In this document: positions 1 to 36,103 of the stretch, piece after piece
Position numbering within the stretch: position 1 is the stretch's first letter
Layout of the letters: each line of letters begins with the position of its first letter
IMG/VR virus record: IMGVR_UViG_3300032296_004192
Span: 1-36,103 of that record
Length of the DNA stretch: 36,103 nucleotides
Direction: 5' to 3' (one strand)
Origin: a virus
Notes under the pieces: generated by a model
What the model was told of the DNA's origin: nothing
The model's database searches: none
What the model saw: the letters and a program-made list of their open reading frames with translations, nothing else
Made by a program: the position numbers and the translations under genes

Positions 1-90
1 AGCCCTAATTCCAGCCCTAATCCTGTCCCGATCCAGCCCTAATTCCAGCCCTAATCCTGTCCCGATCCAGCCCTAATTCCAGCCCTAATT
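1..90. repeat. 34-bp tandem repeat, about 2.65 copies
   Basis: Copies at 1-34 and 35-68 are identical, and a third partial copy runs from 69 to about 90. Each unit contains two AGCCCTAAT sub-repeats and one GTCCCGATCC segment. The array touches the window edge, so its true copy number is unknown. It leads directly into the first promoter module. No function is visible. A C-rich remnant of similar flavour lies at 381-410, just before the second promoter module. Confidence 0.9.
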
Positions 91-174
91 TTAACCATAG
101 ATTTTTCTCTATTAAAACCATAAGAAAATCGTTTATTTTTAGGGTTGACAAATTCAATCCCCCTATGGCATAGT
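83..174 (+). promoter_or_regulatory. Promoter module A (78-bp direct repeat with B)
   Basis: A -35 box TTGACA lies at 145-150, with an 18-bp spacer to CATAGT at 169-174. Upstream sit a small inverted repeat, ATAGA then TCTAT around a T-rich loop, and two AACCATA direct repeats. The segment 83-160 recurs without gaps at 407-484, with about seven differences by eye. A conserved -35 box plus conserved upstream repeats looks like an operator-promoter unit. It would transcribe the small membrane peptide at 234. Confidence 0.6.
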
Positions 175-233
175 GAGTACATGGTTACAATCCGCTTCAC
201 AAAAAACCAAAAAATTTAAAAGACAAAAAAACA

Positions 234-365
234 ATGCTAAAAAATATCATCATCGCTTACGCCGCCATTGTTACAATAGCCACCTCCGCGTTAGTTGTTG
301 CTGCGGTAGTTGAATTAAATACACCAAATCAAGCTACAGCGCAAATATTGAACCTGGTTAAATAA
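234..365 (+). CDS. Small single-span membrane peptide (43 aa)
   Basis: The frame runs from ATG 234 to TAA 363-365. Residues 5-27 are almost entirely hydrophobic or small (I, A, V, T, L), which reads as one transmembrane helix or an uncleaved signal sequence, followed by a short polar tail ending LNLVK. It sits between promoter modules A and B and has no partner in its transcript. No good ribosome-binding site precedes it; the upstream bases are only an A-run. No family is recognised. Short phage membrane peptides can be holin-like or exclusion proteins, but nothing here decides that. It may not be expressed. Confidence 0.4.
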   Translation: MLKNIIIAYAAIVTIATSALVVAAVVELNTPNQATAQILNLVK

Positions 366-406
366 TCAATCGGTTAGATCCCAGTCCCAACCACAACCCA
401 ACCCAA

Positions 407-498
407 CCCTAATTTTAACCATAGATTTTTTTCTATCTTAACCATAAGAAAATCGTTTAATCTTAGGGTTGACAAATTCAATCCCACAATGATACATT
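407..498 (+). promoter_or_regulatory. Promoter module B (second copy)
   Basis: This is the second copy of the 78-bp module, offset by 324 bp from copy A. TTGACA lies at 469-474, with an 18-bp spacer to TACATT at 493-498. The ATAGA/TCTAT inverted repeat and both AACCATA repeats are kept. It lies 60 bp upstream of the dnaN fragment and would drive it. Two copies in tandem suggest one regulator controls both short transcripts. The ribbon-helix-helix-like product encoded just downstream is a natural but unproven candidate. Confidence 0.6.
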
Positions 499-557
499 AT
501 TTACATAAGGCAAAAACAGCACCTCATAAATTTTGCCATAAAAATTAGGAGTTTATC

Positions 558-746
558 ATGCAAGTAACAGTATCTACATCTCAGTTAAAAACCGCGATCG
601 CTACAGCATCCAAAGCAATATCAAAATGTCCATCCTACCCAATATTAACCAACTTCCTATTCACTATCATAGATGGCTTCCTCGTTATATCTGCATCCGA
701 TTTAAATACCTATTTCAGTATAAAACATCAGCCGCCAACGGGTTAG
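558..746 (+). pseudogene. dnaN: Truncated DNA polymerase III beta-clamp N-terminus
   Basis: The 62-aa frame starts at ATG 558 after GGAGTTTATC. It reads like the first half of beta-clamp domain I: an opening strand (MQVTVSTSQL), a helix (KTAIATASKAISK), the P-x-x-P-I-L-x-N signature (CPSYPILTN) and a strand ending in SASDLNTYFSIK. A normal DnaN is about 370 aa, so about 85 percent is missing, and the homology stops abruptly around residue 58. Its promoter is module B. It is either a decayed mobile-element clamp or a short decoy peptide. I favour decay, because the downstream gene also lacks its start and one deletion would explain both. Family call is from motif reading only. Confidence 0.65.
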
Positions 747-990
747 CATCGTACTCAAAGAGGCAGGCATAGACTTAAGATTGAAAGGCGGAAACCTCAA
801 AGCCCGCCCCAAACCCGCACCGAGGGCAGACAACACCACCTACAAGTTATCCCAGACCACGACCCGCATCAGGCTACCCCAAGCGGTAGATGATGCCCTC
901 GCCCAAATGCCCACGTCCGCAGCCCGCACAACGTGGCTAAGAAAAGTAATAGCCGAAGCGGCTATTGAAGAATTCGGGATCACTCTTTAA
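724..990 (+). pseudogene. 5'-truncated small RHH-like DNA-binding protein
   Basis: The frame is open from 724 to the stop at 988-990, but no ATG or GTG occurs in it. The only conventional start is TTG 781, which falls inside a conserved-looking stretch (KEAGIDLRLKGGNLKARP) that continues upstream of it. The first part resembles the short fold seen in TubC-type N-terminal domains. The C-terminal part, TTRIRLPQAVDDALAQMP and on, has the strand-helix-helix pattern of ribbon-helix-helix DNA-binding proteins. It overlaps the end of the dnaN fragment in another frame. The likely history is a deletion near 735-750 that joined the front of dnaN to the back of this gene. A functional TTG-started 69-aa product at 781-990, translationally coupled to the upstream fragment, is still possible. 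Confidence 0.5.
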
Positions 991-1010
991 TAGCCGCCGT
1001 CAGAACGCAC

Positions 1011-1037
1011 AAAAAGCCAGGGAAAACCCTGGTTTTT
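1011..1037 (+). terminator. Intrinsic terminator before the late operon
   Basis: CCAGGG (1017-1022), an AAAA loop and CCCTGG (1027-1032) form a perfect 6-bp GC-rich stem. It is followed by TTTTT and preceded by AAAAA, so it could work in both directions. It isolates the short left-edge transcripts from the head-gene operon starting at 1080. Confidence 0.85.
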
Positions 1038-1042
1038 CTGTT

Positions 1043-1080
1043 TAATAGTATATACTTACTGTAGTAATTAAATACTATTA
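1043..1080 (+). promoter_or_regulatory. Inverted repeat overlapping the portal start codon
   Basis: TAATAGTAT at 1043-1051 is perfectly complementary to ATACTATTA at 1072-1080, whose last base is the A of the portal ATG. No Shine-Dalgarno sequence lies in the 20 bases before the ATG. In RNA the stem would hide the start; in DNA it could be an operator. It is the only regulatory-looking element between the terminator and the structural operon. Confidence 0.5.
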
Positions 1081-2573
1081 TGAATTTCTGGCAGACGGTA
1101 TGGAAAATTTTAAATAGTCCCGTACAACTCCCCCGCAAGCGCTCCTATGGCGGCGCAGAGGTGGGGAGGCTAACGTCTGACTGGGTGGCTTCTTCCACCT
1201 CTGCCGATTCAGAAATTTATAGTAGTTTGGTTAGGATTCGCAACCGCTCCCGGCAACTAGTCCGCGATAACGACTATGCCAGGGGCGCGTTAAGGACAAT
1301 CTGTAACAACGTTATCGGTCAGGGCATCCCGTTCCAATCTCAAGTGAAAATGAGACGGGGCGATCGCCTCGATGAATCCATAAACACAGCCATTGAAGAA
1401 GCGTGGCAGGATTGGCAGTGTAAGGAGTATTGCGACGTTGCGGGTAAATTGGGATGGTCAGAAATTCAACGGCTGGTAATGCGTTCCGTCGTCGAATCCG
1501 GGGAAATTCTGATTAGGAAAGTAAAGCAATCCTTTGGCGGCTCGTCCGTTCCTTTCGCCCTAGAATTAATCGAGGCGGATCAACTAGCCGAATACTACCA
1601 CGGCACATTCAACGGCAATGAAATCAGAATGGGTGTAGAGGTTGATAAATGGAATCGCCCCGTAGCCTACCACCTCCGCACCCATCACCCAGGCGACTAT
1701 CAATTTGTATCCACCGCCTCGGCTGCTAGGCTAGAGCGCGTCCCAGCAGAGGAAATCATTCATCTATTCATGAGCGATCGCCCTGGGCAATCTCGCGGCA
1801 TCTCGTGGTTTCATTCCTGCCTCAAACGGATGCGGGATTTAGGCGGCTATGAAGAAGCCGAAGTAGTAGCGGCGAGAGCTACAGCCTCCATCATGGGCTT
1901 CATTGAAACCCCAGATGGTGAACTACTAGGAGAGGATGTCAGCAACGGCGAGCGCCTACGTTCCCTCAGTCCCGGCACTATCGAACTATTAGCACCCGGC
2001 GAAAAGTTTAGCGGCTTCTCCCCTACCCGTCCCGCCACTGGGTTTGATTCCTTTGTCCGCATGATGTTGAGAGGCATGGCCGCAGGTGTGGGGATTAGTT
2101 ACGAAAATTTGTCAGCAGATTATTCTCAATCTAATTACAGTAGCAGCCGGCTCGCACTTCTCAATGACCGCGATACCTACCGGGCTTTACAATCTTGGAT
2201 CATGTTGAACCTGCACCAGCCCGTATATGAGGCATGGCTTGACATGGCTGTGTTGTCAGGACGGTTAAACTTACCAATCTATGAACTTAACCCACGTCGT
2301 TATCAGTCCGTTAGGTGGCAACCTCGCGGCTGGTCATGGGTCGACCCTCAGAAAGAAATTAACGCCACCATTAGCGCGGTTGGTGCGGGATTAACTACCC
2401 TCACTGATGAAATTGCCAAACAAGGCGGCGACATCGAAGACTTACTCAAGACTCGTAAGCGCGAGCTAGACATGGCTTCAGCTTATGGCTTGAGTTTGTA
2501 TACACCACCTGCCCAGTCAGCGGTTGTTAACGAAGGTGAAGCACCAACGGAGGCAACCAATGACTCTATCTAA
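1080..2573 (+). CDS. Lambda-type phage portal protein
   Basis: At 497 aa this is the normal length for the lambda gpB-like portal family (Phage_portal_2). A dodecameric ring of this protein forms the head vertex through which DNA enters and leaves. Visible family signatures include NDYARGALRTICNNVIGQG near residues 62-80, the W-x-D-W-x-x-x-x-x-C-D segment around 110-120, SGEILIRKV, and the NYSSSRLALL block around residue 353. It opens the plus-strand structural operon, and its 3' end overlaps the next start by 14 bases. In most phages the terminase large subunit lies immediately upstream. Here that place is taken by a terminator and the dnaN/RHH debris, and no terminase is found. Confidence 0.93.
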   Translation: MNFWQTVWKILNSPVQLPRKRSYGGAEVGRLTSDWVASSTSADSEIYSSLVRIRNRSRQLVRDNDYARGALRTICNNVIGQGIPFQSQVKMRRGDRLDESINTAIEEAWQDWQCKEYCDVAGKLGWSEIQRLVMRSVVESGEILIRKVKQSFGGSSVPFALELIEADQLAEYYHGTFNGNEIRMGVEVDKWNRPVAYHLRTHHPGDYQFVSTASAARLERVPAEEIIHLFMSDRPGQSRGISWFHSCLKRMRDLGGYEEAEVVAARATASIMGFIETPDGELLGEDVSNGERLRSLSPGTIELLAPGEKFSGFSPTRPATGFDSFVRMMLRGMAAGVGISYENLSADYSQSNYSSSRLALLNDRDTYRALQSWIMLNLHQPVYEAWLDMAVLSGRLNLPIYELNPRRYQSVRWQPRGWSWVDPQKEINATISAVGAGLTTLTDEIAKQGGDIEDLLKTRKRELDMASAYGLSLYTPPAQSAVVNEGEAPTEATNDSI

Positions 2574-4539
2574 GGGGATTATGGATGAAGAAATAAAAAC
2601 ACTGACAGAACCAGTAGAACCAACTGCAACACTTGAACCAAATCAAAAAATGTTGCAGGTCGGCGATCGCTCTATCGCTATTGACCGCACAGCCAAACGC
2701 CAGATTACTTTTGATCGGGCAATGGTTGACGATAGCACCCGCACCATTGAAATCCCCGTATCTTCCGAGTACAAGGTGGCGAGATGGTGGGGCGACGAGA
2801 TTTTATCCCATGCTCCCAGTGCCGCCAACCTAGAACGGCTCAACGACGGCGGCGGCTTCCTCTTCAACCACGACCCAGAGGACTATATTGGGGTGTGTGA
2901 ACGGGCATACCTTAAAAGCGGTCGGCTCTATTGCAAACTAAGGTTTGATACTCACCCAGAAGCCGAGCGAATTTACCAGTCGGTTAAATCTGGCATCCTC
3001 CGCAATGTTTCTATCGGATACTCCATAGACGAGGTAGAGGAATTTGAGGAAGGCTACAACGTCACCCGATGGACACCCTTCGAGGTGAGCGTCGTTACCA
3101 TCCCCGCAGATCCCACCGTTGGCATTGGTCGCAGCCTCACCAACGAAGCCGAACCCCCGCCAAGTCAACCATCTGCACCTATAGAAAGTCCTATTCAAGA
3201 GGAACAAATCAGAATGGAAGTAACAGAAAAAATTGATATTGAAGCGATTAGGCAGCACGAGCGCGATCGCATTGAATCCATCCGCGCCCTATGCCACGGG
3301 CACAAAATGCCCAACACCATGGCTCAACAATTAATCGAAGACGGTTCTACCATCGAAATGGCGCGGGCTTTAGTCCTGGAAAGGATTCAACAACGCCCCG
3401 AACAACAGCCCATCGCCCAACCTGTAGCCGCATTAGGTTTAACCGACAAGGAACAACGGGAATATTCAGTGTGCCGTGCTATCCTTGCTCAAGTTGACCC
3501 TACCTACAGAGATCAGGCTGGCTTTGAGCGCGAACTTTCCAACGAAATCGCCAAGAAAACCGGACGCAGTACCAGTGGCTTCTATATCCCAGTTCGGGAT
3601 CTGCGAGTTCCTTGGGACAAGGTACAACAACGGGCAACTTACGCGACTGGCGCGGCCGCTACAGGTGGCGTAACAGTTCCCACAGTTTTAGACGCTGCCA
3701 GCCTGATTGAATATCTCAGAAACCGCGCATTATGTATGCAGATGGGGGCAAGAATGCTCTCAGGGTTAACCGGAAACCTCGACATCCCTCGCCAAACTGG
3801 CATAGCTTCAACCTACTGGGTAGGCGAAGGCGGTGCGGTATCTCAGTCTGAAGCCACCTTCGACAAGATCACCTTCACACCCAAAACCGTGGGTGTTAAG
3901 TCCAGAATGACCCGGTTAATGCTCCTTCAAAGCAGCATTGATATTGAAGCCTTCGTCCGCCAGGACATCGCCCAATCAATTGCCCTAGAAATTGACCGCA
4001 CCGTCATCAACGGATCAGGTTCAGCCAACCAGCCAACCGGAATTCTGGTAGCTTCGGGAACAACTACCGTATCACTAGGAACTAACGGCGCTGCTCCCAC
4101 TTGGGATGCCCTAGTTCAAGCCGAAACCGCAGTCGCCAGCGTTAACGCCGACATCGGCAACCTTGGCTTCATGTCTACCCCCCAAGTCCGGGGCAAACTC
4201 AAGCGCACCCTCAAAAATCCCACCGCCGTCAACTCAGACTGGATCTGGGAGAACGGTTCAGACCCCTTGATTGGCATGGTCAATGGCTACATGATGGGCA
4301 TTACCAACCAAGTCCCCGCCAACCTCACCAAAGGCACAGGAACTAACCTCAGTGCCATCATTTTCGGCAACTGGGCTGATGTCCTGATCGGCGAATGGGG
4401 TGTACTGGAAATATTAGCCAATCAATTCGGTGCTGGTTACGACTCCGGCGATATCGAAGTTCGCGCCCTGCAAACCATCGACATTCAGCTAAGACGGGCT
4501 GCCAGCTTCGTCAAAATTGTAGACGCAATCACAGTCTAG
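2560..4539 (+). CDS. Prohead protease - major capsid protein fusion (HK97 type)
   Basis: The start chosen is ATG 2560, preceded by GGAGG at 2549-2553, giving 659 aa; TTG 2524 is in frame but has no such site. Residues about 40-200 form an HK97-type prohead protease, with FNHDPEDYIG near residue 100 carrying the candidate His, then ILRNVSIGYS and the characteristic TPFEVSVVTIPADP. A charged, helical linker (about 220-330) corresponds to the scaffolding delta domain. Residues about 360-655 are the HK97-fold coat protein (YWVGEGGAVSQSEATF, then GSGSANQPTGIL). The two parts are separate genes in many phages; fusion is a known variant. Self-cleavage would release the coat domain during head maturation, probably near the linker end. 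Confidence 0.93.
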   Translation: MTLSKGIMDEEIKTLTEPVEPTATLEPNQKMLQVGDRSIAIDRTAKRQITFDRAMVDDSTRTIEIPVSSEYKVARWWGDEILSHAPSAANLERLNDGGGFLFNHDPEDYIGVCERAYLKSGRLYCKLRFDTHPEAERIYQSVKSGILRNVSIGYSIDEVEEFEEGYNVTRWTPFEVSVVTIPADPTVGIGRSLTNEAEPPPSQPSAPIESPIQEEQIRMEVTEKIDIEAIRQHERDRIESIRALCHGHKMPNTMAQQLIEDGSTIEMARALVLERIQQRPEQQPIAQPVAALGLTDKEQREYSVCRAILAQVDPTYRDQAGFERELSNEIAKKTGRSTSGFYIPVRDLRVPWDKVQQRATYATGAAATGGVTVPTVLDAASLIEYLRNRALCMQMGARMLSGLTGNLDIPRQTGIASTYWVGEGGAVSQSEATFDKITFTPKTVGVKSRMTRLMLLQSSIDIEAFVRQDIAQSIALEIDRTVINGSGSANQPTGILVASGTTTVSLGTNGAAPTWDALVQAETAVASVNADIGNLGFMSTPQVRGKLKRTLKNPTAVNSDWIWENGSDPLIGMVNGYMMGITNQVPANLTKGTGTNLSAIIFGNWADVLIGEWGVLEILANQFGAGYDSGDIEVRALQTIDIQLRRAASFVKIVDAITV

Positions 4540-4547
4540 AGGTGAGT

Positions 4548-4772
4548 ATGTCCGAGAAACCAGCCAAGTACAGGGTCAAACCAGGAAAAACAATCTTTCA
4601 TGGTGGCGAAAGATTTGACGAAGGGGCAGAGCTAGAACTTGTCCCCACCGTTGCCGAAGTCCACTCGATTAACGTCGAATTGGTAGAGGATGCACCCCCA
4701 CCAGAAGAAATAAAACTCCCCAAGAAACCCAAATCCCCCGATACCCAAAATGCAACTAGTGGAGAACCTTGA
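4548..4772 (+). CDS. Small head-region protein (74 aa)
   Basis: ATG 4548 follows AGAGGTGAGT, a usable ribosome-binding site, nine bases after the capsid stop. A longer frame from 4395 lies within the capsid gene and is not needed. The front half (KYRVKPGKTIFHGGERFDEG) reads as a short beta fold like small proteins found between capsid and connector genes. The back half is Pro-, Lys- and Glu-rich and looks disordered. Its 3' end overlaps the next gene by 23 bases. Position suggests a minor head or connector role; no family is recognised with confidence. Confidence 0.75.
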   Translation: MSEKPAKYRVKPGKTIFHGGERFDEGAELELVPTVAEVHSINVELVEDAPPPEEIKLPKKPKSPDTQNATSGEP

Positions 4773-5022
4773 CTCATTCCTGGATGAATTCGCCGTTAGC
4801 TTTACCGTAGCGGGCAACTCATTCAAAGGCATATTTGAGGTAGAAAATTCACCCATTGGGTTCGATGCCGAGGGGCGGCGAATCACACTCACCGCCAAAA
4901 CCACAGACACCAACGGCATCAATCACGGCACGCCATTAGTAGTCGGGGCTAAAACATATACCGTGATTGGACTCGAACCCATAGACGATGGCAAATTCAC
5001 CGACCTGGTATTAAAAGAATGA
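4750..5022 (+). CDS. Head-tail attachment protein (lambda gpFII-like)
   Basis: The 90-aa product matches the size and shape of gpFII-like connectors. It has an N-terminal helical start (LVENLDSFLDEF), a beta-rich middle with FKGIFEVEN, then HGTPLVVGAKTYTVIGLEPIDDG and a closing LVLKE. In lambda, gpFII sits between the head completion protein and the tail. The gene overlaps the preceding one by 23 bases and the following one by four (ATGA), as expected for coupled translation of connector genes. Confidence 0.75.
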   Translation: MQLVENLDSFLDEFAVSFTVAGNSFKGIFEVENSPIGFDAEGRRITLTAKTTDTNGINHGTPLVVGAKTYTVIGLEPIDDGKFTDLVLKE

Positions 5023-5441
5023 AGCGCAAAGATATCATGGCTGCCCTCGGTTCTCAATTGAGTCAGATCACCACCCCCACCTACAGCACAAACATAGGGC
5101 AATCAATTCTCTACTGGCAGGACTACCCGACCGAGTACGGATCTGATGCCCTCATCTATCGGGATGTGGCAGAGGATACAATAGAGAAAGGGTTAGACCA
5201 TGAAAACGCTTTGCATATCGAGATAGAGGGGCGTAAGTTCTCCGACACCCCCGGCGTAGCGGCTAACGATATGTTAGCGGACATTATCAAAGCTTTAGGC
5301 GCTGACCTAACCCTCAATTCCCTAGCCTTGAAAATGTTCCTAGTCGGCAACGAAACCGACGTAGATACCCAGGGTAAAACCTGCGCCCGGATACTTGTTA
5401 AAGTTGATGTTTTGTACCGCACACGCTTATTCAATCCATAG
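5019..5441 (+). CDS. Tail terminator / minor tail protein (gpU or DUF3168-like)
   Basis: This 140-aa protein has the layout of tail terminator proteins that cap the tail tube at the head end. An N-terminal helix (RKDIMAALGSQLSQI) leads into mixed alpha-beta content with IYRDVAEDT and ALHIEIEGRKF and a C-terminal strand (ARILVKVDVLYRT). Its position, between the gpFII-like connector and the tail tube gene, fits the conserved gene order. It starts inside the stop of the upstream gene. Function is inferred from position and fold impression rather than a diagnostic motif. Confidence 0.65.
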   Translation: MKRKDIMAALGSQLSQITTPTYSTNIGQSILYWQDYPTEYGSDALIYRDVAEDTIEKGLDHENALHIEIEGRKFSDTPGVAANDMLADIIKALGADLTLNSLALKMFLVGNETDVDTQGKTCARILVKVDVLYRTRLFNP

Positions 5442-5449
5442 GGGAAAAT

Positions 5450-6217
5450 ATGCCACCCAGATATTTTGTAGGCAAAGGAAAAGTTTTGTTGGGATCTCGT
5501 GATGCCATAACAGGCAAGCCCACAGGGCTAGACTTCATTGGGAATGTTCCCAAGCTGACCCTCAGCACCACCCAAGGACAGATTGACCATAAGGAATCCT
5601 TCACAGGACTAAACCTGGTAGACAGGACAGTCAAAACCGAACAGAAAGCCAGTGTTAGTTTCACTATTGAAGAAATTACCAAGGAAAACTTAGAGAAATT
5701 CATCGTCGGCACAGTTACGAACCTGGTTGGTGCAACCGTAACCAACGAACCCGTAACGATATACAAGGGTAAATGGAATCCCTTGGATAGAATGAACCTC
5801 ACCTCCTTTGCATCTCTGACCCTCTCAACATCACCCAATACCATCTACGTCAAAGACACCGATTACACAGTAGACCTCAAGCAGGGCATGATTTTTGTCC
5901 CAACATCATCCGCCATCCCAGCCCAAGCCATAGTTAATGCCTCCTACGTAGCGGGAGCATCCGAAAAAGTTTCTGGTTTCACGGCCAACCCTAACCGGGT
6001 CTACTGGTTGCGGTTTGCCGGACTCAACCAAGCCGAAGATGACGCTCCCGTCGTCGTGGATATCTATAAATTCAATCCCAAGTCAATCGGTTCTATGGAA
6101 TTTATAAACGATGACTTTTGGAAAGGAGACATAGACGGTATGGCTCTTTACGATGATCTCCAGCCAGACAGCAACGTCAATGGCAGATTCTATAGAATCC
6201 AAACAACAGCCGCATGA
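5450..6217 (+). CDS. Major tail tube protein
   Basis: The 255-aa product starts at ATG 5450 after GGGGAAAAT. Its beginning (YFVGKGKVLLGSRD...LDFIGNVPKLTLST) is typical of tail tube subunits: a short description of the layer, then strands ending in a KVTxSFTIEE-like segment (QKASVSFTIEEIT, residues about 65-77). The tail-tube fold would assemble in stacked rings to form the DNA channel. Residues about 110-160 look like an added beta domain. It precedes the tail chaperones and tape measure, the standard position. A slightly divergent member of a GTA-like tail is the best description. Confidence 0.8.
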   Translation: MPPRYFVGKGKVLLGSRDAITGKPTGLDFIGNVPKLTLSTTQGQIDHKESFTGLNLVDRTVKTEQKASVSFTIEEITKENLEKFIVGTVTNLVGATVTNEPVTIYKGKWNPLDRMNLTSFASLTLSTSPNTIYVKDTDYTVDLKQGMIFVPTSSAIPAQAIVNASYVAGASEKVSGFTANPNRVYWLRFAGLNQAEDDAPVVVDIYKFNPKSIGSMEFINDDFWKGDIDGMALYDDLQPDSNVNGRFYRIQTTAA

Positions 6218-6783
6218 GCATAGAATCCAAGGCTGCTAGAGAATTCTTTGCAGCCCAAATTAAAGATTTAAACTCAGCTACCCGCGCCGTAATCCGCGCC
6301 TCCGCCCGACAGTTCAAACAAGAAATTGTTCGGCAAGTCAAGGCAAATTTTCGGCGTGGACTCAATTCCAACGGCTCATTTTTTAAAGCATTTAAAATCT
6401 ATGATTTAGATGCCGATGCTTCCAGGGGACCGGCTTCCTACGTCCGAGCCGGTGTCCCCTTCATGAATGTATTTGAAGAGGGGGCAGTGATCACAATTAA
6501 GAAAGCCCAATTCTTGATCGTGCTACTTCCCCAAGGTGAAAAACTAGGATTTAAAAGAATCTCTAAAGGTAATCCCTGGCGCAAAGTATGGGAGCAATTT
6601 GGTAGGCGCTTTGTTTTAAAAGTTCTACCCAACAATAAACTATTGTATAGCTACGAAAACGCGGGCAAACTAACACCCGTGTATCTGTTTACAAAATCAG
6701 TTAAACTCAGGAAACGATTAAACTTTTTTGAACCTGCCGAAACAATTGCCAAGCAAATACCAGATGAAATCGCAAAACTATGA
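6214..6783 (+). CDS. HK97 gp10-like / DUF6441-like connector protein
   Basis: The 189-aa gene overlaps the tail tube stop by four bases (ATGA). The first 50 residues are strongly basic and helical (RAVIRASARQFKQEIVRQVKANF). Then come VFEEGAVITIKKAQFLIVLLP and TPVYLFTKSVKLRKRL, which recall DUF6441/gp10-like proteins that help join tail and head or complete the tail. No catalytic residues are expected. Its place after, rather than before, the tail tube is a little unusual for gp10 but occurs in GTA-like clusters. The family name is tentative; membership in the tail module is firm. Confidence 0.6.
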   Translation: MSIESKAAREFFAAQIKDLNSATRAVIRASARQFKQEIVRQVKANFRRGLNSNGSFFKAFKIYDLDADASRGPASYVRAGVPFMNVFEEGAVITIKKAQFLIVLLPQGEKLGFKRISKGNPWRKVWEQFGRRFVLKVLPNNKLLYSYENAGKLTPVYLFTKSVKLRKRLNFFEPAETIAKQIPDEIAKL

Positions 6784-7169
6784 GTGATGATTTAAAAATA
6801 TTAGCCCCTCAAGAAACCATCTCCACTAAATTCGGAGATGTGATAATCAAGCCCTTCAAATTTACCCAATTCCCTAGAGTTATTGAAATCCTATCAGGCT
6901 TTAGTAGTTCCATAAACGTAGATAATTTAAGTGCTGGCGATATCGTCAATCTCCTAATGCGAAATCAAGGAGAAGATTTATTTGAGTTACTATGTATGGC
7001 TTCAGGTAAAGATAAATCATGGCTCGATAAACTAGAAGCCGATGAGGGTATCGAATTATTAATGAAGGTGGTCGAACAGAATATGGATTTTTTCAACCGC
7101 AAACTCATTCCCAGCATCGCCAAATTTTCCGAGGCAGTAACCAACGTAGCGACGGATGGGGAACAATAG
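6780..7169 (+). CDS. Tail assembly chaperone, upstream frame (gpG-like)
   Basis: The 129-aa product overlaps the previous stop by four bases. It is acidic and helical with a short beta start (TKFGDVIIKPFKFTQFPRVIEIL), as in the small chaperones that coat the tape measure before tail tube polymerisation. It sits immediately before the tape measure gene, the invariant position for lambda gpG/gpGT-type pairs. A slippery heptamer T TTT TTC at 7088-7094 falls in register 25 codons before the stop, and the -1 frame is open from there into the next gene. Most product should be the short form, with a minority extended. Confidence 0.75.
   Translation: MSDDLKILAPQETISTKFGDVIIKPFKFTQFPRVIEILSGFSSSINVDNLSAGDIVNLLMRNQGEDLFELLCMASGKDKSWLDKLEADEGIELLMKVVEQNMDFFNRKLIPSIAKFSEAVTNVATDGEQ
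7088..7094 (+). promoter_or_regulatory. Candidate -1 ribosomal frameshift site T TTT TTC
   Basis: In the upstream chaperone the codons are GAT TTT TTC at 7086-7094. With the preceding T this gives T TTT TTC, a perfect X XXY YYZ heptamer, so both tRNAs can re-pair after slipping back one base. The -1 frame then stays open through 7363. A second imperfect possibility is GGGGAAC at 7158-7164 beside the zero-frame stop, but its register does not fit the rule. Confidence 0.6.
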
Positions 7170-7363
7170 TCAGTCGCTTGATTAGATTTGGCCACGGCTG
7201 GAACGATATCCAAAACTACACAGCCGCCCAAATCAAACTCTTTCTCAAATCAATTGAACAAATAGAGAAAGAAGAACGACAAGCCGCAATTATTGATCAC
7301 GCGATCGCCTCCCAAGGCGATGAAAAAACCATCAATAAAGCCATTCAACAACTAAAGGAATAA
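7088..7363 (+). CDS. Tail assembly chaperone, -1 frameshift extension (gpT-like)
   Basis: This frame is open continuously from the slippery site at 7088 to the stop at 7361-7363. Its conserved-looking part begins WGTIVSRLIRFGHGWNDIQ, followed by a helical YTAAQIKLFLKSIEQ and a charged tail. The only internal start, TTG 7178, would cut off the opening tryptophan segment and has no ribosome-binding site. Production as a -1 frameshift fusion with the upstream chaperone is therefore more likely than separate initiation. In lambda the equivalent gpGT binds both tape measure and tail tube subunits. If it is made independently, the product would be 61 aa from 7178. Confidence 0.65.
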   Translation, partial: FFQPQTHSQHRQIFRGSNQRSDGWGTIVSRLIRFGHGWNDIQNYTAAQIKLFLKSIEQIEKEERQAAIIDHAIASQGDEKTINKAIQQLKE

Positions 7364-7365
7364 CT

Positions 7366-7396
7366 AACTCTTGTAAATATTTACAGGAGTTTTTTA
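7366..7396 (+). terminator. Terminator-like hairpin before the tape measure gene
   Basis: AACTC...GAGTT, extended inward by TGTAA...TTACA around ATAT, is followed by a run of six Ts and ATTG. The stem is AT-rich, so termination would be partial. It could lower tape measure output relative to the tube and chaperone genes. A small TTGTA-G-TACAA palindrome follows at about 7414-7424. No strong promoter or Shine-Dalgarno site is seen before the tape measure ATG. Confidence 0.6.
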
Positions 7397-7444
7397 TTGT
7401 CCACAGATTAAACTTGTAGTACAAACGTTTTTATTATTACTCCT

Positions 7445-10400
7445 ATGGCTAACCGACAACTATCCGTCAAGTTTGACACCGAAGGATTTCAGGCTGCTAT
7501 CAATCAAATGCAAGCCATAGGAAAAGCATTTGACGTAGTTCTCGCCAACGCTCAAAATAATATCAAGATAGCCAAGAGAGAGATAGCCGCAGCAAGCAAC
7601 AACGGCAGCATCGAACAAATGGCAGAAGCCCAGAAGCTTCTCGAGCAAAATACTAAAATTGCCAACCGAGCGATCGCCGCATCCTACCGAGAGCTAGGCA
7701 TCAAATCCAGCGAATCCCTAAATAACCTCAGAGCGCAAGCCGTATCAGCATTTGAAGCCATTAAAATCAGTGGCACAGCCACAGCCCTAGACATAGGCAG
7801 AGCGCAAGATGCCCTGAACAACAAACTAAAACAACTCGAAGCCCAACTAAATAGCCAGAACGTCAACGCCTATAAAACATTAGGGGTTCAGTCCAGGGCG
7901 GAACTAATGGAAGCCCGCCAACAAATCATGGACGCTTACCAAACCCTCAAACAGGGCGCGGATAGCAGTAGGCAATCCCAACAGGAACTAGGATTAGCCT
8001 ATAGATCAATGGTGGATAAAGTAGCTGCCATTAACAAACAGCTAAACCAGTCCGTCGCCTCCAATGATTTAGATGCAGCTTACAAACTACTGGGAGTCCG
8101 CTCCAGGGCTGACCTACAAGCAGCAGAATTTGAGATTATCAAAGCCTACGAAACCATTCGCGATGCCAAAAAAATAGGCAGTGAAGATGAGCTTGCCGCA
8201 CGTAAAGCGATGGACTCCCAGCTTAACGCCATCAACGGGGTATCCGAGGCATACAAATTATTGGGAATGCGTAGCCGGGAGCAACTTCTAGCAGCCCGAA
8301 CAGAACTAGATACAGCCTGGACTACCCTGTCAACCAAAATTAAAACTAGCGGACAAGATTTAGCTGTCGCCTATGACAACTACCTCGCCAAGATCAGGGA
8401 AATAGATCAGGAACTCAACCGCAGCGCAGCCCAACGACAGCTAAACAACGCCTATCAAGCCTTGGGTGTGCGCTCCGAAGCCGAACTACAGAAAGCCAGG
8501 GACGAGATCATCAAATCCTACGAGATGATCCGCAACGCATCCAAGCCCGGCAGTCGGGACGAAGCCGCCGCATTAGCAGCAATGAAGTCTCGTACCAAGG
8601 CAATAGATTCTGAATTGGGAATCAAAGATCCAGTCGCAGAATTAAGTGGAGCTTACCGTTCATTGGGCTTTCGCTCTGAAGCTGATTTAAGGAAAGCGGA
8701 ACAGGATATCAGGGCAGCCTACGACCTCATCGCCAAGTCAGGCACAGCTTCTCAAAGAGATATCAGACTAGCCGCCGAAACCCTACAGCAGAAACTCAAA
8801 GAAATCAACCAAGAATTAAATAAAGCCTCATCAAAAAATCAAGAAGTAGAAGGCGCTTACCGAGTCTTGGGCGTTCGTACCAGGGATGAACTCTTAAAAG
8901 CTAGAGATGAAATAGTTCAAGCCTGGATGACCATATCTACAACCGGAAAACAATCAATCCGTGATATGGACTTGGCTTATGAAGCAATGCAGTCCAAACT
9001 CAAACAGATTGATAACGAGATTGCCAAGACTGCCCAGACAGAGAGACTTGATAACGCCTATAGATTGTTGGGTGTTCGTTCCCAGTCCGAACTGCAAAAA
9101 GCCAGGGACGAGATCATCAAATCCTACGAGATGATCCGCAACGCCTCCAAGCCCGGTAGTCGGGACGAAGCCGCAGCCCTGGCAGCAATGCAATCTCGTA
9201 CCAAAGCAATAGATTCTGAATTGGGAATCAAAGACCCCACCAAACAACTAGGAGATGCCTATAAATCACTAGGGTTTCGTTCTGAAGCTGAAATCAAAAA
9301 AGCCATCAAAGAAATCGCCGATGCCTACGACTTCATTAGAAAGTCCGGCGTTGCCTCTCAAAGAGATATTGAGATGGCTACGGATGCACTGCAAAGGAAA
9401 GTTAAACAACTCGCCAACGAACTTAAATCAGTCCAGGAACGAGGGGTTAGCGATGCCTATAAACTCCTTGGTGTCCGCTCCGAGGCAGATTTAAACCAAG
9501 CAATTCAGGAGATAGAGCGGGCATTCCAGACCATTGCCAATAGCAAATCTAGATCGGATAGCGACATTGTTCGGGCTGAAGAGGCCATGCTGTCAAAGGT
9601 CAAGCAACTGCGAGCGGAAATTGCCCGCACAGGTACACCACCCACAAACATTAACGATGCCTACAAACTCCTTGGTGTCCGCTCCGAGGCAGACATCAAC
9701 AAAGCCAAAACCGATATCAGAAATGCCTTCAACGAGATCCAGCAAGCAGGATCAAAGCGAGATATTGCCGTTGCTCAAGATGCCCTATCCGCCAAACTTA
9801 AACAACTCGATGCAGAACTAGCCGGAACAACAGCCAAGACAAACATCTTCAAAACCAGCGTCGAAAATTTAGCCAATGCCATTAGGTTGCAACTTACATT
9901 CGCCCTTAGCGGACTCCTGCTTTCTATCCCCGCCAATATCGGATCAGCCATCACCGGATTTACTAAATTTGAGGATCAAATCAAAGCCTTAAAAGCCGTA
10001 TCCGGCGGTACGCAGGGAGAGATCGCAGCCATTCGGGGGGAAATAGAGCGACTGGGCATGACCACCAGCAAAACCCCAGAGGATGTAGCTAGATTATCCG
10101 TCGAACTAGCTCGCGCCGGTTACAGTGCCAGCGAAATTACTTCGGCACTCAATGGCATGGTCAAGGCATCAGAGGCCGCAGGTGAGGATTTAACCCAAGT
10201 AGGTAGAATTATCACCGGAGTCCTCAAAGCCTACAGCCTACCAGCGTCCGAGTCTGGAAGAATCGCCGATCTGCTTACCCAAACCGCCAACAAAGCGGCT
10301 GTATCTGTAACAGACCTTGGGGAGTCCTTAAAGTACGTCGGTACTACCGCAGCAGGAAGTAATCAAAGAGTTGAGGATGTCCTGGTAGTCTTGGGGTTGA

Positions 10401-13400
10401 TGGGAAACGTCATGCTCAAATCGGGACAAGCCGGACGGAACTACGCCCAAACCCTAGACAAAATGAAACTATCGAGCGCGGCGGTTTCCGATGAATTAAT
10501 CATCTCCAGTCGAGGGTTAGAAACAGCCGGCGAAGCAGCAAAACGGCTAGGCGTAAGCTTCCGAGACAGCAACGGGCAAATTCGCCCCTTCCTAGATATC
10601 CTCCCCGAACTCAAAGAGAAAATGAAGGCATTACCCCAACAGGATCAAGACGTAATTTCCCGCGTCCTGTTCGGGGTAGAAGGCGGACGGGCAATCCAAA
10701 CCACCCTCAGAGCCACAGGAAAAGATATTGACTACCTAGCCGATGCCCTCAAAAATGCCGACGGTATTGCCGATCGCACCTCCAAGGTAATGAACGAAGG
10801 CTTGGGCGGTTCATTTCGCTCCCTCGGAGGAAGCGCCCAGGTACTATCAAACCTGATGGTAGATCAGGTATCACCAGCCATAAAAGCAGCCATAGATGGA
10901 ATTGTTAAAATTGTCAATGCCCTGTCTAAAGATGTGTCCACCTTGATCGGTGTCCTGGGTGGCTTGGCTGTATCTGGAATTACGGGATTAATTATTGCGG
11001 CATTCAAAGCTTTAGCCGTAGCGATCGCTGCCCTCATTGTCCAAGTCCAGGCAGCCGGAGGCACAGTAGCATTTTTAAAAATCGGACTTACCGCGCTCCT
11101 ATCTCCCACAAATTTAGCAGTAGCCGCCATCGGCATTTTAGCCGGCACCCTAATGAAATTTAGTATTGATGCCCAGCAAGCCAGGGATAGCGCGCTGTCT
11201 CTGGGATCTGCCCTCGATGCCTTAGCAATGCGGAAAGATAAAACGGCATTGATCGACCTAGACGATCAAGAGCGCAAGTCCAGGCAAGGACTCAAGCAAA
11301 TAGATGAAGAGATAGCCAGAAAACAGGCACAAGTCGCAGCCTCCGGCACCGGTTGGGATTGGCTGCCGGGAAATAAATTTAGCCGCACAGAAACAGAAAG
11401 AGAAATTAAAAGATTAGAGGCACAAAGAGAGGATGCAATCACGGAACTGCAACGAATCCCCCAAGTCCGCCAGCAAATCCTAGACAATCAAGCCGGCAGA
11501 AACCAAACCCCTTCAGCATTTGCCACCAGAACCCCAACCGTAGGCGCGCCCCTGCCCCCATCAACCCCAGCCCAAACACCACAAGTACCAACACCGGGCA
11601 AAACCAGAACCTCAGCCACTAGACCTGCCGGGACAAGGCAGTCCGATAGACAAGAAGAATACTATGAATTTTCTCCCGCCGTCCCAACTCCTGGTCCAAT
11701 TACCAGTCGCTACGGCATGAGGACTCACCCAGTCACAGGGAAAAAGAAATTTCATGACGGCATTGATATCGCACCCCCCGCAGGAACGCCAGTTGTCGCC
11801 ACACTACCAGGCAGGGTTATAGCCACAGGCTTTGACAAGGATGGTTACGGGAATTACGCCACCATCCAAACCATAGATAAAACCGGCAAGAAAATTGAGC
11901 AACTTTTCGGACACTTGATCGACAAGGCCATGGTCGGTGTAGGAGAGATGGTCAAGCAGGGCGACATAATCGGCAGGGTAGGCAGTACAGGACTTTCAAC
12001 CGGTCCACATCTACACCATAAAGTTTCCATTAATGGCAAGTCCGTAAACCCTGCCGACTTCCAGAAAATGAGCTTCATGTTGCCTAGTGGCGCCGGCAAG
12101 CCTAGCGATTACCTCAGAGCGCAAGATACAGCAGCCCAAAAACCAGACAAAAATCCATTAATTCAAGAAGTTTTAGCAATGTCCAAGCGACTGGGCATAA
12201 ACCCCATGGATATCCTGAGAGTCATGCTATTCGAGACTGGCGGCACACTCTCACCCAAAGCCCATGGCAACGGTGCAGTAGGACTAATCGGCTTTACAAA
12301 AGCCACCGAAAAAGAACTGGGAACTTCCCTCGCTAACCTAGCGAGAATGTCAGCAGTTCAACAAATCCCCTATGTAGAAAAATATCTTCAGATTCATTCC
12401 AGAGGCAAGAAGTTAGACACCTTTCAGAAAGTAGCCTCCACAGTATTCCACGGCAACCCCGACGGCAGTTTGACCGTAGGCGATGGCAAAATCAACTTAG
12501 GAAATTACCTCAAAGTCGCCGACGCTCGATATGGAGGAAAAGCCAGAGACTTAATTAGCCAAGATAATCAGGCAATGGGTGAAATACTAGAACAGCAGCT
12601 AGAATTTAAAACCCAAGGGCAGGACATCAGAAAAGAAAATATTAAATCTTTCCTCAGTGAAAGCGGACAGATAATTGATGCCGAAAAATCAAAAATTCTT
12701 GAGGAATCACAGCAGAGAATATATGAATTAAAAATCCAATCTATCAAAGCTGATGAGATTAGCAAAAGCGACATCGAGCAAAGCATCAAATTACAGGAAT
12801 TACTTACCGATGCCCAGATTAAAGAACTGGAACTCATAGGAAAACAGCAACAGATAGAAGGCGAAATTTCTATACTCGAAGCCGAGAAAGTAGACTTAAA
12901 CAATGAAGAAAAAGAACGCCTCGGCGAACTTTACGCAGAGCGTCAGAAGATTACCAGAGAAATTCAACTGGCAAACAAAGCCTCCGAGAGAGCAATTACC
13001 CTCCAGCAGCTAGAATCAGAAGAAGCAAGAAATACAGCAATAGAAAAACTCAGAGGTGAGCTAGAAGTAATCCTAGAAAGGGTAATTCCTAAAAAGAACC
13101 TAACCGAAATTGAGAAAAATCTTAACGACGCAACCGTTTCCATCCTTAAAGAACGGAATGAACTCAATAAAAAATTAAAAGAAGCCAGTGAACTGGGTGA
13201 TCAATCATCCTTTGATAAAATCACCAACGCATTAAAAGAACTCGACAATCAACTGCCAAACTTCCTATCCTTGCAGTTAAATGATCTAAACAAAACTATC
13301 ACCACCGACTCCCGTATTCCCGATAGCGAATTAAAAACCTACCGCGACGACGAATTAAAAAGGAAAGAGGCATTAATAGCCTTAGAAATCAAATACCGCG

Positions 13401-14056
13401 ACCTCAGAATAGGCACAGAAGCCTTACTTGCAGCAGCCAGAAAAACCGGTGATCAAAACTTGATTACTCAATACCAGAATCTCCTAACCTTAATCAATAA
13501 AACAGGTGCAGAACAACTCAAACAAATCCAAGATCAAGGTAACACCTTAACGAATGTTCTTAGCACCGCCAAGGAAGCCTTCACATCAGGGTTAGGGCAA
13601 TTTTTCACAGATATAATCACCGGAACTAAAAGCCTAGAGGATAGCTTTAAATCCTTCACAAGTTCTATTCTCAAAGCGATCGCCGACATGGCAATCCAAA
13701 CAGCAACAAAGCAAGTAATCAAATGGTTAGGCTTTGCCGATGGTGGCTACGTTTCGGGTCCAGGCACAAGTCGCAGCGATTCTATCCCAGCCAGACTAAG
13801 CAACGGTGAATTTGTCATGTCCGCCGCCTCCGTGCGCCATTGGGGCGTAAACTTATTAGACAATCTAAATAATAGAAGAATGCCCAATCTCGCCTTTGAA
13901 TCACCCTCTTACAATAGCGGTTCAAATATTAGTAAATCCGGTACAATAATCATGAACGTAAACACGCCGGATGCCAATTCTTTCCGCCGCAGTGAAACAC
14001 AAATAGGCAAAGATGCAGCCGAACAATTAAGACGGAGTATGCAGCGCAATGGGTAG
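7445..14056 (+). CDS. Tape measure protein with 11 N-terminal repeats and two muralytic-like domains
   Basis: This 2203-aa protein sets tail length and is ejected with the DNA. Residues about 81-795 are 11 degenerate repeats of 60-70 aa, each opening like AYKLLGVRSEADL and continuing as helices. Residues about 800-1020 match the PhageMin_Tail/TP901 core (KFEDQIKALKAVSGG, then ELARAGYSASEI). Hydrophobic stretches lie at about 1150-1240. Residues about 1395-1540 form an M23/LytM peptidase with HDGID (His1437, Asp1441) and GPHLHH (1520-1525), the zinc-ligand pattern. Residues about 1575-1660 look like a transglycosylase domain (FETGGTLSP with Glu1597, then GAVGLIGF). A coiled coil follows, then the common tape-measure C-terminus (FADGGYVSGPGTSRSDSIPA). 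At about 1.5 angstrom per residue the tail would be very long, unless the repeats or enzymatic domains do not count. Confidence 0.95.
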   Translation: MANRQLSVKFDTEGFQAAINQMQAIGKAFDVVLANAQNNIKIAKREIAAASNNGSIEQMAEAQKLLEQNTKIANRAIAASYRELGIKSSESLNNLRAQAVSAFEAIKISGTATALDIGRAQDALNNKLKQLEAQLNSQNVNAYKTLGVQSRAELMEARQQIMDAYQTLKQGADSSRQSQQELGLAYRSMVDKVAAINKQLNQSVASNDLDAAYKLLGVRSRADLQAAEFEIIKAYETIRDAKKIGSEDELAARKAMDSQLNAINGVSEAYKLLGMRSREQLLAARTELDTAWTTLSTKIKTSGQDLAVAYDNYLAKIREIDQELNRSAAQRQLNNAYQALGVRSEAELQKARDEIIKSYEMIRNASKPGSRDEAAALAAMKSRTKAIDSELGIKDPVAELSGAYRSLGFRSEADLRKAEQDIRAAYDLIAKSGTASQRDIRLAAETLQQKLKEINQELNKASSKNQEVEGAYRVLGVRTRDELLKARDEIVQAWMTISTTGKQSIRDMDLAYEAMQSKLKQIDNEIAKTAQTERLDNAYRLLGVRSQSELQKARDEIIKSYEMIRNASKPGSRDEAAALAAMQSRTKAIDSELGIKDPTKQLGDAYKSLGFRSEAEIKKAIKEIADAYDFIRKSGVASQRDIEMATDALQRKVKQLANELKSVQERGVSDAYKLLGVRSEADLNQAIQEIERAFQTIANSKSRSDSDIVRAEEAMLSKVKQLRAEIARTGTPPTNINDAYKLLGVRSEADINKAKTDIRNAFNEIQQAGSKRDIAVAQDALSAKLKQLDAELAGTTAKTNIFKTSVENLANAIRLQLTFALSGLLLSIPANIGSAITGFTKFEDQIKALKAVSGGTQGEIAAIRGEIERLGMTTSKTPEDVARLSVELARAGYSASEITSALNGMVKASEAAGEDLTQVGRIITGVLKAYSLPASESGRIADLLTQTANKAAVSVTDLGESLKYVGTTAAGSNQRVEDVLVVLGLMGNVMLKSGQAGRNYAQTLDKMKLSSAAVSDELIISSRGLETAGEAAKRLGVSFRDSNGQIRPFLDILPELKEKMKALPQQDQDVISRVLFGVEGGRAIQTTLRATGKDIDYLADALKNADGIADRTSKVMNEGLGGSFRSLGGSAQVLSNLMVDQVSPAIKAAIDGIVKIVNALSKDVSTLIGVLGGLAVSGITGLIIAAFKALAVAIAALIVQVQAAGGTVAFLKIGLTALLSPTNLAVAAIGILAGTLMKFSIDAQQARDSALSLGSALDALAMRKDKTALIDLDDQERKSRQGLKQIDEEIARKQAQVAASGTGWDWLPGNKFSRTETEREIKRLEAQREDAITELQRIPQVRQQILDNQAGRNQTPSAFATRTPTVGAPLPPSTPAQTPQVPTPGKTRTSATRPAGTRQSDRQEEYYEFSPAVPTPGPITSRYGMRTHPVTGKKKFHDGIDIAPPAGTPVVATLPGRVIATGFDKDGYGNYATIQTIDKTGKKIEQLFGHLIDKAMVGVGEMVKQGDIIGRVGSTGLSTGPHLHHKVSINGKSVNPADFQKMSFMLPSGAGKPSDYLRAQDTAAQKPDKNPLIQEVLAMSKRLGINPMDILRVMLFETGGTLSPKAHGNGAVGLIGFTKATEKELGTSLANLARMSAVQQIPYVEKYLQIHSRGKKLDTFQKVASTVFHGNPDGSLTVGDGKINLGNYLKVADARYGGKARDLISQDNQAMGEILEQQLEFKTQGQDIRKENIKSFLSESGQIIDAEKSKILEESQQRIYELKIQSIKADEISKSDIEQSIKLQELLTDAQIKELELIGKQQQIEGEISILEAEKVDLNNEEKERLGELYAERQKITREIQLANKASERAITLQQLESEEARNTAIEKLRGELEVILERVIPKKNLTEIEKNLNDATVSILKERNELNKKLKEASELGDQSSFDKITNALKELDNQLPNFLSLQLNDLNKTITTDSRIPDSELKTYRDDELKRKEALIALEIKYRDLRIGTEALLAAARKTGDQNLITQYQNLLTLINKTGAEQLKQIQDQGNTLTNVLSTAKEAFTSGLGQFFTDIITGTKSLEDSFKSFTSSILKAIADMAIQTATKQVIKWLGFADGGYVSGPGTSRSDSIPARLSNGEFVMSAASVRHWGVNLLDNLNNRRMPNLAFESPSYNSGSNISKSGTIIMNVNTPDANSFRRSETQIGKDAAEQLRRSMQRNG

Positions 14057-14059
14057 ATT

Positions 14060-14674
14060 ATGACATTTACAGAAACTAGATTAGACTTAGGCTACGACTT
14101 CGGCACAGTAGGCGGACCGCAATTTAGTACCACAATCATCGTTTTGGGTAGTGGCTACGAACAGCGTAATTCCAACTGGTCGGAAGCCCGAAGCAAATGG
14201 CAAATAGGCGATCGCATCTACAGCAGAAGCGAACTAAACTACCTAATAAACTTCTTCCGTGGCGTGCGCGGTGCCGCCACTGGCTTCAGATTCAAAGATT
14301 GGTCGGACTATCAAGGAATTAATGAATTAATTGGGGTAGGCAATGGCTGGCAAAGAGAGTTTCAGCTACGAAAAACCTACACCATTAATGATCAATCAAG
14401 CACTAGAAATATCAAAAAACCAGTATCAGAGAAAACTACTATTTCCGTGGCTGGCACACCCGTAATCAGGGGCGTGTCCGTAGACACCACAACTGGCATA
14501 ATTACCTTTACCTCACCACCTACCGGAAATATTACCGCATCCTTCGAGTTTGACGTTCCCGTCAGATTTGAACAAGATAAATTTGACCATAGATTTGATG
14601 CCGCCGACCCGTCCACTGGTGAAGCTTTGTTCTATGTTTCTACCCTGTCAGTTGTCGAGATTAAAATAGATTAA
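14060..14674 (+). CDS. DUF2460 distal tail protein (GTA gp12-like)
   Basis: At 204 aa this has the expected length of DUF2460 proteins, which form the distal-tail hub where the tube meets the tip. Signatures are the N-terminal ETRLDLGYDFGTVGGPQF, the SWSEARxKW-like segment (NSNWSEARSKWQIGDR), FFRGVRGAATGFRFKDWSDY, and LRKTY after the GWQREFQ motif. It follows the tape measure stop by three bases and precedes DUF2163, the same order as in the Rhodobacter gene transfer agent. Confidence 0.92.
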   Translation: MTFTETRLDLGYDFGTVGGPQFSTTIIVLGSGYEQRNSNWSEARSKWQIGDRIYSRSELNYLINFFRGVRGAATGFRFKDWSDYQGINELIGVGNGWQREFQLRKTYTINDQSSTRNIKKPVSEKTTISVAGTPVIRGVSVDTTTGIITFTSPPTGNITASFEFDVPVRFEQDKFDHRFDAADPSTGEALFYVSTLSVVEIKID

Positions 14675-14677
14675 AAT

Positions 14678-15532
14678 ATGAAAATTCTCGCCCCATCCCT
14701 AGCCAATCATCTTAAAAAAGAAGTCACCAACCTAGCCACATTCTGGAAAATTACCAGACAGGATGGACTTATTCAAGGGTTCACCAATTACGATCAGAAT
14801 CTGACCATTGACGGCATACTCTACAAAGCAGCCACAGGATTCAACGCCACCGCCTTTAGTCAAGATAATAGCTTGGCAGTCCGTAACCTGGACATAGAAT
14901 CAGTCCTCAGTTCCGACGGCATCACAGAAGCAGACTTAGCGGGAGGAAAATACGACTATGCAAGCGTGGACGTATTCCTCTGTCGTTGGGACATCCCCCC
15001 ATCCTCCCTATACCTAGAACCTCCCGAACATATTCTCATGGTGCGGGGAATAATCGGGGAAGTTTCCATGAGCGATCGCAGATACAAAGCCGAAGTCAGA
15101 AGTTTTGCCCAACTCCTCCAACAAAAAATTTCCACAGTCACCACCAAGGAATGTAGGGCGGTATTTGGTGATAGTAAATGCACCAAAAATTTATCAACCT
15201 TAACTGACAATCTAACCATCACCGGAGTCACCGACAAGCGCCAATTCACCGTGAACAGTAGCAGAGCTAACGGATTCTATAGTCTGGGGCAAATCACCCT
15301 TACCAGTGGCAGTAATAGCGGTATCAAAGCCATGGTACTGTCCTATTCCGGCGGCATAATTCAACTATTTGAATCATTGCCATATTCCCTCGCTATTGGT
15401 AATACATTAACGGCAGTAGCAGGATGCAATAAAACTATTGCCGCTTGCGTAAGTTTTGGCAACATTCTCAACTACCAGGGAGAACCACACATCCCCGGCG
15501 AGGATAAATATTTTGCAGGATTTGAAGGATGA
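14678..15532 (+). CDS. DUF2163 / phage BR0599 tail-tip hub protein (GTA gp13-like)
   Basis: This 284-aa protein is a DUF2163 (BR0599) family member, the iron-sulfur-like hub of GTA-type tail tips. The N-terminal half has WKITRQDGLIQGFTNYD and LRNLDIESVLSS-like segments. The C-terminal half has the conserved cysteine region ECRAVFGDSKC (residues about 159-169), a later AGCNKTIAAC pair, then FGNILNYQGEPHIPG. Four conserved cysteines are compatible with the metal cluster known for this family. Its 3' end runs straight into the 21-bp tandem repeat before the NlpC gene. Confidence 0.92.
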   Translation: MKILAPSLANHLKKEVTNLATFWKITRQDGLIQGFTNYDQNLTIDGILYKAATGFNATAFSQDNSLAVRNLDIESVLSSDGITEADLAGGKYDYASVDVFLCRWDIPPSSLYLEPPEHILMVRGIIGEVSMSDRRYKAEVRSFAQLLQQKISTVTTKECRAVFGDSKCTKNLSTLTDNLTITGVTDKRQFTVNSSRANGFYSLGQITLTSGSNSGIKAMVLSYSGGIIQLFESLPYSLAIGNTLTAVAGCNKTIAACVSFGNILNYQGEPHIPGEDKYFAGFEG

Positions 15533-15533
15533 T

Positions 15534-15617
15534 CACCTTATCAAGACAGTAGAACACCTTATCAAGACAGTAGAACACCTTATCAAGACAGTAGAACACC
15601 TTATCAAGGCAGTAAAA
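15534..15617 (+). repeat. 21-bp tandem repeat, four copies
   Basis: Units at 15534-15554, 15555-15575 and 15576-15596 are identical; 15597-15617 differs at two positions. The unit length is a multiple of three and has no stop in the NlpC frame, where it reads HLIKTVE. Its core ATCAAGACAG reappears inside the gene at about 15633-15642, so the array seems to have grown out of the gene's own 5' end. It starts two bases after the DUF2163 stop. Confidence 0.95.
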
Positions 15618-16010
15618 ATGAAAAACCAAATTATCAAGACAGCCAGGCAGTGGCTTAACACACCCTACCATCACCAAGCCAGAGTTAAAGGGGTAGGGGT
15701 GGATTGCATAGGCTTGATCATTGGCGTATGCAAAGAACTGGGATTAATCGACTTTGATTACAACAACTACGATCGCACCCCCGACAGCACCATGATGATG
15801 GAAACAATACAGAGGCATTGCGCCCCCACCGACACCCCAGAAGAGGGCGACTTATTAGTATTTCGCATCAGGAAAAATCCCCAACACTGCGGACTCATGA
15901 CCGACGGCGGAATTATTCACGCCTATCAATCAGTCGGCAAAGTAGTCGAACACCCCCTAGATGAATGGTGGAGTACCAGGATCATAGGTGCATTCGTTCT
16001 ACCTATTTAA
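15618..16010 (+). CDS. NlpC/P60 tail-tip cysteine peptidase (GTA gp14-like)
   Basis: The 130-aa domain is the phage NlpC/P60 family: MKNQIIKTARQWLNTPY opens it, Cys30 lies in GVDCIG, His90 in PQHCGL and a third polar residue His101 in IIHAYQ. Such enzymes cleave a peptide bond in peptidoglycan stems during DNA entry. I chose ATG 15618 because the domain begins there. An in-frame TTG near 15521 would add an N-terminal extension made of four HLIKTVE repeats, and the array has no stop, so translation through it is possible. No strong ribosome-binding site precedes either start. Confidence 0.88.
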   Translation: MKNQIIKTARQWLNTPYHHQARVKGVGVDCIGLIIGVCKELGLIDFDYNNYDRTPDSTMMMETIQRHCAPTDTPEEGDLLVFRIRKNPQHCGLMTDGGIIHAYQSVGKVVEHPLDEWWSTRIIGAFVLPI

Positions 16011-16061
16011 TTATCTTATCAATAACTCTGAACCCATAAAATATATACGGACACTTTACTA

Positions 16062-16090
16062 TTGACAAGGACAAAATATAATGATTTAAT
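16062..16090 (+). promoter_or_regulatory. Strong sigma70-type promoter of the small-gene cassette
   Basis: TTGACA (16062-16067), a 17-bp spacer, then TTTAAT (16085-16090), five of six to the -10 consensus. This is the best promoter in the window and lies inside the late operon, so the four genes after it can be expressed apart from the tail genes, including from a resident prophage. The untranslated leader that follows is about 60 bases. Confidence 0.8.
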
Positions 16091-16095
16091 ATAAA

Positions 16096-16149
16096 TGTGA
16101 GGCAAGGGAAGGAAGCCCAAGCCACACAAAAAAGAGTATCTCACAGGAG
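16096..16149 (+). promoter_or_regulatory. Structured leader with SD next to a stem
   Basis: TGTGAG (16096-16101) pairs with CTCACA (16140-16145). The second arm directly abuts, and by one base overlaps, the Shine-Dalgarno AGGAG (16145-16149) of the gene at 16159. The purine-rich loop contains GGGAAGGAAG. The fold could moderate translation. No known riboswitch class is recognised. Confidence 0.4.
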
Positions 16150-16158
16150 TATTGTACC

Positions 16159-16377
16159 ATGTTTGATTTTGATTTAGATTTGCCAGAAGTTAATGATTTT
16201 GGTTTATTAGATGATTGTGTTCATAGATGCCAAACTCCTTCGGGGGAGGGATTATTTGTCGAGGCAGAAACAGAAGATCATCTAAATGCTGGCTTCTCAA
16301 GTGCTGTTCCTCTTCCAGGGGAAGAAATGACTTGGATGGGTAATGGAAAAATCGCACCTGCTCAAGATTGGGTCTAA
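16159..16377 (+). CDS. Small acidic protein, first gene of cassette (72 aa)
   Basis: ATG 16159 has AGGAG nine bases upstream. The product is strongly acidic (FDFDLDLPEVNDFGLLDD at the start, more Asp and Glu later) with two Cys and a C-terminal GEEMTWMGNGKIAPAQDWV. It has no signal or membrane segment. Cassette position, its own promoter and its acidity fit a moron product such as a DNA-mimic or inhibitor protein, but that is inference only. No homologous family is recognised. Another reading is a small bacteriocin-like precursor, as the leader region is acidic; no double-Gly motif or core peptide supports that. Confidence 0.65.
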   Translation: MFDFDLDLPEVNDFGLLDDCVHRCQTPSGEGLFVEAETEDHLNAGFSSAVPLPGEEMTWMGNGKIAPAQDWV

Positions 16378-16386
16378 AGTGTGATT

Positions 16387-16620
16387 ATGTCCTTAAAATC
16401 TCTCCAAGATAAAATAATTGTTTGCAGTTCTCTAGATTGCGTTGTACTAGAATTGCAATTTTTCTTTCTAGAAAATAACATCAATAACCTAGAAAATTGT
16501 CAGCAGCAAAAATCAATTATTGCTGATACAGCTTATTTTTATCTAGGTTGTAACCCGCCTTTTAGTCGTGGTGAACTCTATCTGCGACTAGGAATTGACA
16601 AAGCATTTTTGACGACATAA
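16387..16620 (+). CDS. Unknown small cassette protein (77 aa)
   Basis: ATG 16387 lies nine bases after the previous stop; GTG 16381 in the same frame would add two residues. The product has a helical, hydrophobic middle (DCVVLELQFFFLENNINNL) and ends GCNPPFSRGELYLRLGIDKAFL. Three Cys are present. There is no transmembrane helix long enough to be sure of. Base composition is AT-richer than in the surrounding tail genes, as in the rest of the cassette. No family is recognised. Confidence 0.5.
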   Translation: MSLKSLQDKIIVCSSLDCVVLELQFFFLENNINNLENCQQQKSIIADTAYFYLGCNPPFSRGELYLRLGIDKAFLTT

Positions 16621-16636
16621 CTAGAAAGAGAACATC

Positions 16637-16867
16637 ATGACCATTAACTACTACATTTTTGATCGAATTGAAAAAGATGAATTAGGTTGTCACTGGGGAT
16701 ACAAAGGCAACAAGTTTTGCGAAGTTTTTCCAATATCAGCAGACGACACAGAAGCAGAATTAATCCGAAATGGGTTTGCAAAATGTGACGCTCCAGATAC
16801 GGAAAAATTCTGCATCGAAGAGTCAAATATCAAGTGCAATGAAGACGGTTCTTGGGAGTTGTACTGA
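16637..16867 (+). CDS. Unknown small Cys-containing cassette protein (76 aa)
   Basis: ATG 16637 follows AGAAAGAGAACATC, a modest ribosome-binding site. The 76-aa product is acidic (many Asp and Glu) with five Cys, and is mostly soluble. It reads like a compact alpha-beta domain: INYYIFDRIEKDELGCHWGY, then FCEVFPISADD, then FCIEESNIKC. Cys pairs could bind a metal or form disulfides, but spacing fits no classical zinc finger. It lies between the second cassette gene and a long HIP1 hairpin. Confidence 0.6.
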   Translation: MTINYYIFDRIEKDELGCHWGYKGNKFCEVFPISADDTEAELIRNGFAKCDAPDTEKFCIEESNIKCNEDGSWELY

Positions 16868-16897
16868 TGCGATCGCTCTTGACTTGAGCGATCGCAT
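16867..16897. promoter_or_regulatory. Perfect 12-bp hairpin built from two HIP1 octamers
   Basis: ATGCGATCGCTC (16867-16878), a 7-base loop and GAGCGATCGCAT (16886-16897) pair perfectly; each arm contains one GCGATCGC. It lies directly after the third cassette stop and just before TAGGAG and the ATG of the fourth gene, so it may end transcripts partially or protect an upstream RNA. There is no T-run long enough for a classical terminator. Confidence 0.85.
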
Positions 16898-16912
16898 TCT
16901 TAGGAGTAAATA

Positions 16913-17164
16913 ATGACTAGAAAACAGGAGAGTATAACGCTCTCCCTTTCGCTAGAGCACAAAGCCGAACTCGAAAAACTTTCCCTAGAATTTGGCTGTA
17001 CATGGGGCGATAAGCCCAATGTTTCCGGGCTGATGAAAGCAATAGCAGAAGGCGATATTCTGCTTTTAAAAGCAGACAAACCCGCAAAACGAAAGCGGGC
17101 ATTAATCAAGGATGCGATCGCCAGCATCCAAGACGCACTCACAATTTTATTGGAATTAATTTAA
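16913..17164 (+). CDS. Putative RHH/CopG-like regulator, last cassette gene (83 aa)
   Basis: ATG 16913 is preceded by TAGGAGTAAATA. The N-terminal ESITLSLSLEHKAELEKLS has a strand followed by a helix, then FGCTWGDKPNVSGLMKAIAEGD gives a second helix: a ribbon-helix-helix-like pattern seen in cyanobacterial accessory genes. A basic patch (KPAKRKRALIKDA) and an aliphatic C-terminal helix follow, suitable for dimerisation. It may regulate the cassette promoter. The family assignment rests on pattern only. Confidence 0.6.
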   Translation: MTRKQESITLSLSLEHKAELEKLSLEFGCTWGDKPNVSGLMKAIAEGDILLLKADKPAKRKRALIKDAIASIQDALTILLELI

Positions 17165-17180
17165 ACATCTAAACATCATG

Positions 17181-17205
17181 CCCTCTTTTTGAGGGTATTT
17201 TTTTG
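17181..17205 (+). terminator. Terminator closing the small-gene cassette
   Basis: CCCTC (17181-17185), a TTTTT loop and GAGGG (17191-17195) are followed by TATTTTTTTG. Together with the promoter at 16062 it bounds an independent transcription unit inside the tail-tip operon. Late transcription of the tip genes must read through it, or a promoter near 17205-17237 must restart it; a GGGG...CCCC inverted repeat lies there. Confidence 0.85.
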
Positions 17206-17237
17206 TCATAAAATAGGGGAAATTATACCCCACCAGC

Positions 17238-19556
17238 ATGGCTACACTTGCACTCAACCTAGCAATTGGATTCGCGTCGTCCTTCCTCTCAAACCTTCTT
17301 GCCCCATCATCATCATCACCCACATCCATGATCAAACAAGAAGGACCAAGATTAAACGATCTGTCTGCCCCCAAAAGCTCGTACGGAGGAAGCATCCCCA
17401 GAATTTACGGCACCGTCCGAGTAGCAGGAAATGCAATCTGGGCAAGTAATATCAGGGAAACAGTCCATACTGAACAAAGTTATAGCGGTGGTGGTGGCGG
17501 TGGCGGGAAAGGTGGTGGCGGTGGCGGTGGCGGTGGCGGCACCATTACAGAAACCACCACCTATACTTACAATGGATCTTTTGCCGTACTCTTGGGAGAG
17601 GGAGAGATAACAGGCATCAAACGAATTTGGCTGAATTCCAAGCTTGTCTATAATATTGCCCCCGACGCTGACACTGACACATACAACAGAAGCCAAATTT
17701 TTGCGGGAAGCATTAGAGTTTATACAGGATACGCCCATCAACAAGACTCCTTGATTGCCGGGTGGCAAGGATCAGCATATACCCCGGCCTATCGAGGCAG
17801 AAGCTACATAGTATTTGTTGATATCCCCCTAGAAGAATGGGGAAATAGGCTTCCAGTCGTATCCGCTGAAGTAGTGCAACATGGCTACTTTTCCGGTGGT
17901 AGATTGTACAGCGTTCCGATCAGCCTGGGGGCGATCGCGCAAAACATCTGCTCCAGAGTAGGGTTTGACCCAAGCGATCTAGACACCACAGAAGTAGGCG
18001 ATATCCAAGTCGAAGGATTTTGGACAAATACTAATATTTCTGCCCGTGATGCCCTGGCACAACTTCAGAAAATATTCTTCTTTGACGTAATTGAGTCCGG
18101 CGGTAAACTCAAATTCATCAAACAAGTCCGTCCCGGCAGCCCCATTGCCATCCCCATTACAGACCTAGCCACCCACGAATATGGGCAGCAACGCCCCGAC
18201 AACTTCAACTCAATTCGCATCCAAGACACAGAAATTCTCGACGAGGTTTCTGTCACCTACCTTGACCTAAATTTTGCCTATCAGCAGGCCAGCCAATCCG
18301 CCAAGCGCCAAATTTCGCCCAACAAAAACAAGAACGATCTTAAGTTTGACATCGTTCTCAACGCGTCCACAGCCCTGGCAGTGGCACAAAAAACTTTATA
18401 TTTGGGATGGGCGCAAAGGCGAAAATTTACCTTCACCCTGCCCCTTAAGTATGCCGTTCTCGAACCCGGAGACGTTGTCAGTGTCCCAGTCTTCAGCAAT
18501 GAACCCCTTTTAATTTATATTTTAAAAATCAATATCGGCGCGAATTTCCTTTTAGAATGTGAGGGCATCCCCTACGAGCCATCATTAATAAATCTCACAG
18601 CCACAGCCACAGCCCCCGCCGTATTACTCTCCTTGCCCAATCCCGGCAACACAGATTTAAGATTGCTAGATATTCCCCTAATCAGAGATGAAGATGTGGA
18701 TCTAGGAATTTATGTAGCGCCTACGGGCAGCGCAGCTTGGCGGAATGCCGCCCTATACGTTAGCCGCAATGGTGGTAATAGCTATCAGTATGCCAAAGCA
18801 CTGCTAACAAAATCAATTGTAGGATCGTGTAACTCAATATTAGGAAATAGTTCTGAATTTTTAATTGACCGCAAAAATTCTCTATCCGTAACCATCAATT
18901 CTGGAGAATTAGAAAGTATCACCGACATTGATTTTTATAATGGTAGGAACTGCGCCCTAGTTGGGCAAGAAATTATTTATTTTAAAACTGCCACCCTCGT
19001 AGAACCCAACACCTATATTCTTTCCGAATTACTTAGGGGCAGACGCGGAACTGAATGGGCGATCGCCTCCCATAACAGCAACGAACAATTTATATTGCTG
19101 AGTGGATATATCGAAAGAATCACCGGCGACATACTAGACCTAAACGTTCAACGCCAATACAAAGCCCCTATCCCTGGACAATCCCTAGACGATCTAAACC
19201 CCACACCTTTTACCTCTACAGGTAGCGGACTCAAGCCATACTCGCCCTGCCACATCAAAGGAGTCAGGGACAACAACGGCAACTTAACAATTACCTGGAT
19301 ACGTCGGACCAGGAAAGGTGGCTTATTACTTGATTATCAGGATGTGCCATTATCCGAAGACAAAGAACTATATAGTATTGATATACTAATGAGTAGTATG
19401 GTTGTACGAAATTTTCTTACCCCCGACCCGACTATAACTTACACGGCCGCAGACCAAGTAATTGATTTTGGCATAGCTCAAGCCACCGTATTGGTGAGCA
19501 TTTCTCAGATGTCAGTTTACGTCGGATCAGGAAACCCAGGGATAGCCACAATATAA
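17238..19556 (+). CDS. Tail-tip host-specificity protein (lambda J / GTA gp15-like)
   Basis: The 772-aa protein opens with a hydrophobic helix (ALNLAIGFASSFLSNLL), then SYGGSIPRIYGTVRVAGNAIWAS, the hallmark start of the Phage-tail_3 / gp15-like family. GLY-rich residues 82-101 interrupt the first domain. The middle (IGSRVGFDPSDLDTTEV-like and PDNFNSIRIQDTE) and the C-terminal fibronectin-like ITWIRRTRKGG fit the tip fold. At 772 aa it lacks the N-terminal TIM-barrel region of the roughly 1300-aa RcGTA gp15. It would form the central tip that first contacts the cell surface and holds the NlpC enzyme. The start ATG 17238 has no strong SD. Confidence 0.88.
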   Translation: MATLALNLAIGFASSFLSNLLAPSSSSPTSMIKQEGPRLNDLSAPKSSYGGSIPRIYGTVRVAGNAIWASNIRETVHTEQSYSGGGGGGGKGGGGGGGGGGTITETTTYTYNGSFAVLLGEGEITGIKRIWLNSKLVYNIAPDADTDTYNRSQIFAGSIRVYTGYAHQQDSLIAGWQGSAYTPAYRGRSYIVFVDIPLEEWGNRLPVVSAEVVQHGYFSGGRLYSVPISLGAIAQNICSRVGFDPSDLDTTEVGDIQVEGFWTNTNISARDALAQLQKIFFFDVIESGGKLKFIKQVRPGSPIAIPITDLATHEYGQQRPDNFNSIRIQDTEILDEVSVTYLDLNFAYQQASQSAKRQISPNKNKNDLKFDIVLNASTALAVAQKTLYLGWAQRRKFTFTLPLKYAVLEPGDVVSVPVFSNEPLLIYILKINIGANFLLECEGIPYEPSLINLTATATAPAVLLSLPNPGNTDLRLLDIPLIRDEDVDLGIYVAPTGSAAWRNAALYVSRNGGNSYQYAKALLTKSIVGSCNSILGNSSEFLIDRKNSLSVTINSGELESITDIDFYNGRNCALVGQEIIYFKTATLVEPNTYILSELLRGRRGTEWAIASHNSNEQFILLSGYIERITGDILDLNVQRQYKAPIPGQSLDDLNPTPFTSTGSGLKPYSPCHIKGVRDNNGNLTITWIRRTRKGGLLLDYQDVPLSEDKELYSIDILMSSMVVRNFLTPDPTITYTAADQVIDFGIAQATVLVSISQMSVYVGSGNPGIATI
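17486..17538 (+). repeat. Glycine-codon microsatellite in the tip protein
   Basis: Runs of GGT and GGC encode seven Gly, a Lys and ten Gly inside an otherwise folded domain. Such repeats slip easily, and because each unit is a codon, length changes keep the frame. This may tune loop flexibility in the tip. Confidence 0.85.
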
Positions 19557-19560
19557 TAAT

Positions 19561-19899
19561 ATGCCCACCCCCAGAGCCGAATTACCCCAACTAAGCGAAG
19601 CACAAGCAGGTAAAACCATCACAATTAACGAGGCCTTTGCCAAGCTAGAAGCCCTAACAGTTGGTGCAGCCGTTACCAGAACCACTACCACGCCCCCCAG
19701 TTCCCCCAGCGAAGGCGACATTTACCTTATTCCCGCCGCCGCAACCGGTGCATGGGAAAACAAAGTCAATGCGATCGCCCACTACCTTAACGGCACATGG
19801 AACTTCTACTTCCCCAAAAACGGATATGTGATCTTCAGCCTCGAAGACGAGGCATTTTATTTTTATAAACAAACTACAGATACCTGGACACAGATATGA
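19561..19899 (+). CDS. DUF2793 tail/fibre accessory protein
   Basis: The 112-aa product starts four bases after the tip protein stop. It has the DUF2793 layout: LPQLSEAQAGKTITINEAFAK at the start, PPSSPSEGDIYLIPAAATGAW in the middle, then IAHYLNGTWNFYFPKNGYV and a closing aromatic strand. DUF2793 proteins accompany GTA-like tail tips and appear to cap or decorate fibres. It ends with an ATGA overlap into the next gene, so the two are co-translated. Confidence 0.85.
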   Translation: MPTPRAELPQLSEAQAGKTITINEAFAKLEALTVGAAVTRTTTTPPSSPSEGDIYLIPAAATGAWENKVNAIAHYLNGTWNFYFPKNGYVIFSLEDEAFYFYKQTTDTWTQI

Positions 19900-20708
19900 A
19901 AGTTTATTCAGAAATTGATAGTGTCTTTGAGCAGGACATTACTATTTATCGAGGGGCAGACTTTGTTAAAGATTTTTATTATGAAGATAAAAGCGTCGAA
20001 ATCATTAGTTTCACCCCAGGATCTACCACCGAAATCACCACCCAAAAACCCCATTTCCTGTCCAACGGAGAAGGCGTGAACATCCGAGGGGTAGAAGGTT
20101 CAGAAGAAATTAATAACTCCCTAACAGTCACCGTCGTCAACAGCAACAGCTTCAGAGTACCAGTTGCCACCAACGGACAAACACTATCAGGCGGCACAGC
20201 AAACCGTCCCGTCAACCTCGCCGGATGGATTTTCGGGGCAGAAGTCCGTAGCGCCATTGAATCTAACGCCGGTGATAGTGGTGGCGTAGTAGCCTCAATT
20301 TCCACCGGGGATCTATCCTCAGTAATTCTCGATGGGCAAAATAATCTAGTAGTTGGCGACGAAATCACCATCACCGCCGCCGGCATTACCAACGCCAAAA
20401 TATTATCACTCACTCCTACAACCATCCCTAGTCAATTAATAGCCAGAATTGATGGCGTAGCCAGTGGTGGAGTCGTCAAAGTTCCCATCTCAAGAAACAC
20501 CAAACTTATTGCAACCTTCAACTGCTTTCCCATCAATGCCCTAGCCGGAAAATTCAGAATCTCCCTACCGGCGATCGCCACCGCAGCCATGCCTAGCCCC
20601 GCCGGAAACTATTACTACGACGTAAAATACAAATCGGGAAATTTCGTTTTCCCCATTGTCCGCGGTCGAGCAATCATCGAAAGTTTAGCCACACAACTAA
20701 CCCTCTAA
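19896..20708 (+). CDS. Probable baseplate / fibre-attachment protein (270 aa)
   Basis: The opening QDITIYRGADFVKDFYYED and the closing AGNYYYDVKYKSGNFVFPIVRGRAII resemble the two halves of a small baseplate beta-sandwich domain (BppU-N-like). Between them are residues with PHFLSNGEGVNIRGVEG...TVTVVNSNSFRVP, a separate beta-domain common in phage tail proteins, so the outer domain is split by an insertion. It probably anchors the fibre encoded immediately downstream. No enzyme motif is present. Identification is by pattern, and the exact role is inferred from position. Confidence 0.6.
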   Translation: MKVYSEIDSVFEQDITIYRGADFVKDFYYEDKSVEIISFTPGSTTEITTQKPHFLSNGEGVNIRGVEGSEEINNSLTVTVVNSNSFRVPVATNGQTLSGGTANRPVNLAGWIFGAEVRSAIESNAGDSGGVVASISTGDLSSVILDGQNNLVVGDEITITAAGITNAKILSLTPTTIPSQLIARIDGVASGGVVKVPISRNTKLIATFNCFPINALAGKFRISLPAIATAAMPSPAGNYYYDVKYKSGNFVFPIVRGRAIIESLATQLTL

Positions 20709-20714
20709 ATAATT

Positions 20715-23700
20715 ATGGAAGTCAACCCTATAGAAAATCCTAGAGTCCTTGTATCCCCAGCCGCCCAAGGACCACCAGGCACAGTCGCCGAATTCGGGCT
20801 AGGTAGCGTTACCCTCGTATCTAGCTTTACCATTCCCCCATCTGGAGGCGTAGTAGTTAGTCCTTCCTCTGGAAATTTCCTCAACGACGGGGACTTTATC
20901 TACGGCAACATCAACGGCATCGAAGGCACACTTTCGAGAGCCGACAACGTTTACACATTCAGCCGCCAGACACCCGGCACGGCCGTACCTGTTACCGGGG
21001 GGGTAGCGTCTTTTTATCCCCTCCGTTCTAATCAAATTATTTTCTGCACCGACACCATTACCACATTGAGAAATCGCCCCGCCGTCACCACAGACGAGAA
21101 GGTATTTGTCGGTGGCAGAGCCAACACCAACGATGAGCAATGGGCGATTTATCGCGCCGACCCAACCGACAACATTTCCAGCGATGATGGGGCGCTTATA
21201 ATTGTATCCTCCGGCGGCACACGCTGGAAACGCATAGCCGCAGGATCAAACGGCTTATCCATCGCCTCCGCCCTGACCTTGGGAGGCGTGAAAATTGGTA
21301 CAGGTATACCAATAACAGGAGACGGTACAATCTCCTCCTACAAATACAGCAATAGAATTTATGTATCGCCAATGGGAAGCGATACCAACGACGGCAGAAG
21401 CCCCGAAACGTCCTTAAGAACCATCAAAACCGCCGCCAGATTAGCCGCATCTACCCCCACCGTCGAATCAATTTATGTAGCCACCGGGGAATACATAGAA
21501 GATAACCCTGTATATCTGCCACCGGGAACAGCAGTCATTGGGGATAACCTGCGCCGCACCATAGTCAAACCTTTGAACGAAGGCAGGGACTTTTTCTGGT
21601 GGTCGAGCGGCTGCTATATCAACTATTTAGTTTTTCAGGACTACTATTTTGGCGGACAGGGCTTACTAGATACCTCCTCCCAAGCCAATGATCGGGAATT
21701 CCCAGCCACCGGACTAACCTTCAAACTATTTCCTGGACATACCCTGCAAAGAGTACCAGGAGTTTACAAAGATGGTGCGGGATTAATCTCCTTTCAACGA
21801 GTCTCCATTATTAATGGAGCTTACGACTTCATGATCTCCCTCAACCCTGATCTAGTCATCCCCGACGGCGGACAAGCTTGGAAGACAGACATAGGCTATA
21901 TAGTTGATGCAGTAGCCAACGACCTCAAAGCAGGTGGCAACGTCAACGCCATCAAAACTGGCACAGCTTACCGCGATATCAATGGAGAATTAATTAGTGG
22001 CATCAATGCCGCCAAAGTTTTACAAATAAAGCAAGCCTTCAACAAAGCTAGAGAACTTTGCAAAGCTGCCATCATGAACGTCCCGCCAAACTACGGGACT
22101 ATAGACACCTGTAACCCAGGTGCTTGCACCCAGGTCAGCAACACCATTGACAGCCTCTTCGACATAGCAATTTTCATACTTGATGGCGGCGACATACCTC
22201 CATACAATTCAGGATCAAGCTATATCCTGATAGATCAAGAATGGATTGAAGTATTCGACATAACAGGAGATACCATCACCATCGCCAACACTGGCAAACG
22301 TGGGGTAAACAATCCCGTAACCGGGGCAAACAGCACCGCCGCCAAACACATCAATGGCGCGGTTGTTTCCCAAGCAGGGAGAGCCTTTAGATATGCCGTT
22401 GCCTTCCCAGATCAAAGCGGATATATCGGCAAAGGCAGAATTAGTATTAGCGGCGTAGCCGTCATCGGCACAGGCACAAAATTCACCACAGAATGCTTTC
22501 CCAACTGGCAATTAAAAGTAGGAAATATCTCTTACACTATTCAATCAATTAATAGCAATACCTCAATTACTCTCAAAGAAATAGGAACAGCGCAAGCCGA
22601 TAAAACCTATAAAATTATTCCCAAGAAAGAACAAATATTTCTATCTCCCTACATTCAGAACTGCTCCAACATCAGCGTTTTAGGAAACTCCTATTACGAC
22701 GACAGCATCAAAGCCTATGATGCCGACAAAACAAGAGCGGGAGGAATGTTAGTTGATAACTTACAACTAGACAACAAAACCCCAGTCCCATCTAATGTTA
22801 GCGATGCCTTTACTCAGGTCGCCTTTGGCGGCATTGGATTCCATCTAAAAAATGATGCCTACGCCCAACTAGTATCCGTATTTCAGGTATTCTCCGGCGT
22901 GGGCGTGCTAACTGAAAGTGGCGGCTATGCCTCCATCACCAACTCGGCCACAAACTTCGGAGATATAGGCTTAGTTGCCGCGGGATTTAGTAATAAAGCC
23001 ATGCCCTCCTTCCGAGATGCGACCGTAACATTCATCGAGAATGCCACCAAACCAGGCTTTAACACTACCCCCACAGATATCCTCTCATCTAGCTTCGCAT
23101 CTGATTCAGGAGGGTTAAAAACCAAAGCCACCATTACCGTCAGTGCTACCGACATCAGCAAATTTGAAGCCGGACAAACAATTGCGATCGCCGAACACAC
23201 CTCTACCCCAACAATTAACGGCACAAATCTCACCATCAGCGGCGTTAACTTTAGCGGCAATTCCATTGAGGTAATTCTTAATATTGCCTATCCAAACACT
23301 CGAATCAACGGTGCAGCCACCGGAAATATCACCATTACCAGTGGCAAACTAGAAACAAAAGTAACCGTTAACGGCTTCAAACAAAATCCACTAGCAAACT
23401 ATATTGTCAAAATCACCGATCTACCATCTCACCCCAGTGGGATCGAGTATACAGTCAGTGAAATCAAAAACGAATTATTAGGAGGAGTTTGCACCTTCAC
23501 CCTTGGGCAAGTCATACCCGCCTCAGTTCTCGCCACATTGGCAGCAAACCGCCCCATAGAATTAAGATCACCATCAACAATCAATAGTTCTTCCCACACC
23601 TTTGAATATGTAGGCGCGGGCATCAACTATACCGCACTGCCAATCAACGGCGGACGCACAGACAAAAGCAAGCAAGCAATAGAAATCAACGGCGGAAAAT

Positions 23701-26195
23701 GCTATGTTTCCGCCACAGATCAGGATGGTAACTTCAGCGTCGGTCCATACTTCAACGTCAACCTGCGTAGCGGACAAATCACCTTTGCCGGACAATTAAA
23801 TCTAGGGGTAATTGATGCCCTGGAATTACGGGGCAGTCCCGGTGTTCCCATTTATGAATTTGTCTCCGCCATTAGATCACAAATCAACGCCAAGAATACC
23901 GCCATCCCCACAGAAAAAGCCGTTAGAGACTGGGTAGTTTCCGCACTGGGGTCACTCTTCAACAAAGAGCCAACAACCTCCGGCGGTACATCCGCCTCCG
24001 CCGGACAACTGGTGCAACTTACCTCAGAAGGCATAGTAGACCCTTCAATGGTGAGAATCCCCGTCAGCAACATATTCACCGTTGCCAATGAAGCAGCGAG
24101 ATTAGTTACCAGCATTTCCGGCGTGGCTTTAAAAGCCGGGGATTATGTAGTTCAACTTAGCCCCGCCCCCGCCGCAAAATACATACTCAAAGCCTTGCCC
24201 GCCACCAACGCCGCCAACTGGGATCTATTTTCCACAGATAGCTTTGATGCTTCGGTAATTGTTTCCGGGCGAATTAGCCCCGCCAGAATAGCCAATGGCA
24301 CAGCAAACGACAACACCTTTGCCAGTGGCGGCGGCAACTGGCTGCCTACCGTCCAAAACCTCAAACCCGGCAGCAATTCCCCAATCCAAATTGGCACACA
24401 ATCAGGCACAACCCCCGTATCCGGCGGACAAGCCGGGTTTATTGAAATAGACATTGCGAAGGCAGCCTTCACAACTGGGCAAACCACAGGCTCATCAACT
24501 ATTGGAGTCGCAGCATTTAACTACGACGACTTCTTGATCTCAAATTCCATTATCTCCATCAGAGACAGACTCAAATCCGCCTCATCCCCCCTATCCTTTG
24601 ATGCCACCACGGGCATCCTATCCATCCCACGAGCAACGAGCATTCAATCCGGCTTTTTAGCCGCCGCCGACTGGATTTTATTCAATAGCTTAAGCAGCAG
24701 AGGCAACCACGTCGGTACGCAACTAGCATCTACAATCAGCGACTTTGGCACTAGCGTGGATGCCCGCATCACCCTACAAAAAGGAGTTGTTAACGGCATC
24801 GCCTCCCTAGATGCTAGTGGGCAAATTCCCTCATCACAAATCCCAGCGATCGCCGTCACAAACACCTTTGTAGTTGCCTCGCAAGCTGCCATGTTAGCTC
24901 TTACCGTTCAGCCAGGCGACATAGCCGTTCGCACCGACCTGAACAAAACCTTTATTCTCGCCTCCACTCCTGCCACCACACTAAGTAATTGGGTCGAGAT
25001 TCTTGCCCCACTAGATAGCGTTTCTTCTGTCAATGGACTTTCTGGGGTAGTGACTCTAGTAGCCAGCGACGTTGGCGCTTACACCACCGCCCAAGTCAAC
25101 ACCTTGCTTGCGGGAAAACTAAGCAGCATCGCAGACGCATCCATAACGACGGCTAAAATTGCAGACGCATCCATAACGACGGCTAAAATTGCAGACGCAT
25201 CCATAACGACGGCTAAAATTGCAGACGCATCCATAACGACGGCTAAAATTGCAGACGCATCCATAACGTCGGCTAAAATTGCAGGCGCGTTAATTGCTTT
25301 GGCTAACCCCAGCCACATTACTAACAGTGATTTTAAAATTACTCAAGCTACCACAACACCCACTACAGGAGTTTCCGTAACAGCAGGAAACGCTGTACCT
25401 ACCGCATCCTTGGGCTATCCAGTGTTTGATTGCTGGTTTGCGTATTGTTTGGGTACGAACGGCACTTTGTCCCAAGTGGCACAAACAGCTACAGCACCAG
25501 CAAGGCTTCAATTAGCTACACTTGCTAATTCAACAGGTGCAGGTGTAGGACAGAGGATAGAGTCCCTCAACTCTATTAACTTGGCAAACAAAACAGTCAC
25601 ATTATCTTTTAGTTGCTCCCACACTAACCTAACTTCACTTACAGTCACAGCTAACAGACCTACTACTAATGCTGATGTATTTGGTACTATTGGCACACCT
25701 ACTAAAACCCAAGTAGCAGCTACAAACATTAGTATCAATAGCACCTTAACCCGCTACACCTGGACATTCACCTGTACAGCAGATGTGGATAAAGGGCTAG
25801 AAATACTCTTTACTCTTGGCTCTAATGCCAGTGCTGGGACGTTTCAACTAGCTAATGTAAGGTTAGAAGAAGGTTCGTCCGCCGCTGCATTTATTCCTAC
25901 TGATTATGGGACGGAATTAGTTAAGTGTCAGCGATATTTTCGGAATTTATCTAACCTGTTTTATGGTTATTATTCTTCAAATGGAACGATTTCTACTGAA
26001 GTTTTGCACGTTGGTATGTTTGGTGCAAATAGAGTTAGAAACATAATATCAGAAAGCAGAAATGGTGCTTTTGTTAGTCTTGGTAATGGAGTTAATGCAG
26101 ACGCAACAAAAGTTAGCTACACTATATCTGGTGTTACCGCACCTGCTAATGTTGGTGCAAATCCAATTTTTACTGTTAGTGCTTATATTCCTTAG
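20715..26195 (+). CDS. Large modular tail fibre (1826 aa)
   Basis: Modules in order: an N-terminal anchoring segment with a short PPG; a beta-helix-type start at about residues 212-300 (RIYVSPMGSDTNDGRSPETS, then SIYVATGEYIEDNP), as in pectate-lyase-like spikes; further beta-helix and Ig-like beta domains; paired repeats around VSNIFTVANEAA and VTNTFVVASQAA; five copies of ADASITTAKI (residues about 1473-1522); and a C-terminal domain ending DYGTELVKCQRYFR plus a tip. That ending (ELxxCQRY) is a common receptor-binding end, preceded by a carbohydrate-binding-like beta-sandwich. From about 25290 the codon style is visibly different, suggesting exchange of the receptor end. It would bind the host envelope polysaccharide. 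Confidence 0.85.
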   Translation: MEVNPIENPRVLVSPAAQGPPGTVAEFGLGSVTLVSSFTIPPSGGVVVSPSSGNFLNDGDFIYGNINGIEGTLSRADNVYTFSRQTPGTAVPVTGGVASFYPLRSNQIIFCTDTITTLRNRPAVTTDEKVFVGGRANTNDEQWAIYRADPTDNISSDDGALIIVSSGGTRWKRIAAGSNGLSIASALTLGGVKIGTGIPITGDGTISSYKYSNRIYVSPMGSDTNDGRSPETSLRTIKTAARLAASTPTVESIYVATGEYIEDNPVYLPPGTAVIGDNLRRTIVKPLNEGRDFFWWSSGCYINYLVFQDYYFGGQGLLDTSSQANDREFPATGLTFKLFPGHTLQRVPGVYKDGAGLISFQRVSIINGAYDFMISLNPDLVIPDGGQAWKTDIGYIVDAVANDLKAGGNVNAIKTGTAYRDINGELISGINAAKVLQIKQAFNKARELCKAAIMNVPPNYGTIDTCNPGACTQVSNTIDSLFDIAIFILDGGDIPPYNSGSSYILIDQEWIEVFDITGDTITIANTGKRGVNNPVTGANSTAAKHINGAVVSQAGRAFRYAVAFPDQSGYIGKGRISISGVAVIGTGTKFTTECFPNWQLKVGNISYTIQSINSNTSITLKEIGTAQADKTYKIIPKKEQIFLSPYIQNCSNISVLGNSYYDDSIKAYDADKTRAGGMLVDNLQLDNKTPVPSNVSDAFTQVAFGGIGFHLKNDAYAQLVSVFQVFSGVGVLTESGGYASITNSATNFGDIGLVAAGFSNKAMPSFRDATVTFIENATKPGFNTTPTDILSSSFASDSGGLKTKATITVSATDISKFEAGQTIAIAEHTSTPTINGTNLTISGVNFSGNSIEVILNIAYPNTRINGAATGNITITSGKLETKVTVNGFKQNPLANYIVKITDLPSHPSGIEYTVSEIKNELLGGVCTFTLGQVIPASVLATLAANRPIELRSPSTINSSSHTFEYVGAGINYTALPINGGRTDKSKQAIEINGGKCYVSATDQDGNFSVGPYFNVNLRSGQITFAGQLNLGVIDALELRGSPGVPIYEFVSAIRSQINAKNTAIPTEKAVRDWVVSALGSLFNKEPTTSGGTSASAGQLVQLTSEGIVDPSMVRIPVSNIFTVANEAARLVTSISGVALKAGDYVVQLSPAPAAKYILKALPATNAANWDLFSTDSFDASVIVSGRISPARIANGTANDNTFASGGGNWLPTVQNLKPGSNSPIQIGTQSGTTPVSGGQAGFIEIDIAKAAFTTGQTTGSSTIGVAAFNYDDFLISNSIISIRDRLKSASSPLSFDATTGILSIPRATSIQSGFLAAADWILFNSLSSRGNHVGTQLASTISDFGTSVDARITLQKGVVNGIASLDASGQIPSSQIPAIAVTNTFVVASQAAMLALTVQPGDIAVRTDLNKTFILASTPATTLSNWVEILAPLDSVSSVNGLSGVVTLVASDVGAYTTAQVNTLLAGKLSSIADASITTAKIADASITTAKIADASITTAKIADASITTAKIADASITSAKIAGALIALANPSHITNSDFKITQATTTPTTGVSVTAGNAVPTASLGYPVFDCWFAYCLGTNGTLSQVAQTATAPARLQLATLANSTGAGVGQRIESLNSINLANKTVTLSFSCSHTNLTSLTVTANRPTTNADVFGTIGTPTKTQVAATNISINSTLTRYTWTFTCTADVDKGLEILFTLGSNASAGTFQLANVRLEEGSSAAAFIPTDYGTELVKCQRYFRNLSNLFYGYYSSNGTISTEVLHVGMFGANRVRNIISESRNGAFVSLGNGVNADATKVSYTISGVTAPANVGANPIFTVSAYIP
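25131..25280 (+). repeat. 30-bp tandem repeat, five copies, in the fibre gene
   Basis: Identical 30-bp units start at 25131, 25161, 25191 and 25221; the fifth, at 25251, has one change (GACGG to GTCGG) and a degenerate sixth follows. Each unit codes for the ten residues ADASITTAKI. Copy number change stays in frame and would alter shaft length. The array sits exactly at the composition switch near 25.29 kb. Confidence 0.97.
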
Positions 26196-26204
26196 AGGGA
26201 AAAT

Positions 26205-26642
26205 ATGAATTTTTCATACAAATTGACAAATGATGCTGATTTAATAATCAGGCTGCCAGATAATGCCTACATCCCCAATGCTATCAACGGCGACTGGCAG
26301 CTTTATGAGGCTTGGTTAGCTGAAGGCAACACTCCCGAACCTGCTGATATTATTGTTCTACCTATGCCACCGGATTGGGATGGGTTAGCAAGTAAAGTTT
26401 TAGGAGGAGAGTTGCTTCCTTTATTTAATAGACTTACTTCTGAGGCTATTAATTCCAATGCTATCAGCTTGGCAAGAAACGACATCAATTTAGCTGTTAC
26501 TGTTGTTAAAAATGAAAATGCTTTAGCTGCTGGGTTAGCTTTGCTGCAACAATGCGGATTTGTGTTTACTGAGGAAGAAAAACAGCTTTGGAATAATGCA
26601 ATTCAAGAATTGCATTTTAGTGATTTAGTTCAAGTTGACTAA
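26205..26642 (+). CDS. Tail fibre assembly-like protein (145 aa)
   Basis: ATG 26205 follows GAGGGAAAAT. Its start, [26 protein letters not shown], and [15 protein letters not shown] match the beginning of phage tail fibre assembly or fibre-chaperone proteins, where a short domain with IPxDxxNxDYxxYxxWLAxGNxPEP is typical. The C-terminal half is helical. It directly follows the fibre with AT-rich, host-like codons like the fibre's 3' end, so both were probably acquired together. It is the last gene of the plus-strand structural operon. Confidence 0.75.
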
Positions 26643-26664
26643 TGGAAAACCCATTAGCACAACC

Positions 26665-26687
26665 TTAGTTCAAAAGCATTGAACTAA
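26665..26687 (+). terminator. Hairpin after the structural operon
   Basis: TTAGTTCAA (26665-26673), loop AAGCA and TTGAACTAA (26679-26687) form a perfect 9-bp stem 22 bases after the last tail gene. There is no T-run on the plus side, so it is an imperfect intrinsic terminator or a 3'-end stabiliser. A smaller stem, ATGG-AAAA-CCCAT, precedes it. Confidence 0.5.
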
Positions 26688-26689
26688 CG

Positions 26690-27107
26690 TAAAAACCTTT
26701 ACTGATAATACATTCTAAGATTTTATTTACCGCCTAGCGAAGCGGCGGGTGTTTACTTAGGGTTTTCTCCGACCCCCTAAGTAACACGGGGTCGGATTGC
26801 CGTTTTTGTAGGGGCATGATACAAAATATTTTCTCTTGGCATTTCTGCTCAACTGCAAACTGTAATTTTTTGAGCCTGTTTTAGCGTAGCGGTGACTGAC
26901 TGCCTGGATCAATCCAGGGGCTAAACGACTATTTGGCTGGCAGTCAGGCAAAAACAGGCATGGGGGAGAGTCCTGAGAGGGGTACTCCCCTCTCGTGTAC
27001 TTGTGCAATCCAAGGATATGGCTGAAATAACGAATTGTGGTGTTTAGATGTTGTTCTGTCTTGGGAAAGATTTTGTAATCCCTTATGGGATTACAAATAC
27101 TTTTTTG
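26690..27107 (+). ncRNA. Candidate large structured RNA between structural operon and 27139
   Basis: No gene is convincing in these roughly 420 bases, yet self-complementarity is dense. Left part: CCGCC/GGCGG (26730-26748) and two overlapping, mutually exclusive stems, TTACTTAGGG/CCCTAAGTAA (26753-26784) and CCGACCCC/GGGGTCGG (26769-26795). Centre: nested arms GCCTGTTTT/AAAACAGGC (26874-26882 with 26951-26959), TGACTGCC/GGCAGTCA (26897-26904 with 26939-26946) and CCTGGAT/ATCCAGG (26903-26918). Right: GAGAGGGG/CCCCTCTC (26975-26994), then a terminator at 27072. Nested perfect stems that end in a terminator are what a ncRNA looks like, though a replication origin is an alternative. Orientation is inferred from the terminator. 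No known RNA class was recognised. Confidence 0.35.
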
Positions 27108-27108
27108 A
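27072..27108 (+). terminator. Strong intrinsic terminator
   Basis: TTTGTAATCCC (27072-27082), loop TTAT, and GGGATTACAAA (27087-27097) form a perfect 11-bp stem followed by TACTTTTTTG. It would end a plus-strand transcript coming from the structured region, and may also end the minus-strand gene at 27139 from the other side. Confidence 0.85.
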
Positions 27109-27138
27109 TAGCAACTTATAAGAATGGCATTTTAACAG

Positions 27139-27534
27139 TTAAAAAATACTTTCCTTATCTGCCAGTGATTCTAATGAGCATTTTGCCATTGCTACAGCGT
27201 GTTCCATGTTAATTACTATGTAAAAAGGGGTGTATTTTTGTTTACCATTATCCTCTCTACTCCACCAGTATTCACCATCGCCACAGATAAATACTGTAGC
27301 TTCACCATGTTCTGTGATTATGTGTTCTGTTTGTTTTTCTACACCGTCTATCCAAGCTTGGCATTCTTCTACTGTGTCAAAGATTTTGCACTTGTCACAC
27401 ATTAACCCTTTTGGATTCCAGCAAATCACAACAAACTTACCTTTGTTATGGAACATTGGATTTATGAGTACAAAGTCTTTTTCTATTTGGGCGATCCATC
27501 TGTTTGGTGAGTAGTGCGGTTCTGGTAGTTGCAT
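27139..27534 (-). CDS. Unknown 131-aa protein
   Basis: ATG at 27534, reading left, in an AT-rich 57-bp gap shared with the divergent gene at 27592. The product has aromatic and acidic patches, a CDKC pair (LMCDKCKIFD), YWWSREDNG and a helical end. It is soluble with no signal peptide. It is the only minus-strand gene between the structural operon and Rep, so it may be regulatory or accessory. No family is recognised. Confidence 0.65.
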   Translation of the reverse strand: MQLPEPHYSPNRWIAQIEKDFVLINPMFHNKGKFVVICWNPKGLMCDKCKIFDTVEECQAWIDGVEKQTEHIITEHGEATVFICGDGEYWWSREDNGKQKYTPFYIVINMEHAVAMAKCSLESLADKESIF

Positions 27535-27591
27535 ATTTTTTATTATTTATTTTGGTTATATTTGTAGTAGTTCTATAAATTCTACTTAATT

Positions 27592-28335
27592 ATGACTAAG
27601 ACAAAATTTTTAACCGCTACAGTTACAGATGTTTTGATAGGTTTGTTGGTAATTGAAGGGCTTATGGATGAAAACAGTGATTTTTATGTTGGTGTTCCGC
27701 AAGCTGCCGATATTTTTGAGACATCCAGAAACATTGCTGCTAGAGACTTTAAACGCTTACTAGGAGAGGCTTTCAAGACATCCGATCTTAAGACGGAGTT
27801 CAATAAATATAAAACATTGGGGATGCCTTTGTCTGTATTTGAGTTATTACTTAATAGTTTGGATCGTAAGGGCAATATCAAAGCTCAAGAGTTAAGGGAT
27901 TCTTTGGCAGGATTATCATTACATCAATTATTCTGTGATGCTTTTAAAATTAAATTTGAAGCTCAAGAGCGTCAAGAGTGGTTGAAAACCAGAATGTTAA
28001 CTAAAGAAACATTCTGGTTTATGGGTTCTGCTATTGAATCTTATTATTTACGTCATCCAAGGATTGAAAAATATCCTAATCAAAATTATTCAGAAGCTTT
28101 TGATGCCCTCAATAAAGCTTTGTTTGGCAAAAAGTCTAGAGACATAAAAGCAATTTTGGGGATTGGTAAAAATACATTGAATCGTGATCACTTCGGGAAG
28201 GAGTCTTTAAAGAAGATAGAAATGATACAGCGTATTGCAGAAGCTCAAATAGATCACCAGGATGTTAAGCCTGTAGATGCTGTTAAATTTGCAGTTGGTA
28301 TTATGAACTACCAGGTTAGTGATTTTAGGGATTAG
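27592..28335 (+). CDS. Antirepressor-like / Bro-like regulator, C-terminal type (247 aa)
   Basis: The first 60 residues (DVLIGLLVIEGLMDENSDFYVGVPQAADIFETSRNIA, in pieces) contain the VGVPQAADxFxxxxNxAxRDxKxLLGE pattern found in cyanobacterial phage proteins related to Bro/antirepressor families. The block LAGLSLHQLFCDAFKIKFEAQERQEWLK and the helical end (HPVDAV-like KPVDAVKFAV) are shared with that group by my reading. Such proteins often interfere with a phage repressor or mark cyanobacterial mobile elements. It is divergent from 27139. The role is inferred; the gene itself is well supported. Confidence 0.6.
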   Translation: MTKTKFLTATVTDVLIGLLVIEGLMDENSDFYVGVPQAADIFETSRNIAARDFKRLLGEAFKTSDLKTEFNKYKTLGMPLSVFELLLNSLDRKGNIKAQELRDSLAGLSLHQLFCDAFKIKFEAQERQEWLKTRMLTKETFWFMGSAIESYYLRHPRIEKYPNQNYSEAFDALNKALFGKKSRDIKAILGIGKNTLNRDHFGKESLKKIEMIQRIAEAQIDHQDVKPVDAVKFAVGIMNYQVSDFRD

Positions 28336-28357
28336 GTATTTTCCGCCTTCACTTGAA

Positions 28358-28410
28358 TTATGAGGGATAACGGGCGCACGAAGTAAGCCTGATTATCCCT
28401 GCACAGTAAG
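28358..28410. other. Inverted repeat, candidate part of the Rep origin
   Basis: AGGGATAA (about 28363-28370) pairs with TTATCCCT (about 28393-28400), 8-bp arms around an ACGGGCGC-containing loop. TTTTGATAG follows at 28422-28430, close to the CTTGATA nick region of pC194/pUB110-type double-strand origins. A stem next to such a site, just upstream of a Rep_1 gene, is the expected layout. The nick site is a guess. Confidence 0.35.
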
Positions 28411-28442
28411 GCTTTCAGCTATTTTGATAGATAAAAATTGAA

Positions 28443-28491
28443 AAATCCGTGATAGAGTTGGATTACCACACCACAACTGAATCACGGATTT
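28443..28491. promoter_or_regulatory. 11-bp inverted repeat before rep
   Basis: AAATCCGTGAT (28443-28453) and ATCACGGATTT (28481-28491) are perfect 11-bp arms around 27 bases, ending eight bases before ATG 28500. The alternative GTG start 28449 lies inside the first arm. The position suits autoregulation of Rep or a translational hairpin. Confidence 0.6.
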
Positions 28492-28499
28492 CTTTTGCC

Positions 28500-29438
28500 A
28501 TGACCGATATTTCGGCTGCGGCGAATATTTCTAATACTCCTAGTTTAACTGATTTATCCCAAAGGGACAAGCCCTGGGATAAACATCGTTCTAATGCAGA
28601 TAAAGTATCAACTTATTATGCAGGTAGTGAGTTTCAGGATTATTCGGCTCGGATTAATGACTGTTCTGAATTGTTAGATTTCCGTCTTGTACCAGATGCA
28701 GACGAGGGATTGATGAAGTTGAAATTAAATGCAGCTAGGTTTTGTAGAGTTAGACATTGCCCTGTTTGTCAGTGGCGGCGTAGTCTCATGTGGAAAGCAA
28801 AAGCTTATAAAATTCTTCCTAGAATTGTTATTGAGTATCCTACTTACCGTTGGTTGTTTTTGACTTTGACTGTGCGTAACTGCAAAATTACAGAGTTACG
28901 TAAAACATTAGATTGGATGCACGAATCATTTAAGCGGTTGACAAAGCTTAAAGATTTTCCTGCATTGGGATGGTTAAAGTCTACTGAAGTCACTAGGGGT
29001 AAAGATGGTTCTGCTCATCCTCACTTTCATTGCTTGCTCCTGGTGAAGCCTAGTTATTTTGGCAAGAATTATCTAAAGCAAGCTGATTGGGTTGAATTGT
29101 GGAAGCGATCGCTACGGATTGATTACAACCCAGTTTTAGATGTTCAGGCACTTAAGAAGGGTAAAAGCCCATCAGACTTAGTTCCTGAGTTGCTTAAATA
29201 CTGTACCAAGGAATCTGATTTAACGGCGGATCGAGAATGGTTTTTGGAATTGACCCGACAGCTTCATAAAGCGCGAACTATTGCTACTGGTGGAGTGCTT
29301 AAAGATTTTTTGAAGGATTTAGAAAGTGAACCAGATGATCTAATTGGCAAGGATGACGAAGGCGAGGAATTGGTTGATGAAGGGCATTTGTATTTTGGAT
29401 GGAAGCGTATGGAGAAAAAATATAGGTTGGTGGAATAA
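28500..29438 (+). CDS. rep: Rolling-circle replication initiator (Rep_1 family)
   Basis: With ATG 28500 the product is 312 aa; GTG 28449 would give 329 aa but starts within a hairpin arm. HUH-endonuclease motifs are clear: FLTLTVRN (about residues 120-127), the metal-binding HPHFH (173-177) and catalytic Tyr234 in KYCTKESD with Lys237. A Cys cluster FCRVRHCPVCQWRR (about 82-95) is the zinc-like feature of pUB110/pC194-type Reps. The protein would nick the double-strand origin, stay covalently bound and start rolling-circle replication. A Rep_1 gene beside a complete tail operon is uncommon and suggests an extrachromosomal, plasmid-like stage. Confidence 0.9.
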   Translation: MTDISAAANISNTPSLTDLSQRDKPWDKHRSNADKVSTYYAGSEFQDYSARINDCSELLDFRLVPDADEGLMKLKLNAARFCRVRHCPVCQWRRSLMWKAKAYKILPRIVIEYPTYRWLFLTLTVRNCKITELRKTLDWMHESFKRLTKLKDFPALGWLKSTEVTRGKDGSAHPHFHCLLLVKPSYFGKNYLKQADWVELWKRSLRIDYNPVLDVQALKKGKSPSDLVPELLKYCTKESDLTADREWFLELTRQLHKARTIATGGVLKDFLKDLESEPDDLIGKDDEGEELVDEGHLYFGWKRMEKKYRLVE

Positions 29439-29525
29439 TAGTGAACTACTTCGTAGATTACTATAAAATATGGTAGAATAAGAGTGAACTATAAAGTAGT
29501 CTACTAATTGCTGTTTGACTACTTT
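29433..29525 (+). promoter_or_regulatory. Repeat cluster, operator-like, before 29564
   Basis: GAATAATAGTGAACTA (29433-29448) recurs with one change at 29476-29491, 43 bases apart. Then AAAGTAGTC (29493-29501) pairs with GACTACTTT (29517-29525), a perfect 9-bp inverted repeat. TTGACT at 29515-29520 overlaps it. Direct plus inverted repeats just after rep and before a small basic protein suggest a regulator-binding or iteron region. Confidence 0.45.
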
Positions 29526-29563
29526 GTATTTTAATTGAAAACGTCACAAAATCAGAGGTAGTT

Positions 29564-29863
29564 ATGGTTAGAGGTGGTGCAAGATTAAATGCAGGTGCTA
29601 AAGCTAAGTGGAAGCATGGTAAAACTAAGACAATACGAGTACCCGAAGTTTTAGTAGATCAGGTTATTGACTATGCAAAAAAGTTAGATGATCAACAAGT
29701 TTCTGTATTTTCTGAGTCTTCTAAGGTTTTAAATCTTTCTGGAATATCTGTTTATATGCTTAGTGGAAAAAAGTTTGTTTATGTATCAGATTTGATTAAA
29801 CTAGGATATGACATAAAACCACATAGATTAGCTATAGCTGTTTCTATGGAGTCTAAGGGTTAG
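29564..29863 (+). CDS. Small basic DNA-binding-like plasmid protein (99 aa)
   Basis: ATG 29564 follows AGAGG. The start MVRGGARLNAGAKAKWKHG and TKTIRVPEVLVDQVIDYAKKLD fit a small cyanobacterial plasmid family in which a Gly/Arg-rich AP2-hook-like start precedes a strand-helix segment; such proteins are often near partition or replication genes. The second half (VYMLSGKKFVYVSDLIKLGYD) is less recognisable. It is probably a copy-control or DNA-binding regulator acting on the repeats upstream of it, by position alone. Confidence 0.6.
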   Translation: MVRGGARLNAGAKAKWKHGKTKTIRVPEVLVDQVIDYAKKLDDQQVSVFSESSKVLNLSGISVYMLSGKKFVYVSDLIKLGYDIKPHRLAIAVSMESKG

Positions 29864-29903
29864 CAATATTACTGTTTTGAATTTGTTACGATATCATAGA
29901 GGG

Positions 29904-29969
29904 GTGCGGGCCGATTTTGCTATTTTTTCTTTCAAATCTTTATATAGTAAGGGTTAAACCGTGCGGGCC
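29904..29969. repeat. Short direct repeat GTGCGGGCC
   Basis: GTGCGGGCC occurs at 29904-29912 and 29961-29969, 57 bases apart, both followed by T-rich sequence. They lie just upstream of the recombinase stub and could be arm-type sites or scars of an integration or deletion. This stretch has no convincing gene. Confidence 0.4.
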
Positions 29970-30050
29970 TGTTTTTATTTTTGGGGTAAATTATGTCTAG
30001 TCTCATTCCTTTTTCGGGTGATGGTTTTCTTGGTTTTGGTACTTTCCCTG

Positions 30051-30218
30051 ATGGTACGCCATGCCTACTGCATAAGATTAGCCACAGAATACAAAATCCC
30101 GGTCGCGATCGCTGCCAATTGGGCAGGTCACGAACCGGGAACTTATTTAAAAATTTATCAAAAATGGATTGGGGAAGCCGAAAAACGTAGAGTGTTTGAG
30201 GAAAGCCAATCTCGTTAA
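30051..30218 (+). pseudogene. 3' stub of a tyrosine recombinase (integrase)
   Basis: In the frame ending at 30216-30218, VRHAYCIRLATEYKIPVAIA is the box II R-H-x-x-x-x-R-L motif, followed by NWAGHEPGTYLKIYQKWI with the conserved Gly-His and the nucleophile Tyr within KIYQKW. That is only the last 50 or so residues of an enzyme normally 300-400 aa; the N-terminal and first catalytic parts (including the first Arg) are absent. Upstream codons are unrelated, so homology starts near 30051. The stop lies four bases from the convergent gene at 30215. The element has lost integration by its own recombinase, or the stub was left by a rearrangement. Confidence 0.8.
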
Positions 30219-31225
30219 TTCGCTACAGCAACAGCCGGATGCAGTGCCAACTCATCCCGAACCTTCAATAGTTCTAAGTCAGTACACTGCGTCCCATCCT
30301 CCTTCCCTGTAAATCTGAACATTATTTCTTTTACCGCCTCTGCATCAAGATTTTTCCTTTTCCGTAAAGAATTTATTTCTTGAGCCAGCAACTCCCTATC
30401 AGTTTGAGGTTGGGGAATAGATGGCATAGGAGGATCTATTACTGGCTGTGGTGTAGCTCTCACCGATATCTCCGACTCAATAGCCCCAACCACCGCGTCG
30501 TACTTAGTCCGGGGAATTTTCTTGTTGCTATCCACACCAGCAACGTTTTTAACAATATTCCTGGTGACTTCCTGTGGTAACGGCTTGGCGATCGCCCACA
30601 ACCTATTGACCTGCTTCTCGGAAATTAAGTTTTCAGGTTGTGGGCTAGGTTGTGGGCTAGGTTGTGGCGCATCCAGTCTAGGCATGACCACATTAGAATT
30701 AACGGGAGGCAATTCCCCTTTACCTCTAAGATAATCCCCCAAGGACTTGAGCTTATTTCTGGTCTCATAATCGAGTTTCACAGCATTACTATTCAAGTAA
30801 TGCGCCACAGTCCCTTGATCATCTAAGTACCTCCCCACGCCCCAAGCCTCACAGGCATTTTTAAAAGCCTCAGCAGCCAACCTATCAGCCGCACTCCCAC
30901 GACTAACGTCCTTACCATTCCTTTCAGCAGCCACCAAAGGCACTGAACCAATCGCCTGCTTGCTAATACCTAAAATTGTAATTGTGCATTTGCAGATTAC
31001 ATCAGAGGCAATCTGTTCAATGTGTGTGTAGCTTGATTCCCATTCAGGACAAACCTCGTCTAATCTTTCTCTATAGTCATGGTGAGCAACAAATGCCCAG
31101 TACCCGCGGCCGGGCAGTTCCCTAATCCCATGAGATTCAGGGGGGAACGGTTTTCTTAACTCAGACTGAATCCGCTTTAGTTCAAAACTCGAACTCTCTC
31201 TACAAATTTGGTTTACGGGTTTCAT
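30215..31225 (-). CDS. Rad52/Rad22-like single-strand annealing protein
   Basis: ATG 31225 follows AAGGAGATGGGAAA, a good ribosome-binding site, and overlaps the previous stop. The N-terminal half has the Rad52-like annealase layout: IQSELRKPFPPESHGIRELPG, a WAFVAHHDYRERLDEVCP segment, and AADRLAAEAFKNACEAWGVGRYL, which is diagnostic of phage Rad52/DdrA-type SSAPs. A Pro-Gln repeat (QPSPQPSPQPEN) links to a C-terminal helical region (ISEKQVNRLWAIAKPL) often found on such proteins. It would promote annealing during phage or plasmid recombination. No partner exonuclease gene is adjacent, though the 613-aa ATPase two genes upstream in this operon carries a nuclease-like domain. Confidence 0.85.
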   Translation of the reverse strand: MKPVNQICRESSSFELKRIQSELRKPFPPESHGIRELPGRGYWAFVAHHDYRERLDEVCPEWESSYTHIEQIASDVICKCTITILGISKQAIGSVPLVAAERNGKDVSRGSAADRLAAEAFKNACEAWGVGRYLDDQGTVAHYLNSNAVKLDYETRNKLKSLGDYLRGKGELPPVNSNVVMPRLDAPQPSPQPSPQPENLISEKQVNRLWAIAKPLPQEVTRNIVKNVAGVDSNKKIPRTKYDAVVGAIESEISVRATPQPVIDPPMPSIPQPQTDRELLAQEINSLRKRKNLDAEAVKEIMFRFTGKEDGTQCTDLELLKVRDELALHPAVAVAN

Positions 31226-31449
31226 TTTCCCATCTCCTTAACAACTCTCTCGACATCTTGTGTGGTTAATGCTATTCCGGGTTTTAGTCGGTATGTTACC
31301 GAAATATTAAGTCCGCCTTCAATACTTTCCTTAACCATGTAGCCTAGCGAAACCATGTAGCCGGTAATTAACCAGTGCTTCGACTTGTGAATTCTTTCCG
31401 CCACAGCTTTGCGGAAAGAATTATAATTTTTGAAAACTTTAACTTTCAT
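31222..31449 (-). CDS. Unknown 75-aa protein
   Basis: ATG 31449 lies two bases after the ATPase stop and the gene overlaps the annealase start by four bases, so it is coupled between them. Sequence is basic and helical at first (FKNYNSFRKAVAERIHKSKH), then LITGYMVSLGYMV and a C-terminal helix with basic residues. It could be a small DNA-binding partner of the annealase. Nothing identifies it. Confidence 0.6.
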   Translation of the reverse strand: MKVKVFKNYNSFRKAVAERIHKSKHWLITGYMVSLGYMVKESIEGGLNISVTYRLKPGIALTTQDVERVVKEMGK

Positions 31450-31451
31450 CT

Positions 31452-33293
31452 TTATTCAATAAATAAACATCCGATTCTTTGATCCTGTGCAACCATCGAG
31501 GCGGTCGTCCTCGCTTGTGCTTGATCTCCTTCATTGCTTGGCAAAAAACCAATAGCGAGAAGTTTATATTCATTACCAATGCCATAGAGATGTAATTGCC
31601 CAGCCGCTTGGTAAATGGTGCCCCTGGTGAGATACTTCTTGATTTCGATGATTGTCCCGCCATCAAAATCAGTGACGATATCTACAAAGCCGCCATTGCA
31701 CTTAACCTCTAATTCTGCTTTGTAACCATACTGAATAAGTCGAGAGGCGATCGCCTTTTGCAAATCTTCCTCTCGCCACTTATCCGGCAATCTAAAATTG
31801 CCGGTAATCGTTGACCATGTAACTTCATTCTCATTCGCGTCTGTCAACTCTAAATTATTTTTGAGAAGTACCAGAGCTTCATGGGTTAATGATACTCCTG
31901 TCACTTGTTGCCAGGCTTGAATCAGTTCAGAATCGGTAGGATTTCTGCCAAGCTGACTTATCCACGTTCTTATTATTTGGTAGGGATTTGGATTGTCATG
32001 TTGAGTCACTTCCGATGATTCCGGCGACTCAACATCAAAACTAAATTTACTCAAATCAAGAAACGGAATAACCTCAACCTTTGCCATTTCTCCTAACTTG
32101 CGAACCACACAGGCAAACCCCTGAGACTTCTTGAGAGTGCGCTGCAATTCCATCTGTTCTTGAAGTAATCTCTTGGCTTCAAAATCAGCCGGAAATTTAG
32201 TATTAGGATCTGCCAACGCCGAGCCTAAACATAAAACATCCATCTGAAAAAGAACGGAACTATCAACACCAATTCTCTCTTTTTTGAGGGAGTGCATACC
32301 CAATGTAATATTGATTAAATATTTCCGTCCCTCGTCTTGAGTTTGGGCAATAATATTCATGACTTCTGCCTTTTCGGTATCAGTCAATCCCATGACAAAC
32401 CCCTCAAATTCATCACAAATTAATTTGAAAGGTTGACATTCCTGGTGATTTTGTTTAATTCCTTTCTCAATTCTGTAGTCCAATAATTGCTTGGCACGGC
32501 GGAACATCTTCAGGATTTGATCTGGCTTCTTAGCGACAAATTGATTTAGCAAAACATCAGTTGGCACACCTGGCAGCCATTGTGATTCATCCTCATCAAA
32601 ATGCTTATCCCCAATCCTTAACTCCCCATCGGGAAAGTGAGTGAGGAATGCGATCGCTTCATAAGCTAGATACACCGACTTACCGCTTCCTTTCGGTCCG
32701 AATACAGCTTTCGAGGCATTGATAAATTTTGCATCCATCCAGGCATGATCAACTGCCACAGCCAAATCATCGGATATTTGTTCAAAAGTAGATTGATTGG
32801 GGTTAAAACTTCCCTTGAGTGCGGGAGGTTGTTGCACTGCTGGCTGTTCAATCACGGCTTGCTGGATTTGTGGCAACTCCACCAACCCATGCAATCCATA
32901 TTGCTGCATCCATCGGCCGCGCTCCTCCACTGGCAAGCGATTAATTCGAGCCGCTAACTCCCGCTTGGAATTTATTTCTTGAGCAGCTTTTTCATAGGTG
33001 AAAGTTCCTCTTAGTTGTTCATTTACTATTTGGAAATTCGCTTCCTCTATAGCTTGATAGGTTTTCTCCTTCCTTTGTCGGCGATAACATTCCGCCGTAA
33101 AGCAAAGGGATGAAGTCAAACCCCATATATTTTCGATTAGTTTGACTTCCTTAATTTGACTTGGGAAAAGAATAGGCAGGGTAGTTCCAATAACTGCGGT
33201 CGCACCAAGCAACCCCAGTAAAATCCTTTCAGAAGTTATTAATGGTTCAAAGCATTTTTTCTCCCTTGCGAATGGATTCGGCGATTCCAACAT
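31452..33293 (-). CDS. Membrane-anchored P-loop ATPase with PD-(D/E)XK-like nuclease domain
   Basis: The 613-aa protein has hydrophobic segments at about residues 24-45 and 53-67, suggesting an N-terminal membrane hairpin, then a long charged helical region (70-150). The motor has Walker A GPKGSGKS (199-206) and Walker B LICDEFEG (D294, E295), like FtsK/HerA/VirD4-type translocases. Residues about 508-585 fold like a PD-(D/E)XK nuclease: Glu526 or Glu528, Asp538 in FVDIV, E550-x-K552 in IIEIKK, then Gln566 in AAGQLHLYG. ATPase plus C-terminal nuclease recalls phage terminases, but the membrane anchor points to DNA pumping across the envelope. AGGGGGATAATGAA precedes the start. Confidence 0.85.
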   Translation of the reverse strand: MLESPNPFAREKKCFEPLITSERILLGLLGATAVIGTTLPILFPSQIKEVKLIENIWGLTSSLCFTAECYRRQRKEKTYQAIEEANFQIVNEQLRGTFTYEKAAQEINSKRELAARINRLPVEERGRWMQQYGLHGLVELPQIQQAVIEQPAVQQPPALKGSFNPNQSTFEQISDDLAVAVDHAWMDAKFINASKAVFGPKGSGKSVYLAYEAIAFLTHFPDGELRIGDKHFDEDESQWLPGVPTDVLLNQFVAKKPDQILKMFRRAKQLLDYRIEKGIKQNHQECQPFKLICDEFEGFVMGLTDTEKAEVMNIIAQTQDEGRKYLINITLGMHSLKKERIGVDSSVLFQMDVLCLGSALADPNTKFPADFEAKRLLQEQMELQRTLKKSQGFACVVRKLGEMAKVEVIPFLDLSKFSFDVESPESSEVTQHDNPNPYQIIRTWISQLGRNPTDSELIQAWQQVTGVSLTHEALVLLKNNLELTDANENEVTWSTITGNFRLPDKWREEDLQKAIASRLIQYGYKAELEVKCNGGFVDIVTDFDGGTIIEIKKYLTRGTIYQAAGQLHLYGIGNEYKLLAIGFLPSNEGDQAQARTTASMVAQDQRIGCLFIE

Positions 33294-33297
33294 TTCA

Positions 33298-33693
33298 TTA
33301 TCCCCCTACAATTATTCCAATACTTAGTGCAACAGTGGCCGCCGTTCCAAAAACATAGATAGGGGCAAATCCTACAATGGATTGGTTTCTGGACAGATGC
33401 CCGTTGGTCTGATACCAAAGTCCGCACCAATTGGAGAAGCCCATAGCTACAATTACTAAAAAGCTAACAATGAATAGGGCGATCGCGCCATTCCGAGACT
33501 CAGGAAAGCCCTTGATAATTTGTCCCAGAAGCAGGAAGAAAGAGAATCCAGATACACAGTATCCAGTATAAAGTAGGTTTTTCATCTTCTCATCGTTGTA
33601 TAGCAGAACAGCCCAACCAACTTTATTAAAAAAAGAAATAGGGTATTGTCGGCTTCGGAGTTGCGTTTGAAGATCATTTAAAAATCTCCGCAC
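33298..33693 (-). CDS. Membrane protein, three to four spans (131 aa)
   Basis: The start used is GTG 33693, overlapping the preceding stop by 20 bases; a later ATG near 33585 gives a shorter form beginning at MKNLLYTGYC. Hydrophobic stretches at about residues 43-60, 70-88 and 107-130 predict three helices. It ends four bases before the ATPase start, so it is a probable membrane partner of that protein. No family is recognised. Confidence 0.65.
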   Translation of the reverse strand: MRRFLNDLQTQLRSRQYPISFFNKVGWAVLLYNDEKMKNLLYTGYCVSGFSFFLLLGQIIKGFPESRNGAIALFIVSFLVIVAMGFSNWCGLWYQTNGHLSRNQSIVGFAPIYVFGTAATVALSIGIIVGG

Positions 33694-34105
33694 TCATTTG
33701 ATAGGCTTCCACATAGCCATCTGTATATGCTTGAGTAGTAGCTGCGCCGAGGGCATATTTAGAAATCGCTTGCTGATGCCCAGCTTCTAATTCTCGAAGC
33801 TTTTGATCAGCTTTCATTGTGATAGTTGCCCAGTCAGTATTTTTCTTGTGAAGATCAATCGCTTTATTCAATAGCTTCTCTTGACTCGAAATAATATGAC
33901 TAGCTAATTCCAATTCGCCGTCAACTTGTCCCATTTCCTTCTCCAAATTTAATACTTGCTGTGCCGAAATTTCGGTTGGTAACTTCATTTTTGCAGTTAT
34001 GCGGGCTTTGGAATTGCCCAAGTTACCGATAGCAGTGGCATCCTGTCCACTGCCAGCTAATTTAGTCGTCTTACCGGCAGATAGTCCCTTGACGAAATTC
34101 TCCAT
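33674..34105 (-). CDS. Coiled-coil protein (143 aa)
   Basis: ATG 34105 has AGGAG some 11 bases upstream and overlaps the previous gene by 35 bases. Residues about 45-120 are helical with heptad-like charged and aliphatic positions (LNLEKEMGQVDGELELASHI; KADQKLRELEAGHQQAISKY). No membrane segment. It may link the membrane proteins and the ATPase in one complex. Function unknown. Confidence 0.6.
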   Translation of the reverse strand: MENFVKGLSAGKTTKLAGSGQDATAIGNLGNSKARITAKMKLPTEISAQQVLNLEKEMGQVDGELELASHIISSQEKLLNKAIDLHKKNTDWATITMKADQKLRELEAGHQQAISKYALGAATTQAYTDGYVEAYQMSAEIFK

Positions 34106-34445
34106 TATTAATTCTCTCCTGCGGTTGTTCTTTGTTATTCAATGAAATAAAAAGGCAGATAATACTAACTAGGATTGATGAGCCTAAAACACCAAGAGAC
34201 AGCAGATCAATATTTTTTGCTTGTTTAGTTATCTCTAATTCCTGTCTCCTGGCGGCGGCTCGATTGTAGTCAGTAGCGGTTATTATTTGCCGAATGACAT
34301 TATCATCCGGTACACCTTTAAAGTTGAATTCGCCATTTGGTTTAACTTTAAATTCAATCGGCTCACCACTGGGTTTGACGGTAAACTCTACCGGGTTCTT
34401 GATAGTCGTTTCCTCCCACAGGTCTGGGAGGTTGTGATGCTGCAT
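34071..34445 (-). CDS. Single-span membrane protein (124 aa)
   Basis: ATG 34445 has AGGAG nine bases upstream, inside the coding frame of the short gene before it. The N-terminal half is polar with two similar phrases (VEFTVKPSGEPIEFKVKPNG), a helix follows, and residues about 81-102 (LLSLGVLGSSILVSIICLFISL) form one transmembrane helix. The C-terminus overlaps the coiled-coil gene. Orientation would put the long polar N-terminus on one face of the membrane. Unknown family. Confidence 0.65.
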   Translation of the reverse strand: MQHHNLPDLWEETTIKNPVEFTVKPSGEPIEFKVKPNGEFNFKGVPDDNVIRQIITATDYNRAAARRQELEITKQAKNIDLLSLGVLGSSILVSIICLFISLNNKEQPQERINNGEFRQGTICR

Positions 34446-34497
34446 AGAAGAATGCTCCTGTTAATACAAAACACTGAATAAATACGGCGGCAACCAT
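34363..34497 (-). CDS. Possible 44-aa single-span membrane peptide
   Basis: ATG 34497 lies within a 16-bp palindrome. The frame extends upstream to 34590 but that part overlaps the 34511 gene. Residues 1-20 (MVAAVFIQCFVLTGAFFYAA) form a clear membrane helix, followed by a Pro/Gly/Arg-rich tail. It overlaps the start of the 34445 gene. No strong ribosome-binding site was found, so it could be spurious; the hydrophobic start and its place in a membrane gene cluster favour it. Confidence 0.4.
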   Translation of the reverse strand: MVAAVFIQCFVLTGAFFYAASQPPRPVGGNDYQEPGRVYRQTQW

Positions 34498-34509
34498 CCA
34501 ATTGGATGG
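34494..34509. promoter_or_regulatory. 16-bp palindrome CCATCCAATTGGATGG
   Basis: A perfect palindrome directly after the stop of the 34511 gene and overlapping the next ATG. It can be a dimeric protein-binding site or a short hairpin that covers the start codon at 34497. Confidence 0.6.
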
Positions 34510-34510
34510 T

Positions 34511-35047
34511 CTAATTATTGACGATATCTGCAAAAGCTTCGTCGAAGATTGATCCAATTTGTCCACGAAACGTCGCGGATTCATTAGCATATTCTTGAAG
34601 ACCAGCAGATACTTTGGAAACGATGTTCGGTGAAATTTGTTTATAACGGTTTACAATCCTCGCCGCCGCAGCATCTTCAACTTCAGACGATTTTCTATCT
34701 GACATCTCATACATTGCCTCGGACTCACTGGCAACCGCAGCGCGGAGATTTTGGACTGCAATTTTTAAGTTTTCAACGCCTTGATTATTATTAGTTGTCG
34801 CTGGCGTGTTTTTCTTGCCTTTCTTATTAGGCACAGTAGCCAGTCCGCCGGCCTCATTATTTTCAGGAACAGCCAAACCAGAAGATGCAGCAGTATCAAT
34901 TTCACCTGCTATAAATTGGGCGTTCGCTTCATCTAAAGTGGCTAAATCAATGCCATAAGCCTCCGCGATTTCTTGAGCTTTTGTCCAGACTTGTTCTAGG
35001 GACAAATCTGATTTTACAAACTGTTTGATATATTCATCTAGGTTCAC
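34511..35047 (-). CDS. Soluble helical protein (178 aa)
   Basis: GTG 35047 is preceded by GGAGGTAAAC, a strong ribosome-binding site. The first 50 residues (IKQFVKSDLSLEQVWTKAQEIAEAYG) are helical; an Ala/Asn/Lys-rich linker (NKKGKKNTPATTNNNQG) separates a second long helical region (LKIAVQNLRAAVASESEA). No membrane segment. Its start overlaps the 49-aa gene upstream by 14 bases. It reads like a scaffold or adaptor of the cluster. Unknown family. Confidence 0.65.
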   Translation of the reverse strand: MNLDEYIKQFVKSDLSLEQVWTKAQEIAEAYGIDLATLDEANAQFIAGEIDTAASSGLAVPENNEAGGLATVPNKKGKKNTPATTNNNQGVENLKIAVQNLRAAVASESEAMYEMSDRKSSEVEDAAAARIVNRYKQISPNIVSKVSAGLQEYANESATFRGQIGSIFDEAFADIVNN

Positions 35048-35183
35048 GTTTACCTCCTAATTTTTCGATTTCCTTCCGAGCTTTTGCAGTGAATACGAGC
35101 AGACCGGGTTTTGTTGTCCACTCGCTATAACTTCCGTCTAGTTCATGTTGCCGGACGGTAATAATAATTTCAAGATTGTTCAT
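35034..35183 (-). CDS. Tiny protein, 49 aa, coupled to neighbours
   Basis: The frame from ATG 35183 reads MNNLEIIITVRQHELDGSYS, then an EWTTKPGLLVFTAKARKEIE segment and a basic end. Its ATG overlaps the stop of the 37-aa frame before it (ATGA), and its 3' end holds the ribosome-binding site of the next gene. A chain of overlaps argues for real translation. The sequence looks like a short beta-hairpin plus helix. Confidence 0.5.
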   Translation of the reverse strand: MNNLEIIITVRQHELDGSYSEWTTKPGLLVFTAKARKEIEKLGGKREPR

Positions 35184-35293
35184 TTAATCCGTACCCTACT
35201 AACGCCATCCGACTCCAAGGCTTCTCGAATTATTCTTGTTTTACTTTTTTGCATGGTTTTTTGTCTAAGTCCCGCTATTTCAAATGGTGTCAT
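35180..35293 (-). CDS. Tiny basic peptide, 37 aa
   Basis: The frame from ATG 35293 reads MTPFEIAGLRQKTMQKSKTR, then IIREALESDGVSRVRIK and stops in an ATGA overlap with the 49-aa gene. It is basic and mostly helical. The ribosome-binding site is weak. Support comes from the overlap and from filling the gap after the SAP gene. Confidence 0.4.
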   Translation of the reverse strand: MTPFEIAGLRQKTMQKSKTRIIREALESDGVSRVRIK

Positions 35294-35318
35294 TGCGACG
35301 TAAGGAAGCAATCTCAAA

Positions 35319-36062
35319 TTAACAGAAAGAAAATATCCGACTTGAGCCACGCTCACAGCAAATCGCGCTCAATAAAGACGGAATATCCGCATAATCATCA
35401 CCCAAATACTTCCATCGCAAATAGCCACGCTTCGCAGTATGAGCAAATACAAAAGTCAGAAATTTACCATCCCTAAAAACTTCATAGCACCGCTGCATAG
35501 AAGTTTCCTTTTCCTCTCTAAAAGTGAAGCCTTCTACCGCGTACTGCCTACCCTCACAAATCACCCAAGGGGAATTAATATCTTCCTGAGTATCCGAAGT
35601 TTCAGAATGTACTATTAAATCCTGCAAATCTTGCTCTAACTCATCAGCACCACAGAAACTGCAATCAATAAATTCTTCCATCTCTGCTTGGGACTCCCCC
35701 CAAATTGCCAAAGAATTAAAATCACACTGCTCATATTCATTGATTACGTTGTAACGCTTCTTCAACCAATTCAAAAAACGTAAATAGACAGAATCTCTAG
35801 CCACTTCCACGCCATTTACCTTAGCCACCCAAGGCTCATGGGCATCACCATCATTGATAATGATTGCGTCCAACTTGGCTTCGGCTTCGGCTTCTACTTG
35901 AATTTCTTCTTCACTTACTGGCTGAGGCATCTTTTCCAAAATTGCCTCATACAATTTTTCCAGCTTTGCAAATCGGTGTATCCCCAACTGGTCACATATC
36001 GCCCACAGTTCAGGGCGTTTCATGTCTTCGAGTTCTTGACGGGTGTAGATTGGATAAGTCAT
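35319..36062 (-). CDS. SAP-domain protein (247 aa)
   Basis: Residues about 7-45 (YTRQELEDMKRPELWAICDQ, then LGIHRFAKLEKLYEAIL) match a SAP motif, a short helix-extension-helix that binds AT-rich DNA and appears in phage and plasmid proteins. An acidic stretch (EEEIQVEAEAEAKLDA) follows, then an unrecognised C-terminal region with a CSFCG pair (DCSFCGADE) and many aromatic residues. It would open the minus-strand cluster, with AAAGGTATAGCC before the ATG. It could bring DNA to the ATPase complex. The C-terminus is unknown. Confidence 0.75.
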   Translation of the reverse strand: MTYPIYTRQELEDMKRPELWAICDQLGIHRFAKLEKLYEAILEKMPQPVSEEEIQVEAEAEAKLDAIIINDGDAHEPWVAKVNGVEVARDSVYLRFLNWLKKRYNVINEYEQCDFNSLAIWGESQAEMEEFIDCSFCGADELEQDLQDLIVHSETSDTQEDINSPWVICEGRQYAVEGFTFREEKETSMQRCYEVFRDGKFLTFVFAHTAKRGYLRWKYLGDDYADIPSLLSAICCERGSSRIFSFC

Positions 36063-36103
36063 AATCAGGCTATACCTTTTCTATTGTGATTGGGTTAAAG
36101 GGC

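Follow-up and report, generated by a model that had tools for sequence, protein, structure and literature searches.

A gene module with a predicted membrane-anchored FtsK/HerA-type ATPase in tailed phages and large plasmids of filamentous cyanobacteria

What use does a phage have for a putative membrane-anchored ATPase that is fused to a nuclease-like domain and set among small membrane proteins? The question is raised by the minus-strand cluster at positions 30215-36062 of the window analysed here, the whole 36,103-nucleotide stretch of an IMG/VR record (36.1 kb) that is classed as linear and thus possibly incomplete, and whose plus strand encodes a portal of lambda type, a capsid of HK97 type and a long tail module. 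An earlier note had read the cluster as an operon, perhaps serving DNA transfer or packaging in a rolling-circle phage-plasmid. Every ORF described for the cluster was recovered at its stated position: a 247-aa protein, two tiny frames of 58 and 49 aa coupled by a 4-bp overlap, hel178, tm75, tm124, cc143, tm131, the 613-aa ATPase, a 75-aa ORF and a 336-aa Rad52-like protein. The cluster is far beyond chance, as its genes recur in one order across dozens of contigs and show low dN/dS. In the comparison of the window with its sister contig L002, dN/dS values were 0.083 for the ATPase, 0.076 for cc143, 0.08 for tm95, 0.154 for orf49, 0.18 for tm124, within 0.15-0.19 for orf75 and 0.42 for hel178. 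Purifying selection acts on the operon genes, and cc143, tm95, tm124 and the ATPase are strongly constrained.

Homologues gathered from named phages, plasmids, IMG/VR and genomes revealed a core of six genes in the order hel178, tm75, tm124, cc143, tm95 and ATPase, which is the same in four lineages. The first comprises the window, phage CL131 and a series of sipho-like IMG/VR contigs (L019-L032); the second is Leptolyngbya phage Lbo402-yong5; the third consists of the A-1(L)-type phages of Nostoc, Anabaena and Dolichospermum, whose small proteins are much diverged; and the fourth is formed by Nostoc and Halotia plasmids. A scan with an ATPase profile centred on A-1(L) added nothing further. 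The overlaps of tm75 with the 3′ end of the hel gene and the 5′ end of tm124 were 80 and 83 bp in the window, 86 and 83 bp in A-1(L), 74 and 89 bp in yong5, and 65 and 134 bp in plasmid pNPM1, where tm75 is unannotated, so that this layout is kept in all four lineages. Equivalence of the gene slots across lineages is supported by contig L032, whose hel slot is occupied by an A-1(L)-type protein. The homologues of the ATPase are therefore not scattered without neighbours, and the expectation that small membrane genes would flank them was borne out. By gene order and predicted features, this is a six-gene module that tailed phages and large plasmids have in common: besides the membrane-anchored ATPase, it encodes three small proteins of the membrane and two that are soluble.

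The core begins with hel178 (34511..35047, minus strand, as are all genes of the cluster), predicted to be soluble and mostly helical. It is followed by the one-TM protein tm75 (34363..34590) and by tm124 (34071..34445), which has an N-terminal VKPxGEFxxxG motif and one TM helix. The soluble helical protein cc143 (33674..34105) is the most widely shared small partner, being found in phages and Nostoc plasmids, and tm95 (33298..33585), a conserved 95-aa protein with two TM segments, lies beside the ATPase gene. The 131-aa ORF of the window, which extends to 33693, corresponds to tm95, with a probable start at 33585, fused to roughly the first 33 residues of another gene; this N-terminal part is what remains of a lost gene for a 160-aa, 3-TM protein, which is intact in relatives. 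Homology of tm124 to a plasmid protein family was supported by hhalign (E = 1.9e-5). Matches to the A-1(L) set were weak for tm124 (0.0025), cc143 (0.01) and hel (0.01), and tm95 gave no hhalign match to that set; because of these weak pairwise E-values, the equivalence of the A-1(L) small proteins rests mainly on gene order, overlaps and TM pattern. Upstream of hel178, the tiny gene orf49 (35034..35183) is conserved in most sipho-like phage carriers, and the frame coupled to it, orf58 (35180..35356), is weakly conserved (L002 and L022).

The ATPase (613 aa, 31452..33293) comprises an N-terminal TM hairpin and helical region (residues 1-150), a RecA-like motor (about 170-420), a three-helix domain (437-480) and a nuclease domain (about 505-613). 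All the motifs reported for it are present, with the Walker A sequence GPKGSGKS at residues 199-206, the Walker B sequence CDEFEG at 293-298 and the C-terminal set D538/E550-x-K552/Q566, and both GxxxSGK[ST] and DE are kept across the homologue alignments A1, A7 and A10. The hydrophobic segments seen at the N-terminus form, by hydropathy and structure models, a hairpin of two long helices; in phages and plasmids alike, these approximately 150 residues contain the hairpin followed by the motif LPxxERxRWxxxYxLxGLV. The three-helix domain is also common to phage and plasmid homologues and was modelled confidently.

The window's own diverged motor core was modelled poorly, and the motor fold was thus read from the homologue encoded on contig L021, whose AlphaFold2 model has a usable motor core of moderate confidence (mean pLDDT 58.8). 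Foldseek matched this motor to FtsK motor domains at E-values of 2.6e-4 to 1e-3, and VIA Z scores were 12.5 for EssC, 11.5 for EccC, 11.1 for the conjugation coupling protein TcpA, 10.6 for FtsK on dsDNA, 10.4 for VirB4 and 9.9 for HerA-NurA. Since other RecA-like folds scored nearly as high (10.7 for RAD51-type proteins and 9.6 for KaiC), the motor was assigned to the FtsK/HerA superfamily and not to one of its member families. At sequence level, Pfam FtsK/HerA models matched the ATPase family only below their cut-offs; FtsK_SpoIIIE gave no match to the window ATPase at E<=1 and a match below cut-off to the homologue L011 (E = 0.079), and a profile search against the sequences of solved structures yielded weak matches (best E = 0.044). 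The L021 motor is thus predicted to have an FtsK/TcpA/EccC/HerA-like fold, with superfamily membership at fold level only.

The C-terminus of the ATPase (31455..31781, minus strand) is predicted to fold as a PD-(D/E)XK nuclease, which agrees with the nuclease-like reading made from the residues alone. The model has an alpha-beta-beta-beta-alpha-beta topology with D...ExK. Over 98 residues it matched EndoMS (Z 10.1, rmsd 2.7 Å), and it also matched further PD-(D/E)XK enzymes, with a Z of 8.9 for AF1548; the Pfam family PF08011 matched below its cut-off only. D538, E550, K552 and Q566 were retained in every complete copy of the domain that was compared. Most ATPase homologues stop short of this domain, and its presence in only a minority means that the nuclease cannot be central to the mechanism; judged by this distribution, it is an optional accessory. 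One of the complete copies with retained residues is a stand-alone protein that ends in a hydrophobic segment and is encoded on Nostoc plasmid pNSMS102, near the gene of an FtsK/SpoIIIE-domain protein.

The genes at the edges of the cluster behave differently. The Rad52/Erf-like single-strand annealing protein (336 aa, 30215..31225, minus strand) was confirmed by PF04098 (E = 6.1e-6; 26.7 bits against a cut-off of 20.3) and by phrog_1097 (7.2e-7), and has no homologue in the other loci compared. For the 247-aa protein (35319..36062, minus strand), no Pfam family supported the SAP assignment at E<=1, and the resemblance was seen by eye only; its N-terminus matches CL131 gp103, which in CL131 sits after the ATPase. 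These two genes were rejected as members of the module, as they are not conserved neighbours in other loci. The small gene after the ATPase, orf75 (31222..31449, minus strand), has counterparts in just G001 and G002, the two contigs closest to the window. On the plus strand, a Rep_1 rolling-circle initiator is encoded at 28449..29438 (PF01446, E = 3.6e-88). Rep_1 was missing from all 25 other module-bearing records tested, and the proposed link of the module to a rolling-circle phage-plasmid was accordingly dropped.

All named hosts of the carriers are filamentous cyanobacteria, belonging to Nostoc/Anabaena, Aphanizomenon, Dolichospermum, Leptolyngbya, Halotia and Oscillatoria. The N-terminal domain of the ATPase was found in 36 of 218 Nostoc-family genomes, in comparison with 2 of 386 genomes across the phylum, both of them from the Nostoc family. 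In addition, the ATPase was found in none of the 294 phage records matching a T4-type cyanophage protein (231 Synechococcus, 10 Prochlorococcus, 49 'Cyanophage' and 4 Methylophilales), while nine phages in the same collection carry it. In these data, filamentous growth of the hosts and their descent from Nostocales are confounded and cannot be told apart.

The FtsK-like motor, the small membrane proteins and the exclusively filamentous named hosts make the DNA-transfer part of the original proposal plausible. We tentatively favour a membrane-anchored translocation module of FtsK/HerA type whose most likely use would be to carry element copies through the septum to the adjoining cell of the filament. 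The ATPase would form a ring that its N-terminal hairpin anchors in the inner membrane, with the small proteins building or gating a pore, or acting as a tether, around it; contacts with element DNA would be made by the three-helix domain and, in some members, by the nuclease as an optional DNA-processing add-on; and ATP hydrolysis would pump dsDNA through or along the membrane, so that copies may cross the septum in the manner of TraB and Spd proteins. Observations on the side of transfer are the motor fold, the N-terminal hairpin, the synteny and overlaps in four lineages, the sequence constraint, the host range and the carriage by both phages and plasmids. The nanopores of cyanobacterial septa measure 15-20 nm across (PMC6463045), which would leave room for a DNA-conducting structure. 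Against transfer stand the closeness of other RecA-like folds, together with the moderate confidence of the L021 model, the matches of Pfam FtsK/HerA models below their cut-offs, the confounding of host form with Nostocales ancestry, the failure to find a clt/TRS-like repeat array near the operon, and the finding that 6 of 15 carrier plasmids were typed as conjugative and so have another transfer route. A bolder version, in which phages and plasmids would share a 'movement' machine for pumping naked dsDNA genomes across septa to neighbour cells, allowing spread along the filament without virions or conjugation pili, is doubtful.

The closest parallel in working principle is the Streptomyces TraB system (pIJ101 and pSVH1), where an FtsK-like protein acts in a mycelial host together with three to six Spd proteins that are small and diverse (PMC4170104). 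The likeness lies in a membrane-associated FtsK-like dsDNA motor, predicted in our case, in small and poorly conserved partners, some of them integral membrane proteins (here tm75, tm124 and tm95), which resemble Spd proteins in layout and not in sequence, and in the carriage by elements of a filamentous multicellular host. On the other hand, no sequence relation to TraB/Spd was detected, and the ATPase did not qualify for FtsK_SpoIIIE/TraB membership; the module occurs in cyanobacteria, on tailed phages as well as plasmids, has an optional nuclease and shows no rolling-circle tie. As for the C-terminal DNA-recognition domain and the clt/TRS repeats looked for in a TraB system, a confident three-helix domain was modelled at residues 437-480, and no clt/TRS-like repeat array was found in positions 29400-36103, the rest of the genome being incomplete. 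The module is thus plausibly analogous to TraB/Spd without being a member of that system.

The packaging half of the original proposal, in which ATPase and nuclease would form a genome packaging motor in place of a terminase, fared worse. An ATPase followed by a nuclease does resemble a phage large terminase, and a terminase large subunit (TerL) was not seen in the window (no PF05876 and no PHROG terminase among the ORFs scanned, which shows little in a linear fragment) or in its near-identical contigs G003 and G004. Among 22 phage records with the ATPase, however, at least 9 contain a Terminase_6N (PF03237) gene scoring above cut-off; one of them is G001, which has its own TerL in addition to an ATPase 96% identical to that of the window, and TerL has been published for the carriers A-1/N-1, CL131 and YongM (PMC4916379, PMC6293099, PMC11356776). 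Furthermore, none of the 32 proteins listed by LC-MS/MS of YongM particles maps to 47.7-51.4 kb, the site of the module in that phage (PMC8875764). The ATPase itself matches no TerL family and combines an FtsK/HerA-type motor with a membrane anchor; terminases were not among the fold matches listed for the motor, which is not evidence of absence. With the module present on plasmids too and the nuclease missing from most homologues, we rejected packaging as extremely improbable, chiefly on account of the TerL found alongside the module and the YongM virion proteome. A coupling-protein role in conventional type IV secretion or conjugation is very unlikely as well. TcpA and VirB4 are among the fold matches, and TcpA of Clostridium plasmid pCW3 and EccC/EssC, the top structural matches of the motor, are also membrane-anchored FtsK-like proteins; moreover, some carrier plasmids were typed as conjugative MPF_T. 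Half or more of the typed carriers are non-mobilizable, however, the phage regions examined contain no annotated relaxase or T4SS gene, phages have the same gene order, and the domain layout differs from that of TcpA and EccC/EssC, whose conjugation or T7SS partners were not seen with the module.

Systems of defence or superinfection exclusion are often carried by phages and plasmids, and known defence systems include HerA-type ATPases with nucleases. A membrane-tethered system of this kind, in which the ATPase would capture incoming phage or plasmid DNA and the nuclease, where present, would cut it, is in keeping with the intact nuclease motif of all complete copies and with the separate nuclease gene on pNSMS102. 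We consider it unlikely, as the window proteins had no PADLOC match and those of their homologues were confined to weak P-loop similarity with HerA/mads_8, the nuclease is absent from most homologues and no other effector was seen, and the taxonomic restriction is very narrow. Compared with HerA-NurA and HerA-nuclease defence, which likewise tie a HerA-like motor to a nuclease, the ATPase is membrane-anchored, its optional PD-(D/E)XK domain is closest to EndoMS, and a trio of small membrane proteins is unusual. The motor fold and the carriage by large plasmids would also suit intracellular DNA management by an FtsK-like segregation aid that anchors the element's own genome to the membrane, partitions it or resolves its dimers with no transfer to other cells, and so would the location of the phage modules amid replication genes (helicase, polymerase and primase in A-1(L)-type phages, where structural genes do not surround the module, and Rad52 and Rep in the window). 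This explanation is rather doubtful, since partition would be of little use to lytic phages, the five conserved partners exceed the known aids of FtsK-type proteins and the bias towards filamentous hosts is left unexplained.

The ATPase has been named before: it belongs to the phrog_38189 family (E = 1.9e-54), annotated in cyanophages as 'DNA translocase FTSK' or 'DNA translocase coupling protein', and those annotations concern the ATPase alone. In the literature searched, we found no description of the six-gene module, its overlap layout, its sharing by phages and plasmids, including the plasmid versions, or its narrow host range.

Filaments of cyanobacteria serve as a model for multicellularity in bacteria, and their septal junctions pass small molecules. 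If the elements push DNA across membranes or septa, this would give a new view of how phages infect bloom-forming Nostocales and how plasmids spread in them, and the passage of DNA between filament cells would become directly testable in Anabaena PCC 7120 with A-1(L) or Elbi. A true movement machine would be a prokaryotic counterpart to the movement proteins of plant viruses. Whatever its use, a six-gene membrane module that is so far unexplained recurs in unrelated phage types and large plasmids.

The ATPase also bears signs of an exchange within the protein. The window ATPase and that of L021 share 77% identity over the N-terminal 150 residues, 78% over the three-helix domain, 79% over the nuclease and 24% over the motor; with phage Elbi, identity is 39% in the motor and 25% in the N-terminus. 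This identity pattern indicates an exchange of the motor while the ends of the protein stayed in place, and such a core swap is probably the reason for the poor model of the window motor.

The ATPase encoded at the right of the window appears to be a composite protein, with N- and C-terminal domains that match the types of the sipho-like cyanophage CL131 and of the homologous locus L021, and a motor part (32034-32783) whose core looks to have been exchanged for one like that of the Nostoc phage A-1(L). In three comparison loci (L023, positions 9508-10017; L027; L029), the full ATPase gene is immediately preceded by a short ATPase-like ORF of about 169 aa carrying the P-loop GEFGIGKSA, which looks like a truncated paralogue. 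On the Nostoc plasmid pNSMS102 (L009, 5495-8594), the nuclease domain is a separate protein with a hydrophobic segment at its C-terminus, and the gene order is an FtsK/SpoIIIE-domain gene, a BRO gene and the stand-alone nuclease-domain gene.

With regard to the small membrane genes, positions 33586-33693 of the window correspond to a remnant of a 160-aa three-TM gene, joined by an in-frame fusion to the gene for the 95-aa two-TM protein; both genes are retained in L002, the sister contig, and in loci L019 and L023. The counterpart of the one-TM protein tm75 in Nostoc/Halotia plasmids is an unannotated one-TM ORF with a GTG start that overlaps both of its neighbours (L018, 5036-5299; L033, 6531-6794; L010, 6646-6906).

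A Rep_1 initiator gene was observed at 28449-29438, within this tailed-phage record. Only one viral relative was found (64%), and the IMG/VR record that carries it (L194, G589; 109 kb) contains two Rep_1 copies and lacks the ATPase.

No terminase gene was found beside the portal gene at this locus (window 1-1080; L077 1-2414) or in the near-identical contigs G003 and G004. A GpA-type TerL was present in eight of the nine portal relatives tested. The TerL of this phage lineage may be relocated, outside the fragment or absent.

Short AGCCCTAATTCC/CCTGTCCCGATCC repeats were observed at the left end of the window (1-100), together with a duplicated segment of about 89 bp (79-167/403-491) upstream of small ORFs; further copies were present in L077. 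Internal repeats of about 317 bp, with 78% identity, were also observed at 8447-9705, in the tape-measure gene.
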